Assembly: GCF_027125355.1 (NCBI RefSeq)
Contig: NZ_CP114052.1
Span: 682,001 to 746,000, forward strand
DNA length: 64,000 nt
Source: Peptostreptococcus equinus
GTDB taxonomy: Bacteria > Bacillota > Clostridia > Peptostreptococcales > Peptostreptococcaceae
Reading direction: 5' to 3'
Shown here: in pieces, positions 1 through 64,000 of the stretch
Layout: each line of letters opens with the position of its first letter
Position numbering within the stretch: position 1 is the first letter of the stretch
The notes under the pieces: model-generated
Seen by the model: only the letters and a program-made list of their open reading frames with translations
Databases searched by the model: none
What the model was told of the DNA's origin: nothing
Position numbers and translations under genes: made by a program

Positions 1-171
1 GATTCTAGTATAAGAACACTAGATACAGATTATGGAAAAGTAGAATTTCTAGAGTTAGTAGGAGTGACAGATGATGAATTGACATCATTAAATGATTATT
101 GTAATGTAAAGGATTTGTATATAAGGCTGGGTAGTGATATCACAGATTATAATAGAAAATCACTGTTATAA
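1..171 (+). CDS. Suppressor-of-fused (SUFU) domain protein, C-terminal end
   Basis: Only the last 56 codons are inside the window; the reading frame is open from base 1 and ends in TAA at 169-171. The visible part contains VEFLELVGVTDDELTSL, which resembles the end of bacterial SUFU-domain proteins (pattern F-L-x-L-V-x-I-T-x-x-E-L). Bacterial SUFU proteins are small cytosolic proteins of unknown function, often found with immunity or toxin loci. The start and upstream context are missing, so nothing can be said about its operon. It runs towards the macro-domain gene on the other strand. Confidence 0.55.
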   Translation, partial: DSSIRTLDTDYGKVEFLELVGVTDDELTSLNDYCNVKDLYIRLGSDITDYNRKSLL

Positions 172-232
172 TAAATAAGAAAAGAATAAAAATTATTAAG
201 TAGAAAGTATAGGATTTTTCTGGATAAATTTA

Positions 233-255
233 TAGCCATGCAATATGCATGGCTA
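233..255. terminator. Palindromic hairpin between convergent genes
   Basis: A perfect 10-bp inverted repeat (TAGCCATGCA / TGCATGGCTA) with a 3-nt loop. It overlaps the stop codon (TAG, 255-253) of the minus-strand macro-domain gene. T-runs on either side are weak, so it is a likely but not textbook bidirectional terminator. Confidence 0.5.
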
Positions 256-759
256 ATACTCTATATTTTTACAAATCTCATTACTCATTTTAAACAACTC
301 TTCGCTAAACAATATTAGCATAACATTCATATCATTATTGAGTAAGAATTTTTTTATCTGATTTATTGCTACTTCAATGGCTTTATCTTGGGGATATCCA
401 TAGACTCCGGAAGATATTAGTGGGAATGCTACGGATTTTAAATTATTCTCCTTAGCAAGTTTCAATGAATTTTCATAGGCGGATTCTAATAAATTTTTTT
501 CTCCATGATTACCATCTTTATATACTGGGCCAACTGTGTGAATTACAAATTTTGCTGGGAGATTATAAGCTTTAGTTATTTTAGCATGTCCTGTTTGACA
601 ACCATTTAGAGATTTACATTCTTCTAATAGTTTTGGTCCAGCAACTCTGTGAATTGCACCATCTACACCACCACCACCTAGTAGAGAAGAATTGGCTGCA
701 TTTACAATCGCATCAACTTTTAATTTAGTTATATCAGTTTTTAATATTTTAAATGGCAT
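253..759 (-). CDS. Macro-domain ADP-ribose hydrolase (YmdB/MacroD-like)
   Basis: 168 residues, the size of a stand-alone macro domain. Seen: Asp9 in the first loop, the NAAN motif at 20-23, the glycine-rich substrate loop GGGGVDG at 28-34, HTVGP at 74-78 and the second phosphate-binding loop ISSGVYGYP at 115-123. Members of the MacroD/YmdB group hydrolyse O-acetyl-ADP-ribose or remove mono-ADP-ribose from proteins; the cytosol is the expected location. The ATG at 759 has a clear GGAGG ribosome site. Single-gene unit; the choice between deacetylation and protein de-ADP-ribosylation cannot be made from sequence. Confidence 0.9.
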
Positions 760-840
760 ATTTACCTCCTATAAAATCTAATATATATTTTGCAATATTA
801 TACAATTAATACTCTTATTAGTCAAATATAGAATTTTCAC

Positions 841-868
841 AAATATATTATTGGGTAATAATATATTT
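841..868. repeat. Perfect 12-bp A/T-only inverted repeat upstream of carbonic anhydrase
   Basis: AAATATATTATT and AATAATATATTT flank the 4-nt spacer GGGT. It ends about 15 nt before the carbonic anhydrase ribosome site, so it lies in the leader or promoter. It could be an operator or an mRNA hairpin; an AT-rich chance palindrome is also possible. Confidence 0.45.
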
Positions 869-894
869 ATAAGATTAAGTAAGAGGTGAAAAAG

Positions 895-1434
895 ATGAAT
901 AGTGAAGGATTAATAAGTAGATTAATGATAGGAAACTCTATGTTTCTAGAAACTAATAAATTTATTGGCGATATATCTCTAGATAAAAGAAAAGAGCTTA
1001 AAAATGGACAAAATCCATACGCGATAATATTAACTTGTTCTGATTCAAGAATTACATCAGAGGCTATATTTTCAGCAGGATTAGGAGATTTGTTTGTAAT
1101 ACGTGTAGCTGGCAATATAGTAGGTCCTAGTGAAATAGCTTCTATCGAATACGCGGCTAATGTCTTGGGAACAAAGCTTTTAATGGTAATGGGTCATACA
1201 CATTGTGGTGCAGTAAATTCCGCTATAAATGGTGAAAGTTGTGGACATCTAGCATATGTATTGGATGAGATAAAAGAAGGAATAGATGATGAAACCGACG
1301 ATAAAAAAGCATCTTTTAAGAATGTAGAGCACAGTATAAATAAATTGAGAGAAAAACTATATTTGACAGATAGATTGGAAATTGTGGGTGGAGTGTACGA
1401 TATTGAAACGGGCAAAGTAGACTTTTCTATTTAA
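895..1434 (+). CDS. Beta-class carbonic anhydrase
   Basis: Catalyses reversible hydration of CO2 to bicarbonate using zinc. The 179-residue protein has the beta-class zinc site: Cys48, Asp50 and Arg52 in CSDSR, and His101 and Cys104 in GHTHCGA. The length and early placement of CSDSR fit the short bacterial (Rv1284-like) type. I prefer the ATG at 895 over the in-frame GTG at 886 because AAGAGGTG at 881-888 is then a correctly spaced ribosome site. It is a single gene with its own terminator; an AT palindrome lies just upstream. Cytosolic; probably supplies bicarbonate for carboxylation reactions. Confidence 0.93.
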   Translation: MNSEGLISRLMIGNSMFLETNKFIGDISLDKRKELKNGQNPYAIILTCSDSRITSEAIFSAGLGDLFVIRVAGNIVGPSEIASIEYAANVLGTKLLMVMGHTHCGAVNSAINGESCGHLAYVLDEIKEGIDDETDDKKASFKNVEHSINKLREKLYLTDRLEIVGGVYDIETGKVDFSI

Positions 1435-1495
1435 TTATTTATATGTGATTTTGTTATGGATATTTTAATGGATAAAATATAATAAAACTAAAATC

Positions 1496-1530
1496 AAAAC
1501 TGACTTTATTATATAAATGTCAGTTTTTTT
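1496..1530 (+). terminator. Rho-independent terminator after carbonic anhydrase
   Basis: Stem AAAACTGAC (1496-1504) pairs with GTCAGTTTT (1519-1527), and a T-run follows. Confidence 0.8.
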
Positions 1531-1606
1531 GTATTAGAATTAGTTAAATTGTAAATAGTGATTACATATGTTAGAATGAAATAATAACATTTTTAAGGGG
1601 AGTTTT

Positions 1607-3175
1607 ATGGATAAGCATAAGATAAAAGATAAATTTAATGAAGAAAAAAGAGAATTAAAAGAGAAGAAACATTTAGTAAAACCCATATTTTTAGTTACTA
1701 TATTGATTTTATTACAAATTTTTTTATTTATATTCATCTATACTATCTTTATTCAAAAGGTTCATTGGATAAATTGGATTTGGATTGTTATAAGGTTTAT
1801 TTTAATAATTCATATTATAAATTTGGATAAGCCAATTGATTATAGAGTCGCTTGGATTATACCAATAGCTTCTTTGCCTGTATTTGGTATAATGCTGTAT
1901 TTGTTTTTGGAAATATTGCCTGGACCTAGAATGCTAAGTAGGCGTTTGGAAAAAATAAAAATTAAAAACACGAAACTTCTTACAGCAAATAAAAATATAC
2001 CTTCTGAGATGGAACATGACCCAAGAGTAGATTATGGTTTAGATAGATATTTGGATAATATTATTGATTATCCAATGCATAAAAATACTGATTTACAATA
2101 TTATACACAGGGTGAAGAATATTTTGAAAAATTAATTGTAGACTTAAGAAATGCAAAAGATTTTATATTGATGGAATTTTTTATTATAAAACCAGGTATC
2201 ATGTTAGATACTATAGTAGATATTTTGTCTGACAAGGTAAAAGAGGGTGTAGATGTCAAGTTTATGTATGACGGAATGAATGCATACCATCTGCCAAGTA
2301 GCTACAAGAATTATTTAGAAAGTTTGGGAATAGATACACTTGTATTTGGTGCTGTAAAACCTATTTTATCTACTTATCACAACAATCGTAATCATAGAAA
2401 AATAGTGGTAATAGATAATGAAATAGCATATACAGGTGGAGTGAATTTATCTGATGAATATATAAACGCTGTTGAAAAATTTGGTCATTGGAAAGATAAT
2501 GGAATTAGATTGGAAGGTCAAGCCGTAAAGAATTTCACTGTGATGTTCTTTAATCTATGGGACTTATCTAGCGGTAATGAATATAACTTAAATAGATATT
2601 TAAGCCATGAATTACTCACACAATCTCAAGCATATGTACAACCATTTGATGACGCTCCAAATGATCAAGAAACAGTGGGTGAAAACGTGTATGTAGATGT
2701 ATTGAATCAGGCAAAGGATTATGTATATATCATGACACCTTATTTGATTTTAAGTGATAAAGTTATAAATGCAATAAAGTTTGCTGCTAAAAGATGTGTG
2801 GATGTTAGAATTATGATGCCAGGTATACCTGATAAGAAAATCGCTTATAATATGGGTAGATCGTATTATGAGCATTTAATTAAAAATGGTGTAAAAATAT
2901 ACGAATATAGTCCAGGATTTTTACACGCAAAATCTTTTGTATCTGATGATATGACTTCAGTAGCAGGTACAATAAATCTTGATTTTAGGTCATTACATCT
3001 ACACTATGAAAATGCTGTATTAGTATACGATGAAGATTTTGCACTGAAATTAAAGGAAGATTTCTTAAATACTCAAGAAAAATGTAATCAAATGACTATA
3101 GAAAAATATAGAGAATTGAATTTTATTTATAGGTTATCAGGAAGAGTATTAAAATTATTTGCTCCTATGATGTAA
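1607..3175 (+). CDS. cls: Cardiolipin synthase
   Basis: 522 residues, typical of Firmicutes cardiolipin synthases. It joins two phosphatidylglycerol molecules into cardiolipin and glycerol at the membrane. Two N-terminal hydrophobic segments lie at about residues 27-46 and 50-68, with a third stretch near 80-100, followed by two phospholipase D-type halves. The first HKD motif has His263-x-Lys265 (NHRKIVVID, then TGGVN) and the second has His440-x-Lys442 (LHAKSFVSDD, then GTINLDFRS), so both catalytic halves look intact. ATG start with AAGGGGAG ribosome site. It is a single transcription unit ending in a strong terminator. Confidence 0.94.
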   Translation: MDKHKIKDKFNEEKRELKEKKHLVKPIFLVTILILLQIFLFIFIYTIFIQKVHWINWIWIVIRFILIIHIINLDKPIDYRVAWIIPIASLPVFGIMLYLFLEILPGPRMLSRRLEKIKIKNTKLLTANKNIPSEMEHDPRVDYGLDRYLDNIIDYPMHKNTDLQYYTQGEEYFEKLIVDLRNAKDFILMEFFIIKPGIMLDTIVDILSDKVKEGVDVKFMYDGMNAYHLPSSYKNYLESLGIDTLVFGAVKPILSTYHNNRNHRKIVVIDNEIAYTGGVNLSDEYINAVEKFGHWKDNGIRLEGQAVKNFTVMFFNLWDLSSGNEYNLNRYLSHELLTQSQAYVQPFDDAPNDQETVGENVYVDVLNQAKDYVYIMTPYLILSDKVINAIKFAAKRCVDVRIMMPGIPDKKIAYNMGRSYYEHLIKNGVKIYEYSPGFLHAKSFVSDDMTSVAGTINLDFRSLHLHYENAVLVYDEDFALKLKEDFLNTQEKCNQMTIEKYRELNFIYRLSGRVLKLFAPMM

Positions 3176-3255
3176 ATAATTTACTCAATTAAGTTATTGA
3201 AAATAAATTGAAGCTTTAGGATTTTCGATTTTATAACATAACTAAATAATTGCTT

Positions 3256-3290
3256 AACAACACCCAAGTTTTCTTGGGTGTTGTTGTATA
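3256..3290 (+). terminator. Strong hairpin after cls
   Basis: A 13-bp stem AACAACACCCAAG / CTTGGGTGTTGTT (3256-3268, 3273-3285) with a TTTT loop. The following sequence is T-rich rather than a pure T-run. Confidence 0.8.
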
Positions 3291-3335
3291 TTTAAATTTA
3301 ATTTCTAAAGAATATATAATTTTTGCAAAATGCTA

Positions 3336-3364
3336 TTGACAATGATTATCAGTAGTGATAATAT
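3336..3364 (+). promoter_or_regulatory. Promoter of the zinc uptake operon overlapped by a Fur-family box
   Basis: TTGACA at 3336-3341 and TAATAT at 3359-3364 are separated by 17 nt. A 7-1-7 palindrome, TGACAAT-G-ATTATCA at 3337-3351, covers the -35 end and most of the spacer; its arms match at 6 of 7 positions and follow the Fur-family consensus TGATAAT-n-ATTATCA. A bound Fur-family repressor would block polymerase. Given the genes downstream, Zur is the logical regulator, but box sequence alone does not separate Zur from Fur or PerR. Confidence 0.72.
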
Positions 3365-3411
3365 TCAATTAAAGTTATCGATAACAACGACTGAATAATT
3401 AGGAGGATTTT

Positions 3412-4080
3412 ATGAATAAGAGAATAGCAATGCTGTTTGCAGCAAGTTTACTTACACTTACAGCTTGTGGAGCAAACAATAATGTAAAAGACAGTAAGGA
3501 CTCAAAAAATAATACAAAAATGGAGCAAAAGGTTGATTCAAATAATGGAAAGAAAGATACGGATAAATCAAAAAAAAATCAAGACGTTTCTATATCTGAT
3601 TGGCAGGGTACATGGAACGATATGAGTGCTTATTTAGATAACCAAGATTTACAAAGTGCATATGCTGAAGTAGCAAAAAGAGATAATAAAAAGCCAGAAG
3701 AAGTAAAGAGGGAATTAAAAAATAGACGAAAAAATGAATTTGGAGGAATAGTTATTCAAGGAAATAAGGTTACTTTCTTAGACAAATTTAAAGATAAGGG
3801 TGGAAAAGAGGTATTTTCCTCAGAATATAAATTTATAAAATCATTTGAAACTAAACATGGAAACGAAACTTTAGAATGGGATCAATTTGAAGCTACAGAT
3901 AAAAATGCAAAATATCCAATTATAATAATGATGCCAATCCATGGTGAAGAAAGTTTAACTCATTTCCATATGAGATATGGCAAAAATATAGATGAACTAT
4001 TGAAACAGGATAAATGGTTCCCAACATATGTTAAGCCATCGACTACAAGCCAGCAATTGATAGATGAAATAAAAGAGTAA
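3412..4080 (+). CDS. ZinT-like zinc-binding lipoprotein
   Basis: 222 residues. A signal peptide ends in a lipobox (LTLTACG, Cys19), then comes a Lys/Asp/Asn-rich linker to about residue 60, then a ZinT-type domain beginning SDWQGTWNDMSAYLDN and ending with the HFHMRYG segment near residues 183-189, which holds the HxH ligands typical of ZinT. ZinT proteins bind zinc outside the membrane and hand it to the ZnuA-type receptor. In streptococcal AdcA this domain is fused to the receptor; here it is a separate lipoprotein 8 nt upstream of the receptor gene. First gene of the operon, behind the Fur-family box. Confidence 0.85.
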   Translation: MNKRIAMLFAASLLTLTACGANNNVKDSKDSKNNTKMEQKVDSNNGKKDTDKSKKNQDVSISDWQGTWNDMSAYLDNQDLQSAYAEVAKRDNKKPEEVKRELKNRRKNEFGGIVIQGNKVTFLDKFKDKGGKEVFSSEYKFIKSFETKHGNETLEWDQFEATDKNAKYPIIIMMPIHGEESLTHFHMRYGKNIDELLKQDKWFPTYVKPSTTSQQLIDEIKE

Positions 4081-4088
4081 GATAGAAA

Positions 4089-5408
4089 ATGAAAAAAAAG
4101 TTGAGATTGATATTTTCATTAGTACTATTAATAATATCTATATCATTTGTAAGTGCTTGTAGTAACAGTAGTGATAATAAGATAAATAAACCAGTTGTTT
4201 ATACTTCCTTTTACCCAATACATGACTTGGTCAGTCAAGTAGCTGGAGATACAATCGAGGTAAGAAATTTCATGCCTTTAGATAAGAATCCACATCTTTG
4301 GGAACCAACGCCAAAAGATTTACAAAGGTTAAAAGATGCGGATGCACTTTTTGTGAATGGTGCTAATATGGAGCATTGGGTGGACCAAGTTCATAAGAAT
4401 TTGCCAGATTTAAAAATTGTAAGATTATCTGATTCTATCAAACTCATTTCATATAAAGGAGCCGCTGTTATGGGTGATTTTCAGTACATGGCCCAACAAA
4501 TAGCAGATAAAGATAAGAAATATAAGATAGACTTTGGACATACTCATGAAGATATTTTAAGGGTTGGCTTTATTGATAATTCTAAAAATATGTCAAGAGA
4601 AGAATTAATTAAAAAAGGTAAAAAAATGATGGATAGAAAGGGGGAAATTGTCCATCAAAAACACAATATAGATGTAAAAGATGGAACAGTATATGCAATA
4701 GAAATGGGGCATGAGCATGGTGAAGTATACTATCAACTACCAAAGAGTGGGAATTGGGTATTTATATCTGATAGAATTTCAGAACCATTATTACCGTATA
4801 CTTTGCAAGATAGAGAAAAAAACGAAGATTTAAAAGTTCAAAAGTTATTAGAAAATTCTACTTCTGGAGCGGATAAAATAACATATGATCCACACTCTTG
4901 GTTGTCTCTAGTAAATGCAAAATCATATTTGAATTCTATAAAGAACACATTATCACATTTATATCCTGATAATTCAAGGCAGTACAATAAAAATAAGGTC
5001 AGATTAGTAGACAAGCTAACAGATTTAGAATTAGAATACAAGGATAAATTTTCAAGATTGGATAGAAAAGATTTTGTAGTAACTCATTATGCTTATGAAT
5101 ATTTAGCTAGAGATTTTTCACTTAGACAATTTCCACTTCAAGGTTTGGTTTCAACTGAGGCACCTAGTTTAAAAACAATTAAAAAAGCCATAGACTTTGC
5201 AAATTATAAAAAGATAAATACTGTTTTTTATGAGTATGGAGATGATCCCAAAAGTGCAGTATCTTTGGCTGAAGAAATTCATGGACAGGCGATTGGACTT
5301 ACATCTATGGAGTATGAAACTGATCAGATGAATAAAAATAATGGACATTATCAAGATATAATGAAGTATAATTTAGAAGTTTTATATAAATCATTAAAGG
5401 AGGAATGA
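4089..5408 (+). CDS. Zinc ABC transporter substrate-binding lipoprotein with large insertion
   Basis: 439 residues against about 300 for an ordinary ZnuA/AdcA core. Lipobox VSACS (Cys24). The core metal ligands are recognisable: His in NPHLWEP, His in DPHSW, His in VVTHYAYEY and the acidic EYGDDP loop. Between the first and second ligands lies an extra segment of about 130 residues (roughly 132-262) with HTH, HQKH and HEH clusters and a strand-rich stretch around EMGHEHGEVYYQLP. This replaces the short His-rich loop of ZnuA. Its ribosome site is weak, so translation is probably coupled to the ZinT gene 8 nt upstream. The adjacent ATPase and permease support zinc (possibly manganese) import. 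Confidence 0.88.
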   Translation: MKKKLRLIFSLVLLIISISFVSACSNSSDNKINKPVVYTSFYPIHDLVSQVAGDTIEVRNFMPLDKNPHLWEPTPKDLQRLKDADALFVNGANMEHWVDQVHKNLPDLKIVRLSDSIKLISYKGAAVMGDFQYMAQQIADKDKKYKIDFGHTHEDILRVGFIDNSKNMSREELIKKGKKMMDRKGEIVHQKHNIDVKDGTVYAIEMGHEHGEVYYQLPKSGNWVFISDRISEPLLPYTLQDREKNEDLKVQKLLENSTSGADKITYDPHSWLSLVNAKSYLNSIKNTLSHLYPDNSRQYNKNKVRLVDKLTDLELEYKDKFSRLDRKDFVVTHYAYEYLARDFSLRQFPLQGLVSTEAPSLKTIKKAIDFANYKKINTVFYEYGDDPKSAVSLAEEIHGQAIGLTSMEYETDQMNKNNGHYQDIMKYNLEVLYKSLKEE

Positions 5409-6085
5409 TGAATCAAATTGAAGTAGTAGATCTTACTTTTGGATATACATATGAAAAGATAATAGATAATTTAAATTTTTCTTTGAGAAAAGGTAAAATA
5501 GCTACCATAGTAGGAGAAAATGGATCAGGAAAATCTACTTTGCTGAAACTAATATTGGGTGAATTAAAAGCTGAGAGTGGAAAAATAATATTTGAAAATA
5601 TAAATATACAGGATTTAGCAACATATGAGGATATAGCATATGTACCACAGCTTCAAAATTTCAATCAAATATCATTTCCCATCACAGTATTGGAGATAGT
5701 GGTATTAAACCTTTATAGAGATTTTGGATTCATTAAAATAGCATCAAAAAGTCACAAGAATAAGGCTATAGAAGTATTAAAAAAATTAGGATTAGAAAAA
5801 TATATTCATACACCTTATAATGAATTGTCTGGTGGATTAAAACAAAGAACTATGATTGCAAGAGCTTTAATGCAAGATCCTAAGCTATTAATATTGGACG
5901 AACCTACTTCAGGTGTTGATCAAAAAAGTAAGATTGAATTTTTGAAGTTAATAGAGCAAATTAATGAAAAAAATAATACTACTATTCTTATTGTTAGTCA
6001 TGAACTGACTTTATTGAAAGAGCATTTGAGGATTGACAATTGTTATAAAATGGAAGGGGGTAAATTAATCGATGCTACAATTTGA
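5408..6085 (+). CDS. Zinc ABC transporter ATP-binding protein (ZnuC/AdcC type)
   Basis: About 225 residues, a complete ABC ATPase that powers zinc import through the permease encoded next. Seen: Walker A GENGSGKST near residue 39, the Q-loop, the signature LSGGLKQR, Walker B LLILDEP and the switch His in VSHE. Two ATG codons (5405 and 5408) overlap the end of the binding-protein gene. I prefer 5408 because the AGGAGG at 5398-5403 is only 1 nt from the first but 4 nt from the second. Either way the genes are translationally coupled. Confidence 0.92.
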   Translation: MNQIEVVDLTFGYTYEKIIDNLNFSLRKGKIATIVGENGSGKSTLLKLILGELKAESGKIIFENINIQDLATYEDIAYVPQLQNFNQISFPITVLEIVVLNLYRDFGFIKIASKSHKNKAIEVLKKLGLEKYIHTPYNELSGGLKQRTMIARALMQDPKLLILDEPTSGVDQKSKIEFLKLIEQINEKNNTTILIVSHELTLLKEHLRIDNCYKMEGGKLIDATI

Positions 6086-6887
6086 TTTTATGAGAAGAGC
6101 TTTAGTGGCAGGTTTTTTACTTTCTATAATGATTCCATTAATAGGAGTGGTTTTAGTAAATAGAAAAACATCTATGCTAGGAGATGCTTTATCGCATACA
6201 TCACTTGCAGGAGTTGGTATGGGACTAATATTAGGATTTGATCCAGTAATGGGTGCAATAATAATATGTATAGTATCTGCCTTTGCTATTGAGGCTATTA
6301 GAAAGAAGTTTCCACAATATGGTGATATGGCAACAGCTGTTATAATGAGTACGGGTTTAGGTTTGGCAGCAATTTTATCAGATTTTGCACCAGGTGGTAA
6401 TAATTTTGAATCTTATCTTTTTGGTAGTATATCATCTGTTACAAATCAAGATTTAATAAATGTATCTATAGTAGCATTACTAGTATTTTTTATTTCTCTA
6501 GTATATTATGGTGCATTACTTGATATATCTATTGATGTTAATTTGGCAAGAATTGCAGGAGTAAAGGTAAAAAGAATAAATTCTATGATTACTTTTTTAG
6601 CTGCAATTACTGTGGCTATGGCTTGTAAAATTGTCGGAGCTTTGCTTGTAGCATCTCTAATAGTATTGCCAGTTGCTACGAGTTTAATAATAGCTAGAAG
6701 TTATAAACAGACTATGTTATTATCAATAATATTAGGAGTTTTATACACTATGATGGGTATTGTTATATCTTATCATTTTGATTTAAAACCAGGAGGAGCA
6801 ATAGTAATAAATTCAGTAGTAGGAATGATAATAGTAGTGGTATATAAAAAAATTAGATATTCTTATTTAGATAAGTTTTTAATTTAG
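6072..6887 (+). CDS. Zinc ABC transporter permease (ZnuB/AdcB type)
   Basis: 271 residues with about eight hydrophobic segments and the ABC-3 family signature region (GDALSHTSLAGVGMG near residues 37-51, KIVGALLVASLIVLP further on). It forms the membrane channel of the zinc importer with the upstream ATPase and lipoprotein receptor. The ATG lies 14 nt inside the ATPase gene with a G-rich ribosome site (AAGGGGG) upstream, which is typical operon coupling. Last gene of the zinc operon; 260 nt of extremely AT-rich DNA follows, holding only the terminator. Confidence 0.92.
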   Translation: MLQFDFMRRALVAGFLLSIMIPLIGVVLVNRKTSMLGDALSHTSLAGVGMGLILGFDPVMGAIIICIVSAFAIEAIRKKFPQYGDMATAVIMSTGLGLAAILSDFAPGGNNFESYLFGSISSVTNQDLINVSIVALLVFFISLVYYGALLDISIDVNLARIAGVKVKRINSMITFLAAITVAMACKIVGALLVASLIVLPVATSLIIARSYKQTMLLSIILGVLYTMMGIVISYHFDLKPGGAIVINSVVGMIIVVVYKKIRYSYLDKFLI

Positions 6888-7056
6888 ATAAAATAAAATA
6901 TTTAAATTATTTTGAGCAAAAAAATAAAAATGTTTTATTTGCTTAAAAAATATTTTATTTATTTAAAAAATATAGAATAAAATTTTAAAATATTTATTAT
7001 AATTAATAAATTTTATTAGATTTAAAAATAAAAACAATTTTGGAATACATAATATT

Positions 7057-7095
7057 AAAAAATTAGGGGTCAATATTTGACCTCTAATTTTTTAG
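7057..7095 (+). terminator. Hairpin with T-run after the zinc operon
   Basis: AAAAATTAGGGGTCAA (from 7057) pairs with TTGACCTCTAATTTTT (to 7092), loop TATT with one G-T pair. It sits about 170 nt after the permease and just before the DsbA-like gene. Confidence 0.8.
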
Positions 7096-7147
7096 ATATA
7101 TATGATAGGGTATAGTTATAATATGGATAAAGAAAGGAGAAGTAGTT

Positions 7148-7768
7148 ATGAAAATAGAATTTTTTCACGATGTGATATGTAGTTATTGTTTTCCTATGTC
7201 TGCTAGAATGAGAAAAATAGCTGAAAGATATGAAAATATTGAAATTATACATAGATCATTTGCGCTTGCTTGGAAAGATGAAGATTATATAAGGCAATTT
7301 GGCTCTAGAGAGGCAGTAAAAGATAAAGTAGTAAGTCATTGGCACTTGGCTAATGAAAACGATGATGAGCATAGAATGAATATAGAACAAATGAAAGATG
7401 CCGATTTTAATTTTCCATTGTCTAGGTCGGCACTTATAGCTTGCGAATCAGCTAGAAAAGTAGGTGGAGAAATAGCTTATTGGAATGCTTTTGATTCGAT
7501 ACAAAATAAATTATTTGTAGAAAGTAAAAATATTGAATCAGATAAAGTTCTTGAAGAAGCAATAATAAATGCTGGTATTGATAAAGATAAATGGATAAAA
7601 TTCTATAAGTCTCCTAGCACTGAAAGGGATGTACTAAAAGATATGGAATTATCTGACAAATACAATATAAACGTAGTGCCAACTCTTATAATAAATGGAG
7701 ATGTGATTTTAGCTGGTGCCCAATCTGAAATTATAATAGAGAATGTTATAAAGGATATGTTAAAATGA
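7148..7768 (+). CDS. DsbA-family thioredoxin-fold oxidoreductase (FrnE-like)
   Basis: 206 residues, a DsbA-like thioredoxin fold with an alpha-helical insertion. The redox pair is Cys11-Ser-Tyr-Cys14 in HDVICSYCFP, and the cis-proline loop is NVVPTLIING near residue 178. No signal peptide is visible, so this is a cytosolic FrnE/YwbO-type protein rather than a secreted disulfide oxidase. Likely thiol-disulfide chemistry or stress defence; the substrate is unknown. Start ATG 7148 with AAAGGAGAAG. Monocistronic between two hairpins. Confidence 0.85.
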   Translation: MKIEFFHDVICSYCFPMSARMRKIAERYENIEIIHRSFALAWKDEDYIRQFGSREAVKDKVVSHWHLANENDDEHRMNIEQMKDADFNFPLSRSALIACESARKVGGEIAYWNAFDSIQNKLFVESKNIESDKVLEEAIINAGIDKDKWIKFYKSPSTERDVLKDMELSDKYNINVVPTLIINGDVILAGAQSEIIIENVIKDMLK

Positions 7769-7785
7769 AATAATTATAAATAGAA

Positions 7786-7818
7786 ATTGACCAATAAATT
7801 GTAAATTATTGGTCAATA
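7786..7818. terminator. Bidirectional hairpin between convergent genes
   Basis: ATTGACCAATA (7786-7796) pairs with TATTGGTCAAT (7807-7817). It lies between the DsbA-like gene and the convergent DUF1877 gene; T-runs are modest on both sides. Confidence 0.6.
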
Positions 7819-7870
7819 TATTATTTATAAGACGTTATTTGTATAAATAAATTTTATCTAAAATTAATAA

Positions 7871-8350
7871 TTATATAATAGATACAACCACATTGTTGTT
7901 TTTCTCATAAGATGATTTATAAAAATCTTTTAATTTATAAAAATAATATTTGATGTCCTCAGCCATTTTTTCTCTATCTTGAGTCCATGTATTTGGATAT
8001 ATTTCATTTACTATAAAATCTTCAAAATCTACGTTTTTCAAAGCATTCTCTATATCATAGTGCTTTAAGTTTTTGTATATTAAACTAACACTGTAATTAT
8101 CAATATAGCTAATGTATTCATCTCCAATTATATTCTGTCCCAAAATTGCAACACTTAAAGGATTGTTCTTTATAATACTATTGGCAGGTTTTTTAGTAAA
8201 TAAAAAATGCAATCCATCCCAAAGCGTTTCAATATTTTCACTATTAAGGTCGTTTAAATCAATTGTTTCTAAAAATTCTAATTTATCTTCGCTATGTATT
8301 AGTTTATTTAATTCTTCGTTACTAACTTGCCTATATTCCGCTGTATACAT
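7871..8350 (-). CDS. YfbM/DUF1877 family protein
   Basis: 159 residues. The layout matches DUF1877: N-terminal EYRQVSNEELNKLI, a central LWDGLHFLFTKKP, then LSVAILGQNIIGDEYISYI, and near the end IYPNTWTQDREKMAEDIKYYFYKLKDFY. The family is cytosolic and of unknown function, and often occurs near contact-dependent toxin and immunity loci in other bacteria, but nothing of that kind is beside it here. The start ATG (8350) has a GGAGGG ribosome site. It is transcribed away from the secreted His-rich protein gene. Confidence 0.82.
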   Translation of the reverse strand: MYTAEYRQVSNEELNKLIHSEDKLEFLETIDLNDLNSENIETLWDGLHFLFTKKPANSIIKNNPLSVAILGQNIIGDEYISYIDNYSVSLIYKNLKHYDIENALKNVDFEDFIVNEIYPNTWTQDREKMAEDIKYYFYKLKDFYKSSYEKNNNVVVSII

Positions 8351-8568
8351 ATTAAACCCTCCATTTTAATTAATTAATATAATTATATAACATAAGTAGG
8401 AATATTCATATAATTTAATTAGATATAAAATAGAAAAAATTATGAATTTAAAAAATAAGAACTTCATCAAAAAGACATATTTTTGTTGATTTAAGTACAT
8501 TAAATGATTATATACTATGTTTACAGTTAAAATAAATTAACTGATGTATTTTAAAAAGGAGAGATAAA

Positions 8569-8994
8569 ATGAAGAGAAATATGAAATTAAAATTAAGTGG
8601 TGCTGTGATGATGTCAGTAGCATTAATGATGGGAACAAGTGCATTTGCTTCAGAAAATAATATAAGTCAGGTTTCAAGCAAAACAACTACAATACAGAAA
8701 TCTAACTGCGAAGTTAAAAATTGTGATGAAAAAGTGGATGGCAATACAAGCGCAAATTCAAATGGTGCAAAAAATAATAAAGGACATCATGGGCAAAAAA
8801 AACATGGTAAAGATAATAAGGAAAACAAAAACTGCGGTAATGGTGAAAATAAAAAAAATCATAATCATAAAAAAGAACACGAAAATTCAAACATGAAGGA
8901 TCATAAAGAAAAACATGGAAAAACAAATGAAAATAAGCATATGGATAAAGAAAAACAAAATAATGGACATATAGAAAATAAAGAAAATAAATAG
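8569..8994 (+). CDS. Secreted His/Lys/Asn-rich low-complexity protein
   Basis: 141 residues. A signal peptide (positive start, hydrophobic core LSGAVMMSVALMMG) ends with the cleavage site AFA-SE near residue 28. The mature part has almost no hydrophobic residues: it is made of Lys, Asn, His, Glu and Gly with many separated histidines and three cysteines, one pair being in NCEVKNCDEK. Such composition suggests an extracytoplasmic, disordered, metal-binding or anion-binding protein, but no family is recognised. AAAAAGGAGAGA ribosome site. Monocistronic. The zinc operon lies 1.7 kb upstream, which makes zinc or nickel binding an attractive guess only. Confidence 0.75.
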   Translation: MKRNMKLKLSGAVMMSVALMMGTSAFASENNISQVSSKTTTIQKSNCEVKNCDEKVDGNTSANSNGAKNNKGHHGQKKHGKDNKENKNCGNGENKKNHNHKKEHENSNMKDHKEKHGKTNENKHMDKEKQNNGHIENKENK

Positions 8995-9099
8995 AAAATT
9001 TTATTGTAAAAATATTTATTTAATATAAAATTTATATGAATTTGAAATGAAAAATATAAATCATATAAAATAGATTAATACCATAAAATATGTTAAAAA

Positions 9100-9127
9100 T
9101 ACCCCAAATTTATGTGGATTTGGGGTA
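9100..9127 (+). terminator. Hairpin after the His-rich protein gene
   Basis: TACCCCAAAT (9100-9109) pairs with ATTTGGGGTA (9118-9127). No T-run follows, so termination would be weak; it could also be a leader structure of the antiporter 72 nt downstream. Confidence 0.45.
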
Positions 9128-9199
9128 TAATAATAAGCATATAATAGAAGTTATAGTGAACTGTAAATGAAAAAAATATGAAGAGGTGTTTATGGTATT

Positions 9200-10390
9200 A
9201 TGGGTTACAATTATTTAATTAGTATTTCAATTATTTTATTATCTACAAAAATTTTGGGAGGCATAACAGAAAAAATAAGACTTCCACAGGTAGTAGGAGC
9301 ACTAGTTGCAGGTGTATTAATAGGCCCATCATTTTTAGGGATAGTAGACGATACGAGCTTTATCAATCAAGTAGCAGAGATTGGTGTAATAATTTTAATG
9401 TTTATGGCTGGTCTGGATACAGATATTAATCAATTAAAAAGAAGAGGAGTATCCTATTTAATAATTGCTATTTTTGGTGTATTAATACCTTTGATAGGAG
9501 GATTTATAACATATTTCCTATATTTCGGAGTTAATTTGAGTTCAAGTCAAGAACTTTTAAAAGCATTATTTGTAGGAGTTATACTAACTGCTACATCTGT
9601 ATCTATAACAGTAGAAGCTCTCAGAGAATTGGGAACTCTAAAAGGTAAGATAGGAAATTCAATATTAGGGGCAGCAATTTTGGATGATATTATAGGAATT
9701 GTAATACTTACTATTGTTACAAGTTTTAAAGATTCACATATTAGTATAAGTTCTGTACTCATAAAAATAGGACTTTATTTTGTGATAATAAGTGTATTTG
9801 GAATTTTAGTAGCGATAATAGCTAGCAAAATAGATATTAGAGTAGAGGAAAAGTTAAGAGCGATATATGTATTTGCTCTAGTATTAATAGTATCTTATTT
9901 GACAGAAGAATATGCAGGGATTGCCGATATTACAGGTGCTTATTTAACTGGTATAGTTTTTTGTCGTTATAGTATTAGAAATGAGTTGGTGGATAGGATG
10001 AGCACATTATCATTTTTATTCTTTTCACCTATATTCTTTGCCAGTATAGGTTTAAAAACAAATATAGAATCTTTTGATAGGCATATGTTAGTATTTACTA
10101 TTCTTCTTACTTTAGTAGCTATATTCACTAAAATGTTTGGTGCGGGACTAGGAGCAAAACTTTGTAAATATACAAACGCTGAAGCTTTAAATATAGGAGT
10201 GGGTATGGTGTCAAGAGGAGAGGTTGCCCTAATAATAGCTCAAAAAGGATTTAATTTAAATATAGTAGATAAGGATATGTTCTCACCTATTGTAATTATG
10301 ATTATTGTTACAACAGTAATAACGCCAATAATATTGAAATATTCTATGAAAAATGGTCAAGATAAATTATCTTTAAAGCAGGTTTCTTAA
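9200..10390 (+). CDS. Cation:proton antiporter, CPA2 family
   Basis: 396 residues and about twelve hydrophobic segments, matching the membrane domain of KefB/NapA-type exchangers without the C-terminal TrkA-N domain. Seen: LPQVVGALVAGVLIGP near residues 28-43, MAGLDTD near 73, the paired acidic residues Asp162-Asp163 in ILDDIIG (the DD pair of electrogenic Na+/H+ exchangers), and SRGEVALIIA near the end. Likely role is Na+ or K+ extrusion and pH homeostasis. It has its own terminator and is followed by a two-component system, which may or may not regulate it. Confidence 0.88.
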   Translation: MGYNYLISISIILLSTKILGGITEKIRLPQVVGALVAGVLIGPSFLGIVDDTSFINQVAEIGVIILMFMAGLDTDINQLKRRGVSYLIIAIFGVLIPLIGGFITYFLYFGVNLSSSQELLKALFVGVILTATSVSITVEALRELGTLKGKIGNSILGAAILDDIIGIVILTIVTSFKDSHISISSVLIKIGLYFVIISVFGILVAIIASKIDIRVEEKLRAIYVFALVLIVSYLTEEYAGIADITGAYLTGIVFCRYSIRNELVDRMSTLSFLFFSPIFFASIGLKTNIESFDRHMLVFTILLTLVAIFTKMFGAGLGAKLCKYTNAEALNIGVGMVSRGEVALIIAQKGFNLNIVDKDMFSPIVIMIIVTTVITPIILKYSMKNGQDKLSLKQVS

Positions 10391-10518
10391 GTTAGATAAA
10401 ACTATGGAAAAAATACTTATTAGAGTATTAATAAATGACAATTTTTAAATAAATTAGTTAAATTTATTTATATAGATTTGATTAATTCTTGCATAAAAAC
10501 TTTATATTTTATAAAATT

Positions 10519-10552
10519 AAAGTACAAGTATAAGTTATGCTTGTACTTTTTA
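10519..10552 (+). terminator. Rho-independent terminator after the antiporter
   Basis: AAAGTACAAG (10519-10528) pairs with CTTGTACTTT (10540-10549), followed by TTATA. It separates the antiporter from the two-component operon. Confidence 0.75.
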
Positions 10553-10574
10553 TAATTTGTCAAAGAGGTGTATT

Positions 10575-11249
10575 ATGATAAAAGCTTTGATAGTTGATGA
10601 TAATAAACAAATAACGGAAGTTTTAAAGAGTTTTGCGCTCAAAGAAGGAATACAAGTAGATTTAGCTTATGATGGTGAAGAAGCATGGAATAAGTTTCAA
10701 GATAATAAGTATGATATTTTATTGCTTGATATTATGATGCCAAAAATGGATGGCTATGAACTCCTAAAAAAAATTAGAAAAATATCTATGGTACCAGTAA
10801 TTTTAATAACTGCAAAAGGAGAGGATTACGAGAGGATTATGGGTTTAGATTATGGGGCTGATGATTATATAGTAAAACCATTTTCAGTAGCAGAGGTTAT
10901 GGCTAGAATAAGAGCTATCCTTAGAAGAATAGACATAGACACTAATTCTATAAAAGTAGTCAAAGTGGATAATCTTTATCTTAATCTAGATGAATATTCA
11001 TGTAAGTTAGATAATAAAGAAATACAATTGACAAAAAGAGAATTTGAAATATTGTGGATGTTGGCAGAAAATAAGGATAAAGTCTTTATAAGAGATAATA
11101 TTTTAGATAGTCTATGGGGAATGGAGTATTTTGGAGATACAAGAACAGTAGATACACATATAAAAAGACTAAGGGCAAAGTTGAACTCTGAGAAAAATAA
11201 GTGGCGCATTTCTACTGTTAGAGGAGTAGGATATAAGTTTGAGGTATAA
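10575..11249 (+). CDS. OmpR/PhoB-family response regulator
   Basis: 224 residues: receiver domain 1-115 with acidic pocket Asp8-Asp9, phosphoacceptor Asp52 in LLLDIMMPKMDG, switch Thr in LITAKG and Lys in IVKPFS, then a winged-helix DNA-binding domain (LTKREFEIL, VDTHIKRLRAKL, VRGVGYKF). It is a DNA-binding transcription regulator controlled by the histidine kinase encoded one base downstream. I chose ATG 10575 rather than the upstream TTG because AAGAGGTG at 10563-10570 then has normal spacing and the protein starts at the usual MIKALIVDD. Confidence 0.93.
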   Translation: MIKALIVDDNKQITEVLKSFALKEGIQVDLAYDGEEAWNKFQDNKYDILLLDIMMPKMDGYELLKKIRKISMVPVILITAKGEDYERIMGLDYGADDYIVKPFSVAEVMARIRAILRRIDIDTNSIKVVKVDNLYLNLDEYSCKLDNKEIQLTKREFEILWMLAENKDKVFIRDNILDSLWGMEYFGDTRTVDTHIKRLRAKLNSEKNKWRISTVRGVGYKFEV

Positions 11250-11250
11250 T

Positions 11251-12756
11251 ATGAATAGCAAAATTACAAGAAAATTAGTCCTATATTTTTTGACTATATT
11301 ATTATTATTTTCCTTAGTTAGTGGAGTATTATTTTTTCTATTAGGGAAAAAGAGCATCGAAGAATCTTCTACAAAATACTTGGAGGACAGAGGAAAAAGA
11401 ATAGCTTTATTTATTTCAAATATAATGGAAGAAAATTCGATAGAAGAGAGCAATAGATTAAATCAGAATAAATCAAAATCATCAAATGGCAATAATAGAG
11501 AATATAGACCTAGAAAATCATTGGGAAATAAATATTTAAAATGGGTTAATGAATTATTGGAAACTGATATTAAAATAGTTAGTAAGTCAGACAAGTCAAT
11601 AGAGGTAGCTACTGGAAAAAAAGCAATTTATTATGAATCTTTAAATAAAGATGATAAAAAAATAGTAAATAATGCATTTGAAGGTAAAATATCGCATGTA
11701 AATAAATCTTCTATCTGGGATAATTCAATAGATTTAACATTAGCAGCACCTGTAAGAAATAATGGGAAAATAATTAGCGTAATACTAATAGATGAAAAAA
11801 ACTCATTAACACATGAATTTTTAGAGACAGCAAGTAAAATTTTTGTTATGGCAAGCATTGTAGGTGCTATTTTAGTAGCACTATTAGCTATAATATTTGC
11901 TAATAGATTTATCAGTCCACTTAAAAAACTTGATAAGACTACAGATGAGTTAATCAAAGGAAATTATAAGGTTACTAGTAATATAGATCAAGATGATGAA
12001 ATAGGTAATCTTGCCTCTAAACTGGATAATTTAGCACAAAGATTAGAAGAGGCTAGAATACAGTCTGAATCTATATCGCAGATGAAAGATGATTTTATTT
12101 CAAGTATGTCACATGAACTAAAGACGCCAGTGACTGTTCTAAAGGCTTCCTTGGAAGCCCTAAATTCTGGTATAATAAGTGATCCTGGTCAAGTTGATGA
12201 ATATCACCATATATTGTTTAATGAAATAGGATTTTTGGAAAAATTAATTAATGATTTGATGGAGCTGAATATACTTAAAAATAATAAATTTCAAATGAAT
12301 AAAGAGGAAATAAATATATTAGAAGTTTTAAATGATTCAATCAGAAGTCAGTCATTATTGGCAAGAGAAAAAAATATTGTAATAGAAAAAGAGTATAAAG
12401 ATTCTATATTGATGTTTAATGGTGACTATACTAGGATCAGGCAATTATTTATCACTATAATCAATAATGCCATTAAGTATTCTAATGAAGGATCTAACAT
12501 TAATATTAAAGAAACAATTAATTCAAATATTGCTGTCATATCTGTTGATAATATAGGGCAATCTATTGAAAAAAGTGATATAGATCATATATTCGAACCA
12601 TTTTATAGAGATAAAAAGACAGATAAAAAGGGATTTGGTCTTGGTCTTGCAATAGCGAAAGAAATTGCAGACAAACATAATATAAAAATATTAGTTAAAA
12701 GAAATAATCAAAAGACTATTTTTGAATTAGCCTTTGTCATAAATCATATGATATAA
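11251..12756 (+). CDS. Membrane sensor histidine kinase
   Basis: 501 residues. TM1 lies at about 12-34, then an extracytoplasmic sensor region of about 160 residues with an Asn/Lys/Ser-rich stretch. TM2 is near 195-220, followed by HAMP, a HisKA domain with phosphorylated His288 in SSMSHELKTPVT, and an ATPase domain with N-box NNAIKYS, EPFYR (F box) and GFGLGLAIAKEI (G box). Its stop-start spacing to the response regulator is one base, so the two are coupled. The ATG at 11251 is preferred over the TTG at 11239 because GAGG at 11241-11244 gives good spacing. The signal sensed is unknown. Confidence 0.92.
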   Translation: MNSKITRKLVLYFLTILLLFSLVSGVLFFLLGKKSIEESSTKYLEDRGKRIALFISNIMEENSIEESNRLNQNKSKSSNGNNREYRPRKSLGNKYLKWVNELLETDIKIVSKSDKSIEVATGKKAIYYESLNKDDKKIVNNAFEGKISHVNKSSIWDNSIDLTLAAPVRNNGKIISVILIDEKNSLTHEFLETASKIFVMASIVGAILVALLAIIFANRFISPLKKLDKTTDELIKGNYKVTSNIDQDDEIGNLASKLDNLAQRLEEARIQSESISQMKDDFISSMSHELKTPVTVLKASLEALNSGIISDPGQVDEYHHILFNEIGFLEKLINDLMELNILKNNKFQMNKEEINILEVLNDSIRSQSLLAREKNIVIEKEYKDSILMFNGDYTRIRQLFITIINNAIKYSNEGSNINIKETINSNIAVISVDNIGQSIEKSDIDHIFEPFYRDKKTDKKGFGLGLAIAKEIADKHNIKILVKRNNQKTIFELAFVINHMI

Positions 12757-12782
12757 TAAACAAAAAACAATTAGGAGGGTCT

Positions 12783-13094
12783 ATGCCACAGATTATTTTT
12801 AAAGGTGTAAAAAGAGATGAAGTAAAAAAAATAAGCAAAAATTTGCCAAAAGAATTAGGTAAAATATCTGATACGCCAGTTGACTATTTTACAATTGAAA
12901 GACCAGATACTGAATATTTCTTTGGAGGAGAAATTTTTGATATGTATCCACTGATAGAAGTTATTCAGTTTGATAGGGGGCAGGAAGTTGAAAGCCAAAT
13001 GGCAAGCAAGATACAAGAGAATGTAAAAGAATTTGGTTATAGTGAGTGTGAAGTGTACTTTACACATATAGAAAAAGAAGATTATTATGAATAA
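12783..13094 (+). CDS. DUF1904 family protein
   Basis: 103 residues matching DUF1904, small tautomerase-fold-like proteins of unknown function: starts MPQIIFKGV after ATG with an AGGAGGG ribosome site, with a central VDYFTIERP, PLIEVIQFDRGQEV and a C-terminal CEVYFTHIEKEDYYE. The proline directly after the initiator methionine, as in tautomerases (Pro1 catalysis), fits that fold, but activity is not shown. It follows the histidine kinase by 26 nt and could be its last operon gene; a terminator follows. Confidence 0.8.
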   Translation: MPQIIFKGVKRDEVKKISKNLPKELGKISDTPVDYFTIERPDTEYFFGGEIFDMYPLIEVIQFDRGQEVESQMASKIQENVKEFGYSECEVYFTHIEKEDYYE

Positions 13095-13099
13095 TAAAT

Positions 13100-13130
13100 A
13101 AAGGCTATCTTATTTGATAGCCTTTATTTA
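13100..13130 (+). terminator. Rho-independent terminator after the two-component/DUF1904 unit
   Basis: AAAGGCTATC (13100-13109) pairs with GATAGCCTTT (13116-13125), followed by an AT-rich tail. Confidence 0.75.
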
Positions 13131-13173
13131 TATTTAATATTATAATAAACTCAGTGTGATATATAAATTTTGA

Positions 13174-13223
13174 TTGCATTATTGCATTCTTTGCATTATA
13201 ATAAATAATACAAAGAATGCAAT
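13174..13223 (+). promoter_or_regulatory. GntR promoter with a perfect 13-bp inverted-repeat operator
   Basis: TTGCAT (13174-13179), 17 nt, TATAAT (13197-13202). Two arms, ATTGCATTCTTTG (13181-13193) and CAAAGAATGCAAT (13211-13223), form a perfect inverted repeat that straddles the -10 box. It lies 42 nt upstream of the GntR gene, so autorepression is the simplest reading. Which protein binds is inferred from position only. Confidence 0.7.
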
Positions 13224-13264
13224 ATATATTTTTAAATAAATAATAATATAAAGGGGGTTATTTT

Positions 13265-13630
13265 ATGCTTTTGGATTTAGACTTTTCTTCTTCTATACCA
13301 ATATATATGCAAATTAGAAATAAAATCGTACTAGCAATAGCAAATGGAGAATTAGAAAATGGAGAAAAATTGCCTACTATTAGATCCCTTGCTGATGAGA
13401 TAGGTATAAATATGATGACTGTAAGTAAGGCTTACCAACTTTTAAAAAGTGAGGGATATATAATAACTGATAGGAGAAGTGGTGCAAGCGTTAGTTATAA
13501 AAAAGAAAATACTAAATACAGCAAAGAGACATTAGAAGACTTAAAGCTCAAAATAGCTGAGTTAAAAATATCTGGAGTAAGTTATGAGGAATTAATAGAT
13601 TTATTGAAAAAGATTTATGAGGAGGTTTAA
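13265..13630 (+). CDS. GntR-family regulator, YtrA subfamily
   Basis: 121 residues, the short YtrA type: a winged-helix DNA-binding domain (residues 10-75: PIYMQIRNKIVLAI, LPTIRSLADEIGINMMTVSKAYQLLKSEGYI, then RRSGASV) and only a short helical tail for dimerisation. YtrA regulators repress their own operons. The ribosome site is GGGGG upstream of ATG 13265, and the operator-like palindrome overlaps its promoter. The gene abuts the membrane protein gene downstream (2 nt), which should be its target. Confidence 0.9.
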   Translation: MLLDLDFSSSIPIYMQIRNKIVLAIANGELENGEKLPTIRSLADEIGINMMTVSKAYQLLKSEGYIITDRRSGASVSYKKENTKYSKETLEDLKLKIAELKISGVSYEELIDLLKKIYEEV

Positions 13631-13632
13631 TC

Positions 13633-14991
13633 ATGGGAAATTTTATAATGTTAATATCAGCAATAATAATGATACCTATGATTTTTTATTTTTTGTTTAA
13701 TGAAACTAAATTTAAGAAAAATATAGCAATAGGTGTAACAATACCAAGTTCTGAGCATGAAAATAAAGAAGTTGTAGCTTTATTAAACTCATTTAAATCA
13801 ATAATTATATTCTTGGCAATATTTTTCACTATTACAATATTTGGAATTTTGGTAATCGATTCTGCATATTTAATTTTGTATTTTATGATTTGGATTTTAC
13901 TTTTGATTATAATACCATATATATTTTACTATAAATACAACATTAAGTTAAAATCAATAAAAATAAAAAATGGGTGGAAATTCAATAAAAAAGATATAAT
14001 TATAAGGGATATAAAGTCTATTCAAGATTATAATTACCTATCTATGTATGTTTTTTTACCAGCAATTATATTACCTTTTATATTCTTATTTTTAGATAAA
14101 GATTTTATGATTGGATATCTGACATTTGGAGTATTATCATTTATATATGCTTTGTCTTACAAGTATCTGTATAGAAATAAGGCTGAGATGGTAAATGATA
14201 ATACGAAATTAACTTTTGTACTTACACAAATCAGAAAATATAATTGGGCAAAAATATGGGTAATAAATGCCTATGCAAATATTTTACTTGCATTTTCAAC
14301 GTATTTATTTACAAAAAATATAAATGTAGGAATATTGATATTTATATTAACTATTATAGTAATACTAATTTCATGTGTTATTATAGAATTTAAGGTAAGG
14401 CAAATGCAGGAGATATTGACAAGAGGAATAGCAGATAATTTTTATATAGATGAGGATGATTATTGGATAGGCGGTTTATTTTATTATAATAAAAATGATT
14501 CAAAATTAATAGTAAATAATAGAGTAGGTATAAATTCATCCATAAATATGGCAAAACCAGCTGGAAAGATTATAAGTTTTATTACTTTAATAATTATACT
14601 TTCTATGCCTATAATAGGTATAGAAACAGCAATTGATTCAAAATCTCCAATAGAAATAAATGTGACAAAAAATGAGTTAACAGTAAATAGGTATCATGAT
14701 TCATATAATTTAAAATTGAAAGATATAGAAAAAATAAAACTTATAAAGGACATAGATAATGAAAAAATGTCAAAAATAGTTGGATATGGTGATGATAATG
14801 TTTATAGCGGCACATTTAGAGATTCAAAAGAGGGTGAAGTAGAAGTTTGCTTAGATCCAAATGTTGGACCTCATATATTAGTTCAAACCAAGGATAAGAA
14901 AAAATATATTTTTGCTAGTAGAGATAAAAATAAAAATAAAGAAATTTTTACTAGATTAAATTTTAAAATAAACCGAGCATCTTGTAAATGA
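13633..14991 (+). CDS. DUF1648/DUF5808-type polytopic membrane protein
   Basis: 452 residues with about eight hydrophobic segments. The N-terminal part resembles the DUF1648 group found next to YtrA regulators. The segment YWIGGLFYYNKNDSKLIVNNR around residues 277-297 matches the DUF5808 pattern (W-x-x-G-L-F-Y-x-N-x-x-D). A last hydrophobic segment near 315-335 is followed by a soluble C-terminal region of roughly 110 residues. Function is unknown; pairing with GntR/YtrA regulators is common in Firmicutes and often linked to envelope stress. Coupled to the regulator (2-nt gap, GAGGTT ribosome site). Confidence 0.68.
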   Translation: MGNFIMLISAIIMIPMIFYFLFNETKFKKNIAIGVTIPSSEHENKEVVALLNSFKSIIIFLAIFFTITIFGILVIDSAYLILYFMIWILLLIIIPYIFYYKYNIKLKSIKIKNGWKFNKKDIIIRDIKSIQDYNYLSMYVFLPAIILPFIFLFLDKDFMIGYLTFGVLSFIYALSYKYLYRNKAEMVNDNTKLTFVLTQIRKYNWAKIWVINAYANILLAFSTYLFTKNINVGILIFILTIIVILISCVIIEFKVRQMQEILTRGIADNFYIDEDDYWIGGLFYYNKNDSKLIVNNRVGINSSINMAKPAGKIISFITLIIILSMPIIGIETAIDSKSPIEINVTKNELTVNRYHDSYNLKLKDIEKIKLIKDIDNEKMSKIVGYGDDNVYSGTFRDSKEGEVEVCLDPNVGPHILVQTKDKKKYIFASRDKNKNKEIFTRLNFKINRASCK

Positions 14992-15057
14992 AAGAATTTG
15001 AGATAAGTGCTAGTTTAGTATATTAGAGTAATTTTATTTTGATAAGGAGTGTATAAA

Positions 15058-15231
15058 ATGAGCGAAAAAGTTGTAAAGTACAAGTGTAGACCGTGTGGAT
15101 ATGTATATGATCCACAAGTCGGTGTGCCGGAATATGGTATTAATCCAGGTATAAACTTTGAAGATTTACCGGAAGATTGGACATGTCCTAAATGTGCTGC
15201 CAGTAGATGGATGTTTGAAAAAACAGAATAA
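15058..15231 (+). CDS. Rubredoxin
   Basis: 57 residues with one Fe(Cys)4 site: CRPCG near residues 10-14 and CPKCA near 43-47, plus the usual GYVYDP and [11 protein letters not shown]. Small cytosolic electron carrier, in anaerobes often feeding oxygen or superoxide reductases. The ATG at 15058 is preferred over the GTG nine bases upstream because AAGGAG (15044-15049) is then well placed. No partner reductase is adjacent. One deviation: CRPCG in place of the usual C-x-x-C-G with Thr or Val is still compatible with the fold. Confidence 0.93.
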
Positions 15232-15312
15232 TCTGTGTTTTTACTAATAATCTGTTAATAGATATATAATTTAAACAATTAAGATTTTTAGTGGCTAGTC
15301 TAATTTTTTATC

Positions 15313-15342
15313 TTGACATTATCCTAAATTCATTGATAGACT
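15313..15342 (+). promoter_or_regulatory. Predicted promoter of the YehR-type lipoprotein gene
   Basis: TTGACA at 15313-15318, an 18-nt spacer and TAGACT at 15337-15342, 35 nt upstream of the start codon. Confidence 0.5.
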
Positions 15343-15377
15343 ATATATAATAATAATTTTATGATAGGAGAAATCGT

Positions 15378-15839
15378 ATGAAAAAGATTTTAAATTTAAT
15401 TATGGCAACTGCTTTGGGATTATCTTTGGTTGCTTGTGGTTCTAAAGAGGAAACAAAGAAATTTGAAGGGACTGTAAATGGTATAAAGATAGAAAATACT
15501 TATACAGCTAAAGACGACAAAATTATTAAGCAGGTATCAAAAAATGTAATTAAATATGCTGATTTGAATATTACAAAAAAGGAAGATAAAGAAAAAATTA
15601 ATGCAATGATTAAGCAAAAAATTGATGAAAATAACAAGCTTAAGGGTGTAAAGGACGAATTAAAGATTAGTGATACTGAATTAGTAGAAAATATAGAAAT
15701 AGATTATACTAAAGCTGATTTAAAAGAATTAAAGGAAAAGAAAGTTATACAAGCAGATGGTGATCTTTCAAAGGGATTGAGTATGAGTAAAACAGCGGAA
15801 GCACAGAAGAATAGTGGTTTAAAAGAAGTAAAAAAATAA
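15378..15839 (+). CDS. YehR/DUF1307 family lipoprotein
   Basis: 153 residues. A signal peptide with a lipobox (LSLVACG, Cys20) is followed by a short DUF1307 (YehR) domain, recognisable by FEGTVNGIKIENTYTAKDD at the start and IEIDYTKADLKEL near residues 107-119. YehR-type lipoproteins are surface-anchored and of unknown function. AGGAG ribosome site upstream of ATG. A related gene lies 200 bp downstream, evidence of tandem duplication, and is frameshifted. Confidence 0.83.
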   Translation: MKKILNLIMATALGLSLVACGSKEETKKFEGTVNGIKIENTYTAKDDKIIKQVSKNVIKYADLNITKKEDKEKINAMIKQKIDENNKLKGVKDELKISDTELVENIEIDYTKADLKELKEKKVIQADGDLSKGLSMSKTAEAQKNSGLKEVKK

Positions 15840-15842
15840 TAT

Positions 15843-15881
15843 AAATTAAAAGATCTTGATATTATCAAGATCTTTTAATTT
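15843..15881 (+). terminator. Long hairpin terminator
   Basis: An 18-bp perfect stem, AAATTAAAAGATCTTGAT with ATCAAGATCTTTTAATTT, and a 3-nt loop directly after the first YehR-type gene. Confidence 0.85.
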
Positions 15882-16046
15882 GCAATATACTCATAATATA
15901 TAGAGATAAAAATTAAGTATTAATAAAGAAAAAATAAAAAAAAAGAAAATTTAAATTAAAATAATAAATTTTCTTACTATTATATTGATTAGATATAGTA
16001 AAATTGTTAAACTATTAAAATAAAATATTAATTTAGGAGAATTATT

Positions 16047-16507
16047 ATGAAAAAATTTTAAGTTTAGTAATGGCGTCATTTATAGCATTTTCGCTTATTG
16101 GATGTGAAGAAAAAGTAGTAACTAAGAAATATGAAGGAACAAAAGACAAGATAAAAATAGAAGCAATGTATACTGCTAAGGGAGATAATATAACTAAGTC
16201 AGTAGAAAAAGTAAGCATCAAATATGCTGATATTGGTGCACAGGATCAGGAACAAAAAGATGCCGTAAAAAATGAGATGAATAAAGATATTGAAAAGATT
16301 AATAAATTTAAAGGTGTAAAAGCTAATTTAGAAAGCAATAACGATGGTATAACATTAACTGCTGATATAGATTACACTAAAGCTGATATTAAAGAATTAA
16401 ATTCTAATGAAATAACTAAAATAGATGGAGCAGATGATACAAAAAGTATTAGTTTAGAAAAAACAGATGAACAAATGAAAAAAGATGGATTTAAAGAAGT
16501 GAAATAG
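16047..16507 (+). pseudogene. Frameshifted YehR/DUF1307 lipoprotein paralogue
   Basis: A TTTAGGAGAA ribosome site precedes ATG 16047, but that frame stops after four codons (MKKF, TAA). Adding one A to the run of six A at 16050-16055 would restore MKKILSLVMAS, continuing into the long frame with lipobox LIGCE and a domain very similar to the upstream gene (YEGTKDKIKIEAMYTAKGD, IDYTKADIKEL). As it stands, only the ATG at 16070 gives a long ORF (145 codons), and that lacks the positively charged signal-peptide start. Possibilities are a true pseudogene, a slippage-switched gene or a sequencing error. Confidence 0.75.
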
Positions 16508-16599
16508 ATAAAAATGAGTCTATAGAATTTTTTCTGTAAATTAGCCTTCTATGGCTAATCTGCCGATTAGGCAATATTTAAAATTAGATAATTGATTAT

Positions 16600-16635
16600 G
16601 GAGAGTTTGGAGAAAATCCAACTCTCCTATTTTTA
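16600..16635 (+). terminator. Rho-independent terminator after the frameshifted gene
   Basis: GGAGAGTTTGGA (16600-16611) pairs with TCCAACTCTCC (16617-16627) with one bulge, then TATTTTTAT. Confidence 0.75.
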
Positions 16636-16664
16636 TAATATAGTTAATTTTTTATACGTCAATA

Positions 16665-16687
16665 AAAACTGAAGAATAGTCAGTTTT
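16665..16687 (-). terminator. Minus-strand terminator below the transposase remnant
   Basis: AAAACTGA / TCAGTTTT (16665-16672, 16680-16687) with a 7-nt loop. Read on the minus strand it is followed by TTTTTATTG, so it would end transcripts coming from the LCP genes and the IS remnant. Confidence 0.6.
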
Positions 16688-16691
16688 CAAT

Positions 16692-16904
16692 CTAATAGTT
16701 TATGCATTCTTCGAACATAACTGATAGCTCTCGAAAAATAGAACCCCAGTTTCTAATAGGATAAGTCCATTTTTTACTTATTTTCTCAACAGAGAGAAAC
16801 AACGCTTTTTCGAGAGAATACACACCATCCAAATTTTGCATAGCTTGTTGTTCACTACCTGATAAATAGATTGATTTAAGATCTGAAGCGAATTTTTTTT
16901 GTCT
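16692..16904 (-). mobile_element. IS256-family transposase remnant
   Basis: On the minus strand the end of an ORF (ORF upstream limit 17045) reads KKFASDLKSIY, then a divergent stretch to about AMQNLD, then YSLEKALFLSVEKISKKWTYPIRNWG. In IS256 transposases the first block (helical region after the catalytic DDE half) and the last block (ISKKWTMPIRNWG near the C-terminus) are separated by about 80 residues. Here they are nearly joined, so an internal deletion has occurred. The catalytic part is absent. The 48 codons before the first block show no transposase similarity. It is inert debris beside the LCP genes. Confidence 0.72.
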
Positions 16905-16942
16905 TTTCTTTATAAGCTCTCTTTTTCTTCCTCCCATAATAA

Positions 16943-16983
16943 AAGTCCTTCTATGATAATTTAATTTTACCATAGAAGGACTT
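16943..16983. repeat. Perfect 13-bp inverted repeat
   Basis: AAGTCCTTCTATG (16943-16955) and CATAGAAGGACTT (16971-16983) with a 15-nt spacer, between the IS256 remnant and the LCP gene. It could be an IS-end relic, a MITE-like scrap or a hairpin ending LCP transcripts. A related core, CCTTCTATGG, also occurs at 16545-16554 inside a smaller hairpin. Confidence 0.55.
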
Positions 16984-17058
16984 ACTATTTTACAGAGTTT
17001 TTTCATAGAATCCCTTATGGTTTGTCCAGTAAGGGTACATATCAAATTGAGGTATTTT

Positions 17059-18027
17059 TTATTCCTTATAACTTATATCATCAAATACAAAATCGTGAAG
17101 TATTTTTATAGATGATTTTTCAAATCTTACGACCCATCCATGGTTTCCATATATGCCACCTTGTGCATATTTCGGATTGTCAACTAAAGGAAATTCAAGT
17201 TGCTTAACCTCTGAAGTATCCAATCCCATTACATTTAGTCCGTATCCTAGAATATCTTTTGAAGACATATTTGTTTTTATATAAGGTGTGGCAGCTTTCA
17301 AAAGAGCAGGGTATTTTAACTTAGATGAATTTTTTACTTCCTTCATAATGCTTGATACAATCATTCTTTGTCTATTATCTCTACCAAATGCACTGTCATT
17401 ATGTCTTATTCTAGCAAAAGCAAGTGCTTGATATCCATTTAATTTTTGTTCTCCAGTGTTTTCCACAAGTTTCATAGGACCTTTATCTTGATTTTTACTC
17501 CATTCATAAGTTTCAGGTATAAATTTATTCATCTCTTTCATTTCACCTTTGTTTACATTTACAGTAACGCCATCAAGTGAGTCTATTATTGCTATAAAAG
17601 AATCAAAGTTTATCAATACAAAGTCATCTATATCAATATCAAAATTATTTTCAATAGTCTTAATAAGTAATCCTTCTTTACCATATGCGTAAGCATGAGT
17701 TAATTTAGACATTCCATATCCAGGTATCTTCACAAAAGAATCTCTAGCAAATGATGTTATCTTTATATCATTATGTATAGTATCTATTGTTAGCATCATC
17801 ATAGAGTCAGATCTTGAAACTTTTTCTCCTGGTCTAGCATCTGTACCCATTATTAAAATATTCTTTATACCATCTTTGTGAGTATGTGAATAGTCTTCTA
17901 GTTCACTTGTATCAATATTTTTATCGTGCATATCCCCAAACAACAATGATGTCATTGCTAAAGAGGCTAATGGTATTACTATTACTAATACAAATAAAAA
18001 CACAACAAATCTTTTTAATTTGGACAT
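17059..18027 (-). CDS. LytR-CpsA-Psr (LCP) family protein
   Basis: 322 residues: short cytoplasmic N-terminus, one membrane anchor (about 7-27), then an extracellular LCP domain. Seen: ILIMGTDARPGEKVSRSDSMMMLTID near 60-85, FARDSFVKIPGYGMSKLTHAYAYG and LAFARIRHNDSAFGRDNRQR. The conserved arginines and aspartates that bind pyrophosphate lipids are present. LCP enzymes transfer undecaprenyl-linked glycopolymers (teichoic-acid-like or capsule) to peptidoglycan. The ATG at 18027 is preferred over 18045 because AAGGCGGTG then forms the ribosome site. Downstream paralogue of the next gene; the pair arose by duplication. Confidence 0.92.
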   Translation of the reverse strand: MSKLKRFVVFLFVLVIVIPLASLAMTSLLFGDMHDKNIDTSELEDYSHTHKDGIKNILIMGTDARPGEKVSRSDSMMMLTIDTIHNDIKITSFARDSFVKIPGYGMSKLTHAYAYGKEGLLIKTIENNFDIDIDDFVLINFDSFIAIIDSLDGVTVNVNKGEMKEMNKFIPETYEWSKNQDKGPMKLVENTGEQKLNGYQALAFARIRHNDSAFGRDNRQRMIVSSIMKEVKNSSKLKYPALLKAATPYIKTNMSSKDILGYGLNVMGLDTSEVKQLEFPLVDNPKYAQGGIYGNHGWVVRFEKSSIKILHDFVFDDISYKE

Positions 18028-18092
18028 TTTAGCACCGCCTTTCAAAGTAATTTTACACTTATTATATTAAATTATCCATAACTATACAAAAT

Positions 18093-18117
18093 AAAAAAGC
18101 AGTTTTACTGCTTTTTT
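18093..18117 (-). terminator. Terminator between the two LCP genes (minus strand)
   Basis: AAAAAAGCAG (18093-18102) pairs with CTGCTTTTTT (18108-18117). On the minus strand it follows the upstream LCP gene and ends in a T-run, so the second LCP gene probably depends on partial read-through or its own promoter. Confidence 0.7.
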
Positions 18118-18135
18118 ATAAAAATTTATTTATTT

Positions 18136-19296
18136 TTAGAAATTTTCATTATTTGAGTCAGAATTAAATTCATTACTAGATGAATCAAATTTAGATTGAT
18201 TATTATTTTGCTCATTAGAAAATTCATCACTATCTGAAGAATTACCACCTATTGGTAAGCCGGAATTTCTATATTCTGGATCTCTTGAATATTGAGATAT
18301 TTTACCTGATTCTTGCCATTCTAGTGTGGCTTTTTTGATGTCTTCTTCAGTAGGTTTTTTATCATCAAATATAAATTTATGAAGTAAATCAACTTCATAT
18401 TGTTCAAATGGTATTACATATCCTGCGTGAGGAAGTCTTATTTCATTCTCTGGATGAAGTGGAAACTGCTGTGTAGTAATATGTAGATTGTCCATATCCA
18501 TTACATCCATACCTAATGCCATCATTTCACCAGGAGACATATTAGTTTTTACATAAGGCTTTACAGCGTTTAAAATCTTAGGATATTTTGTAAAAGATGT
18601 TTTTTCTAGTTTTTTGACTATGGCTTCTATTACTTGTCTTTGTCTATCGTCTCTTTGCATTGTACCATCATTTTTTCTAATTCTAGAAAATGCCAAAGCT
18701 TGATATCCTTTTAAATTTTGAACTCCAGTTTTTGTGAACTTTTCAAATGGGGGTTTATTATCTTTCTTATCCCAATCGTAACATTCTTCAACAAATTTAT
18801 TCAACTCATTAATTTCGCCTTCTTTAACATCTACTTCCACACCACCTAAAGCATCTATGGTATCTATAAATGAGAAAAAGTCAACTTTTGCATAATATTG
18901 AAGATCTAATTTAAAGTTATCCTCAATTGTCTGGATTGTAAGTTTTTCTTTACCATATGCATATGCATGGGTTAATTTTTCATAACCATGTCCAGGTATT
19001 TTTACATAAGTATCTCTACCTAAGGAAGTTATTTTTAGTTTTTTGTGCTTTGTATCAACTGTGAGAATCATCATTGAATCAGATCTTGATACTTCTTCAC
19101 CTGGTCTAGCATCACTACCCAAGAGTAGTATATTTGTAATACTGTTGTCAAATTTATATTTATTTGTTTTTAGCATATCAAATTCATCAGTGTTGTGCAT
19201 AGTTTTTAATTTAGTATATATAACCCCAGCGAATATAGTAGGGAATGCAATTACTAAAACCAATAAAAAAATCACAAGTTTCTTTAACTTGGACAA
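18136..19296 (-). CDS. LytR-CpsA-Psr (LCP) family protein
   Basis: 386 residues, TTG start with AGAAGGTGAT upstream. One membrane segment (about 5-25) is followed by an LCP catalytic domain: ILLLGSDARPGEEVSRSDSMMILTVD, SLGRDTYVKIPGHGYEKLTHAYAYG, and LAFSRIRKNDGTMQRDDRQR with the conserved R-x-D-x-R pattern. The C-terminal 40 residues are a Ser/Asn/Asp-rich tail absent from the downstream paralogue. Same predicted job, attaching anionic or capsular glycopolymers to the wall outside the membrane. Transcribed divergently from the HAD gene at 19467. Confidence 0.92.
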   Translation of the reverse strand: MSKLKKLVIFLLVLVIAFPTIFAGVIYTKLKTMHNTDEFDMLKTNKYKFDNSITNILLLGSDARPGEEVSRSDSMMILTVDTKHKKLKITSLGRDTYVKIPGHGYEKLTHAYAYGKEKLTIQTIEDNFKLDLQYYAKVDFFSFIDTIDALGGVEVDVKEGEINELNKFVEECYDWDKKDNKPPFEKFTKTGVQNLKGYQALAFSRIRKNDGTMQRDDRQRQVIEAIVKKLEKTSFTKYPKILNAVKPYVKTNMSPGEMMALGMDVMDMDNLHITTQQFPLHPENEIRLPHAGYVIPFEQYEVDLLHKFIFDDKKPTEEDIKKATLEWQESGKISQYSRDPEYRNSGLPIGGNSSDSDEFSNEQNNNQSKFDSSSNEFNSDSNNENF

Positions 19297-19466
19297 ATTA
19301 TCACCTTCTTTATTTTATTATAAAATTACATAGCTCTTATATTATATAAAATTTGTAATAAATAGTAAATAGTAAAATTGAAGTAATTAATAAAAAAGTT
19401 AACACAACACTTATATAAAAATTACACATTATGTTATAATATATAAGATATAAAAAGGAGGTATTG

Positions 19467-20258
19467 ATGATTAAGTTAGTGGTAGTAGATATGGATGGAA
19501 CTTTTTTAGATGATAAGAAACAAAAAAGTCCTGAATACGTAAAAGTGATAAAAGAATTAAGTAAAAAAGGAGTACAATTTTGTGTTGCCAGTGGCAGACA
19601 AATGGGTAGTATAAAAAGAGAATTTAAAGGTATAGAAGATTATGTGATTTTCATTGCAGAAAATGGTTCTGTAGTAGAGTTTGATAATGAGATAATTTTG
19701 CATCAGCCTATAGACAATAAAGTAAGACATGAAATTATAAAAAAGCTAAAAAAAGATTATAGTGATAAGAAATTAGTATACTGTACAAAAGATATGTCTT
19801 ATATTGATGATTATGATGAAGAGTCAAAAAAAAATGCTCAAACTTACTTCCCAGTACATACAGTAGTTGACAATTTTGAACAAGTGGAAGATGATCCTGT
19901 AAAAATATCAATTTATTCAAGAAATGGATATGATGAGGACTGTGCAGAAATAGAAAAGATTTTTTCTGATAGAGTAAAATTATGTGCTTCTGGATTTGAA
20001 TGGATTGATATTATTAGGAAAGATGCAAGCAAAGGTAATGCACTTAAATTAATACAAAAAAAATTAAATGTTAGCACAGAAGAAACAATGGCATTTGGCG
20101 ATCAAATGAATGATATAGAGATGATAGAAAATGCAAAATATAGTTATGCAATGGAGAATGCTGTAGAAGCCATAAAAGAAAAAGCTAATTTTATCGCACC
20201 ATCAAATAATGATTTTGGTGTAATACAAGTTCTAAAAAAGGAATTTAATATCAAGTAG
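19467..20258 (+). CDS. Cof-type HAD-superfamily phosphatase
   Basis: 263 residues with the Cof/YbdK-like layout: nucleophile motif DMDGTFLDD (Asp8 and Asp10), motif II in FCVASGRQ, Lys in motif III and the final acidic pair in AFGDQMNDIEMI, with the large C2 cap domain between. Such enzymes remove phosphate from sugar phosphates or cofactors such as FMN; the substrate cannot be inferred. ATG 19467 is taken over TTG 19464 because AAAAGGAGG is then spaced by 5 nt. Followed by the amidase-like gene with an 8-nt gap, so probably one operon. Confidence 0.9.
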   Translation: MIKLVVVDMDGTFLDDKKQKSPEYVKVIKELSKKGVQFCVASGRQMGSIKREFKGIEDYVIFIAENGSVVEFDNEIILHQPIDNKVRHEIIKKLKKDYSDKKLVYCTKDMSYIDDYDEESKKNAQTYFPVHTVVDNFEQVEDDPVKISIYSRNGYDEDCAEIEKIFSDRVKLCASGFEWIDIIRKDASKGNALKLIQKKLNVSTEETMAFGDQMNDIEMIENAKYSYAMENAVEAIKEKANFIAPSNNDFGVIQVLKKEFNIK

Positions 20259-20266
20259 GTGATTAT

Positions 20267-21193
20267 TTGCTAAAAAAGAAGAAAAGAAGAAAATTAAATA
20301 AGAAAAAATTATTTTTAGTGATAATAGTATTTGCTATTATATTGGCATTAATATTTAAGATCTTTACTTTTGCCTTTTCTTTAATAAAGCCTGATAATAA
20401 TCAAACTAAAGAAAAGGTAAAAACAGCTCAAGAAATAGAGAATGAAGAAGAAAGAAAAATCAATATTACAATTGATCCAGCCAAAGGTGGAAAGAATAAG
20501 GGGTTAGCCACTAAAGATGGCGGTATGTATGAGAAGGATATTAATCTTGAAATAGCAAAATTGATAAAAAACAATTTAGAAAAGCATTCAGATGTAAATG
20601 TCAAGTTGACTAGAGCATACGATGACGATCTTTCTCTAGAAGACAGAAAAAAGATAATTAATGAAAATAAAACAGATATTTTAATATCAGTTAGGTTAAA
20701 TGGACAAAGTTCAAGTGATGAAGCTAGTGGAATAGATACGTATTATAATTCTGAAAATGTGAAATCAGAAGTTAAAAAAAATAGTAACATATCAAATGTA
20801 GAGGCTAAGAATACAAATAAAGACTTAAAAAACAGCAATAAACAAGATTCAGATTCTAAGGCAGATAGTGAATATGATGGTGATAGCACAAAAAATAAAG
20901 ATGATAGAAAACCGCTATCTAAATATTTGGCAAGTTCAGTTCAAACGACTACATTGTCTTTTATAGATATGAAAGATAGAGGTGTGGTTAAGAATGATAT
21001 AGATATATTATCTTATGTAAAAATGCCTGCGATTGTTATGCACTGTGGATTTATTTCTAACAAAGCTGATGCTGAAAAACTTGAAAATAATAAGCATAGA
21101 AGTGATATAGCAAATGGTATAAGTGAGGGAACTCTTTTATTTATAGATAATTATAGAGGTGAAATATTTAAGGATAGAATAAACTATAGGTAA
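20267..21193 (+). CDS. Membrane-anchored amidase_3-like protein with degenerate active site
   Basis: 308 residues, TTG start. A Lys/Arg-rich cytoplasmic tip, one TM segment (about 15-40), then an N-acetylmuramoyl-L-alanine amidase type 3 fold. The fold is clear (ITIDPAKGG, KLTRAYDDDLSLEDRKKIINENKTDILISVRLN, DRGVVKNDIDILSYVKMPAIV, CGFISNKADAEKL), but catalytic residues are changed: the first zinc His of DPGHGG is Lys, the third ligand SIHxN is SVRLN, and the catalytic Glu of VELGFISN is His. A low-complexity Ser/Asp/Lys insert lies in the middle. Probably a non-catalytic, wall-binding or regulatory homologue. Confidence 0.75.
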   Translation: MLKKKKRRKLNKKKLFLVIIVFAIILALIFKIFTFAFSLIKPDNNQTKEKVKTAQEIENEEERKINITIDPAKGGKNKGLATKDGGMYEKDINLEIAKLIKNNLEKHSDVNVKLTRAYDDDLSLEDRKKIINENKTDILISVRLNGQSSSDEASGIDTYYNSENVKSEVKKNSNISNVEAKNTNKDLKNSNKQDSDSKADSEYDGDSTKNKDDRKPLSKYLASSVQTTTLSFIDMKDRGVVKNDIDILSYVKMPAIVMHCGFISNKADAEKLENNKHRSDIANGISEGTLLFIDNYRGEIFKDRINYR

Positions 21194-21303
21194 CAAAGAA
21201 TATTATAATAATTTGAAAATGAAAAAAATTTCAAAAAACTTCAAAAAATATGGTTATTTTTTGGAAAATAGAGTAAAATAGTAAATATAATATAAATTGT
21301 AAT

Positions 21304-21346
21304 GAAAGAGGGACCTTAATAGACCATATAGGGACAAAAACTCTTT
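21304..21346 (+). other. Structured leader upstream of ptsH
   Basis: AAAGAG (21305-21310) can pair with CTCTTT (21341-21346), and AGGGAC occurs twice (21309-21314, 21330-21335). It lies in the 5' leader 25 nt before the HPr start. No known riboswitch is recognised; it may be a weak regulatory element or chance. Confidence 0.3.
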
Positions 21347-21370
21347 TATGATTGTATATGGAGGAAAATT

Positions 21371-21634
21371 ATGGAAAAGAAAGTAACAATAATCAATGAA
21401 ACAGGGCTACATGCTAGACCAGCTAGTATGTTTGTACAGCAGGCAAATAAATTTAAGTCTTCTGTAGAACTTATTCATAATGGAGAAAAAGTAAATGCGA
21501 AATCTATCATGGGTATAATGAAATTAGGTTTAGCGAAGGGAACTGAGGTAACTATAGAAACACATGGTGAAGATGAAGAGCTAGCACTTAATTCTATAGT
21601 AGAATTAGTTGAGAGTGGATTTGGCGAAAAATAG
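21371..21634 (+). CDS. ptsH: Phosphocarrier protein HPr
   Basis: 87 residues, the standard HPr size. Catalytic His14 lies in GLHARPAS, and the regulatory serine Ser45 in KSIMGIM is the site phosphorylated by HPr kinase in Firmicutes. HPr passes phosphate from enzyme I to sugar-specific EIIA domains and, as HPr-Ser-P, acts with CcpA in carbon catabolite control. Good ribosome site (TGGAGG) before ATG 21371. ptsI follows after a terminator-like hairpin, so expression of the pair may be partly uncoupled, with ptsH made in excess. Confidence 0.96.
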   Translation: MEKKVTIINETGLHARPASMFVQQANKFKSSVELIHNGEKVNAKSIMGIMKLGLAKGTEVTIETHGEDEELALNSIVELVESGFGEK

Positions 21635-21639
21635 CTATC

Positions 21640-21673
21640 AAAAAGTTAGGAGGCTTATCCTCTTAACTTTTTT
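21640..21673 (+). terminator. Terminator or attenuator between ptsH and ptsI
   Basis: AAAAGTTAGGAGG pairs with CCTCTTAACTTTT, followed by a T-run (TTTTTTTG). It allows excess ptsH over ptsI transcript. Confidence 0.75.
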
Positions 21674-21718
21674 TGTATATATTATTTATGATTTTTATCG
21701 GACTGTGGAGGAATTCAT

Positions 21719-23437
21719 ATGGAATTAAAGGGAATAGGAGCTTCACCTGGTATTGCTATAGGTAAGGCTTTAGTAATAAAAAATGAAGAAATAAAAATTG
21801 ATAAGAAAACAAATGTAGATATTCAGGCAGAGATAAAAAAGCTTAGAGATGCAATTGTATTATCTAAAAGAGAATTAGAACAGATAAAAAATAAAGTGGC
21901 TCATGAAGTAGGTGAAGAAGAAGCTGAAATATTTGGAGCACATCTTTTAGTATTAGAAGATCCTGAGTTAATAGGTGAGACTGAAAATAAGATAAAAAAC
22001 GAAACTGTAAATGCTGATTTTGCTCTAAATGAAACAAAAGAAATGTTTGTTAGTATATTCGAATCAATGGATAATGAATATATGAGAGAAAGAGCAACAG
22101 ATATTAAGGATGTAACTAATAGAGTCATAAGACATATATTAGGTATAAAAGTGGTTGATTTATCTTCATTAGATGAAGAGGTGATTTTGGTAGCCCATGA
22201 TTTAACACCATCTGATACGGCTTCAATGGATAAAGAAAAAGTGCAAGGTTTTTTAACTGATATTGGTGGAAGAACATCTCATACAGCTATAATGTCTAGA
22301 ACCTTAGAAATACCAGCAATAGTAGGTATAGATAATGCTACTACTAGTATTAAGGATGGAGATATACTAGTATTTGATGGAGATAATGGAGTGCTAATAG
22401 TGAATCCTGAAAAATCTATTATCAATGAATACAAAGAAAAGAAAAAAGTTTTTGAAGCAGATAAGCTTGAGTTGGAAAAATTAATAGGCCAAGAATCACT
22501 TACAGCTGATGGTAGAAAAGTTGAGTTGGCTGGAAATATTGGAACACCGAATGACTTAGAAGGTCTTATTAATAATGATGCAGAAGGTGTAGGTCTTTAT
22601 AGAACTGAATTTTTATACATGGATAGTGATAAATTCCCTGATGAAGAAACACAATATCAGGCATATAAAAAAGTTTTAGAAGGAATGAAGGATAAGCCAG
22701 TAGTAATTAGAACACTTGATATAGGTGGAGATAAAAAGCTAAGCTATTTTCATATGGATGAAGAAATGAATCCGTTTTTAGGATATAGAGCTATTAGACT
22801 TTGCTTAGACAAAACTGAAATTTTCAAGACTCAACTAAGAGCTTTATTTAGGGCTTCTGTGCATGGAAAGTTGAGAATAATGTTCCCGATGATATCTTCT
22901 TTAGAGGAATTATTAAAAGCTAAGGATATTTGTGAAGAAGTAAAGGAAGAATTGAGTTCAGAATCTATTTTATATTCTAAAGATGTTGAAATTGGTATGA
23001 TGATAGAAGTTCCATCTGCAGCAATTATATCTGATATACTTGCAAAGCATGTAGATTTCTTTTCAATAGGAACAAATGATTTAGTACAATACACATGTGC
23101 AGTTGATAGAATGAACCAAAAAATTTCTTATTTATACAACCAATTTAATCCTGCTGTATTAAGACTTATAAATCTAGTAATTAATAATGCACACCAAGAG
23201 GGAAAGTGGGTAGGTATGTGTGGAGAATCAGCTGGAGATGAGAAAATGATACCAATTTTATTAGGGTTTGGTCTTGATGAATTCTCAATGTCTCCAATAT
23301 CAATTTTAAGAGCTAGAAGATTAATAAAGTCTTTAAACGAAGAAGATATGATAGAATTGGCAGAAGAAGTGCTGGATTTAGAAAGTGCTGAAGAAGTAGA
23401 AAAATATATGGATGATTTCATTGCTAGTAGAAAATAA
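21719..23437 (+). CDS. ptsI: Phosphoenolpyruvate-protein phosphotransferase (PTS enzyme I)
   Basis: 572 residues, full length. An N-terminal HPr-binding helical part precedes the phospho-histidine domain with His188 in GGRTSHTAIMSR, a swivel linker, and the C-terminal PEP-binding barrel with GVGLYRTEFLYM, GGDKKLSYF, EIGMMIEVPSA and GTNDLVQYT, plus the acid-base Cys in GMCGESAGD. It moves phosphate from PEP to HPr, the first step of PTS sugar uptake. ATG with GGAGGAATTCAT. Terminator after the gene. Confidence 0.97.
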   Translation: MELKGIGASPGIAIGKALVIKNEEIKIDKKTNVDIQAEIKKLRDAIVLSKRELEQIKNKVAHEVGEEEAEIFGAHLLVLEDPELIGETENKIKNETVNADFALNETKEMFVSIFESMDNEYMRERATDIKDVTNRVIRHILGIKVVDLSSLDEEVILVAHDLTPSDTASMDKEKVQGFLTDIGGRTSHTAIMSRTLEIPAIVGIDNATTSIKDGDILVFDGDNGVLIVNPEKSIINEYKEKKKVFEADKLELEKLIGQESLTADGRKVELAGNIGTPNDLEGLINNDAEGVGLYRTEFLYMDSDKFPDEETQYQAYKKVLEGMKDKPVVIRTLDIGGDKKLSYFHMDEEMNPFLGYRAIRLCLDKTEIFKTQLRALFRASVHGKLRIMFPMISSLEELLKAKDICEEVKEELSSESILYSKDVEIGMMIEVPSAAIISDILAKHVDFFSIGTNDLVQYTCAVDRMNQKISYLYNQFNPAVLRLINLVINNAHQEGKWVGMCGESAGDEKMIPILLGFGLDEFSMSPISILRARRLIKSLNEEDMIELAEEVLDLESAEEVEKYMDDFIASRK

Positions 23438-23458
23438 TATAAGCATATATAATATATT

Positions 23459-23485
23459 AAGGGGCCGTTTTACGGTCCTTTTATT
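23459..23485 (+). terminator. Terminator after ptsI
   Basis: AAGGGGCCGT pairs with ACGGTCCTTT around a TTT loop, followed by TATTATTT. Confidence 0.8.
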
Positions 23486-23671
23486 ATTTCACATTATCAT
23501 ATTTTTAATATTTCAATGAATTTAGATATTTAAAAAGGATTAGTATAGCATAATAAAAAGAAATAGTATATTACAAATAAAAAATATACTTGAAAGTCTA
23601 GACTTATATAATTAATTGTGCTAATATATATTTAAGGAAATTGATTTCCCAAAAATATGGAGGTAATAGTT

Positions 23672-24316
23672 ATGTTAGGTAATGTTGTTAGATATAATTT
23701 TTTTGCGATAGAAAATGTAGATAAAGAAACTTATTCTTTGGATCATGCAGTTGTTATTGATGTAAATGAAGAAGATGGTCAAGTAAAAATATTGCCGATT
23801 ACCAATACTTTTTGCAAAGACTCCATAGAATCATTTTGCTTAGGTAAGATTGAAGGATTTGTTGAAATAAGAAATGAAGGTTTTAAAGAATTAGATCAAT
23901 ATGTTCGTTTTGATAAGGTCATGCTTGTAAATAAGGATGAAATAAGCTCATTAAAGGCTCAAGATGAATATGGTAATATAAATCAAGATTATATTGACTT
24001 ATATGTTAATTCTGATCAGCTTACAAAGATACTGGATAAGTATAAGGAATATACTGATGGAGAGATTAGAAATGTTGTAAATCTTTTATTAAAATCAGAA
24101 CCAAAATATAAATTAAATATGCAAGCTTCATCGTTAGCAACTGATATGGATGTATATTTAAAGAAAATGGATAAATATAGAGAATACAATTATAATAATC
24201 AGAAGATAATAGTATTTTACGTAGAAGGACAAAGATATTCCTTAGTAATGGATGCTACTGATAACACGGATATAAAATCAAGAAATGAAGAGCTAAAGTT
24301 GGCTCTTGTAAGTTAG
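23672..24316 (+). CDS. Protein with possible PemK/MazF-like N-terminal barrel
   Basis: 214 residues. Not a recognised family member. The first about 90 residues have the rhythm of a PemK/MazF-type beta barrel: GNVVRYNFFAIEN, then DHAVVIDVNEE, then VKILPITNT, then VRFDKVMLVNKDEI. The remaining 120 residues are mainly charged helices (EIRNVVNLLLKSEP, MDVYLKKMDKYREYNY), ending with a strand-like YVEGQRYSLVMDA. No antitoxin-like ORF is beside it, so a toxin role is not supported. ATG 23672 is chosen over 23657 because GGAGG at 23659-23663 then fits. It has its own upstream gap of 234 nt and a terminator behind it. Confidence 0.5.
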   Translation: MLGNVVRYNFFAIENVDKETYSLDHAVVIDVNEEDGQVKILPITNTFCKDSIESFCLGKIEGFVEIRNEGFKELDQYVRFDKVMLVNKDEISSLKAQDEYGNINQDYIDLYVNSDQLTKILDKYKEYTDGEIRNVVNLLLKSEPKYKLNMQASSLATDMDVYLKKMDKYREYNYNNQKIIVFYVEGQRYSLVMDATDNTDIKSRNEELKLALVS

Positions 24317-24359
24317 CTTTTACGTTTTGTTTACAAAACACTACCATAATCACTATAAA

Positions 24360-24390
24360 AATAAGCAGGGTAAAACCTGCTTATTTTTAT
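24360..24390 (+). terminator. Terminator after the PemK-like gene
   Basis: AATAAGCAGG pairs with CCTGCTTATT, followed by TTTATTTTA. Confidence 0.8.
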
Positions 24391-24472
24391 TTTATATTAC
24401 ATTTTAATTTAATGTATATTAGTAAAAGAATAGATTTATTAAAATTAAATCAAAAAATAAGTAAAGAGTAAA

Positions 24473-24497
24473 AAGCTACGGAATTTATCCGTAGCTT
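24473..24497 (-). terminator. Terminator of the lipoprotein gene (minus strand)
   Basis: AAGCTACGGA / TCCGTAGCTT with a 5-nt loop; read on the minus strand it ends in TTTTTACTC. Confidence 0.75.
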
Positions 24498-24504
24498 AAA
24501 TTTA

Positions 24505-25425
24505 TTATTTACTATATGCATTCATAAAGGCTTCTATAAATATTTGTTTTGCCTCACTTCTTTCACTTGATTGTATTGGTGAGTCATTTTCAAATCCGTC
24601 AAATAGTTCTGAAGCTTTAGCTCTAGCTTCTGCTTTTGATCCACCTGCATTTTTAAATTGTTCACCTTCTCTAGCTCCAGCACTAGCTATATCATTTTTT
24701 AAGCTGGTATTTAGACTACTTACAAAAGGTATGACTGTACTGCCACTTTCCTTAGCAGTAGCTTGGTTTTTCTTTGATTCGATATCAGTAGATCTTTCTT
24801 TTTTGCTAGTAGAAGATTCCTTATCTGAATTTGATTTGTTACTAGAGTCATTTTTGTTGTTTGACTCATTGTTTTTGTCTTCTTTTGTTGTATCTTCAGT
24901 ATCGGTAGAGTTTTTACCTCTTACCTTTTCTATATCCTGTCTAATTTGATCCATCTGTTTTTTGAACTCTTTAAATTTAACGTTATATTCGCTTACGTTC
25001 TTTTCGTATGAATTTTTATCCTTTATAACTGTATCAGCCATCTTTGATGATAAATCATACATGTCGCTAAGATTTTGTTTCGCATCTGCAAGTGGTTTGT
25101 ATGTTACCTTTGCATCTTTTACCAATCCTGCATTAGTAGTAATTGATTCTTTAGCACTTGCTAAATCACTTTCAAGATTTGAGTTTTTATTTACATCTGA
25201 AATAGTCTTTAAGTTAGATTTTAAATCATTATAGTATGATAAAGTCTGTTTGTATTCAACAATAATTTTGTCCACATTATCCTTATTAATATCAGTTATA
25301 TACTCAGTTTTACTTGTAGTTGTAGTGTTGTTAGTAGTATCTTTTTTTTGGCTAGTACAAGCAGCTGTAGATAGTGCTAAACTAGTTGCTAAGATACCTA
25401 ACATTGATTTTTTCAATATATTCAA
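24505..25425 (-). CDS. Coiled-coil lipoprotein of unknown function
   Basis: 306 residues from a TTG start with GGAGGTGA (the longer frame from 25458 lacks a ribosome site). Lipobox STAAC (Cys near residue 22). Helical, coiled-coil-like region to about residue 160 (heptad patterns in YKQTLSYYNDLKSNLKTI and VKFKEFKKQMDQIRQDIEKV), then a Ser/Asn/Lys/Asp-rich linker, and an Ala/Gly-rich C-terminal helical part (AGGSKAEARAKASELF). No family recognised. A surface-anchored spacer-like protein is plausible. Confidence 0.65.
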   Translation of the reverse strand: MNILKKSMLGILATSLALSTAACTSQKKDTTNNTTTTSKTEYITDINKDNVDKIIVEYKQTLSYYNDLKSNLKTISDVNKNSNLESDLASAKESITTNAGLVKDAKVTYKPLADAKQNLSDMYDLSSKMADTVIKDKNSYEKNVSEYNVKFKEFKKQMDQIRQDIEKVRGKNSTDTEDTTKEDKNNESNNKNDSSNKSNSDKESSTSKKERSTDIESKKNQATAKESGSTVIPFVSSLNTSLKNDIASAGAREGEQFKNAGGSKAEARAKASELFDGFENDSPIQSSERSEAKQIFIEAFMNAYSK

Positions 25426-25506
25426 TATCTTCACCTCCATGTTAATATATATGCACATTATAACACAAATGTAAAAAAATAAAAATATAAACTTTATTTA
25501 TTATAC

Positions 25507-25534
25507 TTGACAGGAGTATGATATAATATAGAAT
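25507..25534 (+). promoter_or_regulatory. Predicted promoter of scfB
   Basis: TTGACA at 25507-25512 and TAGAAT at 25529-25534, 16 nt apart. The perfect TATAAT just upstream (25522) is too close to this -35. Confidence 0.45.
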
Positions 25535-25581
25535 GGTATAATTTTATTTATAAAAAATGCAATAGACTTGGAGGGTAATAT

Positions 25582-26955
25582 ATGAAATTAATACATAAAT
25601 ATCAAATGAATGGTTTTAACATAGTAATGGATGTAAATGGTGGAGCTGTTCATCTTGTTGATGATATATCATATAGAATATTAGATTTTTATGAAGAAAA
25701 AACTTTAACTAAGATAATTGAGCTATTAGCTAATGAATATGAAAAGGATAAAGTTATAGATGCTTATAATGAATTAAAGGAACTTGAAAATGAAGGATTA
25801 CTTTTCAGCATAGATGAGTATAAAGACCATCCAAGTTTTGTGAATAGACAGCCAGTTGTAAAAGCTTTATGTCTAAATGTGGCACATGACTGTAATTTGA
25901 AATGTAAGTATTGTTTTGCAAAGCAGGGAGATTTCGGTGGAAGAGCAGAACTAATGCCACTTGATATAGGTAAGAAAGCCATTGATTTTCTAATAGAAAG
26001 AAGTGGGAATAGAAGAAATCTTGAAGTAGACTTTTTTGGTGGTGAACCGCTTATGAATTGGGAAGTTGTAAAAGAATTAGTGAAGTATGGTAGGGAAAAA
26101 GAAAAACCTGCTGGAAAAAACATTAGATTTACAATCACTACAAATGGGGTTCTTTTAGATGATGAAAAGATAAACTTTATAAATGAAAATATGCATAATG
26201 CTGTATTATCTTTAGATGGTAGAAAAGATGTACACGATGGAATGAGGCCAACAGTAAATGATAAGGGAAGCTATGATATAGTAGTACCGAAGTTTCGAAA
26301 ATTAGTGTCTCAAAGACCTAAGGACAAATATTATTATGTAAGAGGTACATTTACAAGAGATAATCTTGATTTTTCGAAGGATGTAAATCATTTTTATGAC
26401 TTAGGATTTGAACTTACTTCTATAGAGCCAGTAGTTGACGATGAATCAAACCCCTTTGCTCTTAGAGATTCGGATTTACCAATGATTTTTAAAGAATATG
26501 AGGATTATGCTATTGAATTAGCTGAAAGACAATTAAAGGGAGAAAAAAATAAGTTTTTCCACTTTACAATAGATTTAAATCAAGGTCCATGTGTAATAAA
26601 GAGAATTACAGGTTGTGGTGCAGGAAATGAATATGTGTCAATTACACCAAATGGAGATATATATCCATGTCATCAATTTGTTGGCAAGGATGAATATATA
26701 TTAGGAAACTTGAATGATGAAGAAATTGAGATTCCTGAAGAAATAAAATCAATGTTTAGAGAAGCTCATGTATATAACAAAGAAGCTTGTCAGAAATGTT
26801 GGAATAAATTCTACTGTTCTGGAGGATGCCATGCTAATGCAATAAACTTTAATGGAGATATCAAACAACCATATGACCTTGGATGCCAGATGCAGAAAAA
26901 AAGAACAGAATGTGCAATAATGATACAGGCAAAATTAATGACTCAAGGACAATAA
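25582..26955 (+). CDS. scfB: SCIFF-peptide radical-SAM maturase (thioether-forming)
   Basis: 457 residues. An N-terminal peptide-binding (RRE-like) region is followed by a radical SAM core with Cys104-x3-Cys108-x2-Cys111 (DCNLKCKYCF). The C-terminal SPASM domain has cysteines in CGAGNEYVSITPNGDIYPCHQF, CQKCWNKFYCSGGC and CQMQ, which ligate extra 4Fe-4S clusters. ScfB enzymes form Cys-to-alpha-carbon thioether links in the small six-cysteine SCIFF peptide, common in Clostridia. No Cys-rich short ORF for ScfA is seen upstream or downstream. It is followed 24 nt later by an ABC1-family gene. Confidence 0.88.
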   Translation: MKLIHKYQMNGFNIVMDVNGGAVHLVDDISYRILDFYEEKTLTKIIELLANEYEKDKVIDAYNELKELENEGLLFSIDEYKDHPSFVNRQPVVKALCLNVAHDCNLKCKYCFAKQGDFGGRAELMPLDIGKKAIDFLIERSGNRRNLEVDFFGGEPLMNWEVVKELVKYGREKEKPAGKNIRFTITTNGVLLDDEKINFINENMHNAVLSLDGRKDVHDGMRPTVNDKGSYDIVVPKFRKLVSQRPKDKYYYVRGTFTRDNLDFSKDVNHFYDLGFELTSIEPVVDDESNPFALRDSDLPMIFKEYEDYAIELAERQLKGEKNKFFHFTIDLNQGPCVIKRITGCGAGNEYVSITPNGDIYPCHQFVGKDEYILGNLNDEEIEIPEEIKSMFREAHVYNKEACQKCWNKFYCSGGCHANAINFNGDIKQPYDLGCQMQKKRTECAIMIQAKLMTQGQ

Positions 26956-26979
26956 TTGTAAACTACTAAAGGTGATAAA

Positions 26980-28653
26980 ATGAGGATTAGTTATAAATAT
27001 CTTGGCAGGTACAAAGAAATAGCATCAGTAATGATGTCTTATGGATTTGGATACATAGTTGAAAAATTTAATAAAGATTCTGTAGCGACTAAGATGATGA
27101 CTCATAGTCCTAAAAATGATATAAAAAAATTATCATCTGCTCAAAGGCTTAGAATGGCATTTGAGGAATTAGGCCCTACATATATAAAAATAGGTCAGAT
27201 TCTAAGCACTCGAAAAGATATATTGGACGATGATATGATTATTGAACTCTCTAAATTAAGAGACAATGTGGAGAGATTTCCCAATGAAGTCGCTATGAAT
27301 ATTTTGGAAAATGAATTAGAATGCCCAAAAGAAGATATATTTAAATATATAAGTCCGAATCCAATAGCTGCTGCATCAATAGCTCAAGTATATGAAGCAG
27401 AGCTATTAGATGGTAAAAAAGTAGTAATTAAAATACAAAGACCCGGTATAGAAAATATTATAAAAGCAGATATTACCATATTAAAAAGGCTTGCCAGCGG
27501 ACTTGCAAATTTTAATGATGAGCTCAATATTAATGCTGAAGATTTGATTTCTGAAATAGAAGTACAGTTATTAAGAGAACTAGATTTCAAATTTGAAAGT
27601 GTAAATGGTAACAAACTTAAAAATATATTTAAAAATGAAAAAAATGTTATAATACCTTACATATATGATCAATATACTAGTAAAAAAATAATTGTAATGG
27701 AAAAGATAGAGGGTATATGTTTATCAGATATTGATAATACTTTTGTTGATGAATCCGATAAAAAAACAATAGTTGATATCGGTGTACAAGCATTTTTTAA
27801 GCAGGTTATGACTTGTGGCTTTTTTCATGCTGATCCACATCCAGGGAATTTGTTTATAGTAAGAGAAAATGGACTCAAACTAGCATTTATAGATTTTGGT
27901 ATGATAGGTATAATTGATTCAAAAACTCTAACGATTTTGAATCAACTTATTATAGCTTCAACAGATAAAAATATAGATAAAATAGTAAGGATACTAGTTG
28001 AAATGGATGCCATTGGCACAGAAGTGAATAAGGAGGCTCTAAAAAGAGATATTTTATACTTGATGCATTATTATTATGACTTGCCTTTTGAAGAATTAAG
28101 CATATCTGAAATAATTAATGAAGTATTTAGATTTATGAGAACACATAAGGTAAAGTTACCTAGACAGTTAGTCACTTTAGGTAAAACAGTCATAACATTA
28201 GAAGGTACATCTAGGGGACTATACAAGAATTTTAGTGTAGAAGAAATAGCAAGTGCATATTTGAAATATTATAAAGAAGAGAAATTAGACATTAGAAAGA
28301 ACTTTGCAAAAGCTAAGTCTAATATTGATGAATATTATTTTGAATTAATATCCGTTCCAAATCAGCTAAAGAGTATATTAACTATATTAGAAAAAAATAA
28401 CTTGAAATTAGATATTGGAGAAATGAGATCTCCCAAGCTAGAAGATAACATTAAGAAATTTACTACTCAAGTTTCAATGAGTATAATGCTTGCGGCTTGT
28501 ATAGTAGGATCGTCATTGATATTGTCTTCTAATAATATACAAAAATATAGACTCATAAAATATATGGGCATAAGTGGATTCATACTATCTTTTATAATTG
28601 GTATTACATTGGTATTTATGATATTAAAAAATAATTATAGAGGTAAAAAATAG
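26980..28653 (+). CDS. ABC1/UbiB/AarF-family atypical kinase-like protein
   Basis: 557 residues. Seen: family signature IGQILSTRKDI near residue 72, an Ala-rich loop (AAASIAQVYEAEL), ATP-binding Lys in VVIKIQRPG, catalytic segment FFHADPHPGNLF, and FIDFGMIG (DFG-like). The C-terminus carries two TM segments (about 493-515 and 525-548). UbiB-type proteins act in isoprenoid lipid or quinone biology; quinone synthesis is not expected in this anaerobe, so the substrate is unknown. It begins 24 nt after scfB and may share its transcript. Confidence 0.9.
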   Translation: MRISYKYLGRYKEIASVMMSYGFGYIVEKFNKDSVATKMMTHSPKNDIKKLSSAQRLRMAFEELGPTYIKIGQILSTRKDILDDDMIIELSKLRDNVERFPNEVAMNILENELECPKEDIFKYISPNPIAAASIAQVYEAELLDGKKVVIKIQRPGIENIIKADITILKRLASGLANFNDELNINAEDLISEIEVQLLRELDFKFESVNGNKLKNIFKNEKNVIIPYIYDQYTSKKIIVMEKIEGICLSDIDNTFVDESDKKTIVDIGVQAFFKQVMTCGFFHADPHPGNLFIVRENGLKLAFIDFGMIGIIDSKTLTILNQLIIASTDKNIDKIVRILVEMDAIGTEVNKEALKRDILYLMHYYYDLPFEELSISEIINEVFRFMRTHKVKLPRQLVTLGKTVITLEGTSRGLYKNFSVEEIASAYLKYYKEEKLDIRKNFAKAKSNIDEYYFELISVPNQLKSILTILEKNNLKLDIGEMRSPKLEDNIKKFTTQVSMSIMLAACIVGSSLILSSNNIQKYRLIKYMGISGFILSFIIGITLVFMILKNNYRGKK

Positions 28654-28712
28654 TATTGAATAATAAATATATTTGAAACGATATTTTTAAATAGTAGAAA
28701 AGAGGAATATAT

Positions 28713-31184
28713 TTGAAAAAATGGAATCTAAAAACTTTATCAAGTCCACAATCAAATGATTTGATAAAAGAAATGAAAATAAGTGATTCTATAGGGCAAA
28801 TTTTAATAAATAGAAACATTGATGAAAAAGAAAAACTGGATATGTATATTAATCCTAAAATTGAAAGTTTAAGGAATCCATTTTTGTTAAAAGATATGGA
28901 TAAGGCGGTATCCAGAATAAAAGATGCAATAAGCAGAAAAGAAAAAATTGTAATTTATGGAGATTATGATGTAGATGGAGTTTCATCTACATCAATTTTG
29001 CTTATATATTTCAATCATGTTAACTATCCTGTAGATTTTTATATACCAAATAGATTAGAAGAGGGTTATGGGCTAAATATTGAGGCTATTGACCATATAA
29101 AAGAAATGGGAGCTAATTTAATTATAACTGTTGATTGTGGTATTACATCTGTTGAAGAAGTAGAATATGCAAAAGAAAAATCTATAGATGTAATAATTAG
29201 CGACCATCATGAGCCACAAGAAGAATTACCAAGAGCTGTTGCAGTAATCGACCCTAAAAGAGAAGATTGTAAATATCCATTTAAAGGAATTTGTGGGTGT
29301 GGTGTAGCATTTAAACTTATACATGCATTGAGTGGAGATGAAGATTTTTTTGCCAATATAAATTTATATTTAGAAATAGTTGCGCTTGCTACTATTTGTG
29401 ATGTCATGCCAGTTTTAGATGAGAATAGAATTATAGTTAAAAATGGTATGGAAATAATGGGCAAGGGAGCTAACAAGGGTATGGAAGCTCTTATAAAAGT
29501 ATGTGCAATAGATAAAGAAAAGCTGAGAAGTTCGCATCTTGGGTTTGCTATAGGTCCAAGAATAAATGCTTCAGGTAGATTGGGCTTTTCTAGGTTAGGA
29601 GTTGAATTATTTATAGAGAATGATTCTGATAAAGCTTTTGAAATTGCAGAACTAATGAATTTGAAGAATCAAGAAAGGCAAGATATAGAATCTTATATAT
29701 ACAATCAAGTAGAAGATCGGATTAGATCTGATAAATCTTACTCAAAAGATAAAGTATTGGTTCTATCTGGAAGAGGATGGCATCATGGTATAATAGGTAT
29801 TGTAGCATCAAAAATAACTGAAAAGTATTATAAACCCACAATATTATTATGTTCTGATGAAGATGGTATAGCTGTTGGTTCTGCCAGGTCAATAAAAGGA
29901 TTCGATATTTTTTCAGCATTGTGTAAGTGTTCTGATTTAATGATGAAATTTGGTGGTCATGAGCAAGCTGCAGGTATGACAATGGAAGAGACAAAAGTTG
30001 AAGAACTTAGAAAAATCATTAATGAAATAGCAGATTATAGATTAGAAGAACAAGATCTGATAGAAAATATTGGTATTGAATACATGATAAAAGCTGACGA
30101 TTTAACGTTGGACCTCGAGGAAGAACTGCATATATTAGAGCCATTTGGTATTAGAAATCCAACACCATATTTTATGATGCAGGAATGTCTTGTAAAAGCC
30201 GTTTATTATATGGGCAAAGATAAAAAACATATAAAACTTATAATTGAAAATGGAAAAGAATTTGACTGTGTAGGATTTGGACTAGCTCATTTATTGAATG
30301 ATTTTGAAGTTGGAGATTTAATAGATATAGTATTTACAATTAATAAAAATACATATATGGGTAACACAAAGCTACAACTTATGATAAAGGATATTAAACT
30401 TAATAAGCCTTGTAACATGAAAAATAACATATATTTAAATGAAAAAATTTATTATATGCTATTGAACAAAATAAACAGTGAAAAAAATGATGAATATTTG
30501 ATTAAAAATATGGATATGTGTAATGAAATTAAAGAAAATAAGTTTTTTGATCAAAAAAAAGAGATATTATCTAGAAAAATCAAAAGAGAAGAAAATATAT
30601 TAAGTCAATATCAAGAAAACACCTTGGTTTTATATAATACTATAGAGGGATATTGTAGGTCGAAGTCAGATTCATCTTTATTGGAGTTTGAAAATGTTGA
30701 ATTAGCTTATTTATCTAATATTGATAAATATGATATTAAAGTATATAATAAAATTATTATTTATGACTATTTTTATGATTTAGACGAACTTTTATTTATT
30801 TATTGCAAAAAAAATAAGGATACGGAAGTTATAATGAATTTTGGGAATCAAGATTTTATATATCTGAATAAAAGTATAAGAAATATGGAGTTTGATAGGG
30901 ATGAATTTGTAGTTATTTACAAGCATCTTATGGGTATTAATGAAGATAAAATTACATATTCTAAATTTATTAAATCTCAAAAATTTAGTCCGCTGAAGAT
31001 TATGATAATATTGGAAACCTTTAAAAATGCCCAAATATTAAATTATAAAATTAACTACGAGAATGATATACTTTGTTTTAATTTTTTGCCAAAACCTGCT
31101 AAGAAATTATCCTTAGAAGAAAATTCAGTCGTAATTAAATTAAAAAACATTATAAAAAAATACAATGTTACATATGGTAACTAA
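28713..31184 (+). CDS. recJ: Single-stranded-DNA-specific exonuclease RecJ
   Basis: 823 residues, longer than E. coli RecJ (577), as usual in Firmicutes with a C-terminal extension. Seen: DHH-type motif YGDYDVDGVSSTS near 88-100, CGIT and ISDHHEP, the DHHA1 motif KFGGHEQAAG, and a long C-terminal region (about 560-823) with no recognised motif. It degrades single strands 5' to 3' in recombination and mismatch repair. TTG start with AAGAGGAAT. First gene of the recJ-apt-rel run, with apt starting 12 nt after its stop. Confidence 0.95.
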   Translation: MKKWNLKTLSSPQSNDLIKEMKISDSIGQILINRNIDEKEKLDMYINPKIESLRNPFLLKDMDKAVSRIKDAISRKEKIVIYGDYDVDGVSSTSILLIYFNHVNYPVDFYIPNRLEEGYGLNIEAIDHIKEMGANLIITVDCGITSVEEVEYAKEKSIDVIISDHHEPQEELPRAVAVIDPKREDCKYPFKGICGCGVAFKLIHALSGDEDFFANINLYLEIVALATICDVMPVLDENRIIVKNGMEIMGKGANKGMEALIKVCAIDKEKLRSSHLGFAIGPRINASGRLGFSRLGVELFIENDSDKAFEIAELMNLKNQERQDIESYIYNQVEDRIRSDKSYSKDKVLVLSGRGWHHGIIGIVASKITEKYYKPTILLCSDEDGIAVGSARSIKGFDIFSALCKCSDLMMKFGGHEQAAGMTMEETKVEELRKIINEIADYRLEEQDLIENIGIEYMIKADDLTLDLEEELHILEPFGIRNPTPYFMMQECLVKAVYYMGKDKKHIKLIIENGKEFDCVGFGLAHLLNDFEVGDLIDIVFTINKNTYMGNTKLQLMIKDIKLNKPCNMKNNIYLNEKIYYMLLNKINSEKNDEYLIKNMDMCNEIKENKFFDQKKEILSRKIKREENILSQYQENTLVLYNTIEGYCRSKSDSSLLEFENVELAYLSNIDKYDIKVYNKIIIYDYFYDLDELLFIYCKKNKDTEVIMNFGNQDFIYLNKSIRNMEFDRDEFVVIYKHLMGINEDKITYSKFIKSQKFSPLKIMIILETFKNAQILNYKINYENDILCFNFLPKPAKKLSLEENSVVIKLKNIIKKYNVTYGN

Positions 31185-31196
31185 ATGGAGGAATTT

Positions 31197-31718
31197 ATGA
31201 ATTTAGAAAAAAAAATAAGAAATATACAGGATTTTCCAAAGCCAGGTATAGGTTTTAAGGATATTACTACACTGATTGGCGATGGAGAAGCTTTTAAATA
31301 TACTATAGACAAAATGGTTAATGATATTAAAGCTTATGATGTTGATATTGTAGTTGGACCAGAGGCAAGAGGTTTTATTTTTGGTACGCCAGTTGCGTAT
31401 GGATTAGGAGTAGGTTTTGTGCCAATTAGAAAGCCAGGAAAGCTTCCTTCAGAAGTGGAATCATATGAGTATGATTTAGAATACGGTACTGATATATTAG
31501 AAATTCATAAAGATGCAATAAAACCAGGAATGAAAGTAGCCATAGTCGATGATTTACTTGCTACAGGTGGAACTACAAAAGCTGCAACTGAGCTAATTGA
31601 AAAATTAGGTGGAGAAGTGGTAATACTTGAGTTTGTTATAGAATTAGAATTTTTAAATGGTAGAGAAAAATTACAGCAATATAATGTAAATTCATTAGTT
31701 TCATATTCTGCTGAATAA
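31197..31718 (+). CDS. apt: Adenine phosphoribosyltransferase
   Basis: 173 residues. It salvages adenine to AMP using PRPP. Seen: [15 protein letters not shown] at the N-terminus, [15 protein letters not shown], and the PRPP loop [17 protein letters not shown] near 120-136. The ATG at 31197 is preferred over 31185 because GGAGG (31187-31191) is then 5 nt away and the N-terminus matches the family. Lies between recJ and rel, an order conserved across Clostridia. Confidence 0.96.
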
Positions 31719-31760
31719 GAATCAATTATTAGCTATTTTGATAAGAGAAGAGGTGACATT

Positions 31761-33980
31761 ATGTATGATACAGATTTACAAAAATTAATAGATAAAATTA
31801 AAAGTTATGCGCCTAATGCTGATATCGAAAAGGTAGCTAGAGTTTACGATCTTGCCAAAAAAGCACATGAAGAACAGTATAGAAAATCAGGTGAGCCTTA
31901 TATTATTCATCCAATTGCAGTAGCTAATATTTTAGCAGATATGCAACTTGACATAGATACAATATGTGCTGGCATATTGCACGATGTAGTAGAGGATACG
32001 GATTATACATTAGAACAGGTAGAAGAATGGTTTGGTAAAGATGTAGCTGTTTTAGTTGATGGTGTTACAAAATTAGGTAAGATTCATTATATGACTAAAG
32101 AAGAATCTCAATCAGAAAATCTTAGAAAAATGTTTTTAGCAATGGCTAAAGATATGAGAGTAATACTAATAAAACTATCTGATAGATTACACAATATGAG
32201 AACATTAGAGTACATGGATTCTTCAAAAGCAAAATATAAGGCACAAGAGACCCTAGACATTTATGCAGGTATAGCTCATAGGCTAGGTATATCTAAAATC
32301 AAATGGGAGTTAGAGGACTTGTCTTTAAGATTTTTAGATCCAGATGGTTATTATGATTTAGTTCACAAAGTGAACATGAAAAGAGAACAAAGACTTGCAT
32401 ACATTGAATCTATAGTAGAAATTATTAAAAAGACTTTTAAAGAACTGGAAATTCCATGTGAAGTTTATGGAAGGCCAAAGCATTTTTATTCTATTTATAG
32501 AAAAATGAAGAATAAAGGTAAGAGTTTTGATGAAATATATGATTTGACAGCTGTAAGAGTAATAGTAGATTCTGTAAAGGATTGTTATTCTGTTCTTGGT
32601 GTAGTACATACTTTATGGAAGCCGATGCCAGGAAGATTTAAGGATTATATAGCTATGCCAAAACCTAATATGTATCAGTCTCTTCATACGACAGTTATTG
32701 GTCCAGATGGAGAGCCAGTAGAAATACAAATTAGAACCCATGAAATGCATAATATAGCTGAATATGGTATAGCTGCTCACTGGAAGTACAAGGAAGGTAT
32801 AACAGGTAAAGATCCTTCTAGTATAGATGAAAGATTGCAGTGGCTAAGATTAATGATGGAATGGGAAAAAGATGTAACAGATCCACATGAGTTCTTAGAT
32901 GCATTGAAAGATGATGTATTAAATTATCAAGTGTATGTATTTACGCCACAGGGTGAGGTAATTGAATTACCTAATGGATCTACTCCAATTGACTTTGCAT
33001 ATAGAATACACTCCAAGGTAGGTAATAAATGTGTAGGAGCAAAAGTTAATGGAAGAATAGTCCCTTTGGATTCAAAATTACAAAATGGTACTATAGTAGA
33101 GATATTGACATCAGCTAATTCTCCAGGTCCAAGTAGAGACTGGATAGGACTTGTAAAAACTTCAAATGCGAGAAATAAAATTAGACAATTCTTTAAAAAG
33201 GAAAGAAAAGAAGAGAACTATGAAAGAGGCTTGGCAATTTTAGATAGAGAGCTAAAGAGAAATAAATTAGACAAAAATGATCAAGATGTTATAAATGCAT
33301 TAAAAGAAGTAGGTGTTAAATTTAATCAGCCAAACTATGAAGATTTTATTGCAACAATAGGTTACGGTGGTATCATTGGTACCCAGGTAGCCAATAAAGT
33401 AAAAGACATGCTTTTGAAAGATGCAAGAAGACTTGAAAAAGAGCAAAAAGCAAGCCAAGAAGAAAATGTTGAAGCACATACTAAGGTAGAAAAAAATAAA
33501 AATAAACATAAAAAGACAGAAAAAAGACATACTGGTGTACAGGTGGATGGTCTGGAAGGAATTTATGTTAGATTTGCTAAATGTTGTAATCCACTTCCTG
33601 GAGACGAAATAGTCGGATATATTACTAGGGGTAGAGGTGTGACAGTTCATAGGTCAGATTGTGAAAATATATTAAGAGATAAAGAAAAGAATAAAGATAA
33701 AATGATAAATGTTTCATGGATAGAGGATAATGATTCTAGATTTGAAGCTGAAATACAATTAAAAGCAAATGATAGAAGAGGTATTGTAAACGAAGTTACA
33801 CATGTTATTTCAAATGAAAAGGTGGCTTTGGTAGGTATATATGCAAGAAGGGGACAAAGTATAGGAATAATTATTGATTTAATAGTAGAAGTAAATGGTA
33901 TTGAACAGTTGAATACTTTGATTAGAAAGATGATGAATGTTCCTGGTATTGAAGATGCATATAGAGTTCATGGAAAATAA
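31761..33980 (+). CDS. rel: Bifunctional (p)ppGpp synthetase/hydrolase (Rel)
   Basis: 739 residues. Domains in order: HD hydrolase with HDVVEDTDYT near 75 and LSDRLHNMRTLEYM, RelA/SpoT synthetase with YGRPKHFYSIYRKMKNKGKSF and EYGIAAHWKYKE, TGS (VFTPQGEVIELPNGSTPIDFAY), a zinc-finger-like segment with CCNPLPGDEIVG, and a C-terminal ACT domain (DRRGIVNEVTHVIS). Both activities look intact, so it makes and breaks (p)ppGpp in the stringent response. GAGGTG ribosome site. Same operon as apt. Confidence 0.96.
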   Translation: MYDTDLQKLIDKIKSYAPNADIEKVARVYDLAKKAHEEQYRKSGEPYIIHPIAVANILADMQLDIDTICAGILHDVVEDTDYTLEQVEEWFGKDVAVLVDGVTKLGKIHYMTKEESQSENLRKMFLAMAKDMRVILIKLSDRLHNMRTLEYMDSSKAKYKAQETLDIYAGIAHRLGISKIKWELEDLSLRFLDPDGYYDLVHKVNMKREQRLAYIESIVEIIKKTFKELEIPCEVYGRPKHFYSIYRKMKNKGKSFDEIYDLTAVRVIVDSVKDCYSVLGVVHTLWKPMPGRFKDYIAMPKPNMYQSLHTTVIGPDGEPVEIQIRTHEMHNIAEYGIAAHWKYKEGITGKDPSSIDERLQWLRLMMEWEKDVTDPHEFLDALKDDVLNYQVYVFTPQGEVIELPNGSTPIDFAYRIHSKVGNKCVGAKVNGRIVPLDSKLQNGTIVEILTSANSPGPSRDWIGLVKTSNARNKIRQFFKKERKEENYERGLAILDRELKRNKLDKNDQDVINALKEVGVKFNQPNYEDFIATIGYGGIIGTQVANKVKDMLLKDARRLEKEQKASQEENVEAHTKVEKNKNKHKKTEKRHTGVQVDGLEGIYVRFAKCCNPLPGDEIVGYITRGRGVTVHRSDCENILRDKEKNKDKMINVSWIEDNDSRFEAEIQLKANDRRGIVNEVTHVISNEKVALVGIYARRGQSIGIIIDLIVEVNGIEQLNTLIRKMMNVPGIEDAYRVHGK

Positions 33981-33995
33981 AAATAGGAGTGAATT

Positions 33996-34445
33996 ATGAG
34001 AGCAGTTGTTCAAAGAGTAGTATCATCAAATGTTAAAGTAGATGGTCAATTGACTGGGCAAATAAAAAAAGGAATAATGGTATTATTAGGAGTTGGCCAA
34101 GAAGATACAATAAAAGACGTAGATTATATGGTTGACAAGATTATAAATCTAAGAATTTTTGAAGATGAAAATGACAAGATGAATCTATCATTAAAGGATG
34201 TAAGTGGACAATTATTGGTGGTTAGTCAATTTACTTTATTTGGAGATTGTAGAAAAGGAAGAAGACCAGGGTTTTCTGATGCTGCTAGACCAGAAATGGC
34301 TGATGATTTATATATGAAATTTGTGGAAAAAGCAAGAAATAATGGTATACACGTTGAGACTGGAAAATTTAGAACTCATATGATGGTTGAACTAATAAAT
34401 GATGGACCAGTAACTTTACTAATAGATTCAAATAAAAATTTTTAG
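33996..34445 (+). CDS. dtd: D-aminoacyl-tRNA deacylase
   Basis: 149 residues, exact family size. Conserved [17 protein letters not shown] near residues 78-94 and the C-terminal Gly-cis-Pro motif GPVTLL. It removes D-amino acids, and glycine mischarged on tRNA-Ala, from tRNA. The gene lies 15 nt after rel with an AGGAG ribosome site. Confidence 0.96.
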
Positions 34446-34455
34446 GAGGTATTAT

Positions 34456-35082
34456 ATGAAAATACAAGCTATTGCTGATAGAATGATGCAGCAGAATACT
34501 TTTATAATATATGATGAACAAACTAAAGAGGCAGCTGTAATTGATCCATCTTTAAATATAAAAGAAGAGTTAGAATGTATTAATAAAAACAATTTAAAAG
34601 TTAATTATATTTTGCTGACTCATGGACATGCAGATCATATAGGTGACGTTCTAGAATTAAAGAAAATCACAGGTGCAAAGATAGTGGCATCTATAAATGA
34701 AAAAGAATTATTAAATGATGCAAGCAAGAATTTAAGTACTGAATTTTATCAGGAAAAAATAGAATTTGATGCAGACGAATATGTAAATGATAGAGATAAA
34801 TTGAAAATGGGTGAACATACTTTTTCATTTTTCTTTACACCAGGACATACTCCAGGCGGTATGTGTATAAGATGTGAAAATGATATGTTTACAGGTGATA
34901 CATTATTTAATGGATCAATAGGTAGAACAGACTTATATGGAGGAGACTATAATCAGATGCTTAAGTCTCTTAAAAAACTTAGTAGGATGGAAGATCAAAT
35001 TAGAATACATCCAGGTCATGGACCATCTTCTACACTAGGTGAAGAAAAGAAATCAAATTATTATATGAAATTGGTGGTATAA
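34456..35082 (+). CDS. Metallo-beta-lactamase-fold hydrolase (YqgX/glyoxalase II-like)
   Basis: 208 residues. Metal-binding motif THGHADHIGDV near 55-65, then FFTPGHTPGG, FTGDTLF and IHPGHGPSS supply the remaining His/Asp ligands. Members of this COG0491 group are thioester hydrolases of glyoxalase II type, but lacking the C-terminal glutathione site. The substrate is unknown. The position between dtd and hemZ is conserved in Clostridia. The stop overlaps the hemZ start (TAATG). Confidence 0.92.
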   Translation: MKIQAIADRMMQQNTFIIYDEQTKEAAVIDPSLNIKEELECINKNNLKVNYILLTHGHADHIGDVLELKKITGAKIVASINEKELLNDASKNLSTEFYQEKIEFDADEYVNDRDKLKMGEHTFSFFFTPGHTPGGMCIRCENDMFTGDTLFNGSIGRTDLYGGDYNQMLKSLKKLSRMEDQIRIHPGHGPSSTLGEEKKSNYYMKLVV

Positions 35083-36620
35083 TGATAAAAATTTTATTAC
35101 AAGGACATGATTATAAATATGAAATTGCTGAGTTCTTGAAACTTTTTACTTCTGAGTTTTCTTTTATAGATGGCTCAGAAGATTTTGACGTTATAAACCA
35201 AGTTGATATTTTAATGAGTCAGCTTTATATTGGAAAGACAGACCAAAAGATAAGAGTAAGTGCAACTAGTCAAGTGATTTCAGATGGAGAGATATTATTT
35301 AATAATTCTATAGAAGAAGAATATTTATTAGAAGAAAAAAAATTTGCAAAAAACAATAAAAAAATAGATAATATAGTTAAGACTATGTCTAAAAGAGTAA
35401 TTCAAAAATCTATGTACCCATATTTTGTAGATAAATATAAAATTGATTTACCGTGGGGAATACTGACAGGGATTAGACCTGTTAAAAAAATTCATTCATT
35501 GCTAGATGAAGGTATGGATTATGAAGAAATTGGCAAATTTATGATTGATAAATATCTTATAAGTGAGGAAAAATTGGAGCTTATATTAAATATAGCAAAA
35601 AGAGAAAGGAAATTTATTTATCCATTATCAGAAAATAAAATTTCAATGTATGTGAGTATACCATTTTGTCCAAGTAGGTGTGTATATTGTTCATTTCCAT
35701 CAAATACCCTAAGTGAATTTGGAGATGTAAGGGATAAGTATATAGAAAAACTATTGTGGGAAATTGAAGGAACTCACAGGCAGATAATGGAAGGTAAGAA
35801 AGAAATAGAGACTCTTTATATTGGTGGAGGAACTCCTACATCACTTGAAGCCAAGCAATTGGATAGATTAATGTCTGGATTAAAGAATATATTAGATTTT
35901 ACTAATATAAAAGAATTTACAGTAGAAGCTGGTAGACCTGATACAATTGATGAAGAAAAACTTTTAGTTTTAAAAAATCATAAGGTATCTAGAATCAGCA
36001 TTAATCCTCAATCTATGAATGAAGATACATTGCTCAAAATAGGAAGAAAACACAGTGTTGATGATATAAAAAGCGTATTTAAATTGGCTAGAAAAATGGG
36101 ATTCGATAATATAAATATGGATTTGATACTTGGACTTCCTGGTGAAGATCCAAATATGGTTAAAAACACTATAAAAGAAATATTAGAGTTAAATCCGGAA
36201 AATATTACAGTTCATACTCTAGCTTTAAAAAGAACATCAGAAATTTCTATGAATATAGAAAAGTATAGAGAGGGATTTACTGACTACAATAATATGGTAG
36301 ATATGATTTCTATATGTAAAGAAGAGCTGTCAAAAAATGGATATAATCCATATTATATGTATAGGCAGAAACATATGCTAGGTAATTTAGAAAATATTGG
36401 TTATTCTAAAAAAGGCTTTGAATGTCTGTATAATATGCAGATTATGGAAGAAAGACAGACAAATATGGCATTTGGTGCAGGAGCTGTATCAAAATTTGTA
36501 TATTTGGATGAAGACAGATTAGAAAGAGTAGATGATGTAAAGAACTTAGAAATTTATCTAGAAAGAGTAGATGATATGATAAATAAAAAAATTAGGGAGG
36601 TAAGGAAGAATGGCGATTAA
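35082..36620 (+). CDS. hemZ: HemZ-type coproporphyrinogen III dehydrogenase-like radical SAM protein
   Basis: 512 residues. A radical SAM motif CPSRCVYCSF lies near residue 196, preceded by an about 150-residue N-terminal domain typical of the HemZ subfamily (DLPWGILTGIRPVKKIH), and followed by TLYIGGGTPTSL and the GLPGEDP segment. Annotated as anaerobic coproporphyrinogen oxidation, though HemZ in Firmicutes is not proven essential for haem and may have another role. Overlaps the upstream gene by one base and hisS by 11 bases. Confidence 0.9.
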   Translation: MIKILLQGHDYKYEIAEFLKLFTSEFSFIDGSEDFDVINQVDILMSQLYIGKTDQKIRVSATSQVISDGEILFNNSIEEEYLLEEKKFAKNNKKIDNIVKTMSKRVIQKSMYPYFVDKYKIDLPWGILTGIRPVKKIHSLLDEGMDYEEIGKFMIDKYLISEEKLELILNIAKRERKFIYPLSENKISMYVSIPFCPSRCVYCSFPSNTLSEFGDVRDKYIEKLLWEIEGTHRQIMEGKKEIETLYIGGGTPTSLEAKQLDRLMSGLKNILDFTNIKEFTVEAGRPDTIDEEKLLVLKNHKVSRISINPQSMNEDTLLKIGRKHSVDDIKSVFKLARKMGFDNINMDLILGLPGEDPNMVKNTIKEILELNPENITVHTLALKRTSEISMNIEKYREGFTDYNNMVDMISICKEELSKNGYNPYYMYRQKHMLGNLENIGYSKKGFECLYNMQIMEERQTNMAFGAGAVSKFVYLDEDRLERVDDVKNLEIYLERVDDMINKKIREVRKNGD

Positions 36621-37872
36621 TGCTCCTAGAGGAACAAAGGACATAACTTCTTCTGATTCTTATAAATGGAATTATGTTGAAAATAAATTTAAGGAATTAT
36701 GCAAATTATATGGTTATGAAGAGATAAGAACTCCTATATTTGAAAATACTGAATTATTTCAAAGGGGTGTAGGCGATACTACTGATATAGTACAAAAGGA
36801 AATGTATACTTTTACTGATAGAGGTGAAAGAAATCTAACTCTGAAGCCTGAGGGCACAGCAGGTGTAGTAAGAGCTTTTATAGAACATAAAATGTTCGCA
36901 GATGCTCAGCCTACAAAGTTATTTTATATTACACCTTGTTTTAGATATGAAAGACCTCAGTCAGGCAGACAAAGACAATTTCATCAATTTGGAGTGGAAG
37001 CAATAGGAAGTGATAGTCCTTCTTTAGACGCAGAAGCAATTTCATTGGCAATGCAGTTTTTAAATGAACTTGGTCTAAAAGATTTGTCGGTATCTATAAA
37101 TTCGGTAGGTTGTCCAGTATGTAGAGAACCATACAATAAATTGCTAAAAGAATATCTTGAATCAAAATCTGACTTATTGTGTGATTTATGTAATGAAAGA
37201 CGTGAAAAAAATCCTATGAGAGTTATAGATTGTAAGGTTGAAACATGCCAGGAAAACATAAAAGATATACCTCTAATTGCAGATCACTTATGTCCAGATT
37301 GTCAGGAACATTTTGATAATTTAAAGAAATATCTTGATGAAATGGAAATAAAATATACTGTAGATAAAAAAATAGTTAGAGGTCTAGATTATTACAAAAG
37401 AACGGCTTTTGAGATAATATCAAATGACTTGGGTGCACAGTCAACAGTTTGTGGTGGTGGAAGATATGATGGACTTGTCGAACAGATAGGTGGGCCTAAG
37501 GGGTATAGTGGCGTAGGTTTTGCAATAGGAGCTGAAAGACTTCTGTTAACACTTGAAGCTAATGACATAGAAATAGAAAATGACAATAAAATAGATATAT
37601 ATGTTGTTACTATAGGAGAATTAGCTAAAACTAAGTCATTTTCTATATTAAAAGAACTTAGGGAAAATCATATTTCAGCTGATAAGGACCACTTGGATAG
37701 AAGTCTGAAAGCTCAATTTAAGTATGCTAATAAGATAAAATCAAAATATACTGTAGTGATTGGTGATGATGAAATAAATAACGATGAAGTAAATTTAAAA
37801 AATATGGAAGACTCTCAACAAAAGACTATAAAATTAAGCCAACTTGTTGATGAATTAAAGTCTTTACTATAG
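36610..37872 (+). CDS. hisS: Histidyl-tRNA synthetase
   Basis: 420 residues, class II. Seen: APRGTKDI at the N-terminus, motif 2 in FRYERPQSGRQRQFHQFGVEAIG, the histidine-A loop VRGLDYY, and motif 3 GVGFAIGAERLLLT; the C-terminal anticodon domain ends near QLVDELKSLL. An extra CPVCREPYNKL / CDLCNERREKNPMR / CPDCQEHF Cys-rich insert (residues about 174-237) is present, as in many clostridial HisRS. Its ATG lies inside hemZ with GGGAGG upstream, so no T-box controls it locally. Confidence 0.96.
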   Translation: MAINAPRGTKDITSSDSYKWNYVENKFKELCKLYGYEEIRTPIFENTELFQRGVGDTTDIVQKEMYTFTDRGERNLTLKPEGTAGVVRAFIEHKMFADAQPTKLFYITPCFRYERPQSGRQRQFHQFGVEAIGSDSPSLDAEAISLAMQFLNELGLKDLSVSINSVGCPVCREPYNKLLKEYLESKSDLLCDLCNERREKNPMRVIDCKVETCQENIKDIPLIADHLCPDCQEHFDNLKKYLDEMEIKYTVDKKIVRGLDYYKRTAFEIISNDLGAQSTVCGGGRYDGLVEQIGGPKGYSGVGFAIGAERLLLTLEANDIEIENDNKIDIYVVTIGELAKTKSFSILKELRENHISADKDHLDRSLKAQFKYANKIKSKYTVVIGDDEINNDEVNLKNMEDSQQKTIKLSQLVDELKSLL

Positions 37873-37883
37873 GGGGTATAAAC

Positions 37884-39668
37884 TTGGATAATTTAAAAGG
37901 TTTTAAAAGAACTTGCTATGCAGGTGACTTAAAAGATTCTCATATAGGAGAAGAAGTAATATTAATGGGTTGGGTTCAGAAAAAGAGAAATCTTGGTGGC
38001 CTAGTGTTCGTTGATTTAAGAGATAGAGAAGGAATGGCTCAAATAGTATTTGATGCTGATGTCAACAAGGAAGCTTTTGAAAAAGCTGAAAAATTAGGTA
38101 GTGAATATGTAATAGCCATAAAGGGTAAGGTTTTTGAAAGACAATCAAAAAATCCTAATATGTCTACTGGTGATGTTGAAGTATTCGTCGAAGAGTTAAG
38201 AGTATTGAACTCTTCACAGACACCACCGATATATATAAAAGACGATGATGAAGTAAGTGAAGCCTTAAGATTGAAATATAGATATTTAGATCTTAGAAAA
38301 CCAAAAATGCAGAAAAATCTTATGATGAGACATAAGGTTGCAAGTATAGTTAGAAACTATTTATCAGAAAATAATTTTTGTGAAATAGAAACTCCATTTT
38401 TGGTTAAACCTACACCGGAAGGAGCTAGAGATTATCTTGTACCTTCAAGGGTAAATGAAGGTCGTTTTTATGCTTTACCACAGTCACCACAGCTATACAA
38501 ACAGCTGTTGATGGTTAGTGGTATGGATAGATATTTCCAAATAGTTAAATGTTTTAGAGATGAAGATTTAAGAGCTGATAGACAACCTGAATTTACTCAG
38601 ATAGACTGTGAAATGTCATTTGTTGAAGAAGATGATGTAATGTCTATTATGGAAGGTCTAATTAAAAAAGTCTTTAAGGAAACTTTAGATAAAGACATTG
38701 ATTTGCCACTTCCTAGAATGACTTATGCAGACGCTATGAATAAATATGGATCAGATAAACCAGATACTAGATATGGTTTAGAATTTGTAAATATTAGTAG
38801 ATTGGTAGCAAATTGTGGATTTAAAGTATTTTCCGATGCTACAAAGCCAGGCTACTCAGTAAGAGGTATAAATGTAGTTGATGGAGCAGAAGCTTTTACT
38901 AGAAAAGCTATAAGTCATTTAGAAGATCATGCGAAAACTTATAAAGCAAAGGGATTGGCTTGGATGAAGATTTCTGAAGAGGGAGTAACTTCACCTATAG
39001 CAAAATTCTTTAGTGAGGATGAATTAAACTCAATAGTTAAAGAAATGAATGCAAAACCAGGAGACTTACTATTATTTGTTGCCGATAAGGACTCTGTGGT
39101 ATTTGATTCATTAGGTCAAGTGAGAATAGCTGTTGCAGAAAAACTTGGACTTGCTGATGCAAATAAATTTAATTTGTTATGGGTGACTGAATTTCCGATA
39201 TTTGAGGAAGATGAAGAAAATGGTAGATTTGTAGCAAAACACCATCCGTTTACTTCACCGATGGATGAAGATTTGGACAAAATAAATGGAGAGGATAAAT
39301 TATCCCTAAGAGCCAAGGCTTATGATATTGTATTAAATGGTTATGAAATAGGTGGTGGTTCTATTAGAATTTCAGATGCAGAAGTACAGAAAAAAATGTT
39401 CAAGGCACTAGGTTTTTCTGATGAAGAAGCGTATAATAAATTTGGGTTCTTAATTGATGCATTTAAGTTTGGTACACCTCCTCATGGTGGTATAGCATTT
39501 GGTATGGATAGATTAGTTATGCTACTTGCTGGAGCAGATAATATTAGAGAAGTAATAGCATTTCCTAAAAATCAAAATGCAGTTTGTCCTATGACTAACG
39601 CACCCTCAATAGCAGAAGATGCTCAGCTAAAAGAATTAAGTATCAAGGTTGATATACAGAAAGATTAA
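37884..39668 (+). CDS. aspS: Aspartyl-tRNA synthetase, bacterial type
   Basis: 594 residues. Domains: OB-fold anticodon binding (residues 5-110, GGLVFVDLRDREGMAQIVF), class II catalytic core with motif 2 FRDEDLRADRQPEFTQIDCEMSF, the bacterial GAD insertion, and motif 3 GIAFGMDRLVMLLAGADNIREVIAFPK. TTG start with AGGGGGTATA. Eleven bases behind hisS, same operon. Whether it is discriminating or also charges tRNA-Asn was not decided from the sequence. Confidence 0.96.
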   Translation: MDNLKGFKRTCYAGDLKDSHIGEEVILMGWVQKKRNLGGLVFVDLRDREGMAQIVFDADVNKEAFEKAEKLGSEYVIAIKGKVFERQSKNPNMSTGDVEVFVEELRVLNSSQTPPIYIKDDDEVSEALRLKYRYLDLRKPKMQKNLMMRHKVASIVRNYLSENNFCEIETPFLVKPTPEGARDYLVPSRVNEGRFYALPQSPQLYKQLLMVSGMDRYFQIVKCFRDEDLRADRQPEFTQIDCEMSFVEEDDVMSIMEGLIKKVFKETLDKDIDLPLPRMTYADAMNKYGSDKPDTRYGLEFVNISRLVANCGFKVFSDATKPGYSVRGINVVDGAEAFTRKAISHLEDHAKTYKAKGLAWMKISEEGVTSPIAKFFSEDELNSIVKEMNAKPGDLLLFVADKDSVVFDSLGQVRIAVAEKLGLADANKFNLLWVTEFPIFEEDEENGRFVAKHHPFTSPMDEDLDKINGEDKLSLRAKAYDIVLNGYEIGGGSIRISDAEVQKKMFKALGFSDEEAYNKFGFLIDAFKFGTPPHGGIAFGMDRLVMLLAGADNIREVIAFPKNQNAVCPMTNAPSIAEDAQLKELSIKVDIQKD

Positions 39669-39697
39669 GTTTACTTTTTATATTGAGGGGTGAGATC

Positions 39698-40012
39698 ATG
39701 GGTGAAGATTTGAAAGAAGAGTTAATAGTAAGAAAATTAAACCCAAATAATGATAGACGGGCACTGATAAGAAGATTAAAAAAAATAGAAGGTCAGATAA
39801 AAGGCATTCAAAATATGGTAGAAGAAGAAAGATATTGCATTGATATTTTAAATCAAATATCTGCAGTTAAATCTGCCATGAGCTCAGTTGGTAATATTAT
39901 ATTATCTAATCATATTAGCGGTTGCGTTTCTGATGCAATAGAAAATAATGAAGCTGATAAAGATAAAATGATAAAAGAGTTAATTGATATGTTGAACAAG
40001 TACTCCAGATAA
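39698..40012 (+). CDS. CsoR/RcnR-family metal-sensing repressor
   Basis: 104 residues, all-helical DUF156 protein. It has the Cu(I)-type triad Cys47 (RYCIDI), His72 (SNHIS) and Cys76 (GCV), the pattern of copper-responsive CsoR; sulfur-sensing CstR lacks the histidine. ATG 39698 (GAGGGGTGA ribosome site) is preferred over TTG 39683. Normally it represses a copper exporter, but no copA lies here; the genes after it encode an RseC-like protein and pta. The regulated metal cannot be proven from sequence. Confidence 0.85.
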   Translation: MGEDLKEELIVRKLNPNNDRRALIRRLKKIEGQIKGIQNMVEEERYCIDILNQISAVKSAMSSVGNIILSNHISGCVSDAIENNEADKDKMIKELIDMLNKYSR

Positions 40013-40025
40013 AAGGAGGAGAAAA

Positions 40026-40478
40026 ATGGATCAAAAAGGACATATAGTAGAAATAATTGATAAAGATACGGCATTATTTAAAATGGAGAGATTATCTGCA
40101 TGTGCTAGTTGTGGTAAATGTATAGGTTCTACAACTAGTGAGAGTCAAGAGATAATGGTAGAAGTAGTGAACAATATAGGAGCTAAAGTAGGAGATACAG
40201 TAGAAGTCAATATGGACGATATGAATGTATTAGGTGCAATAGGGATAGTATATGGTATACCACTTTTTTCTCTTATAATTGGTACAGTTGGTTCGTACTT
40301 TTTGTTAAAAAACCAGCTAGAAAAAAATATTTTAGAAATTCTTAGCTTTGCTATAGGTATAATTCTCACAATTATATCGTATATAATTATTAAATCTAAA
40401 GATTCTAAATTTAGAGAGAGTAGAAGGTATATGCCAGTAGTATCAAGAATTTTAATAGATTTAAATGCTATAAAATAA
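40026..40478 (+). CDS. RseC/MucC-family membrane protein
   Basis: 150 residues. An N-terminal soluble domain with a cysteine cluster (CASCGKC near 25-31), then a strand pair ending VGDTVEVNM, two TM segments (about 70-92 and 100-118) and a short charged tail. This is the RseC/SoxR-reducing-system architecture, often encoded with Rnf-type electron-transfer complexes, which are not in this window. Redox function is likely; partner unknown. Follows the CsoR gene by 13 nt with AAAAGGAGG. Confidence 0.85.
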   Translation: MDQKGHIVEIIDKDTALFKMERLSACASCGKCIGSTTSESQEIMVEVVNNIGAKVGDTVEVNMDDMNVLGAIGIVYGIPLFSLIIGTVGSYFLLKNQLEKNILEILSFAIGIILTIISYIIIKSKDSKFRESRRYMPVVSRILIDLNAIK

Positions 40479-40497
40479 TAGCAAATTGGAGGTAAAA

Positions 40498-41472
40498 ATG
40501 GAATTAATCGAAGGATTGAAGTCACAAATTAATGGTAAAAATATTAGAATAGTTTTGCCAGAAGGAACTGAACCTAGAATAATAGGAGCAGCGACTAAAT
40601 TACACAAAGAGGGAATTTTAGTACCAGTATTAATTGGTAACAAAGGTGAAATTGCTAGAATAGCAAAAGAAAAAGCTTTTGAAATTGAGGGAATTGAAGT
40701 GATAGATCCTAAGGAATATACCGACTTTGACAAGATGGTAGAATCATTTGTTGAAAGAAGAAAAGGAAAAGTTAGTCAAGAAGATGCAAGAAAATTACTT
40801 CAAGATGAAAATTATTTTGGTACTATGTTGACTTATATGGGATTGGTTGATGGTATGGTCAGTGGAGCTGTACATTCTACAGGTGATACAGTTAGACCAG
40901 CTTTACAGATAGTAAAGACTAAGCCAGGTGTAAGCAGAACGAGTGGTGCATTTGTAATGATTAAGGGTGATATTAGATATATATTCTCTGATTGTGCAAT
41001 TAACATTGAATTAGATGCAGAAGGTTTGGCAGGAGTTGCTGTGGAAAGTGCAAAGACTGCGAAAATGTTTGGAGTGGATCCTAAGGTTGCTATGCTATCA
41101 TTTTCTACTAAAGGATCAGCTAAGCACGATTTAGCTACAAAGGTTGAAGAGGCTACAAAGATGGCTAAAGAATTAGACCCAAGCCTTCCTATAGAAGGTG
41201 AAATCCAATTTGATGCAGCTATAGTTGAATCAGTTGGTCAGCAAAAAGCTCCAGGTTCAGAAGTTGCTGGACATGCAAATGTATTTGTATTCCCATCATT
41301 AGAAGCTGGTAATATAGGATACAAGATTGCTCAGAGATTAGGTGGATTTGAAGCTTTAGGTCCAATACTTCAAGGCTTGAATAAGCCAATCACTGATTTA
41401 TCGAGAGGTTGCAGTGAAGAAGATGTATACAAATTAAGTATAATTACTGCTTGTCAAAGTTTACATAATTAA
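40498..41472 (+). CDS. pta: Phosphate acetyltransferase
   Basis: 324 residues, the short single-domain Pta. Converts acetyl-CoA and phosphate to acetyl phosphate, feeding acetate kinase for ATP in anaerobic fermentation. Seen: RIVLPEGTEPRI at the start, GMVSGAVHSTGDTVRPALQI, FSTKGSAKHD, EGEIQFDAAIV and the C-terminal LSRGCSEEDVYKLSIITA. ATG 40498 (TTGGAGG ribosome site) is chosen over the TTG at 40486. No ackA adjoins. Ends at a strong bidirectional hairpin. Consistent with PFOR (nifJ) later in the window making acetyl-CoA. Confidence 0.95.
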   Translation: MELIEGLKSQINGKNIRIVLPEGTEPRIIGAATKLHKEGILVPVLIGNKGEIARIAKEKAFEIEGIEVIDPKEYTDFDKMVESFVERRKGKVSQEDARKLLQDENYFGTMLTYMGLVDGMVSGAVHSTGDTVRPALQIVKTKPGVSRTSGAFVMIKGDIRYIFSDCAINIELDAEGLAGVAVESAKTAKMFGVDPKVAMLSFSTKGSAKHDLATKVEEATKMAKELDPSLPIEGEIQFDAAIVESVGQQKAPGSEVAGHANVFVFPSLEAGNIGYKIAQRLGGFEALGPILQGLNKPITDLSRGCSEEDVYKLSIITACQSLHN

Positions 41473-41482
41473 TTATTGATTA

Positions 41483-41521
41483 ATAAAAGCCATAAATGTA
41501 ATTTACATTTATGGCTTTTAT
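41483..41521. terminator. Bidirectional terminator between pta and the thrE pair
   Basis: A long stem, AATAAAAGCCATAAATGT paired with ACATTTATGGCTTTTATATT, with T-runs available on both strands. Lies between the convergent pta (+) and ThrE (-) genes. Confidence 0.85.
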
Positions 41522-41522
41522 A

Positions 41523-42194
41523 TTATCTAAAATTTTTTTCGCTGTCATAATCCTCTACATAATCTTCAGTTATAGATCTTTCCATTCTATTGATGTCATC
41601 TTCATTAACATATTTCTTTTCAACATCAATGTTTAGTGAATTAAGATTATCATTTAATTCTTTTCTATTTAATACATATCTTGTATTAGTTCTATTTTTA
41701 CCTAAATTTACCCAATTTACATACTTTAGAGCATCATTTTCTGTGAAGGCTTTCTTTAATTTATATAGATTAAATACTTTGGCCATAGAAGTAATAAAAA
41801 CAATAGCCAAAGTTATACCAATAGCATTAACAAATGCGATTGAACCAACTGTAGCGGCGGTAGAATAATCCTTAATCATAATGTTATAGACCATTTTATA
41901 TAGACCTATACCAGGTATTAATGGTAGTATGCCAGGTATTATTATTATTATTGCCGGTTGCTTTAATTTTCTTGCTAAGACCTCGGAACATATACTTACT
42001 ACGCAAGCTGATAAAAATGAATAAAGAGCAGGATTTTCTATATATTTAACGCCGAATAAATATACCATCCAGCTTAGACCTCCTACAGCTGCAACATATT
42101 TAAGTAACTTTTTAGGAGTATTGAAAAAAATCGAAAATCCAGCTGTCGCTAAAGCTGCAAATACGAAATGTTGCCATAATGGCATAGTTGTCAT
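41523..42194 (-). CDS. Threonine/serine exporter, small ThrE_2 subunit (YjjB-like)
   Basis: About 223 residues. Four to five TM segments (starting FVFAALATAGFSIFF) with the ThrE_2 pattern and the GILPLIPGIGLYKMVYNIM motif. A C-terminal cytosolic tail of about 80 residues is longer than usual (rich in Asn/Asp/Glu). With the next gene it forms the split ThrE exporter, probably for threonine, serine or a dicarboxylate. ATG 42194 is preferred over GTG 42203 because GGAGG inside the end of the partner gene then fits; 1-nt gap. Confidence 0.88.
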   Translation of the reverse strand: MTTMPLWQHFVFAALATAGFSIFFNTPKKLLKYVAAVGGLSWMVYLFGVKYIENPALYSFLSACVVSICSEVLARKLKQPAIIIIIPGILPLIPGIGLYKMVYNIMIKDYSTAATVGSIAFVNAIGITLAIVFITSMAKVFNLYKLKKAFTENDALKYVNWVNLGKNRTNTRYVLNRKELNDNLNSLNIDVEKKYVNEDDINRMERSITEDYVEDYDSEKNFR

Positions 42195-42195
42195 T

Positions 42196-42975
42196 TTATA
42201 CACCTCCTATTCCGAGTACTAGAGCCACGCCAGAAGCTATGGCAATCAATATCATAATAACTTCAAAAAATCTAGCAGTACCAGATACCAAATTACCAGA
42301 AATTAAATCACGTAGGGATTTAACAAAAGCAACTCCTGGCAGTAAAGGCATTATTGAACCAACTATCAATGTAGTTGGAGAATGAATTAGTTCTAAATTA
42401 TGAAGTATAAAACCAGATGAAGTAATTACGATTGAAGCTATTAAATGAGAGAAAATTATAATATTGCTATACTTCATAATCTGATCATATATATATGCAC
42501 TCAACATAGACGTGAATATTGTAAGAATAAATATATTTATTTCATTCCCACCAATCATAGCGGCAAAAAGTGCTGAAGCTAATCCAGTCGAAATGTAAAT
42601 TACTTTTGAAGAATAGCCCTTTAATTTATCTATTCTATGCAATTCCTCAATTTCTTCGTTCATATCTGGATCCACTTTGTTTACGAAATCTCTAGAAAAA
42701 CTATTTAAAAGTGATAATTTAGCTAGATTAATACCCCTGATATCTATAGTTTTCATAAAACATAAACCATCAAACTTATCATCAGAAAGAATAATAACAG
42801 TTGGTGTTGTAAAACAGTTTATGTGTGTATATCCTCTTGATTTACAAATTCTAAGTACACTATCTTCAACTCTATAAGTTTCAGCTCCATTTTTAATTAA
42901 GAGTTCGCCAAGAAAAAGTGCTAATTTTAGCGTTTGAATCTTGTAATCTTTGTCATCTAATCTGTTGACATTCAA
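42196..42975 (-). CDS. Threonine/serine exporter, ThrE domain subunit (YjjP-like)
   Basis: 259 residues from a TTG start with GGAGGTAATAATT. A soluble N-terminal part contains ALFLGELLIKNGAETYRVEDSVLRIC, which is conserved in ThrE; about five TM segments follow, with the SIMPLLPGVAFVKSLRDLISGN motif near the end. Upstream partner of the YjjB-like gene, with which it is translationally coupled. The pair resembles YjjP/YjjB, reported to export succinate in E. coli, so substrate assignment remains open. Confidence 0.88.
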   Translation of the reverse strand: MNVNRLDDKDYKIQTLKLALFLGELLIKNGAETYRVEDSVLRICKSRGYTHINCFTTPTVIILSDDKFDGLCFMKTIDIRGINLAKLSLLNSFSRDFVNKVDPDMNEEIEELHRIDKLKGYSSKVIYISTGLASALFAAMIGGNEINIFILTIFTSMLSAYIYDQIMKYSNIIIFSHLIASIVITSSGFILHNLELIHSPTTLIVGSIMPLLPGVAFVKSLRDLISGNLVSGTARFFEVIMILIAIASGVALVLGIGGV

Positions 42976-43179
42976 AATTATTACCTCCATTTTATTTATT
43001 GCAAAAAAAGAATTCATATATTTATTATGTAAAACATAATAGATTTATGAATGCTTGAATTGGATAAGAACATAATACATCAAATACTTGGAAATGTATA
43101 GGGGAATTTCTTTAATATATGTAAAATTATACTTAAAATAAATTAAGGTTGGTGTTTTATAATAATTTAAAAAGTAAGA

Positions 43180-43965
43180 GTGGTGAATGTTATCGTAAAG
43201 AAAAATATTAAAAAGACCTATGGTCGGCAATATAATACAAAAACTAGTAATTCAGTCAAAAATAAGAAAAGAAATTCTTATACTTATAATGACAATAAAA
43301 TAAAAAAAACTAAATATAAGAAGAAAAAATATAGGAAAAAAACTAGTAAAGCAAAAATACTTTTTTTCATTATATTCCTATCAGTAATTTTATTGATTGT
43401 ATTTTCTGTATTCAGAAATATTGACAATGAATATAAAGAAAGTAATCAAATAAATCAAAAGAATATGACAAAAGAAGAATTTATAAAAAATATAGAAGAA
43501 ATTTCTATTTCAGAATATAGGAGAAGTGGAATATTACCTTCAATTACTATTTCACAGGCAATAATTGAGTCTAACTGGGGACAGTCAAAATTAACCCAAA
43601 AAGCAAATAATCTTTTTGGTATTAAATATTCAAATAATTGGAGAGGTGGCTATGTAATATTTAGCACAGGAGAGAATTATAATGATGTAATTAATGCAAA
43701 ATTTAGAAAGTATAATTCATGGGAAGAAAGCATTGAAGATCATACTAATTTCTTGTTGAACAATAAAAGATATAAAAATGCGGGTATTTTTAAAAGTAAG
43801 GATTATAAAGTGCAGGCTCAAGCTTTAGAAGATGGTGGATATGCTACGACTAAGAATGTAAAAGGTGAAAAAATATATGCAGAAAAATTGATAGATGCAA
43901 TAGAGAAATATAAACTATATGAAATTGATAAAAAAGTAGTAGGTAGAAGTTTTTTTGATAGATAA
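43180..43965 (+). CDS. Membrane-anchored N-acetylglucosaminidase (mannosyl-glycoprotein endo-N-acetylglucosaminidase-like)
   Basis: 261 residues. A very basic cytoplasmic N-terminus of about 55 residues (Lys/Asn/Arg/Tyr-rich), one TM segment (about 58-80), then a glucosaminidase (LytG/FlgJ-type, GH73-like) domain: PSITISQAIIESNWGQSKLTQKANNLFGIK with the catalytic Glu, GYVIFSTGENYNDVINAKFRKYNSWEESIEDH, and LEDGGYATTKNVKGEKIYAEKL. It cuts peptidoglycan glycan strands outside the cell. The start codon is uncertain: GTG at 43180 or the adjacent 43183; no clear ribosome site. Confidence 0.85.
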   Translation: MVNVIVKKNIKKTYGRQYNTKTSNSVKNKKRNSYTYNDNKIKKTKYKKKKYRKKTSKAKILFFIIFLSVILLIVFSVFRNIDNEYKESNQINQKNMTKEEFIKNIEEISISEYRRSGILPSITISQAIIESNWGQSKLTQKANNLFGIKYSNNWRGGYVIFSTGENYNDVINAKFRKYNSWEESIEDHTNFLLNNKRYKNAGIFKSKDYKVQAQALEDGGYATTKNVKGEKIYAEKLIDAIEKYKLYEIDKKVVGRSFFDR

Positions 43966-44008
43966 ATTTTTATATTAAAATAAGAAGAAATATGATAGAA
44001 TAATAAAA

Positions 44009-44334
44009 GAGTATAGCAGATAATCGCAGGTAGAAATACGTGAGGAAAGTCGGAGCTCCATAGAGCAGGGTGCTAGGTAACGCCTAGTGAGAGCGATCTT
44101 AAGGATAGTGCAACAGAAATAAACCGCCATTTTGGTAAGGATGGAAAGGCGAGGTAAGAGCTCACCAGCACATAGGTGACTATGTGGCTATGTAAACCCC
44201 ACCTGGAGCAAGGCCAAAGTAGGAATAAGGAGTGTTGCTCGCACTTCCCGGTAGGTAGGCCGCTTGAATTTATTGGTGACAATAAATCTAGAAAGATGAT
44301 TATCTAATACAGAACTCCGCTTATAGCTATGCTC
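44009..44334 (+). ncRNA. rnpB: RNase P RNA
   Basis: Contains the universally conserved blocks: GAGGAAAGTCGGAGCTCC, GCTAGGTAACGCCTAG, CAACAGAAATAAACCGCC, TAAGAGCTCACCAGC and the 3' region ACAGAACTCCGCTTATAGC. The ends GAGTATAGC (44009-44017) and GCTATGCTC (44326-44334) pair as helix P1, which fixes the limits. It cuts the 5' leader of pre-tRNA. A terminator follows at 44349-44380. The next gene is the SPOR protein gene. Confidence 0.95.
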
Positions 44335-44348
44335 CCATTTGGAAATTT

Positions 44349-44380
44349 AGTCAACTTGAAAAATCGAGTTGACTTTTTTA
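44349..44380 (+). terminator. Terminator of rnpB
   Basis: AGTCAACTTG (44349-44358) pairs with CGAGTTGACT (44365-44374), followed by a T-run. Confidence 0.85.
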
Positions 44381-44532
44381 TTGAGTAAATAAATTGATCT
44401 ATTATTTTATAAATTAATAAGTAAGTTTATTTGTAAATAATGGTATTAAAAGTATAATATATGATATAATAAAATGTGATAAAATAATGATTTTCTGAAG
44501 AAAATTAAAACTCGATTAAAGGAGTGAAAGAT

Positions 44533-47500
44533 TTGAACAATAAAATTGGTAGAGAATTAATTTCACTTGCTGTAAGTGAAGCGGATGAAAAATATATAAA
44601 TAGAAAATACGAAATAAATTCAGAATTAAATAAGGGTTTAAAGGTTAAATATGAAAGAGTAGGTAAAGATGAGGAAAAGTATATTGAAATATTAAGATAC
44701 AATATAATTTTTTATAAATCAATTATCAAGAAATTAGAGTCAATTTTGGATTTGTGGATTCAAAATGATGTTATTTTTAATACTGAGTCTATAGAAAAGA
44801 ATATAAATAATATAACAAACTCATCAAGAGAGTATGTTAATAAGGCTATGAAAAATGGCAATGAGTATTTGAATGATAAAGATAAAAAAATATTTTTGTC
44901 TTATGATAGGACTAGCGGTTTAAAAAGAATTGAAAAGATTGAAAATGATTATAAAATATTAAATCTTTATAAAGACATATTGGCCATGGTTATCAGCGTT
45001 ATATCATCTGATGTACTGAAATTTAGTCCGATTTTGGAAATGAGTACAGAATCAGCTAAAATAGATGTTATGAATGAGATATTTAAAAAAATAAATGAGA
45101 TTTTATTTACTACAGAATCTCCAACAGTTGAATTTAAGGATCAGGCTTTGGTTGATGATGAAAATATGCAACTTGATAGCTTGGTTGATGAAGAAAAATG
45201 CAATAGCTTTTTAAAATATGTGGCAATGATTTCTGCACCAGAAATTTCAGTAAAAATAAATGATGTTTTTAGAGATTGTACAAAAATAGAAGAAATAGAA
45301 GAAGATGCTGCATATAAATTTCCAGAACCGAGAAAGGAATATATTTCTTGCGTTGCTTTGCTAATGGATTACATTACTCCTAGTAAGAAAAAGATGTTTA
45401 TGAATGCATTTAGAATGTATGTTGTAGGATTGATAAGTCCAAATCAATTTGAGGCTTTAATTGAAAGGTTAATTAGAAATCATACATTTATAGATAAATC
45501 AACTTGGGTTAATTCTCAAAGAGTAGTAAATGCAGCTTTTAATATGGAGAATAGCAAGTTTTTTGGGCAAAGATATTTAGAAGATAGTACTGAGGATTTG
45601 AATGTAACTCAGAGTTTGAATATTGTAGAAACGAATGAAAGCGATAGCCCAATTAAGTCTTTATTTGAAAAAAATAAAGAAAGAGATATAGATAATCAAG
45701 AAAATCATAAATTTGGAAAAAGCGTATTAAGTAAATTTACTGGTTTCACTGATAAGTTTAGAACACCTGATGATGAGTCTTATGAAAGTTATGAAAATAA
45801 CGATTATGAAGATGATGATTATGACTATGATAGCAGAAAGTCAGGAGTGGCCAGTAAATTGAGTGGATTTTTCAAGTTAAATAAAGATAAAGATGATTAT
45901 GAAGATGATGACTATGATGAATTTGAAGAATATGATGATGACGAAAAATTTGATTCGTATAAAGAATTTGAAAATACTTTAATTAAAAATATAAAAACTG
46001 GTGATAATGCTATTCAAGATGAGAATGCTATTGCGATACTAAAGCTCAGAGAACAGAGTAGAAAGCAGGAAATTGAAAATCTTAGGCGTGAAATTAGTTC
46101 TTTGAAAAAAGAGCGTGCTCTAGCTGAAAAAATATCTAAACATGGTATGTCAGCTTTTAAGGATAATCCAGAATTAGAATATAGTGAAGAAGACTATGCT
46201 TATGTTAAACGCTCAAGTATGTCTCAAAGAGAGAGCGATTTATTTGATGATACAATTGAGGGACAAATTTCAATATTTGAATTGGAAAATCTAGAAAGTC
46301 CAGTTGATTCATATATAGGTGAAGAAAATAAAATTACTGACATAGAAAAAATAGAAAATGAAATGGACCAAATTGATAGCGAAAATGATATGTTTAAACC
46401 TATATTAGGTAGAACTCAAAGGTTAAATTTAGAGGCTATTAAAAATCACGGTTTAAAAAATAAAAAGAATAATTCATCAACTGATAATATCCGCATAAAT
46501 TACGAGAATGACAACAAAAGTATAGTGCAAAATCCTCTAGATGATCATATTAACAAAGATGACAAAAAAAATAATATTGACAATACTGATAGTATCAATA
46601 TACGTTCTGATTTTAAAATAGATGGTGAAACAGGGGTAACTCCAATAATTACACCACAAAATTCAGTAGATTATAAAGTGGAATTAGAAGATAGTTCTAA
46701 TAAGGAAAATTATAATAATAAAGAGATAAATAATGATATTGATTTAGAGTCTAATACTAGAAATAAAAATGAGCGAGTATTAGATAAGAATCAATCACAT
46801 AAAACAAGTGAGGAAGAAAAAATATCTGATTCAGAGGAACAGGATAAGTATCTGAAGGAAAATTCTTTTGAAGAATTAGAATTATTGAAATCTATGAAAG
46901 CGAATGATGTATATAATATTACACCTCCAGTTGCTGATATTGCTAAAATCGAAAAGGATATGACTACAAAAATTGATGATGTCAAGTTATCAACTACAAA
47001 AACAATGGTTGTGGATAAGGCAATGATTGAAGAACTCAACTCAAAAAAGACTGATTATGAGTTTTCTAAATCATACTTAGAAGATAAAAAAATTGATAAT
47101 GATCAATTTATTGATAACTTAGATATTGATAATGAAGAGTATAAAGAAACAAATAATAAATCAGGATTGAAAAATAAGTTATTTAGTTTTTTTGTTGATA
47201 GAGAAGAAGTAAACGAATCACTTTCAAATGGAGATGACTCTCATGCATTTAATGAAGTTGAAGAAAATGATGAAGATTATTTAAATGATAAAGAAATTAA
47301 ATATAAAACAGATGTAGATTATGCTGAGAATTCTAAGGCTAATGAGTTATTGTCGAAAATGACAAAAGTGGATAACTCTTATAAACCTAAAGATAAAAAA
47401 TTAAAATTAAACAAGTCTAAAAAGTCACTTCCACTAATGAATAGAAATAAAAGTTTAAGAACTAGAATAAAAAAAGAAGAAGGATATTTGAAAGATAGCA

Positions 47501-48180
47501 ATTTATCAAAGAAAAAGCTTGCTAGAGACTTAATAATAATATTGCTTATATTAGTGCTAATATTCTTTGCTTATATAAAAATAATTAGTAGTTTTAATTT
47601 ACCAAGCGTAGAGGAGACTAATAATAAAGTTAAACATTCAAAAACAATTGGCAAAAATACTGACTCACAAATAGAAAATCCATCAAAAATTTCTGAAAAA
47701 ACTACTTCAGAAAAAGAAAATAATTCTGCTGAGAAAAAAGCATCTTCGCTTGATAGAAAAGCAGAGCAATATAAAAATGGAAAAGGTAAGTATTATGTAG
47801 TCTTTATTGGTGCTACGAATAATAAAGATTCGGCAGAAAGTGAACAAAATAATTTTGCAAATAAGGGTATAAATGCAAAAATAATTAGGAATAGTGGATA
47901 TTATATGCTAAAGAGCGGTGACTATTTGGATTATAATAAAGCTAATGCTGACTCTGTGAAATTAACAAATAAAGGTATTCAAAATTATGTGGTTGCAATG
48001 GATAAGTATTACGACTTGAAAATTCAGGCATTTGAAACAAGGATACCAACTTTAAGTGCTGAACAGTTAAAAACTGATTATGACGATATAAAAAATCAAT
48101 TATTATCTACAGGTAAAAATGCAGGATATGTTAAGAATTTAGATGAGATTTACGAAAAAGCTTTAAAAGAAAAACAATAG
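44533..48180 (+). CDS. Giant SPOR-domain single-pass membrane protein
   Basis: 1215 residues from TTG 44533 (AAAGGAG at 44518-44524). The first about 340 residues are helical and unrecognised. From about 370 to 990 the protein is Asp/Glu/Asn/Lys-rich and probably disordered, with three short related amphipathic segments: SKFTGF, SKLSGFF and NKLFSFF. One TM segment (LIIILLILVLIFFAYIKII, about 1000-1022) leads to a linker and an extracellular SPOR domain near 1085-1150 (KYYVVFIGATNNKDSAESEQ, GYYMLKSGDYLDYNKANADSV). SPOR domains bind denuded septal glycan. The N-in topology fits a division or septum factor, but this architecture is not one I recognise. Confidence 0.7.
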   Translation: MNNKIGRELISLAVSEADEKYINRKYEINSELNKGLKVKYERVGKDEEKYIEILRYNIIFYKSIIKKLESILDLWIQNDVIFNTESIEKNINNITNSSREYVNKAMKNGNEYLNDKDKKIFLSYDRTSGLKRIEKIENDYKILNLYKDILAMVISVISSDVLKFSPILEMSTESAKIDVMNEIFKKINEILFTTESPTVEFKDQALVDDENMQLDSLVDEEKCNSFLKYVAMISAPEISVKINDVFRDCTKIEEIEEDAAYKFPEPRKEYISCVALLMDYITPSKKKMFMNAFRMYVVGLISPNQFEALIERLIRNHTFIDKSTWVNSQRVVNAAFNMENSKFFGQRYLEDSTEDLNVTQSLNIVETNESDSPIKSLFEKNKERDIDNQENHKFGKSVLSKFTGFTDKFRTPDDESYESYENNDYEDDDYDYDSRKSGVASKLSGFFKLNKDKDDYEDDDYDEFEEYDDDEKFDSYKEFENTLIKNIKTGDNAIQDENAIAILKLREQSRKQEIENLRREISSLKKERALAEKISKHGMSAFKDNPELEYSEEDYAYVKRSSMSQRESDLFDDTIEGQISIFELENLESPVDSYIGEENKITDIEKIENEMDQIDSENDMFKPILGRTQRLNLEAIKNHGLKNKKNNSSTDNIRINYENDNKSIVQNPLDDHINKDDKKNNIDNTDSINIRSDFKIDGETGVTPIITPQNSVDYKVELEDSSNKENYNNKEINNDIDLESNTRNKNERVLDKNQSHKTSEEEKISDSEEQDKYLKENSFEELELLKSMKANDVYNITPPVADIAKIEKDMTTKIDDVKLSTTKTMVVDKAMIEELNSKKTDYEFSKSYLEDKKIDNDQFIDNLDIDNEEYKETNNKSGLKNKLFSFFVDREEVNESLSNGDDSHAFNEVEENDEDYLNDKEIKYKTDVDYAENSKANELLSKMTKVDNSYKPKDKKLKLNKSKKSLPLMNRNKSLRTRIKKEEGYLKDSNLSKKKLARDLIIILLILVLIFFAYIKIISSFNLPSVEETNNKVKHSKTIGKNTDSQIENPSKISEKTTSEKENNSAEKKASSLDRKAEQYKNGKGKYYVVFIGATNNKDSAESEQNNFANKGINAKIIRNSGYYMLKSGDYLDYNKANADSVKLTNKGIQNYVVAMDKYYDLKIQAFETRIPTLSAEQLKTDYDDIKNQLLSTGKNAGYVKNLDEIYEKALKEKQ

Positions 48181-48193
48181 AGGGGGTATTACC

Positions 48194-50176
48194 TTGTTGA
48201 AAGAAAATGAAAAGATAATTTTCGAAATGGAGTCTGGATATAATTTGATTGGATTAGAACAATTCAATTTAGAAAATATGTGCTTACAATTTACAAACCT
48301 TGGAAACATTTATGTTTCCAAGGTTGATTCTTTAGATGAAGTTTCATACTTTATTATGTACAATTATGAAGAACATAGAAAAAAATTATATTCTGAATTA
48401 GATGAAAATAATGTCAATGTAGTGAGTTCAAATATGCCATTTGAAATACATGATAACGGTAGAGTTTTTAATATAAATCTTAATTTGATTATTGTTTTGG
48501 ATATTGAGGAATTTATTCAAATAAAAGACAATATAGATGAATTTATTTTTATATTTAACGAAGGTAAGAGTCTTTTTATTTTAGATGGTGAAGATTACTA
48601 TGTAGGTTATATAGAATTAAAGGATAGAATATTAAATTTATTTAATGATGATAATAAATTTGAAGTGGAATATACAGAGATAAGCGATTTTAATTTCAAT
48701 AGAAATTTAATGAAATTAGGAGGATTTTTCTGCTTTAAAAATAATAAAAATATAGTTAAAAAGATAGATGTTATAGGAGCTTTTGATTCAGATTTTAAGA
48801 GACAAATAGCTAGTAAAACTAATAACAATAAGAAAATTTTAAATGAATTATATTATGATGTACTTGTATATACTGAAATAGACGCTAAAATTGAATCTAA
48901 AAGATATAAATCTAAAAAAGTATATATATTCTTAAAGGGTGATAAATATCTGATTTTTGATAAAGAAAGTAAATCTAGTATTTGGGAAATGAATAAAAAT
49001 AGCTTGTCTAAAATTATGTTAAATGAAAAAAAATACCTTATATTTGATGGTAAAAATTTTATTAGCCTTAATATTGATTCCGATCAAGCAGACAATTTGA
49101 AATTTAGTTTACTTAAAAACATAAATGAGAAAAAGTTGGCTTTTACTCTTAAGCAAAATCCAATATTTATTGAATCAAAAGACGAAGAGTTAAATATTTC
49201 AAGTATAGATGGCGTTAAATTACTTTCTATAGATAAAAATACTATTTCTGATATTAAAATTTATCATTCTAAACTATTATGTCATTTAGATTATTTTTTG
49301 ATAGAAGTTATATATTCAGATAAATTAGTTAAATTCTATGTGAAAAAAGCTTTTGCTGAAACAATATTGATTCAATCGTTTGAGCATTATCATAATACGA
49401 TATTAAATGATGCAAGTTTGGAAGATATATATGAAAATTGGACTAAGTCAGTAGCCGATATGGTTATTTTTAATTATTTCTCAGATATATATCTAATGAT
49501 GTCCAATATTATAGGAACAGATTTTCGGGTCTTTGACGATCATAAAAAGGTTGAATTATTAAATTCAATATATAAGAGAGTAAATAATGAATTAGTTGAG
49601 TTGGATAAGACAACTATTTATTTATCAGAGGTTTTGAGAAAAAATGAGATAAATTATTTTAAATCAATAGGTAAGGATCCGGATCTTAATTTGATAAATG
49701 AGTTAGAAAGAACTTTTTTTGATATTAGGAATGATATAGGTCTTGATTTAACACAGATGGTAAATATTATAGCAAATTCAAGAAACTTTATAGGTGTGTT
49801 TACTGCCAATCAAGGTTTATTAAAAACATATGAAGATGATAATGAAAAGATAATATTTGATGAAATAGATACAATTGCAAATAAATTAGAGCATTTTTAT
49901 TATGATATGCTACCTCATTATATAGGAAGAATTTTAAGACAAGTATTTATAAGCTATAGAGACTTATATAAAAATTATTCCGATATAGATGGTTTAGAAC
50001 TTAAAAAAGAGTTGCTAGAGAGATTGAGAATAAACTATGTATACAAGCAATTTTCTACTGAGACAAAAGATAGCATAATAAGAAAAAAAATTATTGATGA
50101 TTTATATTCATTGATGAAATTCTCTAATATGAAATTAGAAAGTGAATATTATTTTTCAGGTGGTTATAGAAAGTAG
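48194..50176 (+). CDS. Unrecognised 660-residue protein in the SPOR operon
   Basis: 660 residues, TTG start with GAGGGGG. No signal peptide and no TM segment; cytosolic. The N-terminal two thirds are strand-rich, with several modules of similar spacing (KVYIFLKGDKYLIFDKES near 243-260; ELNISSIDGVKLLSIDKNTISDIKIY near 333-358; LIEVIYSDKLVKFYVKK near 370-386) that read like repeated small beta domains of PH-like type. The last 230 residues are helical (YIGRILRQVFISYRDLYKNY). No catalytic motif is visible. It starts 13 nt after the SPOR gene, so it is very probably co-transcribed and functionally linked. Confidence 0.6.
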   Translation: MLKENEKIIFEMESGYNLIGLEQFNLENMCLQFTNLGNIYVSKVDSLDEVSYFIMYNYEEHRKKLYSELDENNVNVVSSNMPFEIHDNGRVFNINLNLIIVLDIEEFIQIKDNIDEFIFIFNEGKSLFILDGEDYYVGYIELKDRILNLFNDDNKFEVEYTEISDFNFNRNLMKLGGFFCFKNNKNIVKKIDVIGAFDSDFKRQIASKTNNNKKILNELYYDVLVYTEIDAKIESKRYKSKKVYIFLKGDKYLIFDKESKSSIWEMNKNSLSKIMLNEKKYLIFDGKNFISLNIDSDQADNLKFSLLKNINEKKLAFTLKQNPIFIESKDEELNISSIDGVKLLSIDKNTISDIKIYHSKLLCHLDYFLIEVIYSDKLVKFYVKKAFAETILIQSFEHYHNTILNDASLEDIYENWTKSVADMVIFNYFSDIYLMMSNIIGTDFRVFDDHKKVELLNSIYKRVNNELVELDKTTIYLSEVLRKNEINYFKSIGKDPDLNLINELERTFFDIRNDIGLDLTQMVNIIANSRNFIGVFTANQGLLKTYEDDNEKIIFDEIDTIANKLEHFYYDMLPHYIGRILRQVFISYRDLYKNYSDIDGLELKKELLERLRINYVYKQFSTETKDSIIRKKIIDDLYSLMKFSNMKLESEYYFSGGYRK

Positions 50177-50182
50177 GCAAAT

Positions 50183-50311
50183 ATGTTAGTAAATGATATA
50201 TTAAATAAAGATTATAAATTTTGTGATTTTGAAGAAAGACCGAAAAGCGTTATTTATAAAGAAGTTGACTTAGATATGTTATTAGAGGAAAATGAAATAG
50301 AAGAGAATTAA
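50183..50311 (+). CDS. 42-residue ORF in the SPOR operon
   Basis: ATG 50183 to TAA 50311, 42 residues, no TM segment. Begins MLVNDILNKDYKFCDFEERP and ends with an acidic run (LLEENEIEEN). It starts 6 nt after the 660-residue protein and ends 10 nt before galE, with only a weak upstream AGG, so translational coupling is likely. Its acidic C-terminus echoes that of a small binding or regulatory peptide; no family recognised. Confidence 0.55.
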   Translation: MLVNDILNKDYKFCDFEERPKSVIYKEVDLDMLLEENEIEEN

Positions 50312-50321
50312 GGAGAATATT

Positions 50322-51359
50322 ATGAGAGACACTAAAAGCATACTTTTAGCAGGAGGTGCTGGATATATAGGAAGTCATATATGTGTTGAATTATTGAATA
50401 GAGATAATAAATATAAGGTAATAGTTGTGGATAATTTTTCAAATTCTAATCCCAAAGTATTAGATAGGATAAAGGATATAACTGGTAAAGATGTAAAGTT
50501 TTATGAAATTGACACTAGATCTAACGAGCTTGAAAAGGTGTTTAAAGAAAATAAAATTGATGCTGTAATAGATTTGGCTGCATATAAAGCTGTTGGAGAT
50601 TCAGTAAAAAATCCATTGAAATATTACAATAATAATTTGATATCACAAATGAATATGTTGTTACTAATGAAAAAATACTCAGTAAATAACTTTGTATTTT
50701 CATCATCTGCAACAGTTTATGGAGAGGTAAAAGCAGATGAACTTCCAATAAATGAAAATCATCCAACTTCTACTACTAATCCATATGGGAGCACTAAGTT
50801 AATGGGAGAACAAATTCTACAAGATTGTTCAATATCAGATCCAGATTTTAACTGTATAGTACTCAGATATTTTAATCCAATAGGTGCTCATGAGTCAGGA
50901 AAAATTGGAGAAGAGGCTATAGGTATTCCTGCAAATGTAATGCCATATATTACAAAAGTTGCTATAGGAGAATTGCCATATTTAAATATATTTGGTAATG
51001 ATTATGATACTATAGATGGTACAGGTGTAAGGGATTATATACATGTAGTTGACCTTGCAAAGGGTCATGTAAAGGCCCTTGAAAGATTATTGAATAATAG
51101 GATAGGAATAGAGTATTTTAATTTAGGTGCTGGCAAAGGCTTTAGTGTATTAGAATTGATTCACGCCTTTTCAAGAGCGTATGGCAAGCAAATAGAATAT
51201 AAAATAGTAGATAGAAGACCAGGGGATGCAGCCATTATTTATGCAGATCCTAGTAAGGCTAAAGATATATTAAATTGGCAGGTTGAATACAGTTTGGATG
51301 ATATGTGTAGAGATTCTTGGAATTGGCAAAGTAAAAATCCTAATGGGTATAATATATAA
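50322..51359 (+). CDS. galE: UDP-glucose 4-epimerase
   Basis: 345 residues, extended SDR fold. NAD-binding GGAGYIGSHI near 11-20, SSSATVYGE, and the catalytic YxxxK in NPYGSTKLM. FNPIGAHESGKIGE is the sugar-binding loop. Interconverts UDP-glucose and UDP-galactose (possibly the N-acetyl forms), providing galactosyl residues for envelope glycans. AAGGAGAATATT before ATG; placed 10 nt after the 42-residue ORF. Confidence 0.95.
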   Translation: MRDTKSILLAGGAGYIGSHICVELLNRDNKYKVIVVDNFSNSNPKVLDRIKDITGKDVKFYEIDTRSNELEKVFKENKIDAVIDLAAYKAVGDSVKNPLKYYNNNLISQMNMLLLMKKYSVNNFVFSSSATVYGEVKADELPINENHPTSTTNPYGSTKLMGEQILQDCSISDPDFNCIVLRYFNPIGAHESGKIGEEAIGIPANVMPYITKVAIGELPYLNIFGNDYDTIDGTGVRDYIHVVDLAKGHVKALERLLNNRIGIEYFNLGAGKGFSVLELIHAFSRAYGKQIEYKIVDRRPGDAAIIYADPSKAKDILNWQVEYSLDDMCRDSWNWQSKNPNGYNI

Positions 51360-51387
51360 TATATAGTAGAACGAAAGGAATAAATTT

Positions 51388-52488
51388 ATGTATAAAAAAT
51401 TGCTGTATTTATTTCTAGTATTTATTATGTGTTTTACAAATACGGCATGTTCTAAATTTAGTAATAAAGATAATAAGAATACTCAAATAAGCAAAAAAGC
51501 AAAATACACAGTATATATGCCAAAGGATAGTATATTGGATAATAGAATTATTAAGGATAAAGAAGTCGCTATAAATTATCTAGAAAAAAAAGATAAATAT
51601 GGAAATGATGATGTAGATAAGATTGTTAACAATGTGGATAAAAATGTAAGAGTATTGATAATTAGTTCAAATTCACCGGGACTCTTAAAGGCATTTGAAA
51701 AAATAAAAGAAAAAATTCCTGGATTAGTTACAGTAGCAATTGACCTTCCAGAATTAGATAATAATAAAAATTTATCATCTAAAAAAAATAAAAGTGTTGA
51801 AATATCACTATCATCACAAGAAAATACAGGTGGTCTTAATGCGGCAAAGTTCGCAAAATCTATGGGGGCGAAGGAGTTTTTGTATCTTTCTCTTAATAAT
51901 TCACCTCGACCATTTGAATATGAAGATATTGAAGAAGTAGAAAATTTTTGTAAATTAAATGGTATGAAATTTACAAATGCTAAAATTGAATCTAATGCTA
52001 TGAATGGAAAAATTAATGAAAATATAAATAATATTTTTTCTAAAGGAAAAGAATTAGCTGTATTTCCTGCAAGTCCTGAATTATCTGAACTTGTATTCGA
52101 TAATGCTATTAGATATAAGTATATAGTGCCTAATTTAAACTCTAATAATGATGGGCTACTTTTGTCTAAAAAATTTAATTTGGAAAAATCATATGAATTA
52201 AATAATTCAAAATCATATTCAAATGATTTACAAAAAAAGATTGAATCTATGGGACTAAAAGATAGACTAGGGTTGATACCTGAAGGAAAAAGCAATATAT
52301 TGATTGGATTAGTAATTAAGTCTCATCAATATATGTATAAGAATAGATTTGAATTAGAAGAATCTTTTTCAAATATAAATTTATCAAATAGACTTCAAGA
52401 AGAATATGGATATATGTCTAAAATTTATAAAATTAATCCTTCTATAACAATAAATAAGACAATAAAAATATTGCCTAGAATATATTAA
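51388..52488 (+). CDS. DUF3798-like binding-protein lipoprotein
   Basis: 366 residues. Lipobox NTACS (Cys21 or so). The order of segments, RVLIISSNSPGLLKAFEKIKEKIPG, then NTGGLNAAKFAKSMGAKEFLYLS, and a third KELAVFPASPELSELVFDNA, matches the two-lobed periplasmic-binding fold of DUF3798/BMP-like lipoproteins. It probably binds a small ligand outside the membrane, but there is no ABC permease or ATPase next to it. Followed by a divergent paralogue with a ribosome-site-only gap. Confidence 0.55.
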   Translation: MYKKLLYLFLVFIMCFTNTACSKFSNKDNKNTQISKKAKYTVYMPKDSILDNRIIKDKEVAINYLEKKDKYGNDDVDKIVNNVDKNVRVLIISSNSPGLLKAFEKIKEKIPGLVTVAIDLPELDNNKNLSSKKNKSVEISLSSQENTGGLNAAKFAKSMGAKEFLYLSLNNSPRPFEYEDIEEVENFCKLNGMKFTNAKIESNAMNGKINENINNIFSKGKELAVFPASPELSELVFDNAIRYKYIVPNLNSNNDGLLLSKKFNLEKSYELNNSKSYSNDLQKKIESMGLKDRLGLIPEGKSNILIGLVIKSHQYMYKNRFELEESFSNINLSNRLQEEYGYMSKIYKINPSITINKTIKILPRIY

Positions 52489-52499
52489 GGAGGTATAAG

Positions 52500-53645
52500 T
52501 TGCATAATAAAATAATTAAAAAACTTTGTTCACTTGTCCTTATATGTTCCCTAGGATTGAGTGCTTGCTCTAAAAAAGACAAGGATAAAGAGGAGAGCGT
52601 AGCAAATTCGAAAGCAGATATTTATTCTAAAATCGTATTAATAAGTGATAAGAATGATATAAATATAAATGATAATATTAAGGATTATGAAAAAGAAATA
52701 AAAAAATATAAGGAAGAGAATAAGGATATTAAATTCGATATTGAAAATATTATTATAGATTCCAATACTATAGGTAAGGAAAACTTCAATAAGATAATAA
52801 ATGATAATAAAATTAAGTCAGTAATATTTGTAGACAATAAATATGATGTAAAAGAAATTGCAAGATCTATAAAGGAAAAGAGAAGAGATATACTTACTAT
52901 TTCAAGCGGAATTGAAGATAAAGAAGAAGTATTATCTAAAACATTTGATTTAAATTTTAATGTATCATATGATAATTATTTTAAAAATGGTGTTCAAACC
53001 ATAAAAAGTTATGGAATTGATAGATTTATATATTTATCCTCAGATAGTAATAATGATGGTTCAATAAAAAAAGCGATAGAAGAAAACTGTAAAAAAATAG
53101 AACTTCCTTTTGAAGATATTAAGATTGACACAGCTAATGATAAAGTTGATATGCAGGCAAATCTTGTATATAAAATCAATTATTTACTAGATAAGTATTC
53201 AAATAATATTGCAATATATCCTAGTGATTCTAATATGAATGAAGTATTGCTTAGTATGGTTACAAACGAAAAATTTTTCATAGCAGGTTTTTCAAATTAT
53301 AATATTACAAAGGAAGCCGTAGATTTATATGGTATAAGGAATTTAAGTATTCATACTAATTCTTATAATATTTTAAATGCTAAAATTAGCAATTTTTACA
53401 AGGATAATGAAACAAACTCTAAAGTTTATGCAAGACCGACAAGTAATGAGTATTGTTTAGTAAGATATCCAAGTGAGCTTTCCATAGCTATGAGTACAAA
53501 ACAAAAACCTTTAAGGGTTGCTTATAATAGAGAATATCTAGAAGAGGTGGCAAATGTAAGATCAAACCTTTCATTAGCTATTGATAGAGTAAATGACAAA
53601 TATAAAAATAATTATATAATTAAATTTGATAATATAGTATATTAA
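52500..53645 (+). CDS. Second DUF3798-like binding-protein lipoprotein
   Basis: 381 residues, TTG start with AAGGAGGTATAAG. Lipobox LSACS. The same two-lobe outline as the preceding protein (IKSVIFVDNKYDVKEIARSIKEKRRDI, YFKNGVQTIKSYGIDRFIYLS, NIAIYPSDSNMNEVLLSMV) but low identity and more Lys/Asn-rich. The ligand is unknown; expected at the outer face of the membrane. The pair suggests an ancient tandem duplication in the operon. Confidence 0.5.
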   Translation: MHNKIIKKLCSLVLICSLGLSACSKKDKDKEESVANSKADIYSKIVLISDKNDININDNIKDYEKEIKKYKEENKDIKFDIENIIIDSNTIGKENFNKIINDNKIKSVIFVDNKYDVKEIARSIKEKRRDILTISSGIEDKEEVLSKTFDLNFNVSYDNYFKNGVQTIKSYGIDRFIYLSSDSNNDGSIKKAIEENCKKIELPFEDIKIDTANDKVDMQANLVYKINYLLDKYSNNIAIYPSDSNMNEVLLSMVTNEKFFIAGFSNYNITKEAVDLYGIRNLSIHTNSYNILNAKISNFYKDNETNSKVYARPTSNEYCLVRYPSELSIAMSTKQKPLRVAYNREYLEEVANVRSNLSLAIDRVNDKYKNNYIIKFDNIVY

Positions 53646-53682
53646 GGGGTATTAACAAATAAAAATAAAAGGAGATTTTAAA

Positions 53683-54687
53683 ATGGTAATGATAATTCCA
53701 AAAGATTATAAATGTGAACTTGGAGTTTTAGAGACTCAAAAGGCTATAAAGGAGCTTAAAGACTTTTTTCAAACGTCACTAAGTGAAGAACTTAATTTAA
53801 TTAGAGTATCTTCACCTTTATTTGTACTTCCAGAATCGGGAACTAATGACAATTTAAATGGCATAGAAAAACCAGTTTCATTTGATGTCCCATTTTTAAA
53901 TAAGAAGGCTGAAATAGTCCAGTCTTTAGCAAAATGGAAAAGAGTAGCTATCAAAAAATATGGAATAGAAGTTGGGCAAGGTATATATGCCGATATGAAT
54001 GCTATTAGAAAAGATGAAGAATTGGATAATGTTCATTCACTTTATGTAGATCAGTGGGACTGGGAGTATAGAATAAATAAATCTGATAGAAGTAATGAAA
54101 AATTAGAGTGGATTGTAAAGAAGATTTATAAAGTGTTTAAGAAAACAGATGATTTTGTAGTTGAAAAATATCCTAATTTAAAGCCTTTACTACCAGAAGA
54201 AATAGTATTTATAACTAGTCAGGAACTAGAAGATGAATGGCCAAATCTTACTCCAAAGCAAAGAGAAAGAGAAATAGTTAAAAGACATAAAGCTGTATTT
54301 TTAACTGGTATTGGTAAATCTCTAGAATCTGGAGAAAAACATGACGGTCGTTCACCAGACTATGACGATTGGAATTTAAATGGAGATTTTTTATTTTATA
54401 ATCCAGTACTTGATGATGTGATAGAACTTTCATCAATGGGTATTAGAGTCGATGAAGATGTATTGGAAGAACAGTTAATTCTTGCTGGAGCTGAAGATAG
54501 AAAGGCATTGGATTATCATAGAGAATTATTAGATGGCAATCTACCATATACAATAGGTGGAGGTATAGGTCAATCTAGAATATGTATGTTTTTCTTAAGG
54601 AAAGCACATATAGGAGAAGTACAAGTTGGAATCTGGCCAAAAAGAATGATAGAAGAATGCAAAAAAGCTAGTATTCACCTATTATAA
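53683..54687 (+). CDS. asnA: Aspartate-ammonia ligase
   Basis: 334 residues. Class II synthetase-like fold; N-terminal LGVLETQKAIKELKDFFQ and VSSPLFV, then SVHKWKR-type LAKWKRVAIKKYGIEVGQGIYADMNAIRKDEELDNVHS, DQWDWEYRI, and GGGIGQSRICMFFLRKAHIGEVQ at the end. Makes asparagine from aspartate, ammonia and ATP. AAAGGAGATTTT before ATG 53683. A terminator follows, closing this operon-like run. Confidence 0.96.
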   Translation: MVMIIPKDYKCELGVLETQKAIKELKDFFQTSLSEELNLIRVSSPLFVLPESGTNDNLNGIEKPVSFDVPFLNKKAEIVQSLAKWKRVAIKKYGIEVGQGIYADMNAIRKDEELDNVHSLYVDQWDWEYRINKSDRSNEKLEWIVKKIYKVFKKTDDFVVEKYPNLKPLLPEEIVFITSQELEDEWPNLTPKQREREIVKRHKAVFLTGIGKSLESGEKHDGRSPDYDDWNLNGDFLFYNPVLDDVIELSSMGIRVDEDVLEEQLILAGAEDRKALDYHRELLDGNLPYTIGGGIGQSRICMFFLRKAHIGEVQVGIWPKRMIEECKKASIHLL

Positions 54688-54699
54688 TATTAAATTTAG

Positions 54700-54732
54700 G
54701 GGGCTGTTATTTAAACTAACAGCTCTTTTTTA
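54700..54732 (+). terminator. Terminator after asnA
   Basis: GGGGCTGTTA (54700-54709) pairs with TAACAGCTCT (54717-54726), followed by TTTTTTA. Confidence 0.8.
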
Positions 54733-54749
54733 TAAAAGGAGGATTGAAA

Positions 54750-55532
54750 ATGGGTAAGAAAAAATATTTTTTCTTTGATATAGATGGAACGATAGCAGTT
54801 GGTGTACCTCGTATAATACCAGAATCAACTGCTAAAACCTTAAAAAAATTGAAAGAAAATGGTCATTTTGTAAGTTTAGCTACTGGCAGAATGCACATTA
54901 TGACTACTGAATTCTGTGAAGAACTAGGAATAGAAAACTTAGTTACAGATGGAGGTAATGGTATAGTATTAGATGGAAAGGTTGAAATACTTCCATTGGA
55001 ACAAGATATGGTAAAGAAACTTATTAACGAGTTTGAAGAAAAAGATATACCTTGGGCAATATCCTTAGCAAATGAAAGGCTTTGGCATACAAAGGACGAA
55101 AGATTCCCAAATGCAATGAACAAAATAATTAAATTAAAAGGCTATATGGAAACTAAAATAGTTGATAACTTAAATATTAATGATAGTGATAAAATTTATA
55201 AAGCTTTTGCTTATTTGCCTGAATCAGAAGAATACAAAATAAATGCATTGAAAAATTCGCCTTATACTAGATATGGAGCAGATTATATTATAATAGAGCC
55301 TGATGATAAGTCAAAAGGCATAAGAAAGATAATGGAAAAATTAAATATTAAAGATGAGGATGTAGTTGTATTTGGTGATAATACAAATGATATAAAAATG
55401 TTCAGGCCAGAGTGGACTAGTATAGCAATGGGTAACGCTCACCCAAAACTAAAAGAAATAGCAGATTTTGTTACTAAAGATGCTGATGATGATGGGATCG
55501 AGTATGCATGTAAACATTTTGGGTGGATATAG
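54750..55532 (+). CDS. Cof-type HAD-superfamily phosphatase
   Basis: 260 residues. Asp10 and Asp12 in FFDIDGTIAVG, motif II FVSLATGRM, a C2 cap, and VVFGDNTNDIKMF near the end (motif IV). Substrate not inferable. Distinct from the other HAD gene at 19467. ATG 54750 is preferred over TTG 54744 because AAAGGAGG then is 7 nt away. Its end overlaps the next gene's leader, suggesting a two-gene operon. Confidence 0.9.
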   Translation: MGKKKYFFFDIDGTIAVGVPRIIPESTAKTLKKLKENGHFVSLATGRMHIMTTEFCEELGIENLVTDGGNGIVLDGKVEILPLEQDMVKKLINEFEEKDIPWAISLANERLWHTKDERFPNAMNKIIKLKGYMETKIVDNLNINDSDKIYKAFAYLPESEEYKINALKNSPYTRYGADYIIIEPDDKSKGIRKIMEKLNIKDEDVVVFGDNTNDIKMFRPEWTSIAMGNAHPKLKEIADFVTKDADDDGIEYACKHFGWI

Positions 55533-55540
55533 GAGAAGTT

Positions 55541-56770
55541 ATGAAAAGAATAATAGTAGTAGGAGGCGGTCCTGCTGGAATATTGGCGGCTTATTTTGCT
55601 TCTAAAGAGGGCAATGAAGTAATTTTATTAGAAAAAAATGATAGATTGGGTAAAAAATTAAGAATTACTGGTAAAGGAAGGTGTAATATCACTAATGCAT
55701 GTGATATAGAAGATTTTATTAATAACATGTGTGTAAATAATTCTTTTATGTATAGTTCATTTTATTCATTTACAAATGATAATGCATTAGAATTATTTAA
55801 AAAATATGGATTGGATTATAAAGAGGAAAGAGGTAAAAGAATTTTTCCAAGATCTGATAAAGCAATTGATTTTATAAAAGTATTAGAAGATATGTTAAAA
55901 GACTTTAAGGTTAAAATAAAATTCAACTCAAGTGTAAAGGAAATAATAATAGATAGTGATAAAAATATAAAAGCTATTAAATTAAAAGATAAATCTACTA
56001 TCCAATGTGATTCATTAATACTAGCAACAGGTGGAAGATCATACCCTAAAACTGGTTCAACAGGAGATGGATATGAAATTGCAAAAAAGCTTGGTCATAG
56101 TATTATTAAACCAAAGCCAGCTTTGATAGGACTTGAAACAAAGGAAAAAATAGAAAAAAATCAGATTGGTTTAATTTTGAAAAATATAAGTATTGATTTA
56201 TATGAAAATGATAGAAAAGTCTATTCGGATTTTGGAGAACTAGAATATAGGGAGTATGGAATAGATGGTCCCACTATAAAATCGGCATCATGTCATATTA
56301 AAAATCCAAAAAATTGTAAGATAATAGTAAATTTAAAACCAGCTCTTAGTAAAGAAAAATTGGACAAGAGGATACAAAGAGATTTTGAAAAATATTCAAA
56401 ATCTAATTTTAAAGAAGGGTTAAAAGGTTTATTACATAGATCAATGATAAATACAATTGTTGAGAGAACAGGAATAAATTCAGAAAAGCCAATAAGCCAA
56501 ATAAATAAAATGGAAAGAAAGAAATTAATTGAAGCTATAAGTTCATTTACATATAATATAGATGATTTCAGAAAAATTGATGAAGCTATCGTAACCTCAG
56601 GGGGAATAGATGTAAAAGACATTGATCCACATACAATGGAATCAAAAAAAGTAAACAATTTATATTTCGCAGGTGAAATAATAGATGTACATGCATATAC
56701 AGGTGGTTTTAATCTTCAAATAGCATATTCTACAGCTTATCTAGCAGGAACAAATGCGAGTGAAGAATAA
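55541..56770 (+). CDS. HI0933-type NAD(P)/FAD-dependent oxidoreductase
   Basis: 409 residues. N-terminal FAD-binding IIVVGGGPAGILAAYFASKEG, GKKLRITGKGRCNITNA, and a C-terminal FAD-binding TGGFNLQIAYSTAYLAGTNA, which is diagnostic of the HI0933/BaiN family (COG2081). The family includes BaiN from Clostridium scindens bile acid metabolism, but most members are of unknown substrate. The ATG at 55541 with AGGAGAAG is preferred over the in-frame 55523. Ends at a strong hairpin. Confidence 0.93.
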   Translation: MKRIIVVGGGPAGILAAYFASKEGNEVILLEKNDRLGKKLRITGKGRCNITNACDIEDFINNMCVNNSFMYSSFYSFTNDNALELFKKYGLDYKEERGKRIFPRSDKAIDFIKVLEDMLKDFKVKIKFNSSVKEIIIDSDKNIKAIKLKDKSTIQCDSLILATGGRSYPKTGSTGDGYEIAKKLGHSIIKPKPALIGLETKEKIEKNQIGLILKNISIDLYENDRKVYSDFGELEYREYGIDGPTIKSASCHIKNPKNCKIIVNLKPALSKEKLDKRIQRDFEKYSKSNFKEGLKGLLHRSMINTIVERTGINSEKPISQINKMERKKLIEAISSFTYNIDDFRKIDEAIVTSGGIDVKDIDPHTMESKKVNNLYFAGEIIDVHAYTGGFNLQIAYSTAYLAGTNASEE

Positions 56771-56805
56771 AAGAAAGTTAATCTTTTGATTAACTTTCTT
56801 TTATT
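56771..56805 (+). terminator. Terminator after the flavoprotein gene
   Basis: AAGAAAGTTAAT (56771-56782) pairs with ATTAACTTTCTT (56789-56800), followed by TTATTC. Confidence 0.85.
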
Positions 56806-56841
56806 CTACAAAGTACTAGTTTTGGTAAGTTCCCACGTACA

Positions 56842-57306
56842 CTAAAATTGCTTAGTGACATAATTAAAAATCTTTTCGTTTCCCAAGTCGATATCACCTG
56901 TTTTTACATATTTCTCAATACATTCGATATCTTTTTGAGTTAAATACTTATCAGGAATAGTAAGATTGAATCCGCTTAATTTTAATAATTTATTTAATTT
57001 AAAAATGCTTGAGCACTCAGCCTTTCTCATATAGGCATTAGTATTTTCTTTACTTTTTAATAAGCTGTCATTTTGCATACTTATTAAAGTGTCCACATAC
57101 GATTTGTAAGTTTCTCTAAATTCGCTATTATCGATATTTAAATTATCTAATATAGAAATCATAGTCTTATCTTTTAACATGCTAATAACAAATTGTTCTG
57201 AAGTTAGTTTACCTGATACTATTCCTTTTTGATATTTTCTCAAAACTTTTTTTGTTTGAGCGTATATTGTATAACGGGTGTTCAAATCTAATTGCAATAT
57301 TTCCAT
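56842..57306 (-). CDS. Hypothetical protein
   Basis: 154 residues, helical and without TM segments or signal peptide. No family recognised. Begins MEILQLDLNTRYTIYAQTKKVL with a GAGGTGATC ribosome site; the protein has several amphipathic helices and an even charge spread (YLTQKDIECIEKYVKTGDIDL near the end). It is transcribed away from the GAF-PP2C phosphatase gene, sharing a 215-nt intergenic region, so a regulatory connection is possible but not shown. Confidence 0.6.
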   Translation of the reverse strand: MEILQLDLNTRYTIYAQTKKVLRKYQKGIVSGKLTSEQFVISMLKDKTMISILDNLNIDNSEFRETYKSYVDTLISMQNDSLLKSKENTNAYMRKAECSSIFKLNKLLKLSGFNLTIPDKYLTQKDIECIEKYVKTGDIDLGNEKIFNYVTKQF

Positions 57307-57418
57307 CCGATCACCTCTAATTTCATTCTACAACATTTCTTTGATAATTGCTATACATAAAACATATATTTACATAAATTAAAACATATGTTACTTATTT
57401 TCTTAATTTATACAAAAA

Positions 57419-57447
57419 TTGTGTACATTGAAAAATAAATGTAGTAT
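57419..57447 (+). promoter_or_regulatory. Predicted promoter of the GAF-PP2C phosphatase gene
   Basis: TTGTGT (57419-57424), 17 nt, TAGTAT (57442-57447), 75 nt before the start. Confidence 0.4.
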
Positions 57448-57521
57448 TATTAGAATAGGGGGGATTTCATAGAATATGAGATCGGAATTTTAAGGTAAAG
57501 TTGTGTGAAAAGAGGTAGAGT

Positions 57522-59282
57522 ATGAGTTATGTTAAAAGAATGAAAAGCTTGGTAGAAATCACAAAAATTGTGACTGAATCTGATAACTTTTTTGAAATAA
57601 AAGACATAATAGTAAGTAATATGCTTGAAGCTGTACAACCTACAAAAGCATGTGTGAATTTGTTTTATGATGCTAAATTCAATTATGCCCATTTAGTCTG
57701 TTCGTCTACCTTATTCTATATACCTAAGATATTTCCTAAAAATGAGGAGTTTGGAACTAAGATAGATTTTGATTTGTACCCAGAGTATATTCATGAGGCA
57801 GTAAGAAAGAAAGAAAATATAATTGTAGAGGATGTAAGAAAAGATCCTAGAGCAGTAGTAGAATTGTCATTGGCTGAAAATGAAGGATATGTAGGAAGAG
57901 CTGTATTCCCATTTGTGATTAATGATAAGTGTGTAGGCTTTATGACTTGTTATCTGATGCAAGATGATGTATTAGATAGTGACTCTATAGACTTTATATC
58001 ACAAGTTGCATCTCTAATGGCACTTTCAATTTCTATAACTAATAAAAATAAGGGTATACAAGACTTAATAACAAAACTTAGAAATTCAATAACTAATATA
58101 AATAAAGCATCAAGAAGATTGTATTCTTCAAAGGATATGTTTTACTATCTTAAGAAGATGTCGGCAGTTCTTTCAGAAACCACAGATAGTTTATATTCTA
58201 TGATAAATATATATAAAATATCTGAGAATGGAGATATTGTTGGACAAAAGTTAAGCATATGCCAAAAATATAGTAGATTAGATGATTTAAATTCAATGAT
58301 GAAGCCTATAATCGCATCTCACAAGATGTCTGAATTTATGAATAACTTAAATATTGAATTTATAAATGGAGAAAAAATAAATAATTGTATTTATTATAAA
58401 CAATTTATTGATTCTGACACGATGATGATTATACTTTGTGTAGGCAACAAGGTCTACAATTATGATGATAAAAGCACTATATCTATAATGGCTAAACAAA
58501 TGGCTAATAGTTTGCAGAATTTTGAAAATGAATCAAATGTTGAAAAACATAAGGGAATTGAAAATGGGCTTACAATGCTAAAAAGACAGCAACAGCTTAT
58601 AATGGAGAATGTAACTATAAAAAGATTTAATGACAAGGAGATTTTCTATCATGTGTCACCATCAAATGATGTAGGTGGAGATTTTTATCATTCAAAAGAT
58701 GTAGGTGAAAAAATTGTATTTATAGTTGCAGATGTAATGGGACATGGTATAGTTGCCAATTATATGGTTGCGTTGATAAAAGGTGCATTTGATATACTAA
58801 CTCATAAGACTTTTTCAGCCCAAGAGTTGTTGACAAAACTTAATTGTAGATTATTTGAGGAATTTGATCATATGGGAGCGTTCGCTACTGTATTGGTTGG
58901 ATTTATAGATAAAAAGAATATGAAGCTAGAAATGGCAAATGCAGGTCATTATTATCCTATAATACTTGATAAAGATAAAAATATTGTAGAGTTCGATTTT
59001 GACAATAGAGAAATACCTGTAGGAATAATGGAAGATACAGTATATACTGAATATGAATTAAATTTGGCAGATATGTCTATGATGTGTATATTTACTGATG
59101 GAATAATAGAATTAAAGAATGAAAAAGACGAGGAGTATGGTTCAGAGAGATTAAAAAATTTCTTAAAAGAAAATGTCAATCTTGATAAAGATCAGATAAT
59201 AAATAATATAAAAAAAGAAATTGATATGTTTAGTCAAGATGTAGAAAGTAGAGATGATATATTGGTAACTTTCATAAAATAA
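57522..59282 (+). CDS. GAF-domain PP2C/SpoIIE-type serine phosphatase
   Basis: 586 residues. N-terminal GAF domain (about 10-175: KKENIIVEDVRKDPRAVVELS, VGRAVFPFVINDKCVGFMT), a helical middle region to about 370, then a SpoIIE/RsbU-type phosphatase: SPSNDVGGDFYHSKDVGE, FIVADVMGHGIVANYMVALI, GAFATVLVGFIDKKN and CIFTDGIIELKNEKDEEYG. All metal-binding Asp residues appear present. Such phosphatases usually dephosphorylate an anti-anti-sigma factor (STAS protein), but none is nearby. GAGGTAGAGT ribosome site. Confidence 0.9.
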   Translation: MSYVKRMKSLVEITKIVTESDNFFEIKDIIVSNMLEAVQPTKACVNLFYDAKFNYAHLVCSSTLFYIPKIFPKNEEFGTKIDFDLYPEYIHEAVRKKENIIVEDVRKDPRAVVELSLAENEGYVGRAVFPFVINDKCVGFMTCYLMQDDVLDSDSIDFISQVASLMALSISITNKNKGIQDLITKLRNSITNINKASRRLYSSKDMFYYLKKMSAVLSETTDSLYSMINIYKISENGDIVGQKLSICQKYSRLDDLNSMMKPIIASHKMSEFMNNLNIEFINGEKINNCIYYKQFIDSDTMMIILCVGNKVYNYDDKSTISIMAKQMANSLQNFENESNVEKHKGIENGLTMLKRQQQLIMENVTIKRFNDKEIFYHVSPSNDVGGDFYHSKDVGEKIVFIVADVMGHGIVANYMVALIKGAFDILTHKTFSAQELLTKLNCRLFEEFDHMGAFATVLVGFIDKKNMKLEMANAGHYYPIILDKDKNIVEFDFDNREIPVGIMEDTVYTEYELNLADMSMMCIFTDGIIELKNEKDEEYGSERLKNFLKENVNLDKDQIINNIKKEIDMFSQDVESRDDILVTFIK

Positions 59283-59315
59283 CATTAAATAAAATAAAAA
59301 TTAAAAAATAAAATT

Positions 59316-59367
59316 AAAATGTATATTTGTGTTTTAATAGAGAAATTCAAATATACATTTTTTTTAT
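59316..59367 (+). terminator. Terminator after the phosphatase gene
   Basis: AAAATGTATATTTG (59316-59329) pairs with CAAATATACATTTT (59348-59361), and a T-run follows. The 449-nt gap 59283-59731 holds this, the nifJ promoter and leader, and otherwise AT-rich sequence with no gene. Confidence 0.85.
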
Positions 59368-59511
59368 TGTAAAAACTTTATAAATTTAAAAATACTATTG
59401 TATCTAAAAATAAAGCGTAAGAACAAATTGAATTAAAATGAGTGTAAATTTAATACATTTTTATTTAGTTAAAAACGTTAAATAATAAATAAAATTTATT
59501 TATCAATTACA

Positions 59512-59586
59512 TTGCATTTTTAATTTATCTTTAGTATAATTGGAATATACGGTTGATATTAATACTAAAAGTGAGGGATTCAACCG
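59512..59586 (+). promoter_or_regulatory. nifJ promoter and leader hairpin
   Basis: TTGCAT (59512-59517), 17 nt, TATAAT (59535-59540), which gives a leader of about 185 nt. CGGTTGA (59550-59556) and TCAACCG (59580-59586) form a 7-bp hairpin near the predicted start site, followed by a short T-rich stretch (ATATTTTC). It may stabilise the transcript or attenuate it. Confidence 0.6.
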
Positions 59587-59731
59587 ATATTTTCTTATTT
59601 ACATTAAACTAATTTACTAAATTTTTGCAAGTATATTTTATATATGCAAAAAATTTTGTGTTTTTTAGTTTATTTAATATTGTATACAAGAAACAATACT
59701 TGATTTTATTATCTTAAGGAGGAATTAATAA

Positions 59732-62700
59732 ATGGCAAAATTTTTGAAAACTGTCGATGGTAATACTGCCGCTGCCCACGTATCATATGCGTTTACAGAT
59801 GTAGCAGCAATATATCCAATCACTCCTTCATCAACAATGGCAGAAGTAGTTGATGAATGGGCTTCTCAAGGAAGAAAGAATATATTTGGACAGGTTGTTA
59901 AAGTAGTAGAAATGCAATCTGAAGGTGGTGCAGCAGGTGCATTCCACGGTTCATTAGCAGGTGGTGCATTAACTTCTACATACACTGCATCTCAGGGTCT
60001 ATTACTAATGTTACCTAATATGTATAAGTGTGCTGGTGAATTATTACCAGGTGTATTCCACGTTTCAGCACGTGCTCTTGCATCTCAGGCACTTTCAATA
60101 TTTGGTGATCATCAGGACGTTATGGCAGCTAGAATGTCTGGATGTTGTTTATTAGCATCTGGTTCAGTTCAGGAAGTTGCAGATATTGCTCCAGTAGCTC
60201 ATTTAGCAGCAATCGAAGGTAGATTACCATTCATCCATTTCTTTGACGGATTCAGAACTTCTCATGAAATTCAGAAGGTTGAGTTAATGGAAAATGAAGA
60301 CTACGCTAAGTTATTAAACTTTGAAGCTGTTCAGGCATTTAGAGATGCTTCGTTATCTCCAAATCATCCTGTAACTAGAGGTACAGCTCAGAATCCTGAT
60401 ATATACTTCCAGGCTAGAGAAGCTTCAAATAAATTCTATGATAATATGATAGGAATTGTAGAAAAATATATGAATAAAATGTCTGAATTAACAGGCAGAA
60501 AGCATGAACTATTTGATTACTATGGAGCAGAAGATGCTAAATATGTAATGGTAGCTATGGGATCAGTTACAGAAGCTGCTGAAGAAGTAGTAGATATGTT
60601 AAATGCTAAGGGTGGAAAATACGGTCTTATCAATATACATCTATACAGACCTTTCTCAGTTAAGCATTTTATGGATAAAATGCCTAAGACTGTCGAAAGA
60701 ATTGTTGTTATGGATAGAACTAAGGAACCAGGAGCAACTGGAGAACCACTATATCTAGAAGTTAAAGATATGTTCTATGGAACTGAAAATGCTCCAGTTA
60801 TAATTGGTGGTAGATATGGATTAGGATCAAAGGATGTTACACCAACTGACTTAAACGCAGTATTTGCTAACTTAGTATCTGATAAGCCAAAAGATAGATT
60901 TGTAGTTGGTATAGTTGATGATGTAACTAACCATTCATTAGAAATACCAGAAGAAATAAGAATAGCTACTCCAGGAACAGTAAGATGTAAGTTCTGGGGA
61001 TTAGGATCAGATGGTACTGTTGGTGCTAATAAGCAGGCTATAAAGATTATAGGTGACAATACTGACAAGTATGTTCAGGCATATTTTGACTATGACTCTA
61101 AGAAGTCTGGTGGTGTTACAATGTCACACTTAAGATTTGGTGATAACAGAATCAAATCTAGCTACTTATTAGATGAAGCTGATTACATTGCATGTCACAA
61201 GCAATCATATGTATATCAGTATGATGTAATCAAGGGATTAAGAAAGGGTGGAGTATTCGTACTTAACACTATTTGGACTCCTGAAGAATTAGATGCTAAC
61301 TTACCAGCTAAATTAAAGAGATATATAGCAAGAAATGATATTCAATTCTATACTTTAGATGCAGTTAATATAGCAAAGGAAATAGGATTAGGAAATAGAA
61401 TAAATATGATTTGTCAGTCTGCATTCTTCAAACTAGCTGATATAATACCAGTAGAAGATGCTGTTAAATACTTAAAGGACTCAATTAAGAAGTCATACGG
61501 TAAGAAGGGTGACAAGATAGTTAATATGAACTATGAAGCAGTTGAAAAGGGTATAGATGCTTTAGTTAAGATAGATGTACCAGCTTCTTGGGCTGATGCT
61601 GCTGATGAAAAAACAGTTGAAAGTAAAGAACCAGCATTCATTAGAGATATATTGAGACCAATGAACGCTGTTGAAGGTAACTCATTACCAGTATCTGCAT
61701 TTAATGGTCGTGAAGATGGACATTTCCCACAAGGAACTGCTGCTTACGAAAAGAGATGTATAGCTGTTGATGTTCCTGAATGGCAAATAGAAAACTGTAT
61801 ACAGTGTAACCAGTGTTCTCTAGTATGTCCTCATGCTGCTATAAGACCATTCTTATTAACAGAAGAAGAAGCTAAGAATGCTCCAGAAAACTTCAATACT
61901 AAGTCTGCCGTAGGTAAGGGATTAGAAGGATTACAGTATAGAATTCAGGTTTCAGCTATGGATTGTACAGGTTGTGGTAACTGTGCTGATGTTTGTCCAG
62001 CTAAGACTAAGGCTCTTGTTATGAAGCCAATGGAAGAACAGTTAGAAGTACAGGAAGAAAACTGGTACTTTGCAACTGACTTCTCTAAGGTATCTGCTAA
62101 GCCAAATGCTATGCCAGCTACAACTATTAAGGGATCACAGTTCAGACAGCCATTACTTGAATTCTCAGGTGCTTGTGCTGGATGTGGTGAAACTGCATAC
62201 ATGAAGATGGTTACTCAGTTATTTGGACCAAGAATGATGGTTGCTAATGCTACAGGTTGTTCATCAATTTGGGGAGCATCTGCGCCAGCAACTCCTTACA
62301 CAGTTAACCATGAAGGTAAGGGTCCATCTTGGGCAAATTCATTATTCGAAGATAATGCTGAATACGGATATGGTATGTATCTAGCTGTATCTCAGTTAAG
62401 AGATAGAGTAAAAGATTTAGCTAAGGAATTACTAGCAGTAGCTCCAGAAGCTGATAAAGAAGTTATAAACAATTACTTAGATAATATGTTTAATGGAGAT
62501 AAGACTATTGAAACAAGCGAAGCTTTTACAAAGTTAGTTGATAAATATGCTTCTGAATCTAAGTTTATAGATGTAGTTCCTCAGTTAGTTGACTTAAAAG
62601 ACTACTTCGTCAAGAGATCAAACTGGATTCTTGGTGGAGACGGTTGGGCATATGATATCGGATTTGGTGGATTAGACCATGTTCTTGCATCAGGTGAAGA

Positions 62701-63262
62701 TGTAAATGTATTGGTATTTGATACAGAAGTTTATTCAAATACAGGTGGTCAGTCTTCTAAGGCTACTCCTGCTGCTGCAATGGCTAAGTTTGCTGCATCA
62801 GGTAAGAGATCTAAGAAGAAAGATCTTGGTATGATAGCTGCTACTTACGGAAACGTATATGTTGCTCAGGTAGCTATTGGTGCTGATAAGAATCATTTCT
62901 TAAAGGCTGTTCTTGAAGCTGAAAAGCACAATGGACCATCATTAATCATAGCTTATGCTCCATGTATCAACCACGGAATTAAAAAGGGTATGGGTAAATC
63001 AGTTGAAAATGAAGCAGATGCAGTTAAGGCTGGATACTGGCATTTATACAGATATAACCCAGAATTAAAGGCAGAAGGAAAGAATCCATTCTCATTAGAT
63101 TCTAAGGAACCAACTGAATCATTCAGAGAGTTTATCTTAGGACAGAATAGATACGCTTCAATTGCTAAGATGTTCCCAGAACAGAGTGAAGAATTATTTG
63201 CTATGGCTGAACAGAATGCAAAAGAAAGATATGAAGGATATAAAAAATTGGCAGAAAAATAG
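59732..63262 (+). CDS. nifJ: Pyruvate:ferredoxin (flavodoxin) oxidoreductase
   Basis: 1176 residues, the full-length single-chain homodimeric PFOR. Domains: pyrimidine-binding domain I (YPITPSSTMAEVVDEW), transketolase-like middle, a 2x[4Fe-4S] ferredoxin domain with CIQCNQCSLVCP and CTGCGNCADVCP, the proximal cluster CAGCGETAYM and the C-terminal TPP-binding domain (NATGCSSIWGASAP, GDGWAYDIG, FDTEVYSNTGGQSSKATPA). Converts pyruvate and CoA to acetyl-CoA, CO2 and reduced ferredoxin. Third positions favour AAG, TAC and GAC more than neighbours, a sign of high expression. AAGGAGG before ATG 59732. Confidence 0.97.
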   Translation: MAKFLKTVDGNTAAAHVSYAFTDVAAIYPITPSSTMAEVVDEWASQGRKNIFGQVVKVVEMQSEGGAAGAFHGSLAGGALTSTYTASQGLLLMLPNMYKCAGELLPGVFHVSARALASQALSIFGDHQDVMAARMSGCCLLASGSVQEVADIAPVAHLAAIEGRLPFIHFFDGFRTSHEIQKVELMENEDYAKLLNFEAVQAFRDASLSPNHPVTRGTAQNPDIYFQAREASNKFYDNMIGIVEKYMNKMSELTGRKHELFDYYGAEDAKYVMVAMGSVTEAAEEVVDMLNAKGGKYGLINIHLYRPFSVKHFMDKMPKTVERIVVMDRTKEPGATGEPLYLEVKDMFYGTENAPVIIGGRYGLGSKDVTPTDLNAVFANLVSDKPKDRFVVGIVDDVTNHSLEIPEEIRIATPGTVRCKFWGLGSDGTVGANKQAIKIIGDNTDKYVQAYFDYDSKKSGGVTMSHLRFGDNRIKSSYLLDEADYIACHKQSYVYQYDVIKGLRKGGVFVLNTIWTPEELDANLPAKLKRYIARNDIQFYTLDAVNIAKEIGLGNRINMICQSAFFKLADIIPVEDAVKYLKDSIKKSYGKKGDKIVNMNYEAVEKGIDALVKIDVPASWADAADEKTVESKEPAFIRDILRPMNAVEGNSLPVSAFNGREDGHFPQGTAAYEKRCIAVDVPEWQIENCIQCNQCSLVCPHAAIRPFLLTEEEAKNAPENFNTKSAVGKGLEGLQYRIQVSAMDCTGCGNCADVCPAKTKALVMKPMEEQLEVQEENWYFATDFSKVSAKPNAMPATTIKGSQFRQPLLEFSGACAGCGETAYMKMVTQLFGPRMMVANATGCSSIWGASAPATPYTVNHEGKGPSWANSLFEDNAEYGYGMYLAVSQLRDRVKDLAKELLAVAPEADKEVINNYLDNMFNGDKTIETSEAFTKLVDKYASESKFIDVVPQLVDLKDYFVKRSNWILGGDGWAYDIGFGGLDHVLASGEDVNVLVFDTEVYSNTGGQSSKATPAAAMAKFAASGKRSKKKDLGMIAATYGNVYVAQVAIGADKNHFLKAVLEAEKHNGPSLIIAYAPCINHGIKKGMGKSVENEADAVKAGYWHLYRYNPELKAEGKNPFSLDSKEPTESFREFILGQNRYASIAKMFPEQSEELFAMAEQNAKERYEGYKKLAEK

Positions 63263-63292
63263 GCCTACAAAATAAACTTTATATTTTGAAAT

Positions 63293-63323
63293 AAAGGCAT
63301 CCACATTGTGGATGTCTTTTTAT
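63293..63323 (+). terminator. Terminator after nifJ
   Basis: AAAGGCATCCAC (63293-63304) pairs with GTGGATGTCTTT (63308-63319) around ATT, followed by TTATG. Confidence 0.8.
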
Positions 63324-63384
63324 GTGGTGTATATAAGATTTTTTATGCTATATAATAGTATAAGGAACACTAGAAGAGGAGATA

Positions 63385-63567
63385 ATGGGAATGAACATTA
63401 ATCAAGAAATAGTAAAATACATAGCATATTTTCTAATATATTTTTTGATAGGTTGGATAGTTGAAGTGTCCTATGTTGATATATTCAGTCTTAGGGCTTT
63501 TCCTAATTTAAAAGAAAGGAAATATGTAAAGGCTATCTGGGAGTTGAATAAAAAAAGAGACCTATAG
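63385..63567 (+). CDS. Small single-pass membrane protein
   Basis: 60 residues, ATG 63385 with AGAGGAGA; 63391 is also possible. One TM segment (IAYFLIYFLIGWIVEVSYV, about 13-31) followed by a basic tail (ERKYVKAIWELNKKRDL). Family not recognised. It lies between the nifJ terminator and the ATP-grasp gene and may be an orphan membrane peptide. Confidence 0.55.
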   Translation: MGMNINQEIVKYIAYFLIYFLIGWIVEVSYVDIFSLRAFPNLKERKYVKAIWELNKKRDL

Positions 63568-63702
63568 TTGCAAATATGGGTAATTTACTGTATCATAGAT
63601 ACTATGGAATAAATATAATGACTAATTATGTCTATTTTTGAATATTTTATTAAAAGTATAATAGATATAATGGTTTCTTAATAAGATATAAGAGGTGGAT
63701 AT

Positions 63703-64000
63703 ATGGAAAATATGAAAATACAACCTATTTTATGTGGAGGAGACTTAAACTGTTATAGTGTGGCTAGAGCTTTTCATGAAGAGTATGGAGTAACTTCGAT
63801 AGCCTTTGGTAGATATTATCTTGGAGCTACCAAAAATTCTAAATTTATTGATTTTAGAGTAAATGAGCATATAACAGATGAATCAAAATTTGTAGACATT
63901 TTAATGGAAGAAGCTAGTAAACATCCAGAAGATGTCAAATTAATATTAATGGGATGTACAGATGAGTATGCTGAATTAATTATAGATAATAGAGAAATTT
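63703..64000 (+). CDS. ATP-grasp carboxylate-amine ligase, N-terminal part
   Basis: Starts at ATG 63703 (AGAGGTGG ribosome site); 99 complete codons are visible and the rest is beyond the window. The start, MKIQPILCGGDLNCYSVARAFHEEYGVTS and the LILMGCTDEYAELI region match the N-terminal pre-ATP-grasp domain of carboxylate-amine ligases that include enterococcal D-aspartate ligase. Such enzymes add D-aspartate or a similar amino acid to the peptidoglycan cross-bridge. Substrate and full length cannot be determined here. Confidence 0.65.
   Translation, partial: MENMKIQPILCGGDLNCYSVARAFHEEYGVTSIAFGRYYLGATKNSKFIDFRVNEHITDESKFVDILMEEASKHPEDVKLILMGCTDEYAELIIDNREI

Follow-up and report, generated by a model that had tools for sequence, protein, structure and literature searches.

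An MldABC-type cell-division operon behind rnpB in Peptostreptococcus equinus

Introduction

Behind the RNase P RNA gene (rnpB) of Peptostreptococcus equinus lie three closely spaced reading frames, the first of which encodes a large protein with a SPOR domain. The initial annotation regarded the other two as unrecognised partners and the combination as not a described system. This raises the question whether the operon is new and what its products may do together. We addressed it in a window of 64,000 nt, i.e., the whole stretch of DNA analysed (GCF_027125355.1, NZ_CP114052.1, positions 682,001 to 746,000, forward strand).

Results

Organization of the locus

The locus comprises the elements below. 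Of the three gene names, MldA is tied to the published protein, whereas MldB and MldC are applied by operon order.

44008..44339, plus strand: rnpB (RNase P RNA, class A; Rfam RF00010, 277.5 bits), an upstream landmark outside the operon
44349..44374, plus strand: intrinsic-terminator-like hairpin with T run, in the interval between rnpB and the operon
44431..44458, plus strand: candidate sigma-70-type promoter TTGTAA-16-TATAAT (consensus match only)
44533..48180, plus strand: MldA homologue (ORF A), 1215 aa, TTG start behind AGGAG
48194..50176, plus strand: MldB homologue (ORF B), 660 aa, TTG start, 13 nt after ORF A
50183..50311, plus strand: shortened MldC-type protein (ORF C), 42 aa, 6 nt after ORF B
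50322..51359, plus strand: galE-like gene, 10 nt after ORF C, a frequent neighbour outside the system

The coordinates and the rnpB score agree with the three-gene layout described initially (1215 aa, 13 nt, 660 aa, 6 nt, 42 aa). The listed frame of ORF A (44524-48180) starts with GTG and has 1218 aa; this start was rejected because it overlaps the AGGAG motif, and the TTG at 44533 gives the 1215-aa product. The terminator-like hairpin and promoter-like site between rnpB and ORF A may mean that the operon is transcribed separately from rnpB. Neither type of element is in excess in the scanned region, which holds 80 promoter-like sites (shuffles: mean 75.2, sd 8.5) and two terminator-like hairpins (shuffle mean 1.4).

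A galE homologue lies downstream in all seven named loci and is present somewhere in 10 of 12 fetched regions, being absent from L071 and L072 (L077 repeats L006, and L079 repeats L004). The Rfam search covered 8 of 18 loci and placed rnpB 223 to 310 nt upstream of the first gene in six of these eight regions, including that of C. difficile (L068); it was not found in L070 and L074.

The operon is related to C. difficile mldABC

The published S573 phosphosite of C. difficile MldA (CD2717) lies in the peptide SVVIPIK, according to a passage of PMC9674922. In P0064, which has 847 aa and carries the name of C. difficile, this serine is found precisely at position 573, and P0064 is thereby identified as C. 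difficile MldA; the same position holds in the product from the C. difficile genome G004, 99.6% identical to P0064. Comparison of the window protein with P0064 aligned residues 21-347 (26% identity, E 1e-36) and residues 1078-1211 (39% identity, E 2e-27), so that, by sequence comparison, ORF A is homologous to C. difficile MldA over both folded parts. Likewise, ORF B aligns with the second gene of G004 over 670 columns (26.4% identity, E 3e-70).

ORF C carries Y-x-F-L-x-L ... E-x-DLD, a motif shared with third genes of the C. difficile type. When a profile was built from MldC N-termini of other genera, with Peptostreptococcus excluded, ORF C ranked first of 1528 ORFs (E 2.1e-6), followed by six of its seven same-genus equivalents, the seventh (L005) scoring E 0.35. 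This rank argues against a spurious frame and makes the 42-aa ORF, which had merely been listed before, a conserved third member as judged from sequence. It ends directly after the motif and is missing the acidic C-terminal half of the 106-aa C. difficile protein, and we therefore call it MldC-type rather than a full MldC. Of its seven same-genus relatives, five retain a brief terminal stretch, DEDNxxEIxDxDxxxKxx, and L004 is likewise shortened.

Since a homologous C. difficile system, MldABC, is already in the literature, the claim of novelty and of unrecognised partners falls: the operon is the Peptostreptococcus version of this known cell-division gene set.

Domain architecture of MldA and MldB

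The following parts were distinguished in the two large proteins.

44533..45567, plus strand: N-terminal cytoplasmic helical region of MldA, residues 1-345 (C. difficile MldA identity; helices in the L002 model)
45568..47517, plus strand: acidic variable linker of MldA, residues 346-995, with a helix-forming stretch inside (composition; L002 model pLDDT)
47530..47586, plus strand: transmembrane helix of MldA, residues 1000-1018 (hydropathy; L002 model helix 696-722)
47785..47994, plus strand: extracellular SPOR domain of MldA, residues 1085-1154 (PF05036)
47995..48177, plus strand: conserved helical tail after SPOR, residues 1155-1215 (alignment; L002 model helices 867-882, 885-900 and 906-922)
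48194..49417, plus strand: beta-rich half of MldB, with four units in the model (about residues 1-118, 119-214, 219-309 and 311-408)
49418..50122, plus strand: C-terminal helical half of MldB, residues 409-643 (model)

Helices in the model of a 49% identical homologue (L002) support the helical character of the MldA N-terminal region. The linker contains 24% D+E and 28.6% hydrophobic residues, and in the L002 model the corresponding region has low pLDDT over most of its length, the helix 491-530 excepted. Hydropathy shows one strong segment (1000-1018, mean 3.23) and a weak one inside the helical N-terminal region (149-167, mean 1.71). SPOR was detected with E 3e-7 and 31.1 bits against a cut-off of 21, and its fold is that of SPOR; in searches of ORFs A, B, and C against Pfam and NCBIfam, nothing else scored above cut-off. 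Long homologues of A and B in other species, together with the conservation of ORF C, speak for more than chance. Hydropathy, composition and PF05036 thus agree with the earlier description of a single-pass protein with an acidic cytoplasmic part and an extracellular SPOR domain. The epithet "giant" holds for its 1215 aa, a size due chiefly to the linker, C. difficile MldA having 847 aa.

MldB is predicted, from its structural model, to be a string of PH-like domains followed by a helical bundle: the last three beta units give PH-like structure matches. The alignment behind this model (A3) had 12 rows, with P0007 and P0010 left out; alignment A5 had 50 rows out of 87 proteins. The initial view of a strand-rich protein is borne out over residues 1-384 and fails for residues 385-643, which are helical in the model. 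The founding paper from 2014 (Ransom) reportedly predicted two coiled coils in MldB, with which the modelled helical half (residues 409-643) is consistent. A membrane protein or recognisable enzyme was rejected, as hydropathy found no hydrophobic segment in ORF B and no Pfam or NCBIfam family matched at E up to 1.

The two large genes are co-conserved

Among 71 genomes of the family, an identical set of 27 carries the A gene and the B gene, side by side on one strand in all 27. This upholds the proposed linkage of the two and gives a positive answer to the suggested co-occurrence check across the Peptostreptococcaceae. The MldA profile matched 29 genomes; the matches in G015 (E 1.4e-5) and G028 (8.4e-5) were SPOR-sized and not counted as MldA. 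The 27 MldB genomes belong to 6 of 23 genera; of 393 genomes sampled from the order, the remaining 366 have no MldB. In each of the 26 genomes with a SPOR-bearing MldA, MldA is the sole SPOR match.

An MldC-type sequence follows B or is fused to it in 26 of the 27 Mld genomes, 22 being detected by motif and four by reading the sequences (G007, G033, G024 and G042, the last being the same locus as L005); G025 has diverged and keeps only the first half of the motif. All five genomes of genus g9 have a lengthened B frame (777 to 861 aa), with MldC-like extensions in four and the diverged one in G025. The interval 42000-53500 is overlapped by 32 ORFs of at least 40 aa, the majority in a different frame or on a different strand, so that a 42-aa ORF by itself says little, but chance neighbourhood of A and B with a spurious ORF C can safely be dismissed in view of co-occurrence and adjacency in 27/27, the first rank of ORF C and the B-C fusions.

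Discussion

A probable cytoplasm-to-wall scaffold

What might the three proteins do? Very probably, this MldABC-type cell-division operon encodes a scaffold which extends from cytoplasm to wall and reads denuded glycan at the septum. MldA would span the membrane with its helical region and long acidic tether inside and SPOR and the helical tail outside. We infer that its SPOR domain binds septal glycan from which the stem peptides have been removed, which would concentrate MldA where amidases split the septum. MldB, with its PH-like chain and helical half, and the small acidic MldC may form a cytoplasmic platform joining MldA to the division machinery through putative contacts among A, B, and C. 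Such an assembly would couple the cytoplasmic divisome to the condition of the septal wall and help cells to constrict and separate properly.

Part of the scaffold proposal in the initial annotation has been supported, namely a single operon, co-conserved partners (27/27 adjacent pairs) and a protein reaching from cytoplasm to wall. The division-site location also gains support: the ORF A product is probably at division sites, as C. difficile MldA, MldB, and MldC localise to midcell according to a passage of PMC12548448. Against the scaffold stand the modest identity between window and C. difficile proteins (only 26 to 39%) and the missing acidic half of ORF C. The 2014 abstract (Ransom) reportedly describes mutants that separate inefficiently. 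The C. difficile phenotype is ambiguous in PMC12140426, where one sentence has MldA or MldB "promote chaining" and also raises the question whether lower MldA/MldB levels lead to inefficient separation.

Possible alternative outputs of the system

Three further readings do not lower the odds of the scaffold, because they concern alternative outputs of the same system. Possibly, though we are doubtful, the main role of MldABC is that of a passive scaffold for shape and septum, in which SPOR serves as an address label only. The long acidic tether, the predicted PH-like string and the helical half are scaffold-like, and SPOR is the only Pfam or NCBIfam family above cut-off in the three proteins. 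In C. difficile, however, MldA phosphorylation is lost in a double kinase mutant and raised in a phosphatase mutant (PMC9674922), and this dependence on Ser/Thr kinases suggests regulation.

It seems somewhat unlikely that MldA activates septal peptidoglycan synthesis in the manner of FtsN, with the bifunctional PBP1 as its target, in bacteria that lack both FtsA and FtsN, a role which the discussion of PMC10693644 proposes for C. difficile. MldA resembles FtsN in outline, and its stretch 917-1154 matches the ftsN profile (TIGR02223) weakly, at 30.1 bits, far below the equivalog cut-off of 107.65. For FtsA, FtsE, and FtsX, we compared the best match per genome among the matches listed, best first. 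The window genome has no full-length ftsA match, the best among the matches listed being 62.6 bits over positions 161-346; yet no family genome, with or without Mld, passes the ftsA cut-off among these matches. Matches of at least 94 bits along the profile occur, among those listed, in only 5 of 71 genomes, all without Mld, so that Mld presence does not simply track FtsA loss, and we rejected Mld as a simple answer to it.

FtsEX elsewhere couples division to cell-wall hydrolases. That Mld functionally replaces it, FtsEX having been lost and MldABC having taken over at least part of this coupling, we regard as improbable. The same low confidence applies to MldABC as a lineage-specific, non-homologous substitute in which SPOR would sense denuded glycan, and the PH-like string with the acidic cofactor would relay to the divisome. 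Such a substitute would explain two observations: among the matches listed, all 26 genomes with SPOR-bearing MldA lack FtsEX (present in 36 of the remaining 45), and each of the 26 has no SPOR match besides MldA. Among the matches listed, FtsX scores above cut-off (250-314 bits) in 36 of 71 genomes, the best in the other 35 being 53 bits, and FtsE scores at least 262 bits in the same 36 (next 230), 28 of them passing the curated cut-off. The window genome lacks both among the matches listed, its best scores being 31 bits for FtsX (cut-off 225) and 219 bits for an FtsE-like protein (cut-off 264.85). Mld presence against FtsEX gives a table of 1/26/35/9 (Fisher p 9e-11, among the matches listed), and C. 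difficile is stated to be without FtsEX in a passage of PMC12140426.

The replacement is nevertheless phylogenetically confounded: a tree of RpoB sequences from 63 of the 71 genomes (RpoB gave no match in G013, G017, G019, G020, G031, G034, and G068 and a fragment in G025) gives four changes for Mld and five for FtsEX, and the sign test on independent pairs yields p 1. With so few evolutionary events behind it, the pattern is no more than suggestive. Nine genomes have neither system among the matches listed, including G017 (85% complete) and G031 (75% complete). We know of no mechanism for hydrolase activation by MldA. Full replacement is further argued against by the loose coordination of division and separation in C. 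difficile despite its Mld system, which a passage of PMC12140426 attributes to missing FtsEX.

Significance

The Mld system itself is already known, and the window operon adds another member; given the spread of MldB across the family, Mld division is not a peculiarity of C. difficile. New here are the structural outline of MldB, the identified tiny third gene, the B-C fusion and a testable idea on life without FtsEX. If the replacement were true, bacteria could swap the device that couples septum building to septum splitting.

Comparison with known systems

The one point that Mld shares with FtsEX is a proposed function in connecting the divisome with the splitting of the septal wall; Mld is not an ABC transporter, and the two do not co-occur in any of the 26 SPOR-MldA genomes among the matches listed. 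FtsN, DamX, DedD, RlpA, and other SPOR proteins share the SPOR fold, and the first three also have a single-pass layout, whereas the other parts of MldA (N-terminal helices, acidic tether, tail after SPOR) were not matched to these proteins. Residues about 124-407 of MldB have the predicted fold of tandem PH-like proteins (Rtt106, FACT subunits, IRS-1 PH-PTB), a likeness of predicted fold alone which does not imply their histone-binding or signalling roles.

The variant in G067 (L074) resembles the window operon in its MldA N-terminal region and membrane helix, its MldB-type protein (705 aa) and its acidic MldC-type protein (182 aa). It differs in that YARHG (79.1 bits) replaces SPOR as outer domain, galE lies upstream and FtsEX is present, this being the sole Mld genome with FtsEX among the matches listed. 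Compared with C. difficile MldABC, window MldA is 368 residues longer, chiefly in the linker, the A-B spacing is 13 instead of 122 nt, and the MldC-type ORF has 42 instead of 106 aa. Both share homologous first and second genes over the folded parts in the same order, an MldC-type third ORF, galE further downstream and rnpB upstream.

An Mld operon behind rnpB

In the window, three genes on one strand fill the space between rnpB and a galE-like gene, and a terminator-like hairpin separates rnpB from this operon. The initial annotation had described a three-gene operon with a SPOR-domain protein at this site, and all three genes were confirmed at their coordinates.

44008-44339, rnpB, upstream landmark
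44533-48180, same strand as B and C, gene A (MldA homologue, 1215 aa)
48194-50176, same strand as A and C, gene B (MldB homologue, 660 aa)
50183-50311, same strand as A and B, gene C (MldC-type ORF, 42 aa)

Just 5' of rnpB lies a glucosaminidase gene (43219-43965; PF01832, 118.7 bits). Its homologues are present in five of the seven named loci, and the enzyme may therefore be a septal hydrolase partner. A tandem pair of DUF3798 lipoprotein-like genes 3' of galE (51388-53645) is also found in the Peptostreptococcus loci L073 and L079.

From N- to C-terminus, A consists of a helical region, an acidic linker, a single strong membrane helix (residues 1000-1018), a SPOR domain (residues 1085-1154) and a conserved tail. 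Because all 30 matches from a search with A were at least 920 aa long, an intermediate was needed to reach a characterised relative. Locus L006 of a 'Clostridioides sp.' MAG encodes shorter A and B homologues followed by galE, and a search with its A protein returned 57 proteins, of which at least 23 carry the name C. difficile. One of these, P0064 (847 aa), contains the peptide SVVIPIK, whose serine is residue 573 and coincides exactly with S573, the phosphosite published for MldA (CD2717) in the part of PMC9674922 consulted. The peptide occurs in 9 of 97 collected proteins and at position 573 in P0064 and P0085. Window A aligns with P0064 over residues 21-347 (26% identity, E 1e-36) and 1078-1211 (39% identity, E 2e-27); the region between varies freely, the total being 1215 aa in the window versus 847 aa in P0064. 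The proposal of an undescribed system thus fails, as A is homologous to C. difficile MldA, tied through this phosphosite.

B aligns end to end with the product of the second C. difficile gene (26.4%, E 3e-70), and a search of B for a hydrophobic segment found none. In G003, the single g3 genome, MldB is only 495 aa long, with roughly 200 residues missing from its N-terminus (L075, 4743-6230). In the founding paper by Ransom and colleagues (2014), mutants were reportedly curved and separated inefficiently, and MldB is said to have coiled coils and MldC no known domains.

The C. difficile genome has an acidic ORF of 106 aa that shares 11 nt with the end of B. Using a profile of 11 MldC N-termini that excluded the window's genus, we searched 1528 ORFs of at least 25 aa drawn from the window plus seven loci of its genus. 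The 42-aa ORF ranked first (E 2.1e-6), and its counterparts in six of the seven loci took the next places. The equivalent in L005, the locus of G042, scored at background level (E 0.35), yet it aligned with the window ORF itself at 61% over 23 residues (E 1.3e-7). MldC-type sequence lies 3' of B or is fused to it in 26 of 27 genomes, 22 recognised by motif and four (G007, G033, G024, G042) by inspection of the sequences. G025 has a long B extension in which just the motif's first half is present. In genus g9 the C-terminus of B carries fused MldC-like sequence, which argues that MldB and MldC would work together physically.

Distribution of Mld and FtsEX

The MldA profile matched 29 of 71 Peptostreptococcaceae genomes, of which 27 were counted after two weak, SPOR-sized matches had been set aside. 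The B profile matched 27 of 71. The two sets are identical and, by coordinates, A and B are neighbours on one strand in all 27, which bears out their proposed linkage. Among 393 genomes sampled from the order, B occurs in 27, all Peptostreptococcaceae; Mld proteins have been described as found only in C. difficile and its close relatives (PMC10693644; also PMC5727935, both in part).

The window's genome has one SPOR family match, which is MldA, and each of the 26 genomes with SPOR-bearing MldA has exactly one, located at MldA. The SPOR family had no match in G067, the sole genome with both Mld and FtsEX, where the MldA-type protein has YARHG as its outer domain (79.1 bits; operon at L074, 6397-10822). 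The MldC-type protein of this locus has DxDxDG-like repeats and weak EF-hand matches below cut-off.

Among the matches listed, 36 of 71 genomes had FtsX above cut-off, at 250 bits or more, separated by a wide gap from a best score of 53 bits in the other 35; FtsE reached at least 262 bits in these 36, 28 of them above the curated cut-off. One genome has both systems, 26 Mld alone, 35 FtsEX alone and nine neither. The last group spans two genera (G014-G017, G026-G029, G031), and two of the nine are less than 90% complete. On an RpoB tree covering 63 of 71 genomes, four changes were required for Mld and five for FtsEX. There are too few independent pairs for significance testing (sign test p 1), which makes the pattern a lead and not a result. 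No family genome (0/71) exceeded the ftsA profile cut-off; among the matches listed, five had matches of at least 94 bits along the profile, all without Mld.

Proposed role

Most likely, MldA would tie the cytoplasmic divisome to septal glycan via SPOR, with MldB as a PH-like scaffold in this link and MldC as an acidic accessory. Alongside the observed anatomy and conservation, glycan binding and coupling are what we infer. A scaffold at division sites, as the initial annotation had suggested, appears reasonable, as all three Mld proteins of C. difficile are found at its division site (PMC12548448, in part). In the literature on MldA, MldB, MldC and MldABC, a scope that left most subscription papers and bioRxiv outside, we found no account of an MldB structure or of the Mld-versus-FtsEX distribution.

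The output of this tie has three candidates. It could be activation of synthesis, as with FtsN, and MldA has been suggested to regulate PBP1-driven septal synthesis (PMC10693644; also PMC5727935, both in part). It could be coupling to splitting, as with FtsEX; the sections of PMC12140426 consulted state that FtsEX is absent from C. difficile, say of MldA or MldB that they 'promote chaining' through mechanisms not yet known, and ask whether poor separation stems from lowered MldA/MldB levels. Or it could be scaffolding. The loose coordination of division and separation reported for C. difficile in the same sections (PMC12140426) argues against a full substitute for FtsEX.
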